Part shown: positions 1-64,000 of the stretch, one piece after another | How the letters are laid out: every line of letters starts with the position of its first letter | How positions within the stretch are numbered: the stretch's first letter is position 1 | Assembly (NCBI GenBank): GCA_026770025.1 | Contig: JAMXDE010000011.1 | Span: 1,116,001-1,180,000 of the forward strand | DNA from: Craspedostauros australis | Lineage: Eukaryota; Bacillariophyta; Bacillariophyceae; Mastogloiales; Achnanthaceae | Length of the DNA: 64,000 bases | Direction of reading: 5' to 3' | Made by a program: the position numbers and the translations under genes | The notes under the pieces: generated by a model | Database searches by the model: none | Told to the model about the DNA's origin: nothing | Seen by the model: the letters and a program-made list of their open reading frames with translations, nothing else

Positions 1-2
1 CC

Positions 3-1417
3 TGGTATAAGCGCCACAAATCAGCAGGAATCATCTCGGACAAGGAGCCCATCCCCACCGACTGGGATGAGATGAAGAAATTCGTGTGCAGAGCCAAGCC
101 GACAGCAAAGCAATCAGATGTATACATGCAACTGAAGCTGGGGGGCAGCCAAAACCTGAACGCGCTCACCAGTTGACGAGCAGAAATGGAAGGCGGATAC
201 TCGACAGGAGAGTACACCTACGTCTGAGATCTCAAGGATGCAGAAAACATCACTGATGTTGGCTTCCTCGCCTACTCCGGAAACTTCACAAACACAAAGC
301 AAACGATTGGAGTGATCAACCGGCTACTGCAACAAATCCAACCCAAACTTCAAGTGGGGGGAAGAATCAAGTTCCTGGGTCAGGTTTCAGACGAGACGCG
401 CGAAGAGCACCGCAAGAACCTCGGCACCTGGATCAACACACCATGGGTTGCGCTGCACCTGCACGCCAACACCAGCCACGCCCGAAAGGTATCGAAAGCC
501 CTGGGCAAGGTGTTCAACGCGAAGGACGCTGACAGAGGGGGGTTGAACTACCGATTGTTCCCAACCCAGGCACATCCACCATTGGAGCGGACACAGCAGC
601 GAAACTCAGAAAGATGACACGCAAACACAAGCGCTACGTGCGCCAACTCAAAAGGTTCCGGCTGGACGGCGACGTCTCGCTCGATACTCCAGATGCGGAG
701 ACAAAATCGACCACGCTGCGAGAATTCCTGAACCAGCAGAGGACGCCAGAAGGAAACCCCTATTTCCATGACATCAGCATGACCCACATGGCAGATGGGG
801 ATGAAGACGCCCTGAGCATAGTGGCCTTTGACGATCGGTACAACCAAGCCAAGAACATTCTGAACTCCATCGCAATCAGGTGTAGAACAGAAATCAACAG
901 CTCCACAGACGACTGGTTTGATGATAACATCCTGGAGATGAGTGCGGGGTATGCGAAGGACGCCACAGGACAGGGGTACGAAGACGTCGAATTCGAAGGA
1001 GAACTTGACTACATTGTCGATGAAGACATGGGTTCGGTAGAGATTGAAGGCATGGAAGAAATCGATGACAACTCTCCATCGGGATCCCCGGTAGCAAAAA
1101 AGCCCAGACTCGAGGACGAATCATTCAAGACTTTCAGCTCGGAATGCGGCAAATCGAGGGCATCCACCATCTTCAGTATACAGGAATCCAAAGACGACAG
1201 CGCCGAGATCAAAGAGGACGAGCTGGCGACAGCCATGCGGCAAGCAAGGGAAGCACAGCAAGCAGAAGCCAACAGAAAGAAAGTGGAGGACCAGAGGCAA
1301 GAACTCATCGAAAAAGACAGAATCATCGAGGAGCTGAGAGCCAAACACGCAGAAGTGGAACCCGGGAACTCAGATTCCCCCGGCTTAAGCACGGACGGGG
1401 GCCAACCAACTGATTAA
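3..1417 (+). pseudogene. LINE ORF1 remnant (coiled-coil protein), broken
   Basis: One continuous protein reading can be followed from base 3, interrupted by TGA at 174-176 and 225-227. It then reads on from about 312 through a basic region. Near base 580 the coherent reading moves to another frame (…RLFPTQAHP to GADTAAKLRKMTRKHK) and continues to a TAA at 1415. The second half has an acidic stretch and a C-terminal heptad-like coiled coil (QAREAQQAEANRKK, then KDRIIEELRAKH), as is common in LINE ORF1 nucleic-acid chaperones. Near 1395-1417 the frame that leads into the endonuclease opens, so the two ORFs were fused or overlapping. Both TGA codons are one C-to-T change from CGA. I see no canonical RRM or CCHC knuckle in this part. 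Confidence 0.75.
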
Positions 1418-2384
1418 CGCAAGGCTGGAGGAAGGGGAAGCATCAACACCCACCTCCGCAAGCCAAACGGATGCTCTCGGGGAGGAAGTGCGTCGGAATG
1501 AGCACAACCTCCAAGTCTCTTACTGGGGAGACAACCCACGCGACAAAGGAGGCCATACTATACGCATCGGCGCCCTCAACGTGGGCTGTCTACCGGAAGA
1601 GACAGGACACTGGAAAAACAGAGACACGTGGGAATGGACAAAGAAGCTAAAACTCGACGTGGCAATGTTTTCCGAAATCGGGCTGAACTGGTCCAAATTA
1701 GCAAAACGCCACTCATGGCACTCGCGGATCAAAGGCCAATACAGCTCATGGCGCCAAACGATGGCGTACAACAAACAAGAGAAGATGGGACCCGTACGAC
1801 AATGGGGAGGCACGGGATGCCTGATCACCAACGAAACAGCTGGGCGACACAAGGGATCAGCAGAAGATCCAAGGCAGCTAGGACGATGGTCAAGTACGGT
1901 GCTCCGTGGCAAAGACGACGCTTTTGTGAGAATTGTAAGCGTGTACGTCCCAACCACATCAGGGAAAGGACCTCGCACCGTTGCAAACCAGCAATCAGCC
2001 TGGTTGGAACTGCAGGGAATTACCGCCCCACCGATAGCCACCCTCATCGACGATCTGGAAGCAGAAATACAGCAATGGCACACACAAGGCGAAACAATCA
2101 TACTGGGCGGGGACATCAACATGCAGGTTGCACACTCACAAATGGCGACGATGCTTGAACGACAAGGCATGAAGGAAGCCATACTCAGTAAGCATCCCCA
2201 ACAAACACCGGTGGCAACGCAAGTGCGCGCAGAAACAGCAAGAGTGATAGACGGCATATGGGTCTCGGAATCCGTGGGGGTACAGAGGGCAGGATACAGC
2301 GACTACGGAAGCTGGGACCACTGTACAGCATGGATCGAGATCTCCAGTGAAGCCATCTTCGGCGTGCGAAGCCGACCGACCTAG
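1389..2384 (+). pseudogene. LINE ORF2 N-terminal part: AP-type endonuclease domain
   Basis: The frame opens after a TAA at 1386. It encodes an endonuclease/exonuclease/phosphatase-fold domain from about 1563 (RIGALNVGCL) through LDVAMFSEIG, a central IVSVYVPTTS strand and ILGGDINMQV, to SDYGSWDHCTAW near 2300. These match the order of the family's catalytic motifs: N in strand 1, E in motif II, GD.N in the middle and D-H at the end. In LINEs this domain nicks target DNA to prime reverse transcription. The first possible start in this frame is a GTG at 1488, so the ORF probably began by fusion or readthrough from the upstream frame. It stops at TAG 2382-2384, after which the same frame stays coherent to about 2650, so the stop is probably a decay mutation. 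Confidence 0.85.
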
Positions 2385-5300
2385 AAATTCGAAGGAAGAC
2401 GACTGCAAACGAACAAGCCAGCCACAATGAAAAGATACCAACAAGCGGTCAAGACCGGATATGCCAAAGCGGACCTGCGGCACCGGGCTGCAAACGTACT
2501 GTCTCAGCTCAAGGATGACGGGACTATGACAGAAACACTAATTCAGGAGACAGAAGAAATCGACAATGACAGAAAGGAGATCATGCTCCAGGCAGAACGA
2601 GGATCCAGACGAATATTCGCGGGACGAGTACCATATTCACCGGCCGCCAAAAAAAGCGGCAATGGAGAAGAAGTTCTGGGAAATCGCGTGGAGGCGACGG
2701 CAGGGAAAGAGGGTGAGTGCGAGGTGGTATGAACGGGCCAAGAAGCAAGCCGGAGTACGACAGCCGACGTCGCACCTCACCGCAGACGATATACAGCAGA
2801 AACGGAAGCTGGCCCATGAGAAGTGGAAGCAAGTGAAACGAAGCGCTCTGGCACACAGGAGGACCTTCCTTGAGCAACGCGCTGATGAGATGGCGGAAGC
2901 TGGCAACACATCCGCCAGCACAGCACTTGCCGCGATCATCGTCCGAGAAGAGACAGCAGAAACGTTCCGGTCAATAAAGCGGACACTACAAGGCGGAGCC
3001 AGCAACAGCAGGGTAACCACGGTCATCGCCAAAGACGAGCATGGCGAAGAAAGAACATTCAGTAAGGAACGCGAAGTTATCGCCCAATGCATGAAGGCCA
3101 ACGAACTCAAGTACAGGCAAGCATACGCAACACCACTGCAAAACGAGGAGTTTGAGCAAAGTGTGAAGCACGGAGGCGTTGCAATGGCAACACAACGACA
3201 CGGGCCATCCATGGACCAATACTCCCAAGACCTTCTCGCGCAGCTACAAAACACAAGCCAACCGACGCAGTGGGACGCACGCCGCATGGAGATACCAATA
3301 GAGGAGCATCAACAAGCCTGGGCCAAAGCCCGAGAACGCACCGCGTCAGGCCCCTCTGGCTTGCATTTCGGAATGTGGAAGGCAAACGCAAAAATTGAGG
3401 AAGCAGCAGCAACCGATGCCGCCATGCGCGAGATATCGCTACGATCGGGGTACAACCTGGCTCGATGGCTGCGGTGCTCTGATATCACTTTGCTCAAAGA
3501 GGAAGGCAACTACAGAGTCGAGCACTTCTGTACCATCAGCCTAGTCGAAGGTGATTTCAACATGAATCTGAAGAAGATTGGCAAAGAAATGATGGACCAC
3601 GCCGAAGTGAACGGGTTTCTGCCAGAGGAGCAATACGGCAGCCGGAAGTGCAGAAGTGCGGCCGAAGTCAGCTTGAACAACCGACTGACAGGAGACATCA
3701 TCAGAAGCACGGGACGCACGAGTTTCGTCTGCTCGAACGACGCGAAGAGTTGCTATGACCGTATGGCGCACGTGCCTCTGCAACTGAGCATGAGCAGCAT
3801 CGGAGTACCATCGATCGTCAGCTCAAGTGTGATTGCAGCGGTGGAAACAATGCAACATCATGTGCTCACAGGATACGGCCTGTCTCGCACCACATACCCT
3901 ACGAAGCCGCCCAAACTACAAGGGCTTCTTCAAGGCCTTGGAGTCTCGCCGGCCGGGTGGGTGGCGATGAGTTCACCGCTCATGAAAATTATGGCAGATC
4001 GAGGCTACGGATTCTCATCACAGCACCCAATCACCAGCGAATCAACTCAATTGGTATGCTTCTCATTCGTCGACGATACTGATATAATTCACACCATCCA
4101 AGCCGATGCAACAGACTCAACGGGGTGCATACAGGAAGTGCAACAAGTGGTCGACACGTGGGAAGGAGTGCTCCGAGCAACAGGAGGAGCACTGGAACCG
4201 CGAAAGAGCTACTGGTACCTGTTGGCGTTCAAGTGGAATGGCAAAGAGTGGGAATACAAGAATGAAACCGAGGTACCTGGCAACATCAGCATCAGGCAAC
4301 CAGACAGCGAAGACAGATCAGCGCTACAACGCCTGTCGGTCAACCAAGCGCGCAAAGCGTTAGGAGTGATGGTGCGACATGACGGGGTCCAAGAAGACAA
4401 CGAGCAAATGTACACTCAGAAGGCTCGCAAGTGGGCAGATGCAGTAAGACGGGGAGGGTTGCTCCAAGGGCAAGCCAAGGTGGCGCTACATGCCACTATC
4501 ATGAAGACCCTGGAATACCCGCTGGCCAGTGCTACTTTCACCAAGACGGCTGCTAGCAATATCATGCGTCCAATGCTCCAAGCAGCGCTGCCGGCCATGG
4601 GAGTGCAAAGAAACGTCTCCCGCGCACTAGCGTTCGGACCGCGACGACATCTGGGACTCGGCATTCCGCACATCTACTACACTCAAGCCACACGACACAT
4701 TGAAGAAATCATCAAACATTGGAAGGGCGACACGATCACGGGCAAACTGATGTGTAACGCAATGAGCATCCTAGAACTACAGGCGGGAATGGACCAAGTC
4801 TTCACCAGGCCGCAGGACCAATGGAAAGGAGTCATCAATGAGTCTTGGATGCAATCAGTCTGGGCGGAACTCAACAACCTGGGCCTCACGATGCACTTCG
4901 AGCACTCGGATCTGGCGACCCCAAGGGAAGGCGACACCTTCATCATGGAGCATATACTGCCCCTCGGCCTGCCCCAAGCAACGTTGCAAATGGTCAACCA
5001 TTGCAGGATTGCGAAGCAAGTGCTATGGGTATCGGACATAGCGAACGTGGAAGGAAACGCCATACTGCCAACCTCTGTCTCTCCAGGGCCAGCACCGTTC
5101 CGTCAAAGCCGGATACAATGGCCCCCAGTCGGCGAACCAACCACCAGGCAGTGGAAAGCGTGGGAGCAAGCCATCAGCCGCTGCTTCCCGGCATCCCGAG
5201 GAACGACGCGACCGATCGTCCCACGGCTCGGCCGTTGGCAAGGATACACATCGCAGGTTCCCCAATGTATGAGAGACCCTAGCACAGACAGAGTGACATA

Positions 5301-5712
5301 CCTACAACGCGCAGACGTATACAATAGACGGATCCCCAGACGAGGACGACGAAAGGAGTATGCTGCAACGACAGGAACGACGATGCCAGGCACGGACCCA
5401 GTGGATGGGTACTTCAATGGAAACAACATGGTGATATCCGGAAGTTCGCAGGGCATACGCCCGGAGCCCCGACCACACACCGCAACTCTCCACGAAGTGA
5501 TCCAGCAACTCCCTGAGGGCTCCGCGTGGGCGATTGAGAGGTGGGAAATCTTGGGCGAAGCAAAGGTCTTGGGTGAAGCTCTACGAGCCGGCACAATGGT
5601 GGCCTGCAGCGACGGGTCAGTGGCGAATAACAAAGGAGCCGCAGGCGCAGTCATCACAGGCAGCCATCAAGGCGAAACAACCAAGCTATGGGTGACATGC
5701 CTGACGCCTTGA
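2385..5712 (+). pseudogene. LINE reverse transcriptase region
   Basis: The region after the TAG at 2382 continues in the endonuclease frame to about 2650 (MKRYQQAVKTGYAKADLRHR) and then shifts to the frame that runs to 5712. The RT core is clear: a fingers motif with ASGPSGLHFGMW, motif A with SNDAKSCYD near 3735, motif B with LLQGLGVSPAGW near 3925-3965, and motif C with SFVDDTD at 4063-4083. Both catalytic aspartates of motif C are intact. The thumb and connection region follows, and at 5608-5620 a DGS motif begins an RNase H-like fold. A TGA at 5710 interrupts that fold. It is one C-to-T change from CGA, and the reading continues in the same frame with SHRAELSGLY. Translation of this copy would yield only fragments. 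Confidence 0.9.
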
Positions 5713-7062
5713 AGCAGTGACACAATGCAATCACATCGAGCCGAATTGTCCGGTCTGTACAGCCTCATGGTGGCCATCCAAAGTATCTGCACCTCGCAGA
5801 AAGTGGAGTCCGGTCACGTCACAATTGGTTGCGACAGCACCGGAGCGCTCAAGGCGCTGGACGAGGATTGGCACCTATCACCTCGATCCACAGATGCGGA
5901 CCTCATGAGAGCGACGCGAAGCAAGATGAAGCAGCTCCCGGTGAGGGTTACAGGTCAGCATGTGAAAGGACATCAGGACGACGGAAAACCATGGCAGGAG
6001 CTTGATGACTGGGCGAAAATGAACGTGGAAGCCGACAGGCTAGCCGGTGCTCAACGGAGGACAGCCGGAGAATTCTTACCCTACGACGGCGTCATTGAAG
6101 GCAAGGAAGTACACCTTCGCAGGTGTATGAAGATAACCTCTGTGTGCTACGCGCACATAGCAGAGGAAGGTCTGGCCAACGAAGCCTTCGAAGTGATGCG
6201 ACGGAGGAAGGTGATGAAGAACGCGGCAGGAATCAGCTGGAAAGCAGTCGGCAAAGCCGTTCGAAGCCTGGACCACCCGAAAGCCACTCTAACATTCAAA
6301 TTGGTGACGGGGGGAGCGGCTGTGGGACGCAGAATGAAGCAATGGGGTCACCGGCAATCAAGTCAGTGCCCGAGTTGCGACGCCGAGGAGACATTCTTGC
6401 ACGTGTGGGAGTGCCCGGCTGAACATCGCGCGGCAGCAACGGCCAAACATATCACAGGCATTCGGATCTGGATGATGAAGTACCCAACAAGTCCACAGGT
6501 GGCAAAAGAAATTGTGGCCATGCTGACCAGTCAATTCGCCAGCACAGTGCATCTCCAGCCCTCCAACACTCACGGCAAGCAGAAAGAAGCGATCGAACAA
6601 CAGCGTGCAATTGGCAGCAATTCGCTCGCGCGCGGGCTGATCGGGTCCAAGTGGATAGAGCTACAGGAAGCACATTTGGAGAGTCAAGGATCACGACGAT
6701 CGCCCCTAGTGTGGGGAGCTGAGCTGGTCCGGCGCATTTGGCGCATTGCATGGGAACAATGGCGTCTCCGCAACCACGACATGTTCAACAACGACAAGTC
6801 TGCGGAGCAGGAGATGATGGAAGCTATGAGAGACAGGTCTAGCGACCTGGCCGACATGCTTCAAAACGCCAATCCCACGCATAGACGAACCCAGCAATCT
6901 TATCCCGGGAGAGACGCCGACGCAGCCAGCGTTGCGCTGTGGATGAAGCAGGCCTCACGGCTCCTGCACGTCCCCATCGCCGCAGGCCCTTTGCGCAAAT
7001 GGATGACCGTCAACTCCGGTAGAGGTTTCCGCTTCTACCGCTCGCCCGATCCCGCTGCATGA
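5713..7062 (+). pseudogene. LINE RNase H-like domain and C-terminal zinc knuckle
   Basis: In the same frame as the reverse transcriptase, after a TGA, the protein continues with the remainder of an RNase H-like domain: a conserved glutamate in HRAELSGLY, an aspartate in GCDSTGALKAL near 5830, and VKGHQDD near 5960. About 120 codons later there is a C-x2-C-x7-H-x3-C arrangement (CPSCDAEETFLHVWECP, from about 6367), the zinc knuckle usual near LINE ORF2 C termini. The frame is then open to the TGA at 7060. Together with the DGS before the TGA, the acidic RNase H residues look intact, so the interruption is the main visible defect in this part. Confidence 0.85.
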
Positions 7063-7199
7063 GTACGCAACACGCATCAAACGACAAGCACAACTACCTC
7101 AGAATCCGTACCCCCTCCAGGTTTCACACATGGAGTTGAAAGGAGGCGGAGAAAAGCGTCGCCGACGCAGTCGCACCATAAGACCGACTAATCATTGAG

Positions 7200-7216
7200 T
7201 TATTTATTTATTTATC
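7200..7216 (+). repeat. TTTA-type microsatellite tail of the LINE
   Basis: The tract runs TTATTTATTTATTTATC and lies 138 bases after the last LINE stop codon. Many LINEs end in such a short tandem repeat instead of poly(A). It is my proposed 3' boundary of the element, because the sequence immediately after it changes character and holds no LINE-like coding potential. Confidence 0.55.
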
Positions 7217-8852
7217 TCACTGGGACGCAGGCGTGGAACAGTCCAAGCCCGAGGAAACGTCAGATCTCGACTGTAGAGCAATTTGGATTCCTGTTCAGGC
7301 AGGACAGCATTTGTACAACTTTCATCGTCGTCGCCATCGCCGTGGCAGCTGCGGCACAACTCGTCTTGACATCGCCGCCATTGCCAGAGTCCGACTCAAC
7401 CAAACGAGAATGGTGATGGCAACAAGCACTTGCAGATCATCGCAAACTTTTCGACGTGGTATAATGGATCAATGTTATGTGACGCTCTCGCGGGTTTTTG
7501 AATCATTGGCATCCCACCCTGCTCACCAATTGAATTCGTGGATACAAACACGATACCTCCATCCGTACTGAAGATACATAGAGAAAGATGGAGCGGGGTG
7601 CTCTCCAAACATGTAGCACGGCAGGACGCCATAGCACACACAGAGATGGATGCGACTACGACAACTCTAACACACACACACGCATGGGGCTACATAGTTC
7701 ACGAACAACAAAAGGAGGGAATGGGGCGAAGCTATTGACGCTTCACGTGTTCTTGGCTTTAATTGTCACTTTCGCGGGGTTATCAAATTTGGTCGTGCAT
7801 CGTGGCGGAACAACTGAGCATCCGGAAGCTAAGGAAACACGCACGATAGGATGGGAATACCTCGTGTCTCATGTTCATGTGCGTGCATCACCATTCCAAT
7901 GGAGTATCGGTGTCGGTGTTGGTGAAGCAGCGTCCCATGGGCTGCCAGTGGCGTCATGGCTGCTGAAGGCAACAGCGACAGCGAAACACATCAATCATCG
8001 TCCATGTTTTGTGATGGTTGTTGGATCCCGGGTGCAGCGTGGGTCTTGCATCCGACTTGCGTTTATGTGCATGTCGAGTTTCATGTGCATTCGTATGTAA
8101 CTCAGTTCAATTGCTTTCCGTTGTGATTATTGCGTGATTGTGACCCTCGGCTTGCTTCTGAAAACGTTATTACGGGTATGTGGTCATTAATCAATCGTGC
8201 ACAATTATTCTGGGACGCGCTTGTCGCTCTCCGGATCGAGGTCTTGTTGGCCGAATTGTTCCAGGTTTAAAATTGAGCCCCGCTTGAATTGCGTCTGATT
8301 GAACGGGCAATCGGCGCCAAATTGGTGCTCTGTGTCACACACGATCTCCTCGTTCTCTTTCTCTCTCTCTCTGTGTCTCTGCTATTTTTGGTGTGCTTTC
8401 GTCACAGAACCCCACATGCGCATGGCTTCGACGATTCTTCCTCTTCGTGTTGTGGTCGATCCGCACCAAGCCGCTGAGAGGCAGAAAGAGGGCATCAGAA
8501 TGGCAATCCCTGTGCAGAAGAGACATCAGACAGCAGCAGTCCAGAAGCACCAACAGCAACAGCAACACTCACACCAGGACGAGGATCAGTAACGTTACTT
8601 GCAGCGGCATCACCAAGGAGGTATTGTCATAGCCAAAGACCCAAGCGAAGCAGCAGAAGATCGACCAAACAACAGGAGCATCCTTGCGGCGCTTCGACAA
8701 TCACCATACTACGATCTGTAATCTGAAATCTGCAACCGCATCAGTGATAGTGATAGAGCACTAGTGACAGCGACAGTAACAGCGACGGCGATAGCGACGG
8801 CGACCATACTCTGGCACGGTAAAATCACAAGTCACAAACTGAACCCACCAAG
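7217..8852. other. Interval between LINE and next gene, no confident gene
   Basis: The only coding-looking stretch is about 7301-7416 on the plus strand. It reads DSICTTFIVVAIAVAAAAQL and then a short acidic tail to TGA, preceded by a possible CAG acceptor. It resembles a hydrophobic C-terminal anchor and could be the last exon of a gene interrupted by the LINE. The rest shows no conserved protein. There is a CT-rich run at 8347-8375 and an imperfect GTGATA/GCGACG hexamer repeat at about 8745-8815, which probably lies in the leader of the gene starting at 8853. Confidence 0.5.
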
Positions 8853-9797
8853 ATGATGAGACGAAGACCCACCTCTTGCCACCTGCAAACGCGGCTGCTA
8901 CCTTCACGATGGTGTTTGTCTTCGGTGCTCCTCGTGATACTGCTTGCTTTGGAGCCCCGTTCGTTTCATTCGAAGCGGATCAATACAGACGCCAGACCTG
9001 ATGAGAGACCAGGCAACATGCTCGAGGTGGTCTTGCCTCGAGGAGAGGCCTTGGATGTGGCTGCCGAGAACGAACGTGATCGCGGACATCATCATCGTCA
9101 GCAGCAGAAGCAGAAGCAGCAGCAGACGCATCTGGTCCGAGGCAAACACACACCTGCAGTGCCTTTGTTCATGCAACAGGCAGAGCTCAACACAGAGATA
9201 TCGCACCTGCTGCAACAGTATGAACTGCTGCATCCAGCACAACATGGCCAGCACCAGCACCAACACCAACATGAAGGCAAGCGACAGGTCCAAGGTGAGG
9301 AGGCGAGAGGCAGCAAGGAAGATTCATCGGCAACTGGCACCACAAGACGGTTGAAGTCCTACAAGACCAAAGCACCCAAATCAACCAAGGAGCCCAAGCA
9401 TTCAAGGGAAGGCGCATTATCGAAGGGCATCGAGATCAGCTCCATCAACACCACCCCGAAATCATGGGCATCGAAGGGTACCAAGAGCACGGGGGTGGAC
9501 GAAGCTAAATCCATTAAATCGACAGCAGACAATAGTTGGGCTGGCGGTTCCAAGACCAACAAGAGCAGCACCGGAGGTGATGGCAGCAACGATCTCTTCG
9601 ATCTGTCCAACTGCAATGCTTACAGCAACGTCTGGCTCCGGGATTTGGCCGACACATGTCAATCGTCGTCAGACCTCACAGGGTGCAGATGCGTGCAGAC
9701 CGAGCAGCTCTTCAGCCAGGGCTACCTCAGATGCCCCATGGGTGATGACTTTGATGATCCTCGAAGGCTCTGCCCCGCGAGATGTTCAGTCTGTCAG
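8853..9797 (+). CDS. Secreted or type II membrane protein with C-terminal Cys-rich module, 3' exon(s) unresolved
   Basis: An ATG preceded by an A/C-rich leader starts a 315-codon exon. Residues about 20-35 are strongly hydrophobic (SSVLLVILLALEP) after a basic start, so the protein enters the secretory pathway. The middle is low complexity: His/Gln-rich around 68-85 and 145-150, and Ser/Lys/Thr-rich around 175-240. From about 250 comes a Cys-rich module in which CNAYSNVW, DLADTC, GCRCVQTEQLF, YLRCPMGD and CPARCSVC can be seen, a pattern I recall from diatom secreted proteins but cannot name. The codon CAG at 9795-9797 is followed by a strong donor GTGAGT, so I end the exon here. Reading through would give a stop at 9828-9830. 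A continuation could not be placed; an acceptor at 10527 giving GFKKINDL... is one weak option. Confidence 0.65.
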
Positions 9798-11237
9798 GTG
9801 AGTTGTGATGGGATTTCGATCCGCACTTGAATCCGGGACCGTAATGATGTGATTTGGTGGGCCCACGACATGGAACCATGATCTGTTGGACATCGACGAA
9901 TGCGCACTCTGCATAAGCCGAAACCTCCCTATCGTTGAGCCAACAACTCCCACACATTCACTCACGATTGATCGACTTATGCCTCCATTCTCTCCACTTC
10001 ATGGCCAACTGCAACGTCCACGACACCGCGTCCTCTCACATCTTCCGTATTGGTACCGTCCTCTGCTATTTTCATCCCACAAACCACTCGATTGCAGTTC
10101 TGCTTCCGATTGCAAAACTGCACAGGGGTATGACCAACGAGCGTCCGATAAGCGCGCACCGTACTCAAGAGTAGAGTACTATTATATGAGTCAGTGTTAT
10201 TCTCATGATCCAACATGATGCAGCACACCTCGAGTCAACGTTGTTAACCAACTCTAGTCAGGCTGGGAAGAGCTGAGACGAAACGAGACGACGGAATGTA
10301 CTGGGATGCAAGGAAGTGCAAGGGTGTGACAACGCAATCTAGTATTCGATTGGACAATGCTTGCACCCTTCGATCTATTTGGCTCATGGTTGAGAAAGGA
10401 TTGAGAGAGGGGAAGCAGGTCGCCACTTCATGTCAAGAGGGGCAGTCGAAGTTGCACTTTGGACTCAACCAGTTGCTCTGTGATGCTGTACCTTGTACTG
10501 TATCGTCGGCTGCCGATTGTCTGCAGGGCTTCAAGAAGATCAACGATCTCACAATTGTAACAACACGCTGTGTAAATATTTAGCAAGAGGAATTGTCTTG
10601 GATTGACATTCGACGATGCGCAGAGTACGACTATGCGTGAGACGGATCATGCTGCATTCGAGCGGTACGAGCCACACGATCCTCATCATGCTCAATCAAA
10701 GTTCGTCCACGATCGTGGGCTCCTCACTATCGGATGTGGTGCTGTGGTTGCGTACAGATATGATGTGTGATCTTGGGCCTTTGTGTGTCAGGCATGTTCG
10801 ACCTCCTCTGATCACAAAGGAGATTGGTTGGCCATCGCTGGACTTGGCATTTTCGAAGGTGTATACCTATACTTCATCAAACGTGTTAGACCGTTTGATA
10901 TCTCGAGCAACATTTTAACGGACACAACGGATAGTCCAAACAGACAGACAACATCAAGAATACAAAGGAACAGAACAAACTGACAGACAGTCAATGGATC
11001 GCGTCGTTCCGACTTTGCCCCCTCCTTGAAGAAAGCAACCGGCGATACCATCTTCGTTCACTACCGGTGGCTACTCGACAGCATTCAATACAATGCGCTC
11101 CAACGCAACATGTGTCCTGTATCTGTATGTCTATCCAGTGGATATCTCTATATCATCGTCTATCTATCTGCCTCTCTATCTCTCCGGCATTTCAGTCGTG
11201 AGATGTTTGCATTGCATTGCATCGCATCAATCTGCTT
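9798..11237. other. Interval between two facing genes, unresolved
   Basis: The interval probably holds the intron and last exon of the upstream gene and both 3' UTRs. An inverted repeat GTACTC/GAGTAC with a 7-base loop lies at 10161-10179 and is followed by TACTATTATA at 10177-10186. Simple TCTA-type repetition is visible at 11140-11185. No conserved protein was recognised on either strand. Confidence 0.5.
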
Positions 11238-12816
11238 CTACAAGCAACCGGCAATCACATTGACAGGGCTCATGCCATCGTCCGCAAGATTGATCTTCAT
11301 GGTCTCGTTGTCACCCTTCACGAAATTCACCTCCAATCCAAACGTCAGCTCTGCTGCGGCAACGGAGGTGGCGGCCGACGCTCCGAAGGCATTGGACAGA
11401 GCAAGGCTCTCTGCCGCGATCATGGAGTACACGTTAGTGCAAAATTCGTCCACAGCAACCTCGCACACGATGTGAAGGCCTTCGACGTCGGTTGCATTTG
11501 CATCAGTGCTGTTGGTATTGCTCTGTCCTTCGAAGCAGTGGGCGCTGTACCACTCTTGGCAAGATTCCGCCACGGATGTCGAAGCAGAAACGGCACTTGC
11601 GTATGCAGCAGTGAATGTTTCGGTGGCGGACACACTTTGGCTGTGCCCGAACGAGCTGGCGCCAACGACGAGGGATGCGCGGAAGTACTCGATGTCCTGT
11701 CCCATGACCTCGATGCTCGAGTCATGCGACACGGCCTGCAGGGCGCGAGAGATGGAGGAAGCGTAGGATTCTGCGGAAGCCATGCCGTAGCTCTCGGCCA
11801 GCTGAATTTGTTCGTTGCATGTGGCATCGAACATGTCCAGCTCCTCCTGCGTATGATTGGTGGAGTTGTGCAAAGTGCTACAAAAGTCGTCGATATCCTG
11901 GTATGCGTAGGCGAATGCCACGCTTTCGGAATCAGCGATGCTGGCGGTGGCAACCTCGCCAACAGTGATGGTTGCCAGTGCAAAGTCCAACGAAGTGTCG
12001 AGATGGATATGGCGGATCTCATCGCCATGCTGGGTGATGTTGAAGTCTGCGTGAGCATGGATATTTGCAGTGGCTGCGCTGGAAGCTCTGCGTGCAAACC
12101 CGCATGCCAATGTGGCAGCAGCTTCTGCATACACCAGCGAAAACTCAGTGACATTGCTTCCGACGGTTTCGTTGTTGGCCGTGTTGTTGCCGTGTGTGGG
12201 ACCAGCGGTGCCTGCGATGAAGAGGTCGAAGTACACATCACAGAGTCCGTCGAAGTCCATGCAGTTGGTGGTCGCCGAACTTGCGACGGCGATGTTGATG
12301 CTATCGGAGTACGTGACTGACTTTGCATCCACGTCAGTGGGCGAAGCTGCCTCCGATTGGGTCTGCTGCCCGGCCTGAAGAAAACAGAGATAACATTGAC
12401 ATGATGAAGAGCATTGCATGATTGAACCGAATAAGTGTGAGTCAGAATTCTCATGCCATCGTCATCAGCGTTTTGATCAGCATGTATGATGAAAGTAAGT
12501 TCACCTGCAGGTGCCCTCTCTGGGAGGCTGTTGTGCACAGTTTGATGACTCCAATCTCTGAATGCTTTTCTTGACTCACCGTATCGCTTGCTCCGCCTTT
12601 GGAACTCTTGCTTGTGGCACCATGATGGTGGTGGTGATGGAGGAATCGCTTGCCATTGTTCTGATTGGCGATGGGATGACGCCTGCTCGCACCGCGAAGA
12701 CGCGATTCTGTTGCCGAAGCGAATAGACGCGGCTGCTGAGACGGTGAGATAGTGAGGATAGCGACGGTTGTTGCCAAGAGTGCGAGTGAAGAGACGACGT
12801 TGTTGGAGTAGTTCAT
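11238..12816 (-). CDS. Secreted Ala/Ser-rich protein of unknown function with a His tract
   Basis: Two exons on the minus strand, 12816-12580 and 12374-11238, join in phase 0 across a 205-nt GT-AG intron (GATACG|GTGAGT, TTCTTCAG|GCCGGG). The product is 457 aa. It starts MNYSNNVVSSLALLATTVAI, a good signal peptide, followed by a basic region with six consecutive histidines at about residue 59. The second exon is rich in Ala, Ser and Thr. It has many N-x-S/T sequons (NNTAN, NETVGSN, NSTNHT, NSTDANAT), about ten scattered cysteines, and repeated motifs of the ASAESYASS kind. I do not recognise a family. A glycosylated extracellular or cell-wall protein is the simplest inference. The leader upstream of the ATG is made of CAA/CCA-type repeats. 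Confidence 0.75.
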
Positions 12817-12839
12817 GTTAGCTGAGTTTGATGTGATTG

Positions 12840-12920
12840 GGATTTTGTTGTTGTTGTTGTCGTTGGTGTTGTTGGTGGTGTTGGTGGTAGTATTGCTGGT
12901 AGTATTGCTGGTTGGTGGCT
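12840..12920 (-). repeat. CAA/CCA microsatellite in a 5' leader
   Basis: Read on the minus strand the tract is a run of CAA, CCA and CAC triplets that ends some 20 bases before the start codon at 12816. It is G-poor in the sense orientation, like several other leaders in this window. Confidence 0.7.
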
Positions 12921-13572
12921 GTTGGTGAAATGCGGTTGATTGATCTGTTGGGGTTTTTGTATTTTGTGAGAGGAAGAGAGGAGTTTGTGAGCAGGGATGA
13001 TGATGGCTCTGTGCCAATAGAGAACCGCGTTGCCTTGATCTTTCCACGATCCTCGCTGCCCGTGCATTGCCGATCCAAGAGCGAAAGGAAAGAATCCTGC
13101 ATCGTTCAGGCCCACAGTTTGCATCTCTGCTGGTTTCATGAACAGGGACGGTGCACACCTACGATTGCGCACACGATTGCGCGTTTTCGTTTGCGCAGCC
13201 GAAGAACTGCTTCATTGCCGAGCGGCGCAGAGTGTATGGTACGATCAACTCCATCCATTGGAATTGTCCCAGTGCCGTATCCATCAAAGCCACGCCGCGC
13301 AGAAGGACCAGTCCCTGCGTTGGATCTTCATTCTCGAGGATGAAAGTCATAAGAGTACTTGCAGCATGTGCACGTAGTGGTCGATGATACCGCTCTTTTG
13401 ATCTTGTCGCTGGGTGAGGGAATCAGAGATTGGCTCGTTTGGGTTGGTCGTGATGAAGTTAGCTCTTTGCAAAATACCAACTGAATTTATTTCAACGTCA
13501 AAGTAGGAGTTGGTGGAAATTCGAAATAAATTACGCAAGACCTAAGTCGAACGAAACACAACGAAAGAATCT

Positions 13573-13580
13573 TGACGTCA
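13573..13580. promoter_or_regulatory. TGACGTCA palindrome (bZIP/CRE-type site)
   Basis: A perfect TGACGTCA lies in the 1039-bp divergent interval between the starts at 12816 (minus) and 13856 (plus), 283 bases from the plus start. The core TGACGT is the CO2/cAMP-responsive element described for diatom carbonic anhydrase promoters and is bound by bZIP factors. Confidence 0.55.
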
Positions 13581-13855
13581 AAGAGGTGTGTGATTGCACA
13601 GGAACGAACGCCTTCTCGTGTTGTTCTGCACAGAAATGCAGAACCAGTTCTCTTCATCTTGCTGCAAACATCACAACAACCCACCAATCTGGACACATCA
13701 AGATACGCACCAGCACCGCGCCAGTGTGAAAACTAACCCGGTTGATTGCTCAACCGGCCATTGCAAGAACAAGAACAAGGATACGGAGCAGAACGCGAAA
13801 GGAGAAGAAAAGAGAGCTTGGGAAGCATACCACTTTTGCCCCAACAGCGACAGGG

Positions 13856-15691
13856 ATGAAGACTGTGAATGCAGCAGCTGGCATGGAGTCGTCGTTGTTC
13901 GGTGAGGTGTCGGATACTCTCTCAACCAGTAGCGATCATGAAGAAGCGCAAGAGCGCGAACGTGAACAGGACATCAGCTACGTCGCAAGCATGGCCCATG
14001 CACCTGACCCATCTGCAGCAGCGGATTCGTCCACACTGAGTCGTGCTGAAGGGACTGGTGGAAGCGAGGCGAGCAGCGATCTTTTCTTCGGAAGCAGCGA
14101 TCTCTCTTCTTCGACCAACCGCCAGTTCATCGAGGCATTCGAATCCACTCTCCAAGCCTCAGCCTTTACTGAAGTCGATGCGAATGTTAATGCTCATGCT
14201 CATGCTCACGCTCAATTCGACGGTGAGGCCGAGTCTGAAGGTGATGCAGATTCCAACCATGGACATGGTGCAACGCCTGCGTCGTTTCATCAAGTGACTT
14301 GTCCAAGCGTTGAGACGTTGGAATCCAGCGAGATCACTATCGTGGAAGATGGGCAATCTTGTTCCTCTTCGTCCACCCTGTCGTTGGACGGAGATCAGCA
14401 AGGACCAGATGTGGCAATGTCGTGGCCAACAATATCATCGATATCGACGTCAGCTTCGGCTTCCATGCCCATGTCTGCGGAAAATCCAGCGCCAGTCCCA
14501 GCACCCCAACCATCACATGAAGAGGAAGGCAGTCGGGTAGAGCTGCAGCACACGAACCTGGATTCCATTGCGACTCTGCCCAGCCAAACTTTGCCACGAG
14601 TTCGCTACTTTGCCCCCAAAAAGAAACGCTCGAAGAAGACCAAGAACAACAATTCGTCAAACTCCAATCGAGACGTCGGTGGTAGCACAGGGAATGACCA
14701 CTCTGCAAACACTGGATCCACTCGTGCCCAAACGCAAACGAGAAATCTCTATACGACAGAATCGACATCAGCAGCGGCAGAAGTTTCATCGAGCATGCAT
14801 ACGAGAGAAGCATTCGTGAATGTCGCTGAGCGGCTGCTTAGCCAGAGCCGACCGAGTGAGAACTGGTACTCGAATCTCACGGAGTCGGACTGGAGGCAGC
14901 TCCATGAACAGGCGTCCATGATCGCCAAAGCACTGGCGAACGATGATGAGTTCCGCATCCAATCGAGCGGCGGACGGCCATCGTCAGAAGCAGATCGCGT
15001 CGGCATGGATGACATGGCGGACATCCTGCCAGCCGAATACATCTGCCCTGTCTGTTCCGACGTCGTGGTTGGCGCGATGATCCGGAGTTGTGGGTGCGGC
15101 GATGTCGTCGTACCTAGCGGAAGCAAACACAAGTCAGGTGATCGCAGTAGCTTATGCGGTGAGAATGCCGCCGCTTGCTTTGCATGTGTGAAGTCCGATG
15201 AGGAACCTCGAATGTGTAACCACTGCGACATGGCCGTCGTCTTGAGCCCACACTACGACCTGGACGAGAGTATCTACATGAAGATGCAAAGCATCGCTCT
15301 GCGTGATGCCCGATGCCAAGCCATATCGCGGCGCTACTTCGCACGCTTCTTCAAATGGTACAACGCGAGCATGCAGACTGGAGAAGGCGACAGCGATGCG
15401 GAGGGTCACAGTGATGGCAACGGAACGGGAGACGCAATGGATGCAATCGCGCAAGAACGATTGCTGAGCAAGTTGATCGCGGCCGAGGAACAGTTCTTTT
15501 GGGACGTGAGCAAGGACAAGGCGCGGGCGCAACAGGCACGTCATTCGTTTGGCGTGGTTGCCACAACATCCTACTTCTCTGCCTTTTTGGATCTGTTCCG
15601 TTCGACCTTCACAGCGAGGAACGCCACGATCGCCGTCATGACAGTGAGTTCGATCGGATTGATGCTGCTGTCACGAAGGCGGCGAGTATAG
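13856..15691 (+). CDS. Tail-anchored RING/U-box-like zinc protein, putative E3 ubiquitin ligase
   Basis: Single exon, 611 aa, beginning at the ATG of MKTVNAAAGMESS. The frame is open further upstream but holds no earlier ATG that looks better. Residues 1-370 are low complexity, acidic and Ser-rich, with a basic patch (KKKRSKKTKNNN) near 265. Residues about 393-465 hold a Cys/His cluster: ICPVC, SCGCGD, SLCGENAAACFAC and MCNHC, a RING or U-box-like spacing. The last 40 residues contain one hydrophobic segment (ATIAVMTVSSIGLMLLS) followed by RRRRV, the layout of a tail-anchored protein facing the cytosol. By analogy it would be an E3 ligase on ER or an outer organelle membrane. The zinc ligands do not match one canonical RING consensus, so the enzymatic role is inferred. 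Confidence 0.75.
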   Translation: MKTVNAAAGMESSLFGEVSDTLSTSSDHEEAQEREREQDISYVASMAHAPDPSAAADSSTLSRAEGTGGSEASSDLFFGSSDLSSSTNRQFIEAFESTLQASAFTEVDANVNAHAHAHAQFDGEAESEGDADSNHGHGATPASFHQVTCPSVETLESSEITIVEDGQSCSSSSTLSLDGDQQGPDVAMSWPTISSISTSASASMPMSAENPAPVPAPQPSHEEEGSRVELQHTNLDSIATLPSQTLPRVRYFAPKKKRSKKTKNNNSSNSNRDVGGSTGNDHSANTGSTRAQTQTRNLYTTESTSAAAEVSSSMHTREAFVNVAERLLSQSRPSENWYSNLTESDWRQLHEQASMIAKALANDDEFRIQSSGGRPSSEADRVGMDDMADILPAEYICPVCSDVVVGAMIRSCGCGDVVVPSGSKHKSGDRSSLCGENAAACFACVKSDEEPRMCNHCDMAVVLSPHYDLDESIYMKMQSIALRDARCQAISRRYFARFFKWYNASMQTGEGDSDAEGHSDGNGTGDAMDAIAQERLLSKLIAAEEQFFWDVSKDKARAQQARHSFGVVATTSYFSAFLDLFRSTFTARNATIAVMTVSSIGLMLLSRRRRV

Positions 15692-15890
15692 AGCACGTAG
15701 AATACTCTCTCTCTCTTTCTCTCTCAAGTTGTGCTGATCTGTTACCTTGTGCTGTTCTTTCACACATAACATAGCAAAAGATATGTGGAGTCGAATAGTA
15801 ATTAGCTTGTTCACTAGCATCAAGAGAGAGCTCCCTCCATACCTGTACCATGGCCTTGCTATTTCTTATGCTTGCATTTTATGACATCGC
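15692..15890. other. Short convergent 3' interval
   Basis: The interval separates two converging genes. It has a CT tract at 15702-15726 just after the stop codon and an AT-rich GAATAGTAATTAG stretch near 15794. Confidence 0.5.
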
Positions 15891-17116
15891 TCACGTGAGT
15901 TCCAAATCATTGGTGAAGGTATTATCCACCAGTTCGTGCGTTTGACGATTGCTGGACCCCGTGCAGCCACAGATCGTTCTGCATGGGAAGCAGACGCATC
16001 TCAAGATTGCACAGAAGCATGCCACGAAGATGCGGCAGATACTGTGTTGTGAGATTGCATGTCGATGCATGGTCAGCGTTTGCGATCCAGCGAGTTGTTG
16101 TTGGTTGGGAATGATGGGAAGAGGTCGAGAAATGGATGAATGCGTTGTGAGAATCGAACTTACCGAGTTTGGAAACGAGACACAAACCAACACGGGCAAA
16201 GACCGGAACAACGCCATGGTAGTGTATTTGTTTTCGCAGTCGAACAGTCTATGCACATTCGCGCACAGTCGCATGGAGTGTAGTAGTACGCATACATGCA
16301 AATGCGGTACACGTTGATACGTAGCACGTACCTTGCGCAGCAACCATCTGGATTCTCCAGCATCTGATGGGCGGTGGCGAGGGCGAGGATGATTCCAACC
16401 CCGAACACGATGGCCAAGGCTATCAGGACGTTGCGATCCTTCTCCATCTCCGCCAACGTTTCGTAGTCGCTGTTGTTGGCTGTTTTGTCGTCGTTCCAGT
16501 TGTCCGCAGAGTCTGAATCCTCGTCTTCATCCTTGATCGGATCCACATCCGGTGGAATGTAAATGTCGCGGGTAGGCGATGTTGTTGGTCGGTGCGTCTT
16601 CATTTTGTGGGTTGGACGGGGAGTTGGGCTCTGCGTGGGGGGCGTCTTCTTCCTTGTGGGTTGCAAAGATGGAGCTGCGGTGGGCGATTCAGTGTCAGAT
16701 GCTGGATTGGTTGCCGCTTGCTTCGACTCCGTTGGCTCGATAGATTCAATGCTGATCACGGATGGGCTTGGTGTTGGTGATTCTCCTGTTCCATCAACCT
16801 CCGCAGTTGGTTCAGAAGTAGTATCATCGCCGACGTCCTCCACTGTTGGTGCACCGGTTGGCACAGCGCCCACGGTCAATCCCGATGCCGATCCCAATCC
16901 TTCATCCGCGTCTTCGGTCGGCATCGCAGTCGGTTCCGCAGTTTCATCGTCACCCTCTTCCGTGGGCGCTGGCGTTGGAGCCACATCCTCCGTTGGCGCC
17001 GCCGTGGGTGTATCCAGTGCACCCCCCAGCTGCAACTGGCGGCCATCGCTGCGTCGGATGTTGGCGGCCGCGGCCATCCGCAGCACGGCCAGCGCAAGAA
17101 ATATCTTCAGATGCAT
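15891..17116 (-). CDS. Mucin-like single-pass membrane protein with PTxxPT repeats
   Basis: Exons 17116-16332 and 15978-15891 join across a 353-nt intron (GCGCAAG|GTACGT, CCATGCAG|AACG), with a split codon giving CCARTICGC at the junction. The product is 290 aa. MHLKIFLALAVLRMAAAA is a signal peptide. Residues 30-190 are dominated by Pro/Thr/Ser with PTAAPTE, PTPAPTEE and PTQSPTPRPTH units, a repeat style common in diatom secreted proteins and a likely substrate for heavy O-glycosylation. An acidic stretch follows, then one transmembrane segment around 229-252 (NVLIALAIVFGVGIILALAT) and a roughly 40-residue cytosolic tail with a Cys cluster. It is probably a cell-surface or silica-vesicle membrane glycoprotein; the function is not recognised. 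The second exon is inferred from phase and consensus only. Confidence 0.8.
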
Positions 17117-17867
17117 GATGATGCCTGCGTCTCTCGTTCTCTCGGAGGGTCTCGGTGCGTTTGCGCAATGTATCCGATTTCAATGATGTCACGTCCTTGC
17201 CCGGCTGCGACGATGGATTGTCGGCTGTTGACGAATGGAATAGTGCTCGACAAATGGTTCCGACAACATCAACGGATGAGGATGTTGGTGGCGGCGGTCT
17301 GAGAAAGACTACCACTGTTGTGCCACACACGAGCGCACAAGGATCGTCACGAACATCGTGGAAACCTTTCGTGGTTTGCGTCCACGCTTCGCAACGGACA
17401 GAACAGAAACAAGTCATTGGTGGCAGCACAACGCGTGCCACACGATGACCATGATGACGAGACAAAAACAAGACTGGATTCCAAATCGGGACTCCCTATA
17501 TATCCACGATTGGAAATGCTCCGGCAAAAGTAACGCACCTGCACTTGCCTGTAGCCTACGAGCTGCGCGACTCGTCTTGGGCCAAAAGGAGTGATCTTCA
17601 TGACTCGAAGAGCACCAGAACAAGTGGCTGCTGTTTCCAACTGGGTGCCTGAATCCGAGAATACAGAGAGTGGATTACAGAAGTATCAGCTATTCCTCTC
17701 CATTCGCCGACAGTGTGTGGGTGGAATGTTGTGCGTATGATGTCAGGTTGAATTCATCCTCGAACAAGGCGTCCCTGTGTAGCAAGAGAGCATTCATGCT
17801 CTCAACATTCGACTCCCTCGACGCGATAGCATTGATTTGCATCGCCGTACGGGGATACATTCACAGC
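17117..17867. other. Upstream region of the mucin-like gene
   Basis: This 750-bp interval lies between the start of the mucin-like gene and the distal terminal exon of the acyltransferase gene. It should hold the former's promoter and the latter's 3' UTR. No gene was recognised on either strand. Confidence 0.5.
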
Positions 17868-18015
17868 CTACAGTTCTGCCACCTCATAACGACCGTGGAT
17901 ATAATACTGCGACAGCAAGATGGTGTCTGCGAGCAGGGTGCTGTAGAAGAAGCAAAGGAAGTAGAAGAACCATCGCTTGTTGTGGCGTCCGATTGGCCCA
18001 CCCGTCCATGGACAC
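17868..18015 (-). other. Alternative terminal exon 3b of the DHTC acyltransferase
   Basis: After a consensus acceptor (AACGCAG|GTGTCC) the frame encodes CPWTGGPIGRHNKRWFFYF, then a hydrophobic stretch and YYIHGRYEVAEL before TAG. IGxxN and the aromatic WFFYF match the canonical sequence that follows DHHC in this family. It shares the 12 bases TGTCCATGGACR with exon 3a but is otherwise diverged, so the exon duplication is old. Confidence 0.75.
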
Positions 18016-19995
18016 CTGCGTTTGTGCATGTATGTTTATTACATATGTACGCGTGAGCCGAGCGTCCATGAAGTGTGCCGTGCGGTTGCGTGCCGTGCAG
18101 TTTTGCAGGAGTGTCGGCGTTTTGGGGTGAGATTGATTGTGGATATGTCGTCGTTTCGTCATAGTGGAACGGCGATAGGCCCATGCCGAAGTACTCTTAC
18201 GTTGCCGCATGATGGACCAGAAGAACTGGTTTACTCCCAATTTCGCAGACCGCCAGTCAGCAGAATGATGTTGAACATGAGGCAGAAGAAAACCAGACCA
18301 ACGAAACATTTGAATGCCGGCATGTTCTTCTTCCCGATGGCTGTTCCTGTCCATGGACAACTACGCATCGCGGGAGTGCGATAATCAGTTTGTTGGCACC
18401 GTCAGCGATTGATGTCAAACATCGGACAACCAGAGAGTCGAACGACCCATGTATCAGCCAATCCAATTGGCAGAAAACGTGAGAGCCGGTAAAGCAGTCG
18501 AATCGGATAACATCAAGCAGATCAGATGCGGTGCATTCATGTGTGTATTTTCTTTCACATTGTCGTGGAGTCCATGCATCCATCGATGTATGTGTGCAAC
18601 AAAATGCATCATTGCGAGACAAGCAACGTCTCCACGATGCTCAGCCATTGGATTGCTTCAATTACCTTTCAGGCACATGATATCCCAGCGTGCAACTTCG
18701 ATCCAAAGTGCGAGTTCTATTTGGAGAGCATGGGCACACAAGTAGGCACAGGAACGATGATAACCAGACCATGCATGCACGCGCTCATATCAAAGGCAGC
18801 TTGTGCAACTTACGTGTGATCAAACTCCTCGACGATAACTCCAGTATCCGGGTCGTAGTACGCGCCCCTTGGCTTGAAGGAATAGGTACGGTCGCTCCAT
18901 CTCCATTGGTCATTGCTGTGCGGTGGAAGTTCCACGTATCGCGGCAAAATGCCTGGGTCTCTGAATGCCGTCATGGCCAGAGCGTAGATCAGTCCCAACG
19001 TGGTGCACCCCCAAAGCAGCTGAACGAATGGGTTCGTCTTGGGAATAACGGTGACCAAGGCAAGGCCGGAGACACCCAGGATTAACGGATACGTAATGCA
19101 GAGCAGCATGGGCCAGTACTGCGATATAGAGTTGCATTCGGTTGGCATGTGGGGCATGACAGAGTCCAGTAGAGCAGCGCAGTGCAGTGCGTACGTTCAT
19201 GGGGCATAGGCATGAAGTGTCAGGTGAGAGGTGCAGTCACATGCGGGTGTGTACCAGATTCGTATAATACGTTTGTACGTTAGCATTGTTTGCAGATGTA
19301 GTTGCGATTGAGTGAAGCACAGGAGGAACGAAGGGACGAAGGAATGAATGTGCACAAAGTTGAAGAGTCAGTTCATGATCGCGACATGCCGATGTGAATA
19401 GATATTGGCAGAGAGTAGCAGAGCAGAGGGGAGTAAAGGACAGTACTCTATTGCGTTCTCCAACACAGCAATGCTCCGATCGAACGATGCAACTCACCGG
19501 CCCGATAACGATGTCCAATTTGGGGCGCTTGTATCGTCGCACGGATGGTTCGCTCCCATCTCCATTGTCCACGACCTCCTCCACAACCTCCATGGACTGC
19601 TTGAGTACGGCCATGTGACCAACTCGTTCCGCACCGATTATGCCGCAGCACACCACGGAGCAGCAATCGCAGGGGCCTGCGTCCGTTCGCGTGGAATCCA
19701 TGCACTGGCGGTAGGGGTCGGCGCGGAACTTGGCGTACTCCGACTTCCACGACTCATCCTGCATGGAAGAGGCGAAGGGTCCGTCCATCCAGTTCTGCTG
19801 CTTGGCGTTGAGGGTTTCGCTGTTGTACCGTTCCTCCAACGAGACCCCCGTCGACGCACCTCCAGCGGAACTTGCGGAAGGAGGAGCGGAAGGCCGTGGT
19901 CTGCCTGGTGCGTTCCCGGTCTCCAGTGTCTCGCTGAATGGCACCATCTCCTCGGCATCCTTCTGGGAGCCAGCCACGGCACGTCGTTGCGGCAT
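17868..19995 (-). CDS. DHHC-like S-acyltransferase with DHTC motif and alternative last exons
   Basis: Exon 1 (19995-19498), exon 2 (19118-18814), then either exon 3a (18360-18231) or exon 3b (18015-17868), all with GT-AG borders. Exon 2 ends in phase 2 (GATCACAC|GTAAGT). 3a supplies T and 3b supplies G, so both give Thr and then CPWTG. Products are 310 or 316 aa. The layout is a roughly 145-residue cytosolic N part with a Cys-rich patch (CDCCSVVCCG), two hydrophobic segments (from GPYWPMLLCITYPL and LLWGCTTLGLIYALA), a DPG motif (FRDPGILPR), the loop with FDHT-CPWTG at 266-273, and a final hydrophobic segment. The family transfers palmitate to cysteines using D-H-x-C. Here the cysteines and histidines of the usual zinc-binding domain before the motif are missing. 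A paralog lies at 36020-37213. Confidence 0.85.
18231..18360 (-). other. Alternative terminal exon 3a of the DHTC acyltransferase
   Basis: After a consensus acceptor (GATGCGTAG|TTGTCC) the frame encodes CPWTGTAIGKKNMPAFKCF, then a hydrophobic segment (VGLVFFCLMFNIILL) and TGGLRNWE before TAA. This version is closest to the intronless paralog, which reads CPWTGTAIGEANMFWF. Confidence 0.8.
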
Positions 19996-20510
19996 GTTTG
20001 CTCGTTATCTTGATCTTCGTCTGTCGTCCGACGATGTATGTGTATGTATGTATAACACTTGTGTGTACTTGTGTGTAGGTATGTTGTGTGGAGTAGTGGA
20101 TGAGGCAGCAGTCACAATGGTGATGTGAACAGCGAGGAGGCGGGTCTCTCTCTTGATCATGTCATTCATGAACTGCAACAAAGGCGGCGGTTTCTTCCTT
20201 GCGTCTTTGTTGCGACAGCCTTCGTTCTTGTTCTTGTCGGTCACAACGTTTCTCCACGCACAAACAACAAGGCGTGATTTTTCTTCGCCATTTTCCACTT
20301 CTCTTCGTGACTTGTATGGATACCAGTCACGATCAAATCTAATAGCCTATCGATCTTCCACATTCAACGATGCATCGTGATGCATTCCACTCCGCCTCAG
20401 ACTACTCCATGCACGCGGAGTAAAGTGCTTTCATTCAATTCAAACTGATGCATGCACGTGCCGTAGGATAGCAAGCAGGATTGCATCACACGAGGTGGTA
20501 CATGAAGGAT
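19996..20510. other. Interval between two minus-strand genes
   Basis: A GTATG/TATG microsatellite with GTGTGTACTTGTGTGTAGG lies at 20033-20100, immediately upstream of the acyltransferase start. No gene was seen. Confidence 0.5.
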
Positions 20511-22778
20511 TTATGAACTTCCATTATTTTTAATGAGGCCGAACATTCCGTTCCGCGGAGACGATGTCGTTCTTGCGTCTGTCATTCCCGATTCTGATCG
20601 AGGCGATGGAGTTGGCGACCGTATGGCCAAAGGACCGTGGTACATCTGATGCGCCAACACACCGATGAGACGGCAGAAGGTGAAGATGCCAAGTCCCATC
20701 GTGACGCCGAGCAAGCCAAAGCGCTCTGGCAGGAATTGCAGCGACGCAATGAAGCTCAACGTGGCGATGATAATGTTGATGGCGAGATGCACGAAGCTCC
20801 CCGTCCCGATCATGATGCCTTCGCCGACCATGACCAGGCCATTGAGCACCTGGAGACAGCTGGAGACGGTGGCCGGCAACTTGGCGGCGGCGCGGACTTC
20901 CGGCAACGGGCTGCTCTTCATGATGCCCGGCAGCAGGATCAGTTGCAGCACGCCCACGCCGACACCGAAGATCAATCCCCAGCGCATCAGGTTGCGCACG
21001 GCGGCCTTTGCGTAGGCGGTGCCGCCCACGTGCTTCTTTTGCTGTTCATCGTAGCGTTCCACCATGACGTTCGGCACGATGGTCTGCGCGACCATGCTGA
21101 GTGCACCCAGCGTGATGCCCCCGAGCTGCGTCGTTTGCATGATGATGGCGTGGGCAGCGGCCGAGATGCCGGTGTCGTCGATCGACTGGATGACGCGCGC
21201 CACCATGAGGAAGGAGATGTTGAACGCGACGCTGCGGATTTGCAGGGCCATGCCGCCCTTCAGGACAGGCGCCATGGAGGAGATGGAGGGCAATCGCCAA
21301 AGTTTGGACCATGTGATGAGCTTCCGTCTGAGCAGGATGAAGAGGTAGGCGGAGGCGCTGGCGACTTCGGCTGTGAGGGTCGCCATGGCGGCACCCTTCA
21401 CTCCGAAACCGGCCACGTGGATGAGCAGTGGGTCAAGGAGCAGCGTGAAGGTGTTGGCGCACACAGCGATCTTGACGCCGCTCTTGATGTCCATAATGCC
21501 GCGCAGTGCCGAAAATCCAACGAAGCTGATCATCATGGGGAGGAAGGAGAAAGCTCGGATTCTCAGGTACGGTCTCGCCACCGTCAAGGCCGGTGCTCCG
21601 ACTGGATTGAGCGAGAGGTTGTAACGTATAATAGTTGCCAGGGTCATTTTCGTTTTCATTGTAATAAACATTGTGGTCGTCACCATTGCCGTCGGTTGGG
21701 GTGTGGTTCATAATATACATGCGTGTTTTCCACAAGAGGGCAGATGAGTGGGTGAGTGAGTCAGTTTCGGATACTCTGTGAGGTTGTGATGCTAGTGTTC
21801 TGTTTGCATAGATGGGATTGGTGCATGATAGCGCAAAAGGCAAATAGAAAGATGCCGCAAAGGAAAACGGATGACGCGACAAAATGACACAGAAAGGAAT
21901 GGCGGAAGAAAGCGAACGATCAATGACTCACCCTTGAGGATGGAACCAAGCGCCTTCTCCGGGTTGAAGAACATGAACATGGAACCACTGACGGCAATCA
22001 TCGAGCTTATGACCAAGGCCTGGCAGATCGCTTCCTGCGTGCCCTCCGTGTCTCCGCTGGCGTGGCGCTTGGAGACGATCGTCGCGGTGACGGCGGGCAG
22101 AAAGGAGAAGATCCAGAAGCTGGAGGAATACACCTGGTTGGCTGCTGCCTGTCCCGCCACCGCCAACGCATCACCAAGGCGGTTGACCCAGAAGAGATCC
22201 AGAGCGGAGACCAGCGGGTTGATGGCAAATGTTGCCATCATCGGCAGCAGCAGCTTGAAGAGGCTGCTGTTCATTTCCGCGATCCTGCTGCTGTCGATGG
22301 CAGACGAATGCTGCGTTCGCGATGGCTGCGATTGGTTGTGCTGCTGGTGCTGTCTCAGCAATCCGAATTGGCCGCCTCTGTTGTAATTCTCGTTGTTTGC
22401 CGTTGACGGCGCGGCAGTCGGTGCTGCAGATGCTGCGCTACCCTCGCCTCCAATACCTCTCTGGGATGATTCTCTGTTGAACGACGGAAACGCAAATGGT
22501 GGCGATTCATTGTCGGTTTGACTCTTTCCATTCCTGCTGTCGTTGCCGGCCGCATTCCGTATCCTGTGCGTCGTTTCCGGTTTCGTATCATTCGGCACTG
22601 TGGAGTTGGAGCTCTTTTTGTCGAATCTGTACATCTTCACTTCGCCGATTGATGGTGTCTTCGCTGTCTGTTGGATTCCCATTCGTCTGGATTTCGGTTG
22701 GCTGCTGCATTCCACGCAGTGCAGACTTGCCAGCAGGGCAAGCACACTGAGCATCGATCGTCCTCTCTTCATTGTCAT
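20511..22778 (-). CDS. MATE family efflux transporter
   Basis: Exons 22778-21932 and 21601-20511 join across a 330-nt intron (CTCAAGG|GTGAGT, AATCCAG|TCGG), giving 645 aa. An N-terminal hydrophobic segment (MLSVLALLASLHCVECSS) looks like a signal peptide. A roughly 140-residue disordered Ser/Asn/Gln region follows. The MATE core begins near residue 170 with LFKLLLPMMATFAINPLVSALDLFWVNRLG, the usual first-helix signature split here for length, and about 12 hydrophobic segments follow to near residue 610. The second exon continues in register with RIRAFSFLPMMISFVGFSALRG, as in plant and bacterial MATE/DinF-type proteins. These transporters export organic cations, flavonoids or hormones in exchange for H+ or Na+. 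The substrate here is unknown. The long N-terminal extension resembles plastid or secretory targeting, but no F-starting transit motif is visible. Confidence 0.9.
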
Positions 22779-23951
22779 CTTTGTCTGTGCTTGGTATGGT
22801 CGAGTTGTTGGTTGAGTTGGCTTGTCTCGACTTCACTTGGGTATTGCTGACTGTCGTCTGGTTATTCTGTTTATGACGATGACGGATGCGATTGTTGTGA
22901 AAGTAGGACAACAGTGCTTTGTTTGTGATGGGCTCTGAGCTTTGTCCTTCTCCGTCTTCCACGTCGTCACTGAATTGGGTTGAGTTGGTGATGGCCTGGT
23001 TGGAATTGTGTCGCTTTGTAGCTGTAGCTGTTGTTGTTGTCGTTGATGTTGTTGCGTCGATGATGATGCCAATCGTGTTGCTGGCCCTTGCAGTTGGTGA
23101 TGATGGATGAGTCACTCGCAGGAGCTTCTGTGGTCGATTTCTTCTTTCGCTTCCCTGACGACTCAGACATCTCCAAGGACAGGAAGCTCAATTTGTGAGT
23201 GTTGACGAGCTGCACTGCAGAACGATGCCTGTGCTCAGAATACAATCACTCTACGACTGCAAGCAGCCTCGTCAGGAACCGGACAGAACCATCGTGGATG
23301 ATGCAGACCGCCACAGAACCCTCTCTGATTCTGCCACGGGTAGCGACATCGGCCGCATCAGCAGCTGCGGAACTCCGTTTCTTCATCATCACCCAAAAAA
23401 GTGGCGTGTGCGTCTTCCCTGAGTTGGTCGACCCGTGTTTTCTGGATGACGTTTTTTGGTTGGGTGTTGCAGCCCCAGTCTTTCCAAGATCGAAAATGTA
23501 TACTATCAGAACAATATATTCAATTTCAGTGGTCGATCTAGTCAATATTGTATCCAATACAATATACTACAATTATGGGGCATTATAAGAAACAAAGAAC
23601 AAACAACACAGAGCACACCAAATTTTGGATGAATCTGTGACCGTTGACCATGGCAGCGATCTTGCGTTGCTGGTCTTGTTGCTGTTGGTGTTGTTGGTGT
23701 TGTTGGTGGTGGTGTTCGGATCTGTTCGTTTCTCTGTTCGTCCTGGTCTCTCTTCTCTCGACACCTCCTTGATACTCAAATGAGTTCATGGGATTCGCTC
23801 GCGTACCCGTACGATCTATTATACTCTGTTCCATTTGCACAAGCACAAGCATCGATCATACTGGTGCCCAAGGCAGAGCAGCAAAAGAGGAAATTCTGGA
23901 GTGAATTGAGATCAGATTTCTGATTGCGGAATTGCGAAAGAGGAACGCAGA
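22779..23951. other. Divergent promoter region between MATE and GOLD-domain genes
   Basis: This 1.17-kb head-to-head interval holds an AT-rich perfect inverted repeat, ATATTGTAT / ATACAATAT with a 3-base spacer, at 23545-23565. A CTATTATA element lies near 23816 and triplet-rich (CAA/ACA sense for the minus gene) leader sequence at 22960-23060. A short basic ORF (MSESSGKRKKKSTTEAPAS) opens on the minus strand near 23170 but has no supporting context. Confidence 0.5.
23545..23565. repeat. AT-rich perfect inverted repeat in divergent promoter
   Basis: ATATTGTAT (23545-23553) and ATACAATAT (23557-23565) flank CCA. The arms match perfectly. The repeat could form a cruciform or be a dimeric protein binding site. 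It is followed by ACTACAATTATG. Confidence 0.7.
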
Positions 23952-25784
23952 ATGACTGAAGAGACATCGAACAGCAGCAAGCCAAAGTCGCCGCCGACAA
24001 CCGGAACAGCGGCCGCGGTGCGACCTGCTGCCTCCACACCTGCATCGGGCGCGAGTGCGGGGACCGCCACAGCCGAGAAGAAGACGGCAAGCCCAAGCAG
24101 CGCCCAGCCGGCTGCAACCGGAACGAGCGAAGGGGTGACCAAGCCTGCAACATCAGCGCCTCCCAAACCAAAACCAAAGGCGCCTCCCGCAGAAAAGCCA
24201 GTTATCCCGGCAGCCGTCAAAACAGAATCGCGGCTCTCCCATACGAATGCGGACGCCGGCAAGGAACTGACCAAGGCCGTCAAGGATGGCAGGATCAACG
24301 AGACGGACATCCGCGCATGCCGCGCGATTTTGAAAGAACATGCCGCGTTGAAGGCCAAGGTGGACAAGCTCAAGTCCCTGCTGGGCCGTTCGGCGCAGGC
24401 GCAGCGTGAATCCAAGATCGATCTCGAAGCCACCCAGAAGCGTTTGCATCAGGCGATCAAGGAGATCGAGAAGCTGACGCAACGGCTCGACAAGATTCAG
24501 AGTCGGCCCACACACAGTGAGTGCGCCGCTTTTGTGTTGCAACATCACGGCATGTATGGCATCTACATGGATCGCAGGATCACTGTTACCTTTCATGGCT
24601 GTGCTGCTGCTTGACGGCGTTGTCATCCTCGACAATTGCGTTCGGTTGATGATCAAATCAGTGACGCAGTACCATACTAACCCATGCTTTGTGTTGACTT
24701 CTCTTTGCATATGTCATAACATGAAACCATACTGCATCTATTCAAAACAACCAAATCAAACGATGACGCCCCTGCAGTGGATTTGCTCATGGACTTCCAA
24801 ACGAACTTCGACAAGGCGCTGCTCAGCGTTGGACAGACCGGCGGCGAGGATACGGCTCCAACAACGGAGACGTCGAAGTCATCATTGGAGGCACCGCTGC
24901 AGCAACCGGCGACGTCGGCCCTCGATTCCATGCTCATGCAGGAACTTGGAGAATCGAAGGAGCGAATTGACAAGCTGGAATCGTTGAACTCCACCCTGTC
25001 GGCACGGTGCATCCAGCTGGAGGCCAGCGTCAAGACGAGCCACGCCGAGCGCGATGATGCACGCAAGGACATCTCGAGGTACCAAATGGAGATCAAGCTC
25101 GCGCAGATGGAGGCCGAGCAGGCGACGAGGGCCTTGCATGACAAGGTTGCCTCGCTGGAGGAGATGCAGATGGAGATCGATTTGGTCACGAAGGCAAATG
25201 CCAAGGCGAATGTCAGAGCAGCCAGAGGCGCGGAGGCCGCCAACTCCTCCAAGACGGATCGCGAGAAGATCATTCAGCTGGAGGCGCAGGTGCAGGCCTT
25301 GAAGGAATGGGCGCTTGCCAGTGCGGAGTCCAAGAGGCTCATGCAGGAGAAGGTCACTATGTTGGAGAACAAGCTCCGAAAGAACCAGAACAGATCCAAC
25401 GCCAACGAGACGGAGAACATACTATTCAAGAAGAGCGGTTCGTTGGTCATTGGTGCCGGAGATATGGGCAACATCATCGTCGAGCTCGGTGAGCATGCCC
25501 AGTCCGTGGACATCCGATTCGTCGTGCTGCGGTGGAAGTTCGACTTCACGCCGGCAGAGCTCACGATCGATTTCAACATACTGAAGGGCAAGTGCAGCAC
25601 GGCGGCGGAGCAGAAGAAGGCAGACTTTCTGGTCAAGGACAGGGTGGTCAAGTCCGGCGCAGGCGGTGAAACGGAAGGCGCATTCAACTATGACAACGCA
25701 TGCACTCTGTTGTGGTCCAACAAAAAGTCGTGGGTCCGACCAAGGACCGTGAAGTTCGCGATCGATGTGATTGCTCTGAAGTAG
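23952..25784 (+). CDS. Coiled-coil protein with C-terminal GOLD domain
   Basis: Exons 23952-24516 and 24778-25784 join across a 261-nt intron (CACACA|GTGAGT, CCTGCAG|TGG), giving 523 aa. Residues 1-90 are Ala/Pro/Lys-rich and disordered. Residues about 100-185 and 230-395 have long heptad patterns with few prolines (KEHAALKAKVDKLKSLL, DKLESLNSTLSARCIQLEAS). The last 120 residues read SGSLVIGAGDMGNIIVEL, DIRFVVLRWKFDF, ADFLVKDRVVKSGAG and CTLLWSNKKSWVRPRTVKF, the strand order and W-x-N...SW signature of a GOLD domain as in p24, ACBD3 and Sec14-like proteins. GOLD domains act in Golgi and lipid traffic. The long coiled coil suggests a golgin-like tether in the cytosol, which is inference. No signal peptide is present, unlike p24 proteins. 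Confidence 0.85.
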
Positions 25785-26190
25785 GTATCGTACGTGCTTC
25801 ATGGTGGTGACGAATTTGTAGAGAGGATCTGTGGCATTCTAATACTCATTGAGGACATGCAACGTTGCTCTTGAAGATGTTATGCAACGATCGGTTTAAG
25901 CACGGTCGCAAGCAGAACTGTGCTCTTTCATATAAGGTAATAGATTGCCAATGATTGCAACACGCATTGCGTGCAACATGTTCAGGCGCAGAGTAGGTCA
26001 GTTGCTGTGGGCGCTTGCCGTCCAGCAATTTGGAAGTGAGATCTTGCAATCGCCAAACTCGTTGCTATCCACTGCCAACCGTATGCGCTTGTACATTTCT
26101 ACGCTGTCAATGCTGTGCTTAGCAGAGTAATTGTGGTTGCGCATGTACTCTAGAGAGCGAGAAAGCTCGCGCACTCAGCGTGCTGGGCTC
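25785..26190. other. Convergent 3' interval
   Basis: This 406-bp stretch between two converging stop codons has no coding signal. A small perfect stem, GCGAG/CTCGC with a 4-base loop, lies near 26157-26170, close to the 3' end of the minus-strand gene. Confidence 0.5.
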
Positions 26191-27328
26191 TTACATCTCG
26201 CCTCTGGCAGCCCCCGATCGGTCCTTCTTCCAGGAAGTTCCACCAACGCTGCTGATGCATGGTGCCTTGCCGATGTATGGGAAGTCGTCCACACGAACGG
26301 CATCCAAACAAAATTGAGCGACATCGGCACGTGTGATGCTACCGGCCTCACCATCAATGACGTTGACGATGCCGGTTGGTGGCTCCACGGTCAGTCCTCC
26401 TGGACGCACGATGCAGTAATCCAGCCCGCTGCTGGCGACGGCTGCCTCCTGGTTGTTCTTGTCGGTGAAGATCTTCTTCATGGCGGTCCACATGAGGACC
26501 TTGAAGAAGAAGGGTGCCTGGTTCTCAGAATCGCCGGCACCGATGGAGGTGACGACCGCCAAGCGCTTGACATCGTTCTCCTTCATGCATTCGATGATGT
26601 TGTTGGTACCATCCGTGAGCATGGTCTCACCGACATCCTTCGTCTTTCCACCAAGCGCGACGATGACACCGTCGATCTTACCTGCCTGGAAGACCTTCTC
26701 CACATCGGACTTTTTGGTGACATCCCCCCCGATCATGGTCAATGTGGGTGCCTCGAATGGCTCTCCGGCCTTGGCGCCACCGGATCCAGCTGGCACGACG
26801 AGATTGGATGGGTTTCTGCAGAGCTCATGTTGCGTGGGTACATGTAAGTACGTTAATCGTGCATGGGTGGGGCGTTGGATTGCGTGAGTGTTTGATCTTT
26901 GCGGTGCGACGATGGGAATGCCAATCATCGAACAAATTGGCAGTGGCTGATCTTTGGGCGAAAGGGACGACTTCATTTGCCCCACCGAATCATACCATGC
27001 CAGGCCAGGCGGTACAACACCATGCTCTCTCAAGAGCGACATCGCATCTATCTTCCACAGGAGGTCATGGAGCAATGGTGCTCCCATATGAAGCCATTTC
27101 AAGCACTCGTTGCAACAGACAGAGGTAGGAAGGAAACCTGGTATTCTATGATACATTGGGACCCACCCATGATTCTCACCTTGTCAATCCAACGACGTTG
27201 TCTCCCTCCTGCACGGCCTGGTAGACACATTCGGAGGCAGTCAATCCAGAGGCACCGAACACGGCGACTGTGAAGGCATCGGCCGCAGCCATGACCGACA
27301 GGATGGTTGCAATTCGGAGGAACATCAT
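26191..27328 (-). CDS. Atypical short-chain dehydrogenase, NAD(P)H-binding (NmrA/BLVRB-like)
   Basis: Exons 27328-27180 and 26815-26191 join across a 364-nt intron (TTGACAAG|GTGAGA, TCTGCAG|AAACCC), giving 257 aa. MMFLRIATILSVMAAADAF is a signal peptide. The Rossmann fold begins directly after it with TVAVFGASGLTASECVYQAV, whose GASGLT is a variant of GxTGxxG. It continues with GDVTKKSDVEKVF, GVIVALGGKTKDVG, LAVVTSIGAGDS, DYCIVRPGGLT and ITRADVAQFCLDAV. This matches the NAD(P)H-binding family that includes biliverdin reductase B, Tic62-like and NmrA-like proteins. The usual YxxxK pair is not evident, as in other atypical SDRs. The signal peptide suggests an ER, plastid-envelope or secreted location. 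It is head-to-head with the derlin gene. Substrate unknown. Confidence 0.88.
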
Positions 27329-27586
27329 GGTGGAGTGCTGGAGTTCGAGCTGTGCAAGGTGTGATTTGTATTTTGTGATGTTACAGTGCATGCACCTATG
27401 GTAGGAAGAATTGATCGGATCCATTCAGCACCCAACCACACAAACCACACAAACAGAGACAGAGGAAAGCAACAGTCATCGCGACTTCTCCTTCGTTCGA
27501 TTTGGTGAGCTGTTTTCGATGATGGCAGAGGGCGAATCCAGATGAAAACCAAACCGATCCGAATCCTTTTCTTGTGTGCATCTCTG

Positions 27587-27594
27587 TGACGTCA
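27587..27594. promoter_or_regulatory. TGACGTCA palindrome (bZIP/CRE-type site)
   Basis: A perfect TGACGTCA in the 670-bp interval between the SDR start (27328, minus) and the derlin start (27999, plus), 259 bases from the former. It is immediately followed by CGTAGG. Confidence 0.6.
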
Positions 27595-27939
27595 CGTAGG
27601 TGGTCGAGTGAGTCATTCATGCCAGGTGGAACCTCTTACTTCACTTCATCTTCACCAACACACAAAAATGCGCATCCACAGCAAGACACACGAAAACGAC
27701 CACGAACTCGAATCGAGTACGTTTCTGGTGGCCATCACGACAGGTCTCCCCAAAGCCGCAACAATCGCCACGCCGTCGCACATCCACACAATCAGGGAGG
27801 CAATACGAATGCTCCACGCTGCAAACAAACCCATTACTCTGCTGCAGCATCCTCCATTCCATTATCCCATCGTCTTTCCCCTTTCCGTGTGGAAGAGGCA
27901 TCCATTTGAGAAGCAATACGTACACACCAATACCACATC

Positions 27940-27967
27940 ACATCGCATCACATCACATCACATCATA
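27940..27967 (+). repeat. CATCA pentanucleotide repeat in derlin leader
   Basis: Tandem CATCA/CATCG units end about 30 bases before the derlin start codon. The same unit recurs in the leader of the DUF6824 gene, again in sense orientation. Confidence 0.75.
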
Positions 27968-27998
27968 CGAGCAATTACGACAACATAATCGACTGATC

Positions 27999-29033
27999 AT
28001 GAAGCTCATCTCGAAGAACACGGCCGGCGTGTTGACGTTGGCATGCGCAGCGAGCATTGCGGATGCGCGATCCGCTGGTGCGAGCACGAGCGCAGTCGCT
28101 GCTGCCCCAATGACATTCGTTCCCAGAGAAACAAGCCAGTCTTTGGAGGCCCTGTTGGCCTTGCGTGGCGGTGCCAAGCGAAAGTCCAAGTCAAAATCGC
28201 GATCCGCATCCCTAGCCAGCCTTGGCAGCAAGAAGGCATCTTCGGCAAAAGGCAAGAAGACTGCAACTGGCAAGAGAAAAGTGACTGGATCGAAGAAGGA
28301 CGACGACTCCAAAAAGAAAGAATCCTCCTCGCTTGACTTCTTGCAGAAGATGCAGCCAATCACGAAAGGATACGTCATCATGGTCGGCATTGTCACAGTG
28401 GTTGGAATAGCGCTCGGAGAGGAGATGGCGCAGTCTGTCATGGCACTGGATCCAATGAGGATCATTTACGGTATGGAGGTCTGGAGAATCGTTACGGCCG
28501 CGTCCTTCCTCGGCAAGCCCAGCATCTCATGGCTGCTGAGCGGCTACTACCTCTACGAGCACGGTTCCAACCTGGAACGCCTCTACGGACCGGCGCAATT
28601 CCTCGTCTTCCTCCTGACGCAGGTCAGCCTACTCACCGTCCTCAGCATGATGTTCGGCATGCCGTTCTTCGCATCCTCCATGGTCACCTCCATGCTGCAC
28701 GTGCTCAGCCGCATCACACCCAAGATGGAGGTCAATTGGCTGATTTTCAAAATCCACTACTACTTGCTGCCGCTGGCATTGATGGCGACGGACGTGCTGC
28801 AGGCCGGAAACTTGTCCGCGGGCCTGCCGCATGTGCTCGGTATGCTGTCGGGTCACTTCTACTTCTTCCACAAGACCATCTGGCCCAAGACCGGCGGCGA
28901 GGACTGGTTGAATGCACCGGACTTCATGGTCCAGCGGTTGGATCCCGATGCCAGCAAGAAGGCCGGCAAGGAATCGGTCAACAAGGCGCTCAAGTCAAGG
29001 CAGAAAAGAAAGGGCAAGGCTTTGGGCAAATAG
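27999..29033 (+). CDS. Derlin (Der1-like) with signal peptide and basic extension; possible plastid ERAD-like (SELMA) form
   Basis: Single exon, 344 aa. The first about 23 residues (MKLISKNTAGVLTLACAAS) look like a signal peptide. A Ser/Ala/Lys-rich stretch follows (residues 25-115) with ALLALRGGAKRKSKSKS. The derlin core starts near 120: ITKGYVIMVGIVTVVG, DPMRIIYGMEVWRIVTAASF, ISWLLSGYYLYEHGSNLE, then several membrane helices and LGMLSGHFYFFHKTIWP. Derlins are rhomboid-fold pseudoproteases that help extract proteins across the ER membrane. Ordinary derlins have no cleaved signal peptide. In algae with red secondary plastids, a second set (sDer1) carries bipartite targeting and forms the SELMA importer of the periplastid membrane. 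The extension here, without Phe at the likely cleavage site, fits periplastid targeting, but that is inference. Shares a divergent promoter with the SDR gene. Confidence 0.85.
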   Translation: MKLISKNTAGVLTLACAASIADARSAGASTSAVAAAPMTFVPRETSQSLEALLALRGGAKRKSKSKSRSASLASLGSKKASSAKGKKTATGKRKVTGSKKDDDSKKKESSSLDFLQKMQPITKGYVIMVGIVTVVGIALGEEMAQSVMALDPMRIIYGMEVWRIVTAASFLGKPSISWLLSGYYLYEHGSNLERLYGPAQFLVFLLTQVSLLTVLSMMFGMPFFASSMVTSMLHVLSRITPKMEVNWLIFKIHYYLLPLALMATDVLQAGNLSAGLPHVLGMLSGHFYFFHKTIWPKTGGEDWLNAPDFMVQRLDPDASKKAGKESVNKALKSRQKRKGKALGK

Positions 29034-29550
29034 GATGCTCTCTACTTGCGCAGTAGCAAATAGGAGGAACGAGAGACATGATGGAGGTGAGGCTTGTCGT
29101 GGCGGTCACAGAGATCCGATCTCGACGAAGCGTGCGGTCTGATCAACGAGTTTGAAGATGTTTGGGTAGACCATTGCTTTGAAGTTGACTTGACCATGGA
29201 ACGCTGTGGCTTGGCCGGTATGGAATGAACAGTGAACTGATGGAGGGCATCCGTACGCGGCGACAAAGATTTGTTTGCACTTTGATGATGACGATGATGA
29301 TCACCCACGATCAGTGGTGCCGGAATGTGGACGCATCGACATGGAAACAGGCGACGGGCATATTCCATTGCTACGCACGATCTCCTCCCACAAAAAGATT
29401 CCAACCTCCTTTCCGGCACTCAAAATAACCTTTCAGTGCACCACTGTTTCACTTAACAAACGTCTCCCCGCTCATCTTCTCTGGCCTTACGTGTAAGAAT
29501 AAGTGCTCGTCGGAATTGTGTGGTAATAGCGTTGTCTACTTTCTCTCTCT
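29034..29550. other. Convergent 3' interval
   Basis: This 517-bp stretch between the derlin stop and the end of the DUF2993-like gene has no recognisable gene. A CT tract lies at 29541-29552, just beyond the stop of the minus-strand gene. Confidence 0.5.
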
Positions 29551-30945
29551 CTAAAACTCAATCCCAGCTGAAGGAAACTTGACGACGCGAATCTTCAGCG
29601 CCAGCATGACGCTTGGTTCTTGCCCCTTCGATGTTATCATGAGGTCATCGAACTTCAAGAACGTCCCATCCAGTTCAAATTCCATTTGATTGAAAAATGT
29701 GGCGACCAATTCGCTCAGTTCCGATGTCAACACCATGACATCCTCAGGTCTAGTTTCTGCCACAGATGTTGTGGCTGACGACGCCGCATCCTCCTGCAAT
29801 TCTGCTTGGACCACGGCGTTGCCAGGCGTCGTGCCACGTTGCAAGCTGAATTTCCATTTCTGTCCTTCATAGTCACCAAAGAAACGAATGGCGTTACGCT
29901 GCGCATCGACGAAGGCTCCGTCCTTGAGGAACACCAGCTGTCCCTTTCCTGATGCCCGGGGTGGCCGAAGCAGCGGGTGCGTGATGAAATTCCCAAAATC
30001 TGTCCCGGTCATCGCGATGAGCGCCTTGCCGTTGGCTGTGTACGATGTGAGAAGAGGTGTGCATATTTGACGGCGTTGAGTTGGCAACGTGTGAGATCAC
30101 ATGCAATTGAATGACCTACTTGGGGTTGCAACACTCAACTCTTGGCATTGTTTGCCAGTGGTGTAAAATACTATATAGAATAATGGAGTCGAGTAGTACA
30201 TTGTGCAATCCCCTCTCTTGCTACAACACGGCCACCATCAACGATGAAAACAACCAACTGATCTGCATGATTGGACAACTCCATGCCCTTTTGTGATCAT
30301 CCAATCACTCCATCGCAGCTTCCATTCGTTTGGACGCTGGTGTAATTGCAGGGTAGCATCATAGGAGAGTAGCACGGGCACTCTGCAATGGAGTCGATAG
30401 AACACTCCCACTCATCCATCGACGTCAAACTCAAGCACTCTGTTGAGGACAGGTTGTCGCAGCATGTGCAAGTATGTACCTTCTTTCGTGAGCACGATCT
30501 TTTGCTTGGCAAGGATGCGCCCGAAATCCAATTCGCAGGTTTCCACCGTCGCCTCGATGGCCCGACACGTAAGATTCAAGCTGCTGCGCCAACCACGGCC
30601 CTTGACGGTGACAGGGCCAACATTGCCGCGCAGGAACTGGACCGGGTCCATGGTGACATCGCACTCGACCTGCGTTTGGTCCTTCAGACGGAGCTTGAGA
30701 GCGATGACGGCGAGCTGTGAGATGAGGTTGGATGTAATGCCGCCTGCGGTCGACGGTGGCTGGATTCGACCGGCGTTCAATGCTGTCGTCGTCGTCGTCG
30801 TCGTCGTCGTCGTTGCATGCTTGGACTTGTGCGAGGGGATGATGAAGGCATCCGCAGTGAATGCCGAAGTTGATATCGTCGACACGAATGCCAAGGTCAA
30901 TGCCAATGCCACCGTCAATCTCAGTGCAATCGGAGTGATTGCCAT
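29551..30945 (-). CDS. DUF2993/LmeA-like lipid-binding protein, predicted plastid
   Basis: Exons 30945-30480 and 30035-29551 join across a 444-nt intron (AAAGAAG|GTACAT, TACACAG|CCAACG), giving 316 aa. MAITPIALRLTVALALTLAF begins a signal peptide ending near STSAFTADAF, after which IIPSHKSKHA and a ten-threonine tract form a transit-like region. The body opens with GGITSNLISQLAVIALKLRL and continues with VECDVTMDPVQFLRGNVG, VKGRGW, CRAIEATVETCELDFGRIL and later beta-rich segments ending FDDLMITSKG and ALKIRVVKFP. This is the pattern I associate with DUF2993 proteins of cyanobacteria, plastids and actinobacteria (LmeA), which bind anionic phospholipids. An in-frame ATG 22 codons upstream is possible, but the one chosen gives the cleaner signal peptide. 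Divergent from PGRL1. Confidence 0.75.
30785..30815 (-). repeat. ACG trinucleotide repeat encoding poly-Thr
   Basis: The plus strand shows about ten GTC/GTCGTC units. On the minus strand they are ACG codons, giving a ten-residue threonine tract in the transit region of the DUF2993-like protein. Nearly all codons are identical, so this is a recent or unstable microsatellite. Confidence 0.85.
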
Positions 30946-31250
30946 CTTCGATAATGTTCTTGAAGTCATCAAGAGTGTCATCGAGTAGAGTGTAGCAGAT
31001 GACACGAGCACCGTTTGCTCTCTTGTTCTTGTTTGAGATGTGATGTGCGTTTACACACGAGTTCGTTCACGCCGTCATACGAAGATGGCGACTGTTCCAC
31101 CCATCATCGCCTCCTGTGATGGATGTGGTGGTCGTTGTTGTGTTTTTCCTCCGTGTTTTTCTTTTCTCGCAAAATCGTGGAAGGAAGTTGAAGTGTGTGC
31201 GTTTAGTCACGCACGCTCCACACGGGATTGTGGATGTGAATCTGCTTGCA

Positions 31251-31258
31251 TGACGTCA
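31251..31258. promoter_or_regulatory. TGACGTCA palindrome, first of a pair
   Basis: A perfect TGACGTCA in the divergent interval between the DUF2993-like gene (start 30945) and PGRL1 (start 31807). A second copy lies 65 bases further right. Confidence 0.6.
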
Positions 31259-31315
31259 CCGTATCTGGTTGGATTGGTTTGTGTCGCATGCACGACGCGT
31301 GGCCCTTCGCTATGC

Positions 31316-31323
31316 TGACGTCA
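31316..31323. promoter_or_regulatory. TGACGTCA palindrome, second of a pair
   Basis: A perfect TGACGTCA, 65 bases from the first copy and 484 bases upstream of the PGRL1 start codon. A GTGACGTG half-type site follows near 31351. Confidence 0.6.
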
Positions 31324-31724
31324 TGATGTGGCACAACGCATCCAAATCGTGTGACGTGTTGATGTGCGTGACATTTCGACAACGAAGTGGTTTCGAACCT
31401 GGTCGAAGGAATCCGCTGGGTCTGTTCGTCTTTTTCCATTGTGTGTTGTGGTGAAATTACTCGTTGTTTGTGGTGTAGTCGTAATACTCGTACGACTGCT
31501 CCGTTCGTGGTCGTGTGGTACCATCACGGGTGCAATTGCGCTGCTGTTGTGGCGCGGGGTGTGACGATGATGGCGTGCGTAGGTGCGAACGTCGAAGTCG
31601 TATCTTTTTCGCCCACCAAGCGTGTTGTTGATGTCGTAGTTTGGCGTTGCTGATGGTGTCCATGGCCCCTCACAACTCCCAACAGACAACAGCAAACGAA
31701 GAGAGAGACAGAGAGGTGACACCT

Positions 31725-31785
31725 TCGCTACTCAAGCACAAGTACAAGCACAAGCAAAAGCACAAGCACAAATACGAACAGACTG
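31725..31785 (+). repeat. CAAGCA-type hexamer repeat in PGRL1 leader
   Basis: Tandem variants of CACAAG (CACAAGTACAAGCACAAG and so on) run up to about 20 bases before the PGRL1 start codon. The tract is almost free of G outside the AAG units and of T, giving an unstructured leader. Confidence 0.8.
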
Positions 31786-31806
31786 CAACACAGAGCGAAA
31801 GAAAAG

Positions 31807-33426
31807 ATGCCGTCCCTGAACATGAGACCAACCATCCTGGCAGCAGCCGTTGCGCTGCTCTGCGCCAACAGCGGAACCGTGAGCGCCTGGGCACCATCCC
31901 CATCGCGAAGCGGCTTCGTGGCGCGCACTTCATCTGTCATGCGAATGGCCGGTGATGACAAGGAGGACGTCGACAAGTTCCAGATGACCAGCGCACGCAA
32001 GGAGGTCGTGTTTGATGACGAAGCCGGACGCTTCTTCGAGACCAACCGCGAGGCCGAGGAGTGCATCCCAGACGAGGAGTACTGCAGAATCGATGATGAC
32101 GGAAGCCCCATCCGCCTTACTATCGCCGAGAAGGAGCGCATCTTCTTGGACTCCCTTCAGGTATGCCAATCCATCAACCGCTGCATTGTGGGCTGTGTCT
32201 ATCCTTGCGCTTGACTTTGCGTTTGCATCAATCTCTCTCTGTTTGTCTACGTCCAAACGATGTCCCGAATCCTTCCGTTGCAATCATTCGGTGTTTCATG
32301 GATTGACGGATGAGTTGGATTGGGTTGGGTTGGGTTGGGCAACACCCTGCCCATCACGCTCTGACATTCAGATTGATTTGATTGCAACAGACGTGATAAC
32401 GAGGAGGTTGCTGATGCTCAATGAAACGCAGCACAACATCAGCGTCTTATGCCTGACGCTCTGGGTCATTGTGCGATGCCTCCGTTATTTGAGACATCAC
32501 TCGGACCTGTGCGGCTTGATCGGACGCATCATCAAACAAGGCAGCAATCATCTCTTTGCATCGATGCTCACAAATAGTTGGACCCGTCTCACCTCGATCT
32601 ATTCCTTCCAACTTCCTTCGAAACACGGCATCTCTGGACATGTGTTGATTGATGCAATATCTACTGATGGGCAAATCGTTGGAAACAACGAACGAATGCC
32701 ATCATGCATTCAATCAACCATCCAATCCCTATCTTTATGTACAATGACCCAACGAACACACACACACACACACTCCGTTGACAGTCTTACTACATCACCG
32801 GACGACAATTGTTGAAGGACGATGACTTCGACAAGCTGAAGGAGGATTTGCAGTGGAATGGATCGCCAGTCGTCGTTCTCAACAGACAGGAGGCCACGTA
32901 CCTTGCAGCTGTCGAGGCCTACCTCAAGGGCGAGCCAACCATGGACGACAAGGAATTCGATGCGCTCAAGAAGCAGCTCAAGGAGGAGGGATCCCAGTTC
33001 GCCGTCGACACCGAACCAAAGTGCTACATCGACTCCGGCGTCTGCAAGGTCACCCTGCAGGAGGACAAGTTCCGATCCAACCTCCTCTACCTCCCAGCCG
33101 GTGCCTTTCTCACCATCGTCTGGTTGGGATTGGGATTCGAGTTCATCGAGCCCATCGTCCGTTTGAACCCGCTCGTCCTTGCCGCCCTCGGATCGCCACT
33201 CATCTACAACGGTTCCAAGACCATCACCGAGGACTTCCTCTTCCAGGAGAAGTTCATCGCTTACGGACCATGCCCAACCTGCGAATTCGAGAACCGTGTC
33301 TACTTCGGAAACATCCTGGGCGTGGAGGGATTCAGCGACGAGGCCAAGTTCAAGTGCAAGAAGTGCAAAAGTGAGATCACCGTCCAAAAACAGACGTTGC
33401 GTGCCTCCACCCTTCCAAAGGTCTAG
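31807..33426 (+). CDS. PGRL1: PGRL1-like protein, thylakoid cyclic electron flow
   Basis: Exons 31807-32160 and 32785-33426 join in phase 0 across a 624-nt intron (CTTCAG|GTATGC, TTGACAG|TCTTAC), giving 331 aa, close to plant PGRL1. The N terminus has a signal peptide ending NSGTVSAWAPSPSRS, an ASAFAP-like site with an aromatic residue, then a short transit region. The mature protein has ECIPDEEYC, LAAVEAYLKGEPTMDDKEFD, CYIDSGVC, two membrane segments (LPAGAFLTIVWLGLGFEF and LNPLVLAALGSPLIYNG), and a C-terminal CPTC...CKKC pair in the stroma-facing tail. These match PGRL1, the thylakoid partner of PGR5 that carries electrons from ferredoxin to plastoquinone around photosystem I. The gene favours GGA, CCA and TCC codons, suggesting high expression. 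A CA repeat lies beside the 3' splice site. Confidence 0.93.
32757..32775 (+). repeat. CA dinucleotide repeat near PGRL1 acceptor
   Basis: An ACACAC run lies about 10-28 bases before the acceptor TTGACAG of the PGRL1 intron, in the place of a polypyrimidine tract. Confidence 0.8.
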
Positions 33427-33959
33427 AGCGAGAGCGCTTTCCATCCTGCGGAGGTCTCAAGGAAAGGACATAACCAAGCCTGTTGGGAACGACGACTGCA
33501 CCTGGCGGTTGTCGCAGACTACACCTGCCTACACCATACTATTATAGTACAGAGTAATTGTTTGCTAAACACTGCGTAAGATCAATCGATTTGTGGCGGC
33601 ACTGGCTTGGAACAACCCGGCTTGTATTGATTGCGGCTTTCACGACGACCAAAAGGCAAATGGAACTTCGATCACGAGGAACACGGAGTTGGACCTTTCA
33701 CTCCGCATTCTGCAGAATCCATCTCTCATTCAGAAAGGACAGGATCTGCCACACGTGTCCAATCGGTGTTGTGCGATACGTTATGGTTACGGATGGACGT
33801 TTGCAGAATATCGAACTTCATTGATTCCTTCTTCGTTTGTGTGGTTGTCTACCCGCTTGCTTGCTTTTGCCTGCCTTCGCGTCTGCTTGCGTTGAATTTT
33901 GCGACGATGTCCGCCTGAAGTCGATAACACCAACGCCATCATCACATGTAATAACACCA
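33427..33959. other. Convergent 3' interval with hairpin motif
   Basis: No gene was seen. At 33537-33550 TACTATTATAGTAC contains the inverted repeat TACTA/TAGTA, 111 bases after the PGRL1 stop. Similar elements follow other plus-strand genes in the window. Confidence 0.5.
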
Positions 33960-35192
33960 TCACGTGTACAGAACCAAAAAGAACAACACGAACGCCGTCA
34001 GGCTGAGTGCCAGTATCGTCCGCAGCTGCCACTTGTCCTTGGTTTTGAGGAATTTGCCCAACTTGCCCATGACGAGTCCCAGCTCCTCTTCTGCGTTGGT
34101 CATGTCCTCGTCGATCTGTTCCAGCAGTTCATTTTGTTGCTCGATCTCGTCATGTATGTTCTCCGCCATCTCTCCGACGCGCGTGACGACATCACCAAGT
34201 TCATCCAGCGTCTCATCCTGCTGCTGGAACATGACGGAGGCCTGCGCCTGGTTGTTGAGAACGAAATTCGTGTTCATCCTCTGCTCATCCGTCTTGGCGC
34301 CCAGAATGCCATCGCCGTTGCCGTTGCGACGTATCGCGAGATTCCTTTGATCCAGCAGCAGCTTCTCCTTGACAATGTCCGAGTTCATCTCCTGCTTGCA
34401 CTTGGCGAGGCGTTCCTGCGATGTTTCGCAGAAGGTTTTGCGGTCGTAGAGCTGGGAATCATCGATGTGAGGGAATTTGGAACGGTCATTCTCCACCAGC
34501 TGCACCGTCATGCGCACATCGCGCAAGTTGGATTCTGCGTTCTTGAGATGCCGCTTCAGCAGCTTCTTCGCTTCCTTGAGTTCGTGCGTGTTGACGGCCG
34601 TGTCCTGTGCATTTCATTCATTCGATGGTTCAATTCAAAAAGGATTCATCGTGTTGTGATATGTGTGTGTGTGTGCGTTTGGCATCATCGATTGGAGGAT
34701 AGAGAAACAGCAATTAAGTATAGCAACAAGTGTGAGACGTGTACTGCAGATGCTGACGCTGATGCCAATCACTTTGTTGCTTCCGCTGCTCATCTGTTCA
34801 CGCTGGCCTCAAGCAAGCAACCAGTCAAACAAGAAGACGGAGCAGCTCCAATGACGCTGCGGACTTACGGTGTCATTGACTATCCGGATGTACTCGAAGA
34901 GCGTTTCATCCAAACTCTCCAGCTTGCGCTGCAGATCCGATCGGAACATGAAGTAAGGATCGTTGGCCAACTCTTCATCCATCGACGATGGTGCCACCTC
35001 GAGAGCCGTGAGGGGCTGGCTCAGGTCCGAGTTGGAACCGGTCCGCCTGTGCGATCGTCGGAACTTGCTGGAGATGGAGGCAGCGACGGTGCTTTCCGAT
35101 TCCACATCGGCCGGTTTGCTGCGCAAGGAGCAGCTGTGTAGCGACGCATTGTCGCTGTCATCGACGCCGGAGTATTGCACGGACGATGACAT
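33960..35192 (-). CDS. Syntaxin-6-type Qc-SNARE
   Basis: Exons 35192-34869 and 34604-33960 join in phase 0 across a 264-nt intron (GACACC|GTAAGT, GCACAG|GACACG), giving 322 aa. Residues 1-75 are Ser-rich and disordered. The N-terminal three-helix domain starts DPYFMFRSDLQRKLESLDET, crosses the splice junction at IRIVNDT-DTAVNTHELKEA and runs to DDSQLYDRKTFCETSQERL, as in syntaxin 6/10 and Tlg1. The SNARE motif is MFQQQDETLDELGDVVTRVG through ELLEQIDEDMTNAEEELGLV, with glutamine at the zero layer. A C-terminal anchor follows (LRTILALSLTAFVLFFLVLY). These SNAREs fuse vesicles between trans-Golgi network and endosomes. The ATG chosen is the first that keeps the acidic, Ser-rich start. Confidence 0.92.
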
Positions 35193-36019
35193 GTCTTCTT
35201 GAGGATTGGGCAATTTCCCAGTGGGGTGTCGTGAAGTTGAGTGATTGGAGTTGACTTGGACAGGAATCAAACTGCTCCACTGCTATTGCCAATGACGATG
35301 GGACTCTTTGTTGACGACGGGTTAGGTTGGTGATGGAATGGTCCTCCTCGTATGTACTGGTCCTTGCAGTCGGCCTGAACTGAACCTGGATTGAGCTCTG
35401 GGCTGAGTTGAGTTGGACTGCGAACAAGACGCATCCACGTTCCGCCATTGTGCCTCTGTCTTGCGCCAAGCGACATCAGACCACGAATAGAACACAAACA
35501 CGAGTAACACCATTGTTCGCGTGTTGCCATTTTGCGCGCAGAGATGGTTGGTGTCATCTCAACGTTCATCTGTCATTTTTGGAGCACGCGCCAAAACTGA
35601 GAACATCGGCTTTACATTTTGGCGAGCAAGTCTTGCAGATGACGCACACGAGTCACATGGGACATGCGGCCTCCAATTCCGACAACGCTGACGAGCGTAG
35701 ACAGGCTACGATAGTGAAGACAGGATGATACTCGTGCCCAGCACTGCGACCATGTGCCCCATTCGTGCCATTGTCGCAACATTCATCAAGATGCAACGAG
35801 ATCAGTTGCACGCGTACATGAGTATCTCTTGGGAGAAGGAAAGAGACATGGAGACGTGTGGAGACAGAGAGAGAGTAATACGGCGCAATTCAGCAGATCA
35901 ACCCCCGTTTAGAAGTTGATTCCAACAGACTTGACTACGACACAGTTCATGCAATGAATGTAGACTACCATTATTGTACCATGCATACTATTTGTAAAAT
36001 ACAATGACTCCCGACCCTT
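35193..36019. other. Interval between two minus-strand genes
   Basis: This 827-bp stretch holds the promoter of the SNARE gene and the 3' UTR of the second acyltransferase. No gene was recognised. An AT-rich stretch with ACTACCATTATTGTACC lies near 35960, close to the 3' end of the acyltransferase. Confidence 0.5.
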
Positions 36020-37213
36020 TCAAGCGACGTGGATGATGATCGTGAGAGTGATGGAGGCCGGCACCATGGTGGTAAAGATGCGGAACCAGAACATGTTGGC
36101 TTCGCCGATGGCCGTGCCGGTCCATGGACATGTGTGATCGAATCCTTCAATGACGACGCCGCACTCCGGATCGAACCGGGCATCCGTGGGACGGTAGGTC
36201 TGGGCCTGATCATTCCACCTCCAGTTGTCGGCATCTGCAACTTGCGCGGACGCGGGACGTTCGTTGTGTCGATACATCACGCCCGGGTTGCGGAAGGAGA
36301 TCATGCACAGGGAGAGCAGCATGAGGATGACGGAGCTGGCCCAGATGACGACGAGAGCGATGTGCTCATCGTCCGCCTTGGTCTCGAATGTCCAGTACGA
36401 GATGCCGATGATCAACGGGAACGTGACGAACAAGTTCATCCACCAGTACGGGCCCAGCACGCAGAGCAATCGGGGGCGTTTCTTGCGCATCGTGGTGACT
36501 TGGCCGGTCTCCGGATCGGTGGTGACATGATCGTACGCCTCCTGACGACGCGCGCAGACGACCAAATTTCCAACCCGGCCGGCACAGCTGCAGAAGTAGG
36601 CAGAGAGGCAGATCGAGGTTTTCCCGGTGTCGGAAAACTGTCGTTGCATCTGTCCTGTGCTTCCGCAGCACAATTCGGACAGCGGTATGCGGTCGTCCGC
36701 CCAACGCACGCTGACGAGACCCACCGCGAAGGGACTTTCCTTCCAATGCTTTTCTTTCAGGGCTTCTCGAGCCTCCTGTTCTGTCTCGTTGTTGGCATTC
36801 CCTTCACTGATACCTCCGGCACGGTTGCGGCGACTGTTGCTGCTGCTATTTCCATTGGCATTGCTGTTGCCATTGCGATCAGCGTTGCCATCGTCGTCGC
36901 CAAGTTGGCGCGGAAGACCGATCCTGCGGTTCTGCAAGCGAAGCGGCCTTGTGTCTGATGAGAACTGCTCTTCAAGCGATTCCATCTCTATGTTGGCGCG
37001 AACGTTTGATGACTTCTTCCGTTCTTGCTGTCGTTGATGTTGTTGCACTTGTGTTTGCGTTTGCCCAGTGGTTGGTGTCGCCGTCTCAGGGTTACGCGCA
37101 GATGCTGAAGCGCCTTCAGGGCCACGATGGTGTTGGTCAGGAGGCACACCAGAAGCCAACGCAGACTGCGTTGTTGTCGTTGTCTTTGTCGCTACTGGCT
37201 TCCTGATGGTCAT
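36020..37213 (-). CDS. DHHC-like S-acyltransferase with DHTC motif, intronless paralog
   Basis: Single exon, 397 aa from the ATG of MTIRKPVATK. The frame is open further upstream but enters the neighbouring divergent gene. Residues 1-155 are disordered (Gln/Asn/Ser-rich, with NGNSNANGNSSSNS). A conserved block follows with CGSTGQM, ICLSAYFCSCAGRVG and KKRPRLLCVLGPYWWMNLF. Two hydrophobic segments come next, then FRNPGVMYR in place of the family's DPG, FDPECGVVIEG, and FDHTCPWTGTAIGEANMFWF with D-H-T-C at 359-362. A short hydrophobic tail ends the protein. It aligns along its length with the gene at 17868-19995, including KRP-x-L-x5-GPYW before the first membrane segment and the loss of all expected zinc ligands. 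It is probably an endomembrane palmitoyltransferase or an inactive relative. Confidence 0.88.
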   Translation of the reverse strand: MTIRKPVATKTTTTTQSALASGVPPDQHHRGPEGASASARNPETATPTTGQTQTQVQQHQRQQERKKSSNVRANIEMESLEEQFSSDTRPLRLQNRRIGLPRQLGDDDGNADRNGNSNANGNSSSNSRRNRAGGISEGNANNETEQEAREALKEKHWKESPFAVGLVSVRWADDRIPLSELCCGSTGQMQRQFSDTGKTSICLSAYFCSCAGRVGNLVVCARRQEAYDHVTTDPETGQVTTMRKKRPRLLCVLGPYWWMNLFVTFPLIIGISYWTFETKADDEHIALVVIWASSVILMLLSLCMISFRNPGVMYRHNERPASAQVADADNWRWNDQAQTYRPTDARFDPECGVVIEGFDHTCPWTGTAIGEANMFWFRIFTTMVPASITLTIIIHVA

Positions 37214-37719
37214 CACTGTAGAGTATGAATGCAGATGGTGGTATCGATTTCGTGCAAGATGGAATAGAGTATTATGGCACTCCACAAGTCCTGGTATGGT
37301 GGTGCTGTCGCAGACATCGATCAGCAGAATTGTGTGCTCTCTTGCGCCAAGAGGGAAGGTCGAGAAGATTCCGTATCTGCTTCTGATTCTGTTTCTGTGC
37401 CATTTGGCTGGTGGTCTTGTTCGCGTTCTTGTGCGATCTCCACGATTCCGTCTCCTTCCACGATTTTGCCTCCGACTCGTGCGACAAACGAAGCGAGCGT
37501 TGGTTCGTTCGTGGATCTTGTTTCGGAATGTGGTGTCACGACTGCGTCCAACCACACAACAAAAGATACTCTCTGCGTGCTGTTCGTACTCACTGCTTCG
37601 AGAGTGGAAACATTGGGAAGAGGCAGTAAGTCTTATCCATGGTCGCACGACACAGACCAATCGTTGAAGCAAATCAACAGACGCAAGCAAGCAATCCGAT
37701 AGGGACAACGACAAGAACA

Positions 37720-38436
37720 ATGGCAGGCACATCCAGCACAGCCAGCGCAAGCACGGGAACAGCCGCAGCCTCAGGCGAGGATCCAAAGATGTCCATGATC
37801 CGAGCCTGGTTGGTGCTCACAAACCTCACCATCTCGGCATCATGGCTGCGCTCCTTCGTCACCATCGCTTCGACCGGCTGCCTCATGGCCATGCTGCCGT
37901 CCGTCGATGAGGCCCCCGTCGCCGCGATGTGCGTCAATGAAACGACCGCCGCCGTCACGTTCGCCCTCTGCAGCTCCTTCCTCGAGCTCTTCAACTGCCT
38001 CATGGGTTTCACCAAGAGCCCCCCGTTGGCCGTCCTCCTCTTCTCCTGCACGCGCATGGGCGTCGAACGGCTCGTCGCACCCATGATCCCGTGCACGTCA
38101 TGGCAGCACATCCTCACCATCGCGACGTGGAGCATCGGCGACACGATACGCTTCGGATGCTTCGCCATCGACGGGATGCTGCCGAATGGCAGTCACTTCG
38201 TCAAGAGCGTGCGTTTCACGGTCGGGCCCATTCTCTTTCCCATCGGGGCGTTGGCCGGCGAGATGATGATGGTCATCCTGGCGGGGCAGCTCAACAGCAA
38301 GCCCATCCTGTACGGCGCGGCGGCTCTGTGGCCGGTCTTCTTCTATCCCATGATGAAGCAGTTGCTGCGGCAACGCAAGAAGCACTTTGACAAGATCAGC
38401 GGCAAGGCCAAGACCAAGGAGATCAAGCGCGTGTGA
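37720..38436 (+). CDS. HACD/PTPLA-like protein (3-hydroxyacyl-CoA dehydratase family), divergent
   Basis: Single exon. I choose the ATG at 37720 (MAGTSSTASAST, 238 aa) because it follows an A/C-rich leader; an in-frame ATG at 37639 would add 27 residues. Several hydrophobic segments match the PTPLA fold, with SSFLELFNCLMGFTKSPPL, RMGVERLVAPMIP, WSIGDTIRFGCFAIDGML and VGPILFPIGALAGEMMMVI, and a basic ER-retention-like tail (KAKTKEIKRV). In the family (yeast Phs1, plant PAS2) the enzyme dehydrates 3-hydroxyacyl-CoA in very-long-chain fatty acid elongation at the ER, using a Tyr and a Glu in YPxGxxxE. Here the matching segment is FPIGALAGE, with Phe for Tyr and one extra residue, and WxxxE-IRY is GD-IRF. 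It may be a non-catalytic or altered paralog. Confidence 0.78.
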   Translation: MAGTSSTASASTGTAAASGEDPKMSMIRAWLVLTNLTISASWLRSFVTIASTGCLMAMLPSVDEAPVAAMCVNETTAAVTFALCSSFLELFNCLMGFTKSPPLAVLLFSCTRMGVERLVAPMIPCTSWQHILTIATWSIGDTIRFGCFAIDGMLPNGSHFVKSVRFTVGPILFPIGALAGEMMMVILAGQLNSKPILYGAAALWPVFFYPMMKQLLRQRKKHFDKISGKAKTKEIKRV

Positions 38437-39117
38437 ATCGCTATTTGCCACGCAGGTCTGAGCTTGCCATACGTAATCGCACGAGTGTTGGATAGCACAT
38501 GACTTTCGAACATCTGGCTACAGTTAGAAGGAGTGCCAAAACTTGCACGCTGCTTTCTCCATAGATTTGCCTTCTCTGCGATGGATTGTGCTACTAGTGA
38601 TTGGTGCCATGCATAGCTCGTACCCGTACCATCCGAGTACATATTATAGAATACCATATATTACATCTCTGTCTCTGTTCATGCAAGTGATCAGACCCAT
38701 CGATGTGATGATCCGCTCAGGACTGCGGCCCGGCTCACGAATTGGCAGTCACGGATGCCCTGCGAATGATGTCAACATTGAGTACGTGTCTCTACCGACA
38801 CTCCAAATCATCCATCTCCCATGACGGAATATCCCTCCTGCTTGACCAAGTTCTAATAGAAAGTACGGTACAGAAGAGGCGCTCTTGAGAAACATGTGAA
38901 AAAGGCTGCGCATTACTTGTTCAGTATCTTCATTTGATTGCCCAAATGAATTAGAAATGCAGGAGAAACGCAGGAATCGCGTTGAATGGAAGAGCTTGTG
39001 GTCATTCATTTGGCAATGTGCGGATTCAAGTACTCATGGTATTATTCACGTTGTCAAATACAGTGGAGTAGAGTAGAGCAGAGTACAGTGGAGGACTCTG
39101 ACCACCTCTGTTCATGC
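38437..39117. other. Convergent 3' interval
   Basis: No gene was seen. An AT-rich block at 38636-38662 (GAGTACATATTATAGAATACC and following) lies about 200 bases after the HACD stop. A GGAGTAGAGTAGAGCAGAG pentamer-like repeat lies near 39063, beyond the end of the methyltransferase gene. Confidence 0.5.
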
Positions 39118-40116
39118 CTATTTTGTGGCGGTGGTCTCCGTGTCAGCCTTGTTCGCACCCTTCTTTTTCCTCTTTCGCTTCTTGATACCTCTCTCGTAGG
39201 CCATGATGGAGAGCTCGGCCTCCTTGTCTTGTTCCATCTTCTTGATCTTGGCGTTGCGCTGATCGATGGTGAGACCGGCATCGATGGACTTGATGGCCAC
39301 ACCGGCTGTATGCGGCACGATGACCAAATCCACGCTGTCGAAACCAACGTCGTCGAAGATTGCGAATCGCTGTTCCTCCTCCTTGTTCTCATCGTCTGCG
39401 CCGCCATCGTTGTCACCCTCGGCACTGTCGCCTTGCGTGTTCAATCCCAGCTGCTGGACGTAGTCGAGGTAGGACTCGCCGTCGAGCTCATTCGGCTCCA
39501 CAAAAAGGAGGCGGCCGCCCGGCTTGAGGACGCGGGCCGCCTCATCGATGCTCTTCTTCCAATCCAACCCATTCTCCACCATCTTGGCGGCCGCCTGCAG
39601 GCTGATGACGACGTCGACGCTCTCGTTGGCGAGCTCCTTGAGGTCATCGGCGCGCTGGTCGAAGTACATGACCTCGGCCGCCTTGCGACGTTCCTGCGAT
39701 GTCTTCAATTGGCGACGGATCTTCAGGGGCAGCACGCCATCGGCCTCGATGGTGGAGGTCCAGTATTCGCGGATGGTGCGCGGGACGAAGGTGACGCCGC
39801 GTCCGTCATCGCAACCCAGCTCCAGGCACACGTCGGCGCTGCGCGGCGTCTGGTTGGTGCACAGGGCGGCCGAGACCCATTCCGTTCGCAGGTACGTGAC
39901 CATGTCCAATCCCATTCCCAGCGCCGTCACCTTGCTCGTTCTGCTGTTGCTGCTGCCCACGAGCTGCTGGCAGCCATCGTCCTTGCTTGCTGGCCCCGCA
40001 GTCGTGGCGGTGGACGCAGAAATGGATGGGGACAGCGGCGCAAAGGCAGCTGCCTGCGAGGACAGGCTGAGCCCGACGAGGACTGCCGCCAATATGGTGG
40101 TTCTTCTCAAAATCAT
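39118..40116 (-). CDS. Plastid-targeted SAM-dependent methyltransferase
   Basis: Single exon, 332 aa. MILRRTTILAAVLVGLSLSS is a signal peptide ending in QAAAFAPLSPS, a textbook ASAFAP site for import into secondary plastids. An ATG 17 codons upstream would place extra residues before it. The class I methyltransferase fold shows motif I as VCLELGCDDGRG, an acidic strand end, DVVISLQAAAKMVEN, and EAARVLKPGGRLLFVEPNEL, the Methyltransf_11 pattern. An acidic insert (AEGDNDGGADDENKEEE) and a Lys/Arg-rich C-terminal tail (KKRKRKKKG) follow. The cofactor is S-adenosylmethionine. The substrate cannot be told from sequence, although the LKPGGRLLFVEP motif is commonest in small-molecule methyltransferases. 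Divergent from the Rieske-like gene at 41427. Confidence 0.88.
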   Translation of the reverse strand: MILRRTTILAAVLVGLSLSSQAAAFAPLSPSISASTATTAGPASKDDGCQQLVGSSNSRTSKVTALGMGLDMVTYLRTEWVSAALCTNQTPRSADVCLELGCDDGRGVTFVPRTIREYWTSTIEADGVLPLKIRRQLKTSQERRKAAEVMYFDQRADDLKELANESVDVVISLQAAAKMVENGLDWKKSIDEAARVLKPGGRLLFVEPNELDGESYLDYVQQLGLNTQGDSAEGDNDGGADDENKEEEQRFAIFDDVGFDSVDLVIVPHTAGVAIKSIDAGLTIDQRNAKIKKMEQDKEAELSIMAYERGIKKRKRKKKGANKADTETTATK

Positions 40117-40510
40117 GTCACTATTCTGCGTGGTGGTGTACAATACTCTTGAATGCTGTGTCTTCAATCAATACGGTTGCTTGCGACGACTCTTCTCTCC
40201 GATTGAACGCGATGACGATCACGATCACGGGAAAGGATTCGGAATGCTGTTTTGTTGTTGTTGTTGTTGGTTTTGCTGTAGGTGTTGCTCTGACCAATCG
40301 ATCTTCGCTCACCCCTCCCGAGAGCGATCTTCGATGTCATCATCGTCGCCATCATCGTCATCTTTCCATTCTACGAACTACTCGCATTCTCTGTTGCCAG
40401 TTGGCGTGGAACACGAACAAAAAGAAAGACAGCAACAAGAACAACACCAACAACAAGATCGTGGATGATCTGTGTCTGTGTGGTTGATCTCTTCCTTCTT
40501 CAGTTGTATG

Positions 40511-40518
40511 TGACGTCA
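40511..40518. promoter_or_regulatory. TGACGTCA palindrome, first of a pair
   Basis: A perfect TGACGTCA, 395 bases upstream of the methyltransferase start (40116, minus strand). The second copy is 145 bases further right. Confidence 0.6.
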
Positions 40519-40655
40519 CTCCAAGAATCGGACAAGCTGACATCAACAAAAAAGCCTATCTCAGTCCAGATGTAAAGTTGAACTGGATTATTCGCGATCC
40601 TTTCGGAGATGGTTTTGTGGTTGAACGTGCAATCTACGGGAAGTTAGTACCAAAC

Positions 40656-40663
40656 TGACGTCA
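40656..40663. promoter_or_regulatory. TGACGTCA palindrome, second of a pair
   Basis: A perfect TGACGTCA in the same divergent promoter, 764 bases upstream of the Rieske-like start codon. Confidence 0.6.
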
Positions 40664-41426
40664 AAACGCAGGCATCGCGAAAATGGACGGTGGAAGGTCT
40701 GCACATCGTTCCCTTTCTGTGGCTGGTTCTTGAGTGACAACGATGGATCATCGCGCCGCGCAGCAGTGTTGTGTGCACGACCGCGAGCAGACGGACAACA
40801 CGAAGGAACGCCGTGGGTGGGAGCGCAAACGCTGACAGTGGTATTCTTCATCCTGGACATCAAACACAACCCCCCACAACCAAACTCTTGGCAGGTGTGT
40901 CAACCGATCGGTTCCTGATGCTTCCCTCTCTCGCCTCTCTTGGGCTCTTGTGTGTGTGTGTGGACGGGCGGTGGACAACGAGCTGAAGGAATCAGCAATG
41001 ATCGCGACGATGATGCAGACGACGATCTTCGAGGCAAACGCGCGCAATAGCAGCAGCGGCATAGCAGCAGATCGTGGCGCAACATCACCGGGCGACATCA
41101 ATCTTCGTCAGCGTTCTTCAACACGAACGATCAGCGGCAACAACGCACTGACGAAGCTCGAAGAAAATGCGTGTCAAGCCCGCCAAGGATGGCACGCACC
41201 AATGCTCTATCTATCGATGGTCGATGATGAAATGCACAACAACTGCGCTTCCTCCTGATGGTCCATCAATGCTCACCAAACTTGATTCCTCGTTTCGCTC
41301 TTCGCACGTATCTTCTCCTCACTCTGACGTTGTCCGGATTGGTTCCATCGTTGACACCACACCACCACGCAATGCACAACCCGATCTCAATCCAACACAG
41401 ATTACTCCATCAAACAAATCACAAAA

Positions 41427-42244
41427 ATGAAGCTCTCCATCATCGCCTCCCTTTTGACTTCCGCTGCTGCCTTCACCGGCCCACAGCTGAAGACCAATGT
41501 GAGTGAATGGATCCAAGTTGCCAGTCTTAGCCAGTTCCACTGTAGATGCCAATGTCATCGTCAGTGCCAGCATTGGATAGTGTAATGATGTCGTGTTCGT
41601 CTGTATTACCTTGTGTAGCTTGTGTACACACGTGAACATAGCATCCCACGCGTCTGTCGTCCATCAGCTTCCAACCGTCTAACCCCTTTTACCCATCTCT
41701 GTACCCACTCCAAACAACAACCCATCATCATGAACAACGACATCGGGCCCGCACTTGACAGGTTGAGAGCTCCACCTCCCTCAACATGGCCAAGTTCGGC
41801 TCCAAGCTCAAGTACGTGCCAGTCATCGATGTTGCTGACCTCCCAGACCCAGGTTCGGCCACTTCCGGTGTCGCTGGAGGACTTGCCATCTGCATCGCTG
41901 TCGACCCAAAGGGTTCCGTCTACGCCCTCGGAGACAAGTGCCCACCAGTCAACCAGCCACTTTCCTTCGGTAAGGTCAACCCCGACGGAACCATCCAGGA
42001 CCCAGTCCTCGGAACCAAGTTCTCCCTGAAGACCGGAGAGGTTGTTGGAGCCTGGTGCCCATCCGGAATTGGAAAGCTCATCGGAGGAGCCTTCTCCCCA
42101 ATCGGCGTCCCAACATACCCAGTGAAGAAGAGCAAGAACAGCATCGAGGTCCAGGTTGATGTCAACGCCAAGCTCAACTTCGAGGCCAACTACTGGTCTG
42201 GAATCCTTGATGCCCAAGGAAAGGCCGACGGCAAGTACTACTAG
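41427..42244 (+). CDS. Plastid Rieske-fold-like protein lacking iron-sulfur ligands
   Basis: Exons 41427-41498 (24 codons) and 41762-42244 join in phase 0 across a 263-nt intron (ACCAAT|GTGAGT, CTTGACAG|GTTGAG), giving 184 aa. Exon 1 encodes the signal peptide MKLSIIASLLTSAAAF followed by TGPQLKTN, an AAAF-type plastid import site; the mature protein begins near MAKFG. The body resembles Rieske ferredoxin domains: IDVADLPDPGS, ICIAVDPKGSVYALGDKCPPVNQPL, GTIQDPVLGTKFSLKTGEVV, WCPSG. A true Rieske centre needs CxH and CxxH. Here the first box is CPP, the second is DPVL, and the whole protein has no histidine. It therefore cannot bind a Rieske cluster. Codon use is extremely biased (nearly all Pro CCA, Gly mostly GGA, Lys AAG), suggesting an abundant protein. 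A soluble plastid protein of unknown function. Confidence 0.85.
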
Positions 42245-43144
42245 ATTCGCCCCCACGCACATGTACTCGTACCTGTACCTGAACTTGTGCCAGCCAAAGT
42301 AAATCATCCGGTCCCATCCTTAACCCGAACGGCATGGCGTGGCTAATGGCATCTGCACCGCACGGGCAGTGAATTGAACGTGAGCGCTACAGCCCTATCT
42401 AACGTGCCTGCCTCATTGAACAAAGAACCACGGAAAGGACCAACACCAGCCCAACCACAACGTGGCGCGATCGACGTCGGGACGATGTCATGCGATTCTC
42501 CTCGCGAGTTGTTGCCGGGATCTCGTCACCGCGAACACCAACCCTTTTCAACTGCACATCGTTGACGCGCTGTGGAGACAAGCTTGCGCACAGCATGCAC
42601 AGAAAGAGCGATATGATACATACATAACTTTTTAGTGTTTCCCAGTTTCCGCAGCGAACATATCTCTCAAGTCCTCAGTCACTTCCTCTGTTCGTACATG
42701 CATGGTATTCTGAGATCAGCTTACGATAGCCAATACGTCCATCATCTTCCATTGCTTGTGTTGTGATCCTTTCTGGATCCTGGAAGTTGTTGCTGTTGTG
42801 ATGTGATGGCTGCCGACTGTCTTAGCCGCAGTGGTGTCTGAAGTGCCCCGTCTCCTTCACTACTCGTATCTGCCAGCGTGAACAGCAACAAGACTGTTTC
42901 CGAGACAAAACTACAGAACAGAACGTGCTCGCGATCCGAATCTCCAAAACAAAACCGACACAACACACAGAAAAGCACATCTTCCTTGTGTCCAATCCAT
43001 CATAGGCAGAATACCTTCCAACGCGCTCATCTGCCACGACAACACAGCACAGCATTTACTCTACATCAAGAAGACAGCAGGGACGGATACACAATCGCAC
43101 AACCCTCAACCCGCGCATCACAGCTTCAACACAGCCATAGAGCC
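42245..43144. other. Interval between two plus-strand genes
   Basis: This 900-bp stretch holds the 3' UTR of the Rieske-like gene (with GTACTCGTACCTGTACCTG repetition at 42262-42285) and the promoter and A/C-rich leader of the next gene. No gene was recognised on either strand. Confidence 0.5.
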
Positions 43145-43651
43145 ATGTCCGCGACACCCGGCGTTGACCAGACGACGCAGCTGCTGCCTGCGCCATTGCA
43201 GAACACCGTGCGGCAGACGATCGATAGAGTCAACAAGGCAGGCGGTGGCATCCGCGTCATCTTGCTGACGACCGCCGAGGGCGTGCCGCTCGGACGATTC
43301 TACGCCCCCGATCAGGCCGCGTCGCTGCCGCCGGATGTCCTCACCAACCTCGAAGCCATGTGGGCGCCGCCGTCGAAACAGCTGCCCTTGCTCAATCTCG
43401 GCAACGAAACCAAGGCGATCACGGCCATGTACGAGCACGCCACCATCATCCATTTGCACCAATCGCCCGTCGTCGTCACCATCATCCTGCAACCTGGATC
43501 GAATCTGGGGGCGGTGCGGTCCACGGGCATACCATTGCTGCGGCAGAATCTGTCGCCGCTCTGCACGACCTTGCTCAACAGTCTGGCACCGGCCAAGGAT
43601 CCGCAAGAGACAGCGACGTCACCGTATCCTGGGCAGAACTATTACCAGTGA
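43145..43651 (+). CDS. LAMTOR3: LAMTOR3-like roadblock protein (Ragulator subunit)
   Basis: Single exon, 168 aa. The roadblock/LC7 fold reads GGIRVILLTTAEGVPLGRF, then a helix with LTNLEAMWAPPSKQLPLLN, TKAITAMYEHATIIHLHQSP, VVVTIILQPGSNLGAV and a final helix LLRQNLSPLCTTLLNSLA. The DGVP-like turn, the LxLGxxK-type helix end, and the order of strands match LAMTOR3/MP1 more closely than LAMTOR2 or bacterial MglB. In animals and fungi the Ragulator complex sits on the lysosome or vacuole and recruits Rag GTPases for TORC1 control. The 20-residue extensions at both ends are not part of the fold. Assignment rests on fold pattern and has not been tested against other roadblock families. Confidence 0.82.
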   Translation: MSATPGVDQTTQLLPAPLQNTVRQTIDRVNKAGGGIRVILLTTAEGVPLGRFYAPDQAASLPPDVLTNLEAMWAPPSKQLPLLNLGNETKAITAMYEHATIIHLHQSPVVVTIILQPGSNLGAVRSTGIPLLRQNLSPLCTTLLNSLAPAKDPQETATSPYPGQNYYQ

Positions 43652-44614
43652 GAATGCACGAAGCTCGCAGTGTTCAGTTCGTTGGTTGCATGCGAAATGT
43701 GGGTGCAGGGATATGAATATCGCAGCAACACTCTATTATACGTCTGCCGTTATTGGGCACTCCGATATTCACACAGGCGAAGATGCAGACACGGGCGCGC
43801 ACTCATAGCTCGTATGTACGTATCCAGAAGGAGTTACCACACCCGGAGACGTCGCTACCATGCAACAAATCAAGCCGCGTTCGGCGCGCCAGAAGTACAT
43901 CGCGAATGCGCATGGAATATTGCTGGAGTACACGCTTTCATCTACTCCACACCATTGCCTACCCAAAGCAACTTCATCAGACGCCTCTTGTCATTAACGA
44001 AGAACAGCCAATGCACTACTTTCCATCTGTTGAACGAAGGAATGCTTCGGACGACAATACTTCCCGTCCAGTGTAACAGTAGGACGGAGCGGAATGGAGT
44101 GGAGACCTGCTTCATGTAGCGTACCCGTATTTGTACTATTACACTCTCTCCAGGGAGGGTACTATGTAGCTCGTAGTGCCCTGCCGTTTGTTGGCATCGT
44201 CTGTACGCACCGTTGCTTCAAAGCAGAATGAACAAGTGTCTACACTCGTATCATTTAATTCGTGTATCACAGTTGTGACTGACATTGATGAGCCGTCTGG
44301 TCGTCTCACGGTGCGCATTCCCTCCAAACCAACAACACAAAACGCCAAACGCCAAAAGAAGGAAACCAAAATGATGGCATGAACATGGGCATCGTGGTCG
44401 CTCAGGACACACCCATCGCGGCAAGCAGCATCAACCAAACATCAACCTTCCTGCAGGAAGCAAGAAACGGCAACAGCAACGGCAACGACAACGGCACACC
44501 CAATCGCAAGGAACAAGCACTCTAACAAACGAACCAAAGCACAGCAAGACCGAGGGGCAACCGATTTGAACCCAAGACCAATCCACAGACCGATACGAAA
44601 GAACAGAATCCATC
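43652..44614. other. Interval between two plus-strand genes
   Basis: CTCTATTATA lies 80-89 bases after the LAMTOR3-like stop, and GTACTATTACAC near 44133. The last 150 bases before SmD3 are a GGCAACGACAACGGC-type A/C-rich leader. No supportable gene was found on either strand. Confidence 0.5.
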
Positions 44615-46009
44615 ATGAGTGAGTGTTGTTTGCGATAATCGAAGCGTTTGTGTGGCTGTTTGCACCGTTGCAATCTTCATGCTTGACTTCCATCGTCCTC
44701 GTGAAAAGATCATGCATCATGCCTTGCATGTGTTACTCGCATGGGTGAACGAGGCAGTCCGATCGCGTCCTTGCTTTCACGTGATACTAACACTGCTCCT
44801 TTTCTTGCGATCCACATTTGATGATTTCGGGATTCATGATGCGCAACGATGAATCGACTTTGTGATGGTGGGTGACCCATCATTCCTCTTTCATACACTA
44901 CTGCCTTCATCATCATCATCATCATCACCACCATCATTCGGGGCCAAACATTCACACATGCGTCCATTACGCAAACGCAAATATGAATACAAACGCACCC
45001 TCACGCTTGCGACAATACGATGCAGGTACTGCCGGGGTTCCATTGAAATTGCTCTTTGAGGCCGAGAACATGAAGGTCACAGTTGAGGTATGTACTGCAA
45101 TGGACTGGGCCAGAGTGGATCCTACTGGACTGTGATGTCGTGTCGTGTCATATTCCACCACCACGCATTCTCCAGGTTGCATGAGAAGAGTGTGGTGGCC
45201 TGATGCATGATCGGGTGTCAATTGATTCCCAGGATGATGGGCACTCCATGCCCCACCGTTGGAAACATCTCTGAATCATGTTCCTGAATGTCTCACTCAC
45301 CTTCATTTGCTTGCCATCCTAATTTCTTCACACTTTGCTCTCGCGTCCACACACACACACACACACAGATGAAGAATGGTGAAATTTTCAGAGGTATGCT
45401 CGTGGGTGCCGAAGAGACAATGAATATGAATATGTCGGATGTGTTGAAGACAGCACGCAACGGTCAGGTCTCCAAATTGCCCAATGTGTACCTACGTGGC
45501 AGCAGCATCCGTTTCGTCGTCCTTCCAGAACTGTTGAAGAATGCCCCGATCTTCCAAACCGTCACCACCATGAAGCGAAAGATGGAGCAGGCAGCGCAGC
45601 AGAGGCAGCAAGGTGGGTCACGCGCCGTGGATTGTGAATTGTGGGATGCAGAAAGAGTGAAAGAAAGCAGCCAGGAGCTTTGAAGCCTGCAATTGCTCTG
45701 TGGAGTTGTCTGGTTGTTCGAAATGATGACGACAATGATAATGATGATGATGACGGATGTTGCTACTATCGGTTGCTGGTGCATTCTGTGATGGATCCAC
45801 ACATGATTTGACTTGGTCTGTCACGGCGTCTCACACGTTCTCGTTTCTTTATTACACGTGGTGACCTATTCTGCTCACTTTGCATTGCCTTATGCGTTTC
45901 TGCGTCCACGTTGGCTATCATCCCTTGATCCAAATGTTGACTCATGGGTTCATGCTGCTTTTCTACTGCGTATCCATGGACCACAGGAAGCAAGCGAAAG
46001 CGAGAATAA
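44615..46009 (+). CDS. SNRPD3: Spliceosomal Sm protein D3, four exons with a 4-nt first coding exon
   Basis: Exons 44615-44618, 45026-45087, 45369-45612 and 45987-46009 give 110 aa. The first exon holds only ATGA before GTGAGT. Joined to GT-ACT-GCC it yields MSTAGVPLKLLFEAENMKV, matching the SmD3 start GVPIKVLHEAEGH. The Sm fold continues with MKNGEIFRGMLVGAEETMNM and Sm2 motif LPNVYLRGSSIRFVVLPELL, then KNAPIFQTV. The last exon adds a basic tail, GSKRKRE. SmD3 is one of the seven proteins that ring the Sm site of U1, U2, U4 and U5 snRNAs. The tail is shorter than the GR-rich end of animal SmD3. Introns are 407, 281 and 374 nt. The second acceptor follows a CA repeat. Confidence 0.95.
45347..45368 (+). 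repeat. CA repeat directly at the SmD3 exon 3 acceptor
   Basis: An uninterrupted run of CA units leads into the acceptor, so the splice site itself reads CACACACAG|ATGAAG. There is no polypyrimidine tract within the last 22 bases of the intron. Confidence 0.9.
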
Positions 46010-46714
46010 ACCAAGGGATGCTTCCGCCAGGGTGAAGAGCTTGGAGACCATGATACCATAAATATGACAATAACTAAAACACCAACCAAATAGGAGGAGG
46101 TACTCTCATGAGACGATTCACAACAGGCCCCCTACTTCTGTACGAGTATCTATGGCAGTTCAACGGAAGTGTGAAACGGACGTGTGCGTACATCTTCTCC
46201 AGAGAAACATCTCTATTCTGTTTTCTTTTGGAAAGCTGGGGCTGCTGTTGTCTCTTGATGATTTGGGTCGTTGGCTTCATTTGTACCTGCGCAAACCACG
46301 CCATAATGCAGCCTGTGGCAATCACCTTCCAACCCGTATCGTTCCATTTCCCCACAGTGTCGTTCTCTCATGTTTTGCGTTGAAGCCAGTGCGCCCCTTG
46401 CTGTTGTGTGTCACGAAGATCCCATGTGAAAAGATCCAACTTAGAACCAATCCTCTGCGAACTTTGTTCATCTTCACGCACACCAATACGTGCATGTCTT
46501 TGCACAAAGGCAGCGTCTGTCAATCGAATGATATCGATCCGCATCGGTACCCATGCGTTGAATATCATTACCTCCAATAGTGAGCGATCATGCTCGATCG
46601 AGGGACTTGTGTCCAATGCCGTGCCTCCGCATCTGGATTGCACGGAGACTATCGCATGGCACGTTCTCGTACTCCGACGTACTTCATCGCACATGGTGCA
46701 ATCGCAGCACTGTT
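46010..46714. other. Convergent 3' interval between SmD3 and NOP10
   Basis: No gene was recognised. The stretch separates two small RNP genes that point at each other. Confidence 0.5.
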
Positions 46715-47154
46715 CTACAGTGGCTTCTGTGGATGCGATGGCAAGTAAAGGCCGAAGCGCTTCTTGCAGGCAACTCGGTGTCGGCTGAATTTATCATCTG
46801 GCGAGAATCTGGCGGGATGTGCGCTTTCTGTCACCTTGCCTTCGGGGTTTTCTTTCTGGTGTGCGTTTGAACGGTGCGTGCGGAGATACCAGTATGCATG
46901 ATCGGGCGGTTGAAAGAGACAGGAGTGTCGGGGATGAGCATGCATGTGAGCGGGGTGGTGCTTGTGATTGGATTTCGCTCCTCTCATCTCACCGAGATTG
47001 AGGAAGCATGTGCCCTCGTGCTCTGCGAGACGACATGATGGAACTGGGCAGAACAGGACGCAGCAGGACATGATCTCGACGTAACAGCCATCTTGCTCAC
47101 CTTCAGAGTGTATACTCTGTTGCCCGAGTCATCCAAATAGACCATGAGATGCAT
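46715..47154 (-). CDS. NOP10: H/ACA ribonucleoprotein subunit NOP10
   Basis: Exons 47154-47101 (18 codons) and 46855-46715 join in phase 0 across a 245-nt intron (CTGAAG|GTGAGC, CACCAG|AAAGAA), giving 64 aa, the same length as human NOP10. Exon 1 reads [18 protein letters not shown] and exon 2 has [36 protein letters not shown] and a short tail. The conserved [17 protein letters not shown] and SRHR...KKRF motifs are all present. NOP10 bridges dyskerin (CBF5) and L7Ae/NHP2 in the box H/ACA particles that make pseudouridine in rRNA and snRNA and stabilise telomerase RNA. Its leader, read on the minus strand, is A/C-rich. It shares a 622-bp divergent promoter with the PGP synthase gene. Confidence 0.97.
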
Positions 47155-47776
47155 CTTGGAGGCTGTTTGTGGTCGTCACTCGATCGTTTGGTTGCGTTGA
47201 TAGCTTGCTGTCTTTTCCTTTCTGCCCTTGTTGCTCTGATGTCTCGTCGAACAGTTGGGTTTGCTGGTTGTGGTGTTGGCCGACCGACGAGCTTCTGTGT
47301 GCGTTGCGCAGCCAACAACAGGGTGGGCGATTGTTGTCTTGATTGGTTTTGCCAACCACATTGCGTCCAATCGGGATTTTGTTTGTGTTGGTTGTGGTCT
47401 TGGTTGTTGATTGTGACGGGTGGAAGCAAGACTGAATCCATGTTGTTCAATAAAATTAAATGAAGACAAAGGCGCATTACCGCAACCCCAAATATTCAAC
47501 CCGTTGAAACACGTGTTATTTTTCACCCAGGCGTTCGCCTCGCTCCTGTGCCAAGATCGTCATCGGACCAATCCATCCCATTCAACTGACACCAACACAA
47601 ATCGACACAGAGCAACGCAGATCAAGGCAAAGAAGGAGACTCCAGCCACGACAGTCACGGCCAATCCTTGAGCACTCACTCTGTTGCAGACACGGAACTG
47701 CTCTGCTCTACTCTGCTCTATCCTATTCTGTTCTATTCTATTCTATACCCGTAGTACAGTCTTGCTGAAAGACAGC
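47155..47776. other. Divergent promoter region, NOP10 and PGP synthase
   Basis: A pentamer-type repeat of CTCTG/CTCTA/TTCTA units lies at 47697-47748, just upstream of the PGP synthase start at 47777. There is no TGACGTCA. No extra gene was recognised. Confidence 0.5.
47697..47748 (+). repeat. CTCTR/TTCTA pentamer repeat in leader
   Basis: Tandem 5-base units change gradually from CTCTG and CTCTA to TTCTA. The repeat ends about 30 bases before the PGP synthase start codon. Confidence 0.8.
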
Positions 47777-48814
47777 ATGATGAGAATGGGTCAGCGACAT
47801 TCCTTGGTGGCGTTGTTCTTGATCTCCACGGCCCTGCAGGCATCGTCTTCGTTTGCCACGCCGTTCGCAGCAAGATCATCCATCCTCGGGATCTTCCCAC
47901 GGCGTGAGCACCGCAGTCGTGCCACGAAGGCCGGCATTCCGGTGGGTGGCAGCACGAGCGGCAGTCCGGTTGACCCAACCGTCGCAGTCGCAGCTTCAGC
48001 CGGCGCAGAGTCCGAAGGAGACAACAACCAAGAGGCTTCGCCAGCAGAGAGCACTGCGGACTCCGAGGCTCCTCCCCCCATGGACGAGACTGGTTCTCTG
48101 CAACCTTCGGACGCCGCCAGCACAACGATGGGCACGCCCGCTGCAGCCGCATCGGTGACATCGGTAACACCCTTGCAATCCGCAGGACACAGCAAGCTCG
48201 GTCCCAATGCTCCACCGCCCGGTTTGCTGCGCCGGCAGTTCCCAGCCTTCCCATGGCACCGCCTGCCGGACTGGTTGACGTACAGCCGCTGCGTTGCCAT
48301 CCCGCTCCTCGTGGCGATGTTCTACCAGCCACAAGCGAACATCGCGACCGGATGGCTCTTCGCCTTGGCGTCCTTCACGGATTGGCTGGATGGCTACTTG
48401 GCGCGCAGATGGGACATCTCGAGTGCCTTCGGCGCATTCCTGGACCCCGTCAGCGACAAGCTCATGGTCAGCACGGCCCTCATCCTGCTCGCGGGACGGT
48501 ACGGCGCCATCGTGGCCATCCCCACCGCCATCATCCTGGCCCGCGAAATCGCCGTGTCGGCATTGCGCGAGTGGATGGCGCAGCGCGGACAGCGCGATGC
48601 GGTCAAGGTCGGCATGCAAGGCAAGGTCAAGACGGCCCTCACCATGGTGTCGCTCACGGTGCTGCTCTTCGTGCCGGAGAACAACCAGGGCATTCTGGCG
48701 CAGCTCCTCACGCCCGGGTTGGCGTTCCTCTATCTCTGCGCGCTCGTCACGATAACCAGCGGCAGTGTCTACTTCATCGCCGCGGCTCCGTTGCTGTTTG
48801 ACAAGGAGAATTGA
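47777..48814 (+). CDS. Phosphatidylglycerophosphate synthase, predicted plastid
   Basis: Single exon, 345 aa from MMRMGQRHSLVALF. The first 30 residues are a signal peptide ending ALQASSSFATPF, again with Phe at the likely cleavage site, followed by a long Ala/Ser/Thr/Pro-rich region to about residue 150. The CDP-alcohol phosphotransferase core has LPDWLTYSRCVAIPLLV, the signature DGYLARRWDISSAFGAFLD with PVSDK (DGxxAR-x8-G-x3-D-x3-D, near 205-227), AREIAVSALREWMAQRG and KVKTALTM. These residues are specific to PGP synthase (PgsA/PGP1), which joins CDP-diacylglycerol and glycerol-3-phosphate on the way to phosphatidylglycerol, the only major phospholipid of thylakoids. A mitochondrial location cannot be ruled out. 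Confidence 0.93.
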   Translation: MMRMGQRHSLVALFLISTALQASSSFATPFAARSSILGIFPRREHRSRATKAGIPVGGSTSGSPVDPTVAVAASAGAESEGDNNQEASPAESTADSEAPPPMDETGSLQPSDAASTTMGTPAAAASVTSVTPLQSAGHSKLGPNAPPPGLLRRQFPAFPWHRLPDWLTYSRCVAIPLLVAMFYQPQANIATGWLFALASFTDWLDGYLARRWDISSAFGAFLDPVSDKLMVSTALILLAGRYGAIVAIPTAIILAREIAVSALREWMAQRGQRDAVKVGMQGKVKTALTMVSLTVLLFVPENNQGILAQLLTPGLAFLYLCALVTITSGSVYFIAAAPLLFDKEN

Positions 48815-49578
48815 AGTTATTGCGCAGTCGTCCTGAACGGAGACCAAAGCATGCTCGAAGACCAAGACAAGGTAAGGCAAGCAAACATTTGGGTGCCACG
48901 ACCTGTCTCGGTGATGCGGTGTACGTACTTTTGCATTGGCAGATGCACATTTCGAAATCGGAGACGCAGGGCGGGGCTGTTCTTACCATTGATCGGAAGG
49001 CTGCATAGAGTACTGCTATTGGTACCATTCTTCAATGCTCTGTCTCTCTTTCGCTTTGTGTCAATGCAGATGGTGTTCTACCCAAGAGTATGTGACCATA
49101 TTGATCGCAATCCAACGCGCACACAAGCATAGCTTGCAATACAATATCTGCACTCACGACCACGATTACAATCATATCTACACTCCGTCTACACAGATCC
49201 CCAAAACGGACACACGAATTCACTTGAGATAGATCTACTGTTATGTGCACGAACATACTGCTGCTGTGCTGGCTGCTGTATATCTTTGCTTCTTTGTTGC
49301 TTGTCGAAGGATTGCCAAGAGGAAGAATCCAAGGTTTGGATCGAATACCATATCAATGGCTCCTTCCCGCCAAGTCTGTGCAATGACGCGTGTTCCCCAT
49401 CATCATTGTTTGCGTGGCGCCAAGTCTTCGGTCTCTTGTCAGGCAGCATGAGCGGCACGCACATCACAAGATCTCATACTTCAGAATCCTCGATCCGTGC
49501 CGATACAAGCCATAGCATGCTCCACCCCTTTCTTCGCAGACGGATCGATGGATGGACCCATACTCCCGTCCATCCACT
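48815..49578. other. Convergent 3' interval
   Basis: This 764-bp stretch between the PGP synthase stop and the end of the DUF6824 gene has no recognised gene. GAGTACTGCTATTGGTACC lies near 49005. Confidence 0.5.
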
Positions 49579-51452
49579 CTACATACCGTCTGCGAATGCT
49601 TGGTTTTCGAACGGTGGCTGGTATTGCGCCGCTGCGAGCGACGATGAATGGTTGCGACTGCCGTCGCCTTCGGAATCGGAGAGGATGGCATCGTTCAGCA
49701 GCTCGTGTTCGCTCGTCGCTGGTGATGCAACCGCGGTGGCTGTGCGTGCCGGGGCATGCCCCCTCTGAGGCTGCATTGTCGGCGCATCGTCCGTGGTATC
49801 TTCCGCGGGTGGACGTTTTGGATTCGCAGTGCCTGACATCCAACCTCTTCCAGGTTGGGCGGCAGCGCCAGCCGTGATCGGGGTGGTTCCAGGATGATGC
49901 AACAGATGCGGAACCTCCACACCGCCGTCGCGTTGGTCGGGGGTACGGATAGATGTGTCACCAATGGTGTACGTGGCCATATCTGAATCCACTGTCCGAC
50001 GCCTGCTGCCGTACGATCCTCCACGCAGCTCTCCGATGCTGTGGTAGCCACCACTCTGGTGAAGCAGCTTCTCGTAGTGGCGCTGTCTCTTGAACCGCGA
50101 CGAAGACAGCGGCGTCACCGGGAGGTAGGATGGCATTTGAATCCGCTGGTCGACATCGAAGATGGGGGTTCGGCTCCGACTCTGTCCATGGCCTGCGCCG
50201 TAGGCGGAACTCTCTGCGAACGGTGCACCATTTGCGCTCGCAGCCACCGCGCCTGTTCCATCTGGGGAAGTAGAAGCCACGGGAGTGACAGTCGGCCAGT
50301 GCGGACCGGAATCGGGAGAAATGGACGATTCCGTCGTCAAATGGAATTCCAGGGTTCCTGTGGCGCGGCGTCGCTCCATGGTGCGAACACGGTCGTATCC
50401 ATACTCGTAGTCATGGCTTGCCGCATCAAAGAGATGGTATTGATCGGGGTATGGATGACCATACTGTTGCTGGTAGTGAAAGGGGCAGCCTTCTTCGTCA
50501 TGGTCAGAGTTGAGAATAGGTCTGCCGTGACGACTACGATGATCGATCTGATCTCGCTCATGCTGACGCTCGCGGTAAGCGAATGCTTCGTGGTATGGAT
50601 TCGGCCGTCGGGCTTCTCTTGGTTCCTGGATGGCGACCCGCTTCCGTCCAAGTTGGTAGCGCGACACATCTCGTCCCTCCTGCTCGGCTGGCTCCTCGTC
50701 GTTCGATTCGTACGTGGTGCCTTGCGCATTGGTCGACGATGGCTCCTTGCTGGCGCCGCCTTGACCCCGCGCCTTCACACGCGGCAATCCCTTCTGCCTT
50801 CTGACTCCACGCCTGAACAATGCCACAGCATCCCGCATCGCCTGGCTGGTCTTTTCTCGTGCTCGGGTATTCCCAACATCCTCCCAATCCCCATCCTTGG
50901 CGCGCTCCAAGAAGCTGCAATGATGCATGGCACATCATCCATTGCAGAAGTCGTCCAGGTGGGTAGAATAGTGCGGTGTGCAAGCATCACATAGTGGAGT
51001 ATGGTACATGACGGTGAGAGGACAATGATCGAGTTGGTGAAGGTGATGGTGAGCCAATGATACGATAGTAGTGACGACGCCTACGACGGTGATGCCTCCA
51101 GACGAATCACATAGCATGCTGTCCACCATGACAGAACCTCAATCAGTAGCCTGGTGACAACGAGACAGCAACCTCGTGTAATGGTGGTGGCAGCGCTGAG
51201 CACGACCACGAAACGCGCAAACACTTACCGTCCTGGAGGATCCAAGTTCCGCACGTACTGCACAAGCTCGATGGCGATGTGCGACTTTTCCTTTTTCTCG
51301 CTGACCATGTACCGGCTGCAGCGCTCCTTTGCGGCCAACCGGAGCTTTTCATTGCCGCTGTGTTTGTTGTTCCTCCCGCCGCGTCCAAATAGAACGTCAT
51401 TGTCGTTCGGAGTCTTCACTCGGATCTTCTTCGTCGATTTCTTTTCGTCCAT
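49579..51452 (-). CDS. DUF6824-domain protein, putative DNA-associated regulator
   Basis: Exons 51452-51229 and 50914-49579 join across a 314-nt intron (CCAGGACG|GTAAGT, CATTGCAG|CTTC), giving 519 aa. Residues 15-85 read NDNDVLFGRGGRNNKHSGN, LRLAAKERCSRYMVSEKKEK, SHIAIELVQYVRNLDPPGR and then FLERAKDGDWEDVG. This is the DUF6824 pattern that is greatly expanded in diatoms. The splice joins DPPG-R to FLE exactly where the family continues. The remaining 420 residues are low complexity, with Gln/Tyr/His/Ser-rich stretches (DEEGCPFHYQQQYGHPYP), a Gly-rich region and an acidic C terminus. The family is suspected to bind DNA and is often called nuclear, but no biochemical role is established to my knowledge. 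The leader has a CATCA repeat in sense orientation. Confidence 0.85.
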
Positions 51453-52642
51453 CGTGTCGTTGCCACCGTGGTGATCGAATGTCTGTTGTTCGGTGTGCGT
51501 GGCCAAATGCAACAGTGAGAGAGTGGAGTCGAATAGAGTGGAGTAAAGCACGATGGAATGTAGGCGGTGGAAAGTCATGTGTTGTGCGCCGTGTGCCGTG
51601 TGGCATGTGTTTCGAATAGCCACAGCAGAGGTTCGACGGAATGTGTGATGTGATGTGATGTGACGATGTGATGTGATGTAATGGTGTCCGATGTGACGAT
51701 GTGATGGCGCGATGTTTGCGCGGGGAATGACAAAGACAAAGGAGAGACAGAAACGCAGTCTATGTGAGTATTGGTCAAGCTCCCAATTCAAAATGGCGGT
51801 GCGGTTGTGATGCCAATTTGCAGATGTCATTGTTGCACCATTGCACGATCGCAATCGCATCCACGTCCACATTCATGACCATGACGCGGTATGCACTCAC
51901 AGGAGATGATTGGTCTTGTCTTGGAGTGATCATGTCAGGCTGTCTAATGTCCTTGTTGGTCCGGATGAGGCATTCATCAGTCGACGGTGGCGAGAACGCG
52001 CGGCGCAGAGACATTTGTTGTTCGTTGAGACAAGAGGGCGTTGCAAGAAGGAGGCACATTGAAGGCATTGTTGTTGTTGGTGAGAGAGAAATGTTGCATC
52101 CATTGTTCGATGGCGCCAAAATGGGAATGTCGGACGCCATTGTGCACAAAATTCCAACCCGACGACATGATGACATGGCGATCGCAGCTGCTCTCAAACA
52201 GCGAACGACTGATCAATCGATCGATCGGCGACGATGGTCCGCCAACCAAGAAGGGAAGCCACCAGTGGGAGCCCATTTCGTGCGAGTATTGTGAGCGAGA
52301 TTTGGCGTGGGATGGTGATGGGCGAACTCAAATTGAGTTCGACGGAGTGTGCGACTTTTTTCAATTATGGTGGGTTGTCACGATTGCACCCACACACAAT
52401 TCATTTAGAGAGTTTTGTGGAGTGGATGCCAATCCATGAATCCCACCAAGCGCAACGGTCACGATCTCCACTTTTTTCTCGGTGCGAAACTTGGGGGACG
52501 GGATCGATCACCCACTTGTGCATGTCGCTGTCACCACTTTTGTTGCTGTTGTTATCGTGGCTGCGACCGCCATTCTTGTGGCCGCTATCGTCGTTCCGAG
52601 TTGTTCGTGTTGTTGCGATGCTGCTGCGCCGTTGATGTGCGA
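51453..52642. other. Upstream of the DUF6824 gene, no confident gene
   Basis: A plus-strand open stretch at about 52100-52440 contains several Cys pairs (KCCIHC, CRTPLC, CEYC) and reads mildly protein-like, but no start, splice site or family supports it. The rest is repeat-rich leader and unassigned sequence. Confidence 0.4.
51640..51710 (-). repeat. CATCA-type pentamer repeat in DUF6824 leader
   Basis: The plus strand reads repeated GTGAT units, so the sense leader carries repeated ATCAC/CATCA. The unit is the same as in the derlin leader. Confidence 0.75.
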
Positions 52643-52882
52643 ATGAGTGTCACCGCAACCATCATGAAGGGGGCCGGACTTCTCATCGTCACCACCGTCG
52701 GTGGTATCGCCTCTGCATTCGTGGGTGCTGCTGGCCGGTTGCCACCCAGGCAGGGAAGGGACCTTGTGAATGTTCACATGCGCGCCCTGCGTGCAGAGAA
52801 ACCTCTCACCTCCCCACCAACATGGATCCATCAACGGCTCCGAGACATGGGCAGCCACCTTCCTTCCGTGGCTTCTTTCTGA
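52643..52882 (+). CDS. Small putative plastid-targeted protein
   Basis: A 79-codon ORF starts MSVTATIMKGAGLLIVTTVG and continues GIASAFVGAAGRLPPRQGRD. The hydrophobic run followed by ASAF-VG is what a secondary-plastid import signal looks like, and the codons in this part favour C or G at third positions. A second in-frame ATG seven codons on gives an equally good signal peptide. The remainder (VHMRALRAEKPLTSPPTWI..., ending SVASF) has no recognised family, and the 3' part could continue by splicing that I cannot see. Unlike most genes here, its leader is not A/C-rich. Confidence 0.4.
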   Translation: MSVTATIMKGAGLLIVTTVGGIASAFVGAAGRLPPRQGRDLVNVHMRALRAEKPLTSPPTWIHQRLRDMGSHLPSVASF

Positions 52883-54859
52883 TGCGGACGGCGACGGTGC
52901 AGCATTGAACATGGTCGGAGATGTGATGACCACATGCAGCCACGGCGGCGACGGCGTACTGGCGAGGCAGATTTGAATTGCTCAGAGTGTGCCCCATGCC
53001 GCATGTGAAGCGTGTGCCAAACCAACCACCCCGGCCGCAGTGCGGGCCTTCGTCATTTGGTGGATCGCGTCGTGTTCAACGCGCCGTGTTGCTCTCGCTT
53101 GTATTCGCCATATCTTCTTGCCTCAGCTGCATCACACACGCATACACGCATACACGCATACACGCGCGCACCACAACGACAACGAGAAACGATCCGAAAA
53201 GGGTGCGATTATGGAGCATTCAGCCGACCGCCGCTCAAACAACATGGCGAAGCGGAGTGGATATCACATGTTGCTTACCGTACTATTATGGGTTCGTTCG
53301 TTTGTTTTGTATGCTCGATTCCCTTGCTTCGGTCGTTACAATAGCAGCTCTTGATTTCAATGCAATTGTTGGTGCTGATGGCAGTGATGATTGCGATTGC
53401 GATTGCGATTGTTGGTGTGCGCGGTTTGTGATCACTTGGGAATGCCTTGGTTGCCTTCACGGTTTTGTCAATGTGGATTCTGTGTCCGTTGTGACAACAA
53501 CCGAAGTGCCAACAAGAGACGAAACCTGAGATGGGTTGAAAACATGGCAGCATGATGCCACAGAGCGAGGCATGGCGAAAGCAGTGCAGCGGCAGCACAT
53601 CATGAAGGTGTGAACATTGCCAGACATGGCAAGAGAGGCCGTTGGAGGTGGTGTCAACTGTCGTGGAGGACTCTGTGTGCCAAACCCAAATTGAACCAGC
53701 ACAGCATTGACCATGGTGATAGCAGTGGCGGAGGTAGTGGAGATGGCGATGGAGATCGACAGTGAGGCTGACAGAGGCGGCTGCTTCAAACCCAGATGTG
53801 ACAGCAAGAGCAACAGCAACAACGACGGCGACATCACAATGGCCATCTCTGTACACCAAAGCGCGCGCAAACTGCGATGCAGAATATTACGCAGAAGCTT
53901 CACGCTTTTGGTTCGATTCAAAATTGTGCTCCCTTGTAGTTGTATGGTGTGGTTTGTAGGATGCTGATCGCTCCCCTCGTCAGTGTCCAATTTTGTGTGG
54001 GAGGCCAGATTTTGTCGTTTCGAACCGTGTGGGAAGTTGCAACCAGCGAGTCTTGTGAGTCCAGGTCACGTCATGGGCGAATCGCGATGACTTCTCTTCG
54101 GACGCGTCCGGAGAACACAGAACAAGCTTCAAAGGCGTCAACACAAAACACACATGGTGTTGAAGAAGTTGCTTCTGCGTGTTTGTATTCACGAAACTTG
54201 TCCCAGGCATCATCGCAGGTACGTATAACATAACACGTGCCAAGCAAAAGCATCGGTGAGAAGGCTTGGCGCCATCATCCTCACCGTGTTCTTCTTTGCG
54301 AGAAGGGAGAGCAAGAACGCTCTTGCAACACCAGTGGAGCGCGGCAGAGTAGATGTGCGTGTGAGGCAAGTTCGTAGTCACGTCTCTGCCTCTTGCTTCC
54401 CATCCATAGGCAACCACAGCTGATCGTGAATTGGAGAAACCACAAAGGTGACGTAAATAGGCTCTAACTGGGTACCATCCGATTTCTTCGGAACACGACT
54501 CAGTGGACTACATGTACGCGCAAGAGATGAATCTCCCCAAAACGCAACACGGCGAAGCCACGCACACGAAACAGAAACAACACAATGAACAATGAGCAAC
54601 CAACCGCCAAACAAAACAACCGCAAAGCCGCTCTCGTTGGCACGAAAGAACAAGATGCTGCACAGAGGATGAAGCGGGGTGGTGTCAGCCATCACACGAG
54701 CTGTCCAATTCGTGGCTGCATCCAACTCGTATCATATCTTCCACACATATTCTATATTATATAATAGAATAATAGAATAGTACCAATACGAGTACATAGC
54801 TCGTATAATACATCCGTCCTCTTCCGTCCTCTTCCATCGAACTGACCACAGGTCTGGCC
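52883..54859. other. Unresolved 2-kb interval upstream of FIG4
   Basis: ACACGCAT-type repetition lies at 53127-53167 and a GATTGC tandem at 53382-53411. A possible two-exon small gene is MTSLRTRPENTEQASKASTQ... at 54087-54218, with a strong donor CGCAG|GTACGT, joined to 54410-54451 after a good acceptor (CCATCCATAG|GCA), ending EKPQR-stop. It has 57 codons and no recognised homology, and an opposing minus-strand frame is also open, so I leave it uncalled. The last 100 bases before FIG4 are AT-rich (TATATTATATAATAGAATAA). Confidence 0.4.
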
Positions 54860-57800
54860 ATGGCAAGCCGTCAGAGCAGAGGATCTCGGTTGCAGAAGCT
54901 GAGGGCCCGACCGCAGGAGGAGGATGAGGGTGAACACGAAGAGGGAGGCCACGGAACGCAGGGGGATGGACCACCATCATTCCAACGGAATGGCTCTCAT
55001 GATCCTGCAGCGCACGACGGTTGGGGAACTGACACAACTCACAGCACCCAATCGCAAGGATCGATGAATGGAAGCCAACGAGCATTCCCTGAGCCACCTG
55101 AGCTGAATCCCTACATTGCCAAGCTGGAAAGATTCAAGCTGTATTGCACGGATCTGTTTTACTTCATCGTGGCGCACAATGAGCACAACTCCATGTACAG
55201 GGTGCTGCGGATCGACAGAACGCGGATCGAGTGGCCACCTGATGCCCCATCGGCCAAGAAGGCGCCCCATGCCGGACTGAAGCACAGTCCAAACCCCAGA
55301 GGGGGCAGCCCCAACCGCGCTTCGGCGTCGTCGCAAAGCCAAAGCAGTTATGATGGTGGACCGAAATCGAAGCGATCAGAGAGCCAGACCATTCCAGAAG
55401 CGTCGCACAGAGCAAAGCCAACGATGCGTCCGCTGTCTGACTTCCTCACGGAGGATCCGCACATCTACACGCGGGAAGAGATACAGAAGATGATTGACCC
55501 GACTGGCAGAAGTAGCAGCAGCAGTACCAGCAGCGGTATCGGCATGGGAGGCAGAAGAAACAGAAGGAACAAGATCGGCCAATCATTCGATGAGGAGACC
55601 GGTCTACCAGAACCTGTCGCCAAAGCGTATGGCATCGTCGGCTTCATCCGCTTCCTGGATTGCTACCACCTCACCCTCATCACTCGGCGTGCCAAGGTCG
55701 GAAGCATAGGCGAGAATGGCATTTACACAATCAAGGACACCGAGACATTTCCGATCAAACCATCCGAGAGGGTTCCCGGTCAGGGTGGATTCCACGACAT
55801 CCACGCAGACCCTTCGTCGGTCCTGCTGTCCATGTGGAATCGGGGCAAGCTCAGCGTCGGTCTCGGTGTCAGCAACCCGGAAATGTCGGAATTGCGCTAC
55901 CTGCAGGTCTACCAGGTCGTGGAACTGTCCAAGAACTTCTTCTTCTCCTACACCTACGACCTCACAAGAGGATTGCAGCAGAACTTCCTCGCTTCGTCAT
56001 CGAAGCCATTTCCACCATTGCCGTTCAAGAACATGTACGCATGGAACTACTTCCTCACCAGAGAATTGAAGGCCTGCACGAACTCGCATTCCAGTTTCCA
56101 CTGGATTCTTCCGATCGTACATGGTAAGTGGTAAGGGGCGGTGGGCTGTGCCAATGGTGTTGGCATCGCACTACTCTGTTCTACTACGGTCACTTGCTGG
56201 CTGGCAGTGAATGGCTTTCCTCGCTTTGCATTCTTGTTTCGAGTACATGCATGTGCGCTTTGCGTGTACATGTTCACACCATCTTCGTCTTTTCGCGGAA
56301 CGTGCATCCAACCAAACCAAAACACTACACATATCCTATGCAGAACTTATCCAATTCATTCCAACTCGATTTCGATTCCAATACAATCCGATGCAATACG
56401 ACGTCATATGATGCATGGTAACACAATACAATACGATGCGATCGAGCAGGTGCCTTCATTCAGAGAAAGCTCAATGACTACGGCAGGACCTTGAACGTCA
56501 GCCTTCTGGCGCGCCGATCTCGTCATTTCGCAGGAACTCGGTACCTCAAGCGCGGTGTGAGCGAACGTGGCAAGGTCGCAAACGATGTTGAACACGAGCA
56601 GATCGTCCATGACGAATCCACAGGTATATACTCATCCTATCTCCAGGTGCGCGGGAGTATCCCGACATTCTGGACGCAGGAGAGCAGCGTGACCAACCCA
56701 AAACCTTCCATCGAGCTCAACCACGTCGATCTAACGTACAAAGCAACGCAGATCCATTTCGGGGACCTCATGAAACGGTATGGCAGCCCCATCGTGGTTC
56801 TAGATCTGGTCAAACAAAGCGAAAAGCGGGAGCGCGAAGTGCGGGTTGGCAACGAGTATCGGCATGCCATCGACTACATCAACACGAGCATCGACCCCAA
56901 GCACAAGATTCAATATTGCGCATTGGATTACAGTCACATCAGCAAGCACAGACACTTGGATGTTCGGCAATCGCTCAAGGAGGTGAGCACATGGTCCGTC
57001 AACCAAACCGGATTCTTTTGCTCCGCTCCAAAATGGAAGATCGTCCCAGGCAATCGCATCGAACCTTTCACATCGTATGATCTGGAGCCATCGAAGATGC
57101 TGTCAACGCACTTCGACATCCCTGCCTTCCCCATGGAACAGACCGGTGTCCTGCGAACCAACTGCATCGAGTAAGTCCATACAATAATCAGAGAGGAGAA
57201 AGAATGAGAGAGCCAGAGAGAGGGCGAGCGCTTGCGTTGTCTCCAGTGGGCTTTGTGCTTTGTGCTTTGCTAGAGACACCGACAATGATCACGTCATTTG
57301 GTATCAAAGTGCTCTGCGTATGGTAAAAGGAGAAACCAAACAACGCAAGACATTTTGGGCCAAAGCTAACACTTCTTGCTGCTATTCTTGTCGCCCTTTG
57401 CTGATGCCAACCACAGCTGTTTGGATCGAACGAACGTGGCACAGTTCAGTGCTGGTGTTGAGGCCATGGAACAGCAGCTCGTCGTGATGGGCGTGCGGTC
57501 GAGTGTCAAGCTAGACCCATCCTCCACGATCGTCCGGATACTGATTGATATGTACGTGGACATCGGGGATCACAGTAAGTACTTTGCGTATTCCATCCCA
57601 CATATCAAACGCTGCGCTTTGAAGTTCTTGCGATATCTCGCAGTGCGCATCGCCATTCAACCATGCTCCCCAATCTTCCTGTTGGATTGTGGCCTTTGGT
57701 ACCACGCTGGTGTGCAAGAGTATGGCCGTGTAACAGATCTGTGCGTTCTACTCGTATTGTGTCTCTGTTCATCTTCATTGAATCCATCTTCTCAACCATT

Positions 57801-60800
57801 ACATGATGTCATGGTGTCATAATGTGCGCACATTGGATGCTATCGCATTGCTGTGCTCTATACGCTATTCTCCATGCAACCCTATACACAGTCGCACTTC
57901 AATACGGCGGATCTGAGGCTCACAAGAAGGTGTCTGCAGAACGATCTGAATCGAACATAGCAGGACCAATCGGAAAGGTGAGTTTGATCCGCGTAGATTG
58001 ATACGCTCAACTGTGTCATGTGTGAGCAATGAATACCGTTTGCCGACATACCGATGTCCACAGTCACGAGAAAGCTCTGCTGCTGCACCAACATCCTATT
58101 ACTCAAGTGGGCGCTACATCTGATACATGAGGCGTGCATGGACATGATTGGACAGCCGCGACAACATGGAGTTCGCGCTGCGTGGTTCAGCTTTGGTCTC
58201 ACCCAGCATGTCGCATTTGTACTTGTATGGTATCTATCCAACGGAATTGTTCATGTACACCTCGACCCCAAACCACGCATGCTTTCATCTCATACGCGCA
58301 GCACAATGAATTGCTCACGTCGATCAGACGGTATTACAGCAACGCTTTCAAGGATGATTTGAAGCAGGATGCCATGTAAGTGCGAGCACAAGCCAAGAAA
58401 AGATAAGATAAGATCAGGCCAAGTGTGATGTATTCGTGGTACGAAGAATAGCCTTGAACAAGCACCACGTGTGATTGGCGACTCTGCTCTCACGAGAATG
58501 ATTGATGCATGCTAACCGATCTCACCCTTGCTCAAATACGTCCCGCTGTTGCCGTCTTCTCGTTTCTTCTCCCTCTTGCATGTGCGATGACGCCTTTTGG
58601 AATGCAGGAATCTGTTCCTTGGGTTTTACATTCCCTACATGCACACAACGCCGCTTTGGGAGATGGAGACGGACTATTACCTGCACCTTGGCAAGAAGAG
58701 GTACCAGACGATGAAACTGTTCGAACAGATGTACAATGTTCTGTCGTTAGATAACAACGGCGACGACATGGACGATCCCCAGTACTACAAGGATAGTCAG
58801 AATTTGGTATCCCTGCGCAGCAACGTGCACCGTTCATCGTCGGCAACATCGATACAGACCAGCGATGCCATGTCGGACAGAATGCACAATGTGGCACGGC
58901 AGCTGCATTTAGTCCAACAGAGATGCCAGTCGCAGAAGAGAGAGCTTTCGTCGTGGTGGAAGATCGCCATCAAATCTAACGTTCGACAGCGTCTGTGGAT
59001 GCAACTCGGCGAAGGTCCAGCAGACTCGCAGCTACCGCCCAGGTACGATCGGGTGTACCATCCCGACAAGCTGTCTCAATTTGACCGCTTCTTCGCGAGG
59101 GCCTGGGCCACTCCCGTCCGTGCTGGGCATGCGACGCAGCAAGGCGTACCCGCCGAAGAAGAGGAGCAGGCAAGGTACCGACGTACGTTTGCCGATCCGC
59201 AGACATGGAAGTCCCAAAATGCGTCAGCCTCGCCTTTGCATGGACCGAATCTCCTCTCACCCATGGACGGTGACACGACTGTGGAGCAGTATCTGGCCTT
59301 CAGCAGCCTTGAGTCGAAGAGCGATGGTGCGCCCAGGTTTGCTTCGGACACTGTGCCGCCGAGGGACAAGATGCATTACGGCAGCAGCAACAACGGCGAG
59401 GGCAGTGGCAATGGCATGTCAGGGCAGTATTCAGTAACGAGTGGTAAGTCATGCAGGAAGTGCGCAATGCAAATGTGGCAGTTGCCGATGGTCCTCTGCT
59501 CTGTTTTCTCCTTGCGTTCCGCCGAATGCTATGGGCCATCATTGCATGCGTATATATCGCCAGTTCGAGCCAGTTGCTGTGTTGAAGTCTGTTTCCATTG
59601 ACCAAATCGCGCATCTCACACCACGAGGCATCCTTGCGTCGTTTCTGTATGACAGGGTACAACTATTTGGGCCAGCTGGGCGATCACAACAAACCTGTCC
59701 CAGAGGAGTACAAACGTTACGTCGAACCTCTGGCTGCGTCAAGTTCAAATCCGTTCGCAAACACAGGTGCCATTTACGAATTCAGGGATAGTCTCCACGA
59801 TCTGTCGTTGCATTCAAATGATGTGGATGGAATCCGCGAGGTGAGTACGAGCGTATGTTTCGCAACAGTTACATTTTGGCCACGTCAGTCTTTGGCAAGA
59901 ATGTTCAACGCCGATAGTGACCGTCTTTGTCGCAGCCGCCACATCGCCCAGTCTGCGTGAGCAGGGAAGTCCATGCGAGCATGTCAGTGTCCTAACACTC
60001 GTGTGGATCTACGACCATGGTGGCAAGACATGGCTATCCTCACATCATCTTTCGTCCAATCTCCATTTATTCCTTGCCCAAAATCACAAATGTGACAGCT
60101 TGCGCAATCGGGCTACGTCGGTCGCATAGTCAGCAGTGGCACCTACCGCGGCCTCAACCAGAATACGTCGGCAATTCAGGTGGCGACAGCTATCCAGGAG
60201 CAGCTGGACGCCGCCGAGAACATGTTTAGAAGGGGCGAGTTGAGGGAGACCAACCAAGTACTCGAGGTCGAGCTCCGAAGGCGAGGGATGCTCATGCCTG
60301 GCGTCAAGGCGTCCATCTTGAATGGGCGACGGCGCAATGCTCACTCCTCCAAGGTGTACCGAGACTTCCTGCGCCCTGCCAGCGTGACCTGCGAACGCAG
60401 CGAATTGACGAACGACGAGACGTTGCAGCTGTATGCCACTTTCTCGGGACCGGAGGAGACCCTAAAGACGGAAGATCTGGCATTCCTCATTGGTGAGCGT
60501 GTTCAGCCACCGCATCGCACCAGAACAAGCGAAGTGAATGACCAGCATGAATCAGCATCGACAGACGCGTTGGCAGCACGACGGTTCGGCAATGAGCAGT
60601 CGGATTTCGTGGCAAGAGCGGCGCGGCTGGGTATTCCCATCGCTTCCAATGCGCAAATCCAAGGTTCAAAGCCGCCGGCGCTGTTCGAATCCGCCATGCG
60701 GTCATCCGTACCACCCGGTTTTGAGATGATCAATGACGACATGTACGCAAGGAAGGAGAACAAGTTTGTGGTGTTCAATGGAGCGGGAGTGGACACTTGG

Positions 60801-60893
60801 AGAGGCCCCGTTCCGATGACGAAGACGACTGGAATCGAGACGATGCTGATGGGAACATCGGATGAAAAGGTATTGCCTCGGACGTCGTTCTGA
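54860..60893 (+). CDS. FIG4: FIG4/SAC3 phosphoinositide 5-phosphatase, eight exons
   Basis: Exons are 54860-56123, 56450-57170, 57417-57574, 57892-57977, 58302-58375, 58608-59443, 59656-59840 and 60099-60893. All have GT-AG borders and keep frame to a TGA, giving 1372 aa against about 900 in yeast and animals. The Sac domain includes YGIVGFIRFLDCYHLTLITR, VELSKNFFFSYTYDLTRGLQ, YAWNYFLTRELKAC, GAFIQRKLNDYGRTL, RRSRHFAGTRYLKRGV and VRGSIPTFWTQE. The catalytic RTNCIDCLDRTN (Cys660, Arg666) is assembled across the exon 2/3 junction. ALQYGGSEAHKK and RRYYSNAFKDDLKQDA then lead to LFLGFYIPY. FIG4 removes the 5-phosphate of PI(3,5)P2 and stabilises the PIKfyve/Fab1 kinase on endosome and vacuole membranes. 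The N-terminal 85 residues, a Ser-rich insert near 140-245 and a roughly 500-residue C-terminal part are extra. Confidence 0.96.
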
Positions 60894-61233
60894 TTGTTTG
60901 CATCAGTACGTACGCTAATCATGCCTGCATACTTGTATGGTACTCGCACGTGCATACCATAAGAAGCCATCATCTCTTTGACATGTACTATACAGCGTAT
61001 CATGCGAACAGAGAACGCGCGCATCGGACGAATGGCATACATGGTATCACTTCGTATGTACGTACTGGCAAACTGAGGGTACCGAAGAGCGATGTTAGTA
61101 CCGTATACTATTATCCCAGAGAGTATTAGCGTCAAATTAGCCCGACCCCATCCCATCGCTTCATCCCCAATTCGTCCTGTTCGACCCTGCCATCCTCCAC
61201 CATGTAATATTCTATGGTACCTTCAGTACCGGC
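60894..61233. other. Convergent 3' interval with TACTATTAT element
   Basis: This 340-bp stretch lies between the FIG4 stop and the end of the next gene. It is rich in GTAC-containing words, and TACTATTATC is at 61106-61115. No gene was seen. Confidence 0.5.
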
Positions 61234-62276
61234 TCACACATCAATCCACTTATCGATGCATCCGAACTTATCTTCGTCAAACAAAGCATCCGAGAAGGTC
61301 GTCAATTGTCCATCCTGCCTCCTCATCGCACGGAGCATCCGGAGTTCGCTCTGGTCGAGAGTCGATGCCGACTGCTTGCTCAAAGTCATGCTTCCCTTGG
61401 ATTTGTGATCCCCGTTGGTTCGTAGGTCGCTGAACAAAGAATCCTCCTCCTCGTACTCCTGGAAGGTCTCGGTCCGGATCCCGCTGCCGTCATCCATCCA
61501 TGAATCGTTTTCGTCCATGTTCATCTTGTTCTTGCCGCGGCGGCTCGGCGAGTAAATAACGGAACGCTGACCGCTACCACCTGGGCTGCTGGGCATCTCG
61601 ATCTTGCTCGGAATTCGGCGGACGAGAGCAAAGTCATCCTCCAAGAACTTCTTGAACTCCTTGTAGTTATCCTTGTGCTGCGAATCCAGGCTGTCCACGA
61701 TGGACGGATCCCGTTGCACTGCGCTCGTCGTGGTTTGGCGCTCCAACGATAGGAATTCGTTCTCTTGAAATTCTTCCCGCTTGAGCATGCTCGTGGATTT
61801 GGTGCGCTTCACCGCGGGGCTGCCGTTTGGCCCGAGATTGCTCCTTGAGTCGTCTAGCAAGGATCGCTCGCGAGTCTTCAGCGTGAATTCCGATTTGCAC
61901 CGTTCGACGGCATGCGCCTCCGGGAGGGAGTTCGCGGCCATCTCATGCGCGCGGTTCAATGCTGCGAGCACCGAGCTGTTGCGTGAGAATCGAGCTGCGC
62001 TGTTTGATTTTCCCTTGTTCTCGATGAGCGCAGCAGCAGCATTGACGGCCGCTGCCGCGTCCTTCGAAGGCTCCTCCGCGCCGGTGTTGACCTTGTCCGA
62101 GCCAGTCTCGGACTGATCGTCACGGATCATGATGGGAATGCTATTGACGTTGAGTTCCGGCTCCGTTGGTTGGCTGGAGCCCTGCGATTGTGGGCGCTTC
62201 GATGCAAACACCTTTTGGAATGAGAATGAGACGTTGCGTTTCTTCGACGAGCGCGCACTCGCTGTTTTCTGCTGCT

Positions 62277-62307
<31 letters not shown>

Positions 62308-64000
62308 CGGGGTTGTCTTCCTGTTTTCGTTTGCGTCTGCAGTTGCTGCTGTATTGCCATTGCTTCCATTCGCGCCGCTGAAGGACATCGCCGTCATGCG
62401 CTGAAGTAGCAGCTCTGGATTCGTTTCGTCGGTGGCTTGTGTCGGCTGCGCTGCGTCGGTGTAATCCATGGTCTCGATTTCTTCCTTGAATCCTTCTTGG
62501 GCCATGCTTGCTGCATTCAATTGTCGTTGGTCCTGCCCCAATCCGAAGCTCGTTTGTGGCGTCGATGACATGGAACGATTTGTGATTGCAATGTTGTCTT
62601 CCGGAAAGCCGCCGATCTGATTGATTTCCCCCGTCATCGTGATCTTGAACTTTTGGGTGGAGTTGATGCGCGTGTTCATCTGGGTTGCTTGGCGACGGAA
62701 GCTTTCGCTCGCCGTGTCCTCCACATCCCTGCTGCTACGTCCGCTATCATCCAATGTCCCCCTCGACGTGCTCTGCTCGTCGTCATCCATGAGACTGCGA
62801 TGTCCCCAGCTGTGCGTTTTCGGTTTGTTTGCGAAATGCCTGGATTCGGTATTGGCAGATGCAGCATCATCTCCGCTGCTTCTGGTTCCGTTTGATGTCG
62901 TCCTTTGGAATCTGTTCGCTCCCCCCGCCGAGGTGTTGGCGCCGCGTGTCGGCGTACGCATTCTGTCAGAAGTACTCCCGCCATTGCTATTGCTATTGCT
63001 GCTCGTGCTGTTGGTACTAACTGTGGCCGCACCCGACGCAATGCCAGATGCACGAGTGCTCGTGCGTTTGCCAGCTTTTGTGGCAGCCTTTGATGAAAGA
63101 GACCGCTGCGGTACTGGCACTACCTTGTTCTTTTCCACGATCGTGGACTTGTCCGTGTTGTTGACCGAATGGATGAGGGTCGATTTGGAGGTGAGATCGC
63201 TGTTGTTCTTGTCGGCGTGGCCCTTCTTGCGTCCCATGTGCAGTTTTGAGAAGAGACCAAGGATCCCCTTCTTGGTCTTCTTGCTGTGCTTGTTGGAACC
63301 ATTCGCATCGCCTCCGTCCTGCGCAGTGTCTGGTGCGTGCTCCACTTCGACTGAGAATATTGGATCCGTGCCATCACCGTGCTCAATGTTGGTGTCCGCG
63401 CCGCCATCAAACTCATCCTTCTTTTCTTCATCATAGTTGGCCGCATTCGATGGCGCTCGATACTTCATGCGCTGTGGACTCCTCGTCTTTTTGGCACACT
63501 TCCCAGCAAACCGCTCGTCGAAGTAATCATTTTCATCTCCGCACTGCGGTACGGGCATGCTCTCATCGATGGAACCAGCCAACGACATCATGCCATCCCT
63601 GGCCTGCTCTTCGAATATCTCGTGCTGAAAGACCATGAGATCGTCAAGGAAGGAGTCTCGGAAGACGATGTTGGTATTGTCGTCGTTGGTGTTGTTGGGA
63701 TCCGCAGTGGAGGCATTGGCACGATCCCCATCGTATTGCAGATGCGGACTCTTGACCAATCCATTGATGGGCTTCCACGATGGCGCGGGCGATCTCTCGT
63801 TTGCCGCGGAACGCGACGGTGCCGGAAATCCATCATCCATGCAATTCCAACCTGTGCTGTCCACCACTTCATCGATCCAGAACTTTTTGGTGGCGCAGTT
63901 AGCATCCACGTTCGCCAGCGCATAATTCGCGCGTTGTCGTTGCTGCTGCTGCTGCTGCTGATAATGCTGCTGTTGCCGTTGCTGTTGTTGCTGCTGTTGC
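61234..64000 (-). CDS. Large low-complexity protein, unknown function, 5' end outside window
   Basis: A single open frame of more than 900 codons runs off the right edge. The most upstream part visible is a glutamine tract broken by HY and R, then RANYALANVDANC. The protein is mostly disordered: Ser/Thr/Asn-rich with poly-His and poly-Gln (HHHHHHH followed by seven Q) near the middle, Lys-rich KHSKKTKKGILGLFSKLHMG, and an Ala tract (AAAAVNAAAALI). More ordered segments are FWIDEVVDSTGWNCMDDGF, FRDSFLDDLMVFQHEIFEEQ, TQKFKITMTGEINQIGG, SHKDNYKEF-type KEFKKFLEDDFALVRRIPS, and the C terminus (LRMLRAMRRQDGQLTTFSD, CIDKWIDV). Repeated SRNSS, KRTKSTS and RRIPSK sites look like kinase targets. I recognise no family; a scaffold or regulatory protein is a guess. 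Confidence 0.8.
62271..62306 (-). repeat. Adjacent CAG and CAT repeats encoding poly-Gln and poly-His
   Basis: The plus strand shows CTG units followed by ATG units. In the minus-strand coding frame these are CAT/CAC codons for His, then CAG codons for Gln, seven of each. Such pure codon runs are usually length-variable. Confidence 0.85.
63941..64000 (-). repeat. Glutamine-coding CAG/CAA repeat at window edge
   Basis: On the minus strand the tract is CAG and CAA codons interrupted by CAT-TAT and a CGG, within the open frame of the unknown protein. It continues beyond the window. Confidence 0.85.

Follow-up and report, generated by a model that had tools for sequence, protein, structure and literature searches.

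A candidate pair of alternative catalytic last exons in a diatom gene for a divergent, putative S-acyltransferase

In the window, which means the whole stretch of DNA analysed (64,000 nt of contig JAMXDE010000011.1 from Craspedostauros australis), we found one gene that probably carries two alternative catalytic last exons. It would encode a divergent DHHC-type S-acyltransferase, and its intron 2 is placed within the catalytic motif (DHT|C). All parts of the gene lie on the minus strand:

19498..19995, minus strand: exon 1, 166 codons, ending in phase 0 at the donor CCG|GTGAGT
19119..19497, minus strand: intron 1, 379 nt, missing from the homologous protein P0001
18814..19118, minus strand: exon 2, with helices 1 and 2, the DPG motif and a cysteine-rich domain (CRD) without zinc ligands up to Asp-His-Thr
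18808..18813, minus strand: shared donor GTAAGT of intron 2; when unspliced, ACG TAA reads Thr-stop (stop codon 18812-18810)
18361..18813, minus strand: short form of intron 2, 453 nt, to the TAG acceptor of exon 3b
18231..18360, minus strand: terminal exon 3b, CPWTGTAIGKKNMPAFKCFVGLVFFCLMFNIILLTGGLRNWE, stop; acceptor TAG|TTGTCCATGG (TAG|TTGTCC)
18195..18200, minus strand: donor-like GTAAGA, 30 nt past the 3b stop, which might join 3b to 3c with 3c as a shared 3′ part
18035..18040, minus strand: AATAAA, 19 nt ahead of exon 3c, which may serve the 3b form as poly(A) signal
18016..18813, minus strand: long form of intron 2, 798 nt, to the CAG acceptor of exon 3c
17868..18015, minus strand: terminal exon 3c, CPWTGGPIGRHNKRWFFYFLCFFYSTLLADTILLSQYYIHGRYEVAEL, stop; acceptor CAG|GTGTCCATGG (CAG|GTGTCC)

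Exon 2 ends in phase 2 at GATCACAC|GTAAGT (boundary 18814|18813). The Thr codon split at DHT|C is completed by both terminal exons, as ACT with 3b and as ACG with 3c. A sequence-only reading of this DNA had claimed two acceptors after the exon 2 donor, each followed in the same phase by a frame starting Thr-CPWTG. Both acceptors are present and the coordinates 17868-18360 are exact. Each exon also has, as claimed, the CPWTG with the catalytic Cys, an IGxxN, one hydrophobic helix and its own stop (18231 for 3b, 17868 for 3c). The predicted proteins are 310 residues long in the 3b form and 316 in the 3c form, and only 215 nt separate the 3b stop from exon 3c. A six-frame motif scan found no third catalytic copy within intron 2. 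By eye, the 3c acceptor has no pyrimidine tract; splice-site strength was assessed in this way throughout. The MMETSP protein P0001 has the same start as exon 1, and in it exon 1 is joined to exon 2. The domain layout of exon 2 was placed by comparison with the model of another homologue, P0002. The next gene downstream (about 17116-16160, minus strand) has a signal-peptide-like start and many PT/APT repeats, and by eye its product is a single-pass surface-type protein.

A chance origin of the motif in 3b and 3c was rejected by two controls. Across the genome (74.8 Mb in 90 contigs), a degenerate DNA pattern for CPWTGxxIG matched at four places and the reversed pattern at none. The four places were 3b, 3c, a paralogue at 36 kb in the window and one gene on contig C32, all within this family. 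Within the window, the same pattern had three matches, compared with none in 100 shuffles.

When a Pfam DHHC profile was run over the whole genome, 3c alone was matched with E 9.8e-4 (24.8 bits, under the curated cut-off of 28.7) and 3b by itself was absent from the matches. On a profile of 3b ends built from 59 homologues, exon 3b scored 121.5, compared with a leave-one-out mean of 120.8 (sd 13.4) for real 3b ends, and exon 3c scored 21.8. A genome search with the 3c end returned 3c itself and five weak matches (E 3.6e-4 or worse), none of them a further 3c. Four of these six places were also among the DHHC matches, and one was 3b. Codon use carried little weight for the coding status of either exon. 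Among 1150 stop-free comparison windows outside long ORFs, 8.7% scored as high as 3b and 5.3% as high as 3c for synonymous choice; for the full codon score, the proportions were 15.8% and 30%.

The product had been read as a DHHC-like acyltransferase. Family and fold agreed with this, but the protein is not a standard member. In Pfam PF01529 (DHHC), the 3b form scored 44.5 bits and the 3c form 46.9 bits, both above the curated cut-off. The best fold matches were ZDHHC9, ZDHHC5, Erf2 and DHHC20, so the DHHC fold was recovered, in a comparison with PDB structures that covered mainly residues 160-301 and barely touched the other parts. Compared with known DHHC/zDHHC enzymes (PF01529; ZDHHC9, ZDHHC5, ZDHHC20, yeast Erf2), however, the motif here is DHTC rather than DHHC: the Asp, the first His and the Cys are kept, and the second His is replaced by Thr. 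The same Thr was present in 68 homologues, which were selected for DHTCPW. Six positions, placed by alignment with ZDHHC5 and taken by us to be its zinc ligands, are also mostly replaced. The 68 rows have Asn/Ser, Ala/Thr, Tyr/Phe, Asp, Thr (45) or Cys (22) and Val/Ile, with one additional Cys at the second position, and this gene has S, T, Y, D, T and I. It thus appears to lack a zinc-binding cysteine-rich domain, which excerpts of one paper call a defining feature of zDHHC enzymes (PMC8059564).

The helices of the P0002 model occupy residues 163-184, 191-213 and 274-296 and the protein ends at 301. Similarly, both 3b and 3c terminate soon past the third hydrophobic stretch. Known zDHHC enzymes have four helices and a C-terminal TTxE and PaCCT, whereas the protein here stops after helix 3 and so lacks the fourth helix, TTxE and PaCCT. 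A further difference is that its catalytic Cys lies on what appear to be alternative terminal exons. Judged from these features, the gene product is a divergent three-helix DHHC-type relative without zinc ligands, a putative S-acyltransferase of diatoms.

We found 178 homologues, 120 of which were listed. The named relatives among the matches listed were diatoms (Nitzschia, Cylindrotheca, Fragilariopsis, Seminavis, Pseudo-nitzschia and Fistulifera; further names were incomplete). By regular expression, 61 of the 120 had a 3b-type end. Another 34 stopped at DHT and one at DHV, and the remaining 24 were read-throughs or fragments, several of them also with a 3b-type end. Because AC|GTAA reads Thr-stop, most of the 35 proteins that stop at DHT or DHV are probably genomic ORFs running into the donor. 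An intron at the corresponding codon (DHL|C) is also present in a paralogue on contig C32 (L019, G000:C32:422000-426500), which has DHLC and a single ending. Because of this shared codon, and of the 34 DHT and one DHV stops, the intron position before the catalytic Cys looks old.

The sequence-only reading had also pointed to an intronless paralogue with a single catalytic segment, which was confirmed:

36020..37732, minus strand: intronless paralogue with DHTC, open in one frame, with one catalytic segment and an end that has the 3b motif

Its real start is probably internal to the ORF, and its identity to this gene over exons 1 and 2 is 31% (82 of 262 aligned). It resembles an old retrocopy derived from spliced 3b-type mRNA. 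Near it, at 33960-34511 on the minus strand, is an ORF that by eye is SNARE-like, with a coiled region and a C-terminal membrane anchor.

A regular expression applied to thirteen DHHC loci of the genome detected a second catalytic segment at none of them. In the other DHHC genes, introns often fall within the motif or close to it, but at different codons. One DHHC-like locus, L029 (G000:C6:2397500-2400500, plus strand, about 1138-1365), apparently has its intron inside the catalytic Cys codon, with DHF followed by TG|GTGAGT ... AG|T CCG TGG. The DHHC genes at L023, L024, L025 and L030 also appear to be split in the motif or close to it, at codons other than this.

An apparent counterpart of the exon pair was found on a second contig. 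P0035 is a protein of 512 residues predicted on a 7.6-kb contig, with its introns read through. In its own frame it ends in CFWAGTCIGRKNK...DTMFIAQYWRSL (CFWAGTCIGRKNKGSFHLFLFCLYPLLIMDTMFIAQYWRSL), which is of the 3c type. A different frame of P0035 could encode a 3b end, with its Cys codon 148 nt upstream of that of the 3c end. The codons there allow a 3b match of 121 bits, whereas 100 shuffles averaged 19.7 (sd 6.4) and reached 39.6 at most. The most favourable synonymous codons were used for this score and for the shuffles alike; it measures compatibility, not an open frame, as P0035 was known from its protein alone. The order of exon types, 3b and then 3c, is the same as in the window.

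We aligned the segments after the motif. The window 3c and the P0035 3c scored 38 (shuffles 17.6, sd 5.6), and none of 500 shuffles was as high. Comparatively, the window 3c scored only 10 with the window 3b (323 of 500 shuffles as high) and 15 with the P0002 3b (121 of 500), and the P0035 3c scored 13 with the window 3b (177 of 500). Thus, a recent copying of 3b into 3c was rejected, as the two exons of the window showed no similarity above shuffles after the motif. The P0035 3c and the P0002 3b scored 29, a value equalled or exceeded in 4 of 500 shuffles. The separation of the two classes is therefore incomplete, and this score hints that they share an old origin.

In a tree of the constitutive part (93 rows), this gene, P0002, P0035 and P0015 formed one clade with support 98/94. 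Within it, the grouping of P0035, this gene and P0002 was unsure (98/26). P0002 is the nearest relative (70% over exons 1 and 2) and was observed with 3b only; P0035 is 57% identical to this gene over the same exons. Because P0035 has segments of both types in the order of the window and belongs to the shared clade, we consider it likelier that 3c represents an ancient class of exon than that it is a 3b copy in decay. On the simplest reading of these sequences, 3c predates the split of these lineages and has been retained since. It had been proposed that the same exon pair be looked for in related genomes. One contig, that of P0035, answered in its favour, but the sample is thin and the 3b frame there is compatible, not shown open. 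Profile scans of viral and genome contig collections gave no DNA of the relatives.

The evidence from RNA was uneven. Transcript-named homologues (MMETSP or CAMPEP) made up 12 of the 120 listed (P0001, P0002, P0018, P0021, P0028, P0030, P0040, P0074, P0088, P0094, P0117 and P0118), and other listed homologues may derive from transcripts without such names. Nine of the 12 had endings of the 3b type, P0001 and P0074 stopped at DHT, and P0117 was truncated earlier. None of the 12 had a 3c ending. Of the two proposed last exons, the use of 3c is putative. Among the matches listed (120 of the 178 homologues), a 3c end was absent from every spliced protein. A search aimed at the 3c end of the window gave no candidate, and it missed P0035 too. 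When the query included the 3c end of P0035 itself, P0035 and 23 proteins (E 2.3e-3 or worse) were returned. By eye, none of the 23, the 14 new proteins of this search included, had a 3c-type end. The search was word-based and required several exact five-residue words, so it would miss a diverged 3c but not very close relatives. P0123 has a short stretch, MDTILLLQ, in common with 3c, but it has the 3b-type TAIG.

The missing 3c transcript is the main weakness of an explanation by two endings, and it is possible that 3c is an idle but kept exon. In one rival reading, 3b is the sole working ending and 3c is the relic of an old exon duplication, lying in the 3′ UTR or spliced in by error. The 3b-type ends in about half of the listed homologues, the absence of a spliced 3c end from the same list and the searches aimed at 3c all agree with it. 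However, 3c has retained its open frame, catalytic Cys, IGxxN and in-phase acceptor, and P0035 has a matching counterpart although only 57% of exons 1 and 2 is identical. We regard a relic as unlikely.

The splice choice might also be arranged differently, with 3b as a stop-containing cassette. Form b would then be exon 2-3b-3c, with 3c as 3′ UTR and the donor at 18200, and form c would be exon 2-3c. The choice would be made by exon skipping, and form b could undergo nonsense-mediated decay. The GTAAGA beyond the 3b stop fits this arrangement, and excerpts of PMC5859163 describe frequent exon skipping in Phaeodactylum, affecting 2,444 genes. Nevertheless, GTAAGA is merely a six-base match, the AATAAA ahead of the 3c acceptor offers a simpler end, and transcripts of relatives show the 3b form. 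A cassette is thus rather improbable.

P0001 is identical to exons 1 and 2 of this gene and ends exactly at FDHT; it represents three member sequences, one of which was viewed. Therefore, an RNA that lacks intron 1 and apparently still contains intron 2 has been sequenced from the same or a very near species. The DHT-stop product of such retention was an outcome that the sequence-only reading had not foreseen. P0074 is a second MMETSP-named protein with a DHT stop, and retention at the intron 2 position may also occur in another diatom. According to excerpts of PMC5859163, about 24% of Phaeodactylum genes show intron retention. It could be supposed from these two transcript-named proteins and from that frequency that retention of intron 2 alone is the main control, an on/off switch for the catalytic Cys, and that 3c is of no weight. 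We think this very improbable: introns found in assembled transcripts may stem from RNA that had yet to be processed, and the keeping of 3c in two lineages would be left unexplained. Tandem gene copies can leave lone exons behind, but a second, partly lost tandem gene as the source of 3c was rejected as extremely unlikely, considering that exon 3c follows the 3b stop after just 215 nt and that P0035 has the same close order, with 148 nt between the Cys codons.

We prefer the reading of one gene with two alternative catalytic last exons, which would work as follows. Use of the near acceptor would give form b, the usual enzyme. Use of the far acceptor would give form c, with another helix 3 and another tail. 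Retention of intron 2 would give a two-helix protein without the catalytic Cys. The AATAAA at 18040-18035 would suit an arrangement in which 3′-end formation of form b competes with the splice to 3c. By ungapped count, the residue at +25 from the catalytic Cys is Cys in 3b, Thr in 3c and Leu in the 3c of P0035. This is presumably the place of Tyr181 in zDHHC20, if the Cys of that enzyme is residue 156, as we take it to be. In a solved DHHC enzyme, helix 3 contributes to the wall of the acyl-chain cavity. For this reason, forms b and c might prefer different acyl chains or substrates, or occupy different membrane locations, with the part from exons 1 and 2 unchanged. In excerpts of PMC8059564, the acyl cavity of zDHHC20 is formed by TM1-4 and Tyr181 limits the chain length. 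It is conceivable, though doubtful, that the intron in the catalytic motif acts as a three-way switch, with retention removing the catalytic Cys and each acceptor giving its own acyl pocket, and that this switch has been kept across diatom lineages and sets both activity and the choice of acyl chain or target.

Parts of this arrangement have parallels. As far as excerpts of the papers go, 3b and 3c resemble tandem duplicated mutually exclusive exons (reviews PMC9013439 and PMC9741552; Dscam1 and U2AF1 are examples) in being neighbouring, of the same phase, at the same protein position and related in motif. Unlike those exons, 3b and 3c are terminal, carry the catalytic nucleophile and are alike in motif only. 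Among the marks of duplicated exons, they have the same phase and the motif, but the window pair has no similarity after the motif above shuffles. Their exclusive use is putative. Animal zDHHC isoforms, namely the splice forms of ZDHHC7 (PMC5364179) and the long and short starts of ZDHHC20 (PMC10533364), are likewise S-acyltransferase isoforms, and those of ZDHHC20 differ in location and activity (excerpts of PMC10533364). In excerpts of the two papers (PMC5364179, PMC10533364), the longer form has added sequence, and a swap of the catalytic Cys together with helix 3 is not mentioned.

The sequence-only reading knew of no DHHC gene with duplicated catalytic terminal exons. In the titles and abstract starts of the open-licence PMC papers listed by our searches, nothing contradicted this, and no DHHC gene with mutually exclusive, alternative or terminal catalytic exons appeared there. 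By titles and abstract starts, none of the open-licence PMC papers listed dealt with diatom DHHC proteins or S-acylation either. Alternative duplicated exons and DHHC enzymes are known; the new element would be a catalytic Cys that, along with helix 3, can be exchanged through the last exon.

Exons that swap a catalytic residue together with a lipid-holding helix would be an unusual route to retune an enzyme. Should the cell produce both endings, a single gene would yield a natural enzyme pair differing only past the catalytic Cys, and this would be a clean system for finding what sets lipid choice in DHHC enzymes. It would also raise the question of whether a three-helix DHHC protein, with a CRD without zinc ligands, can be active.
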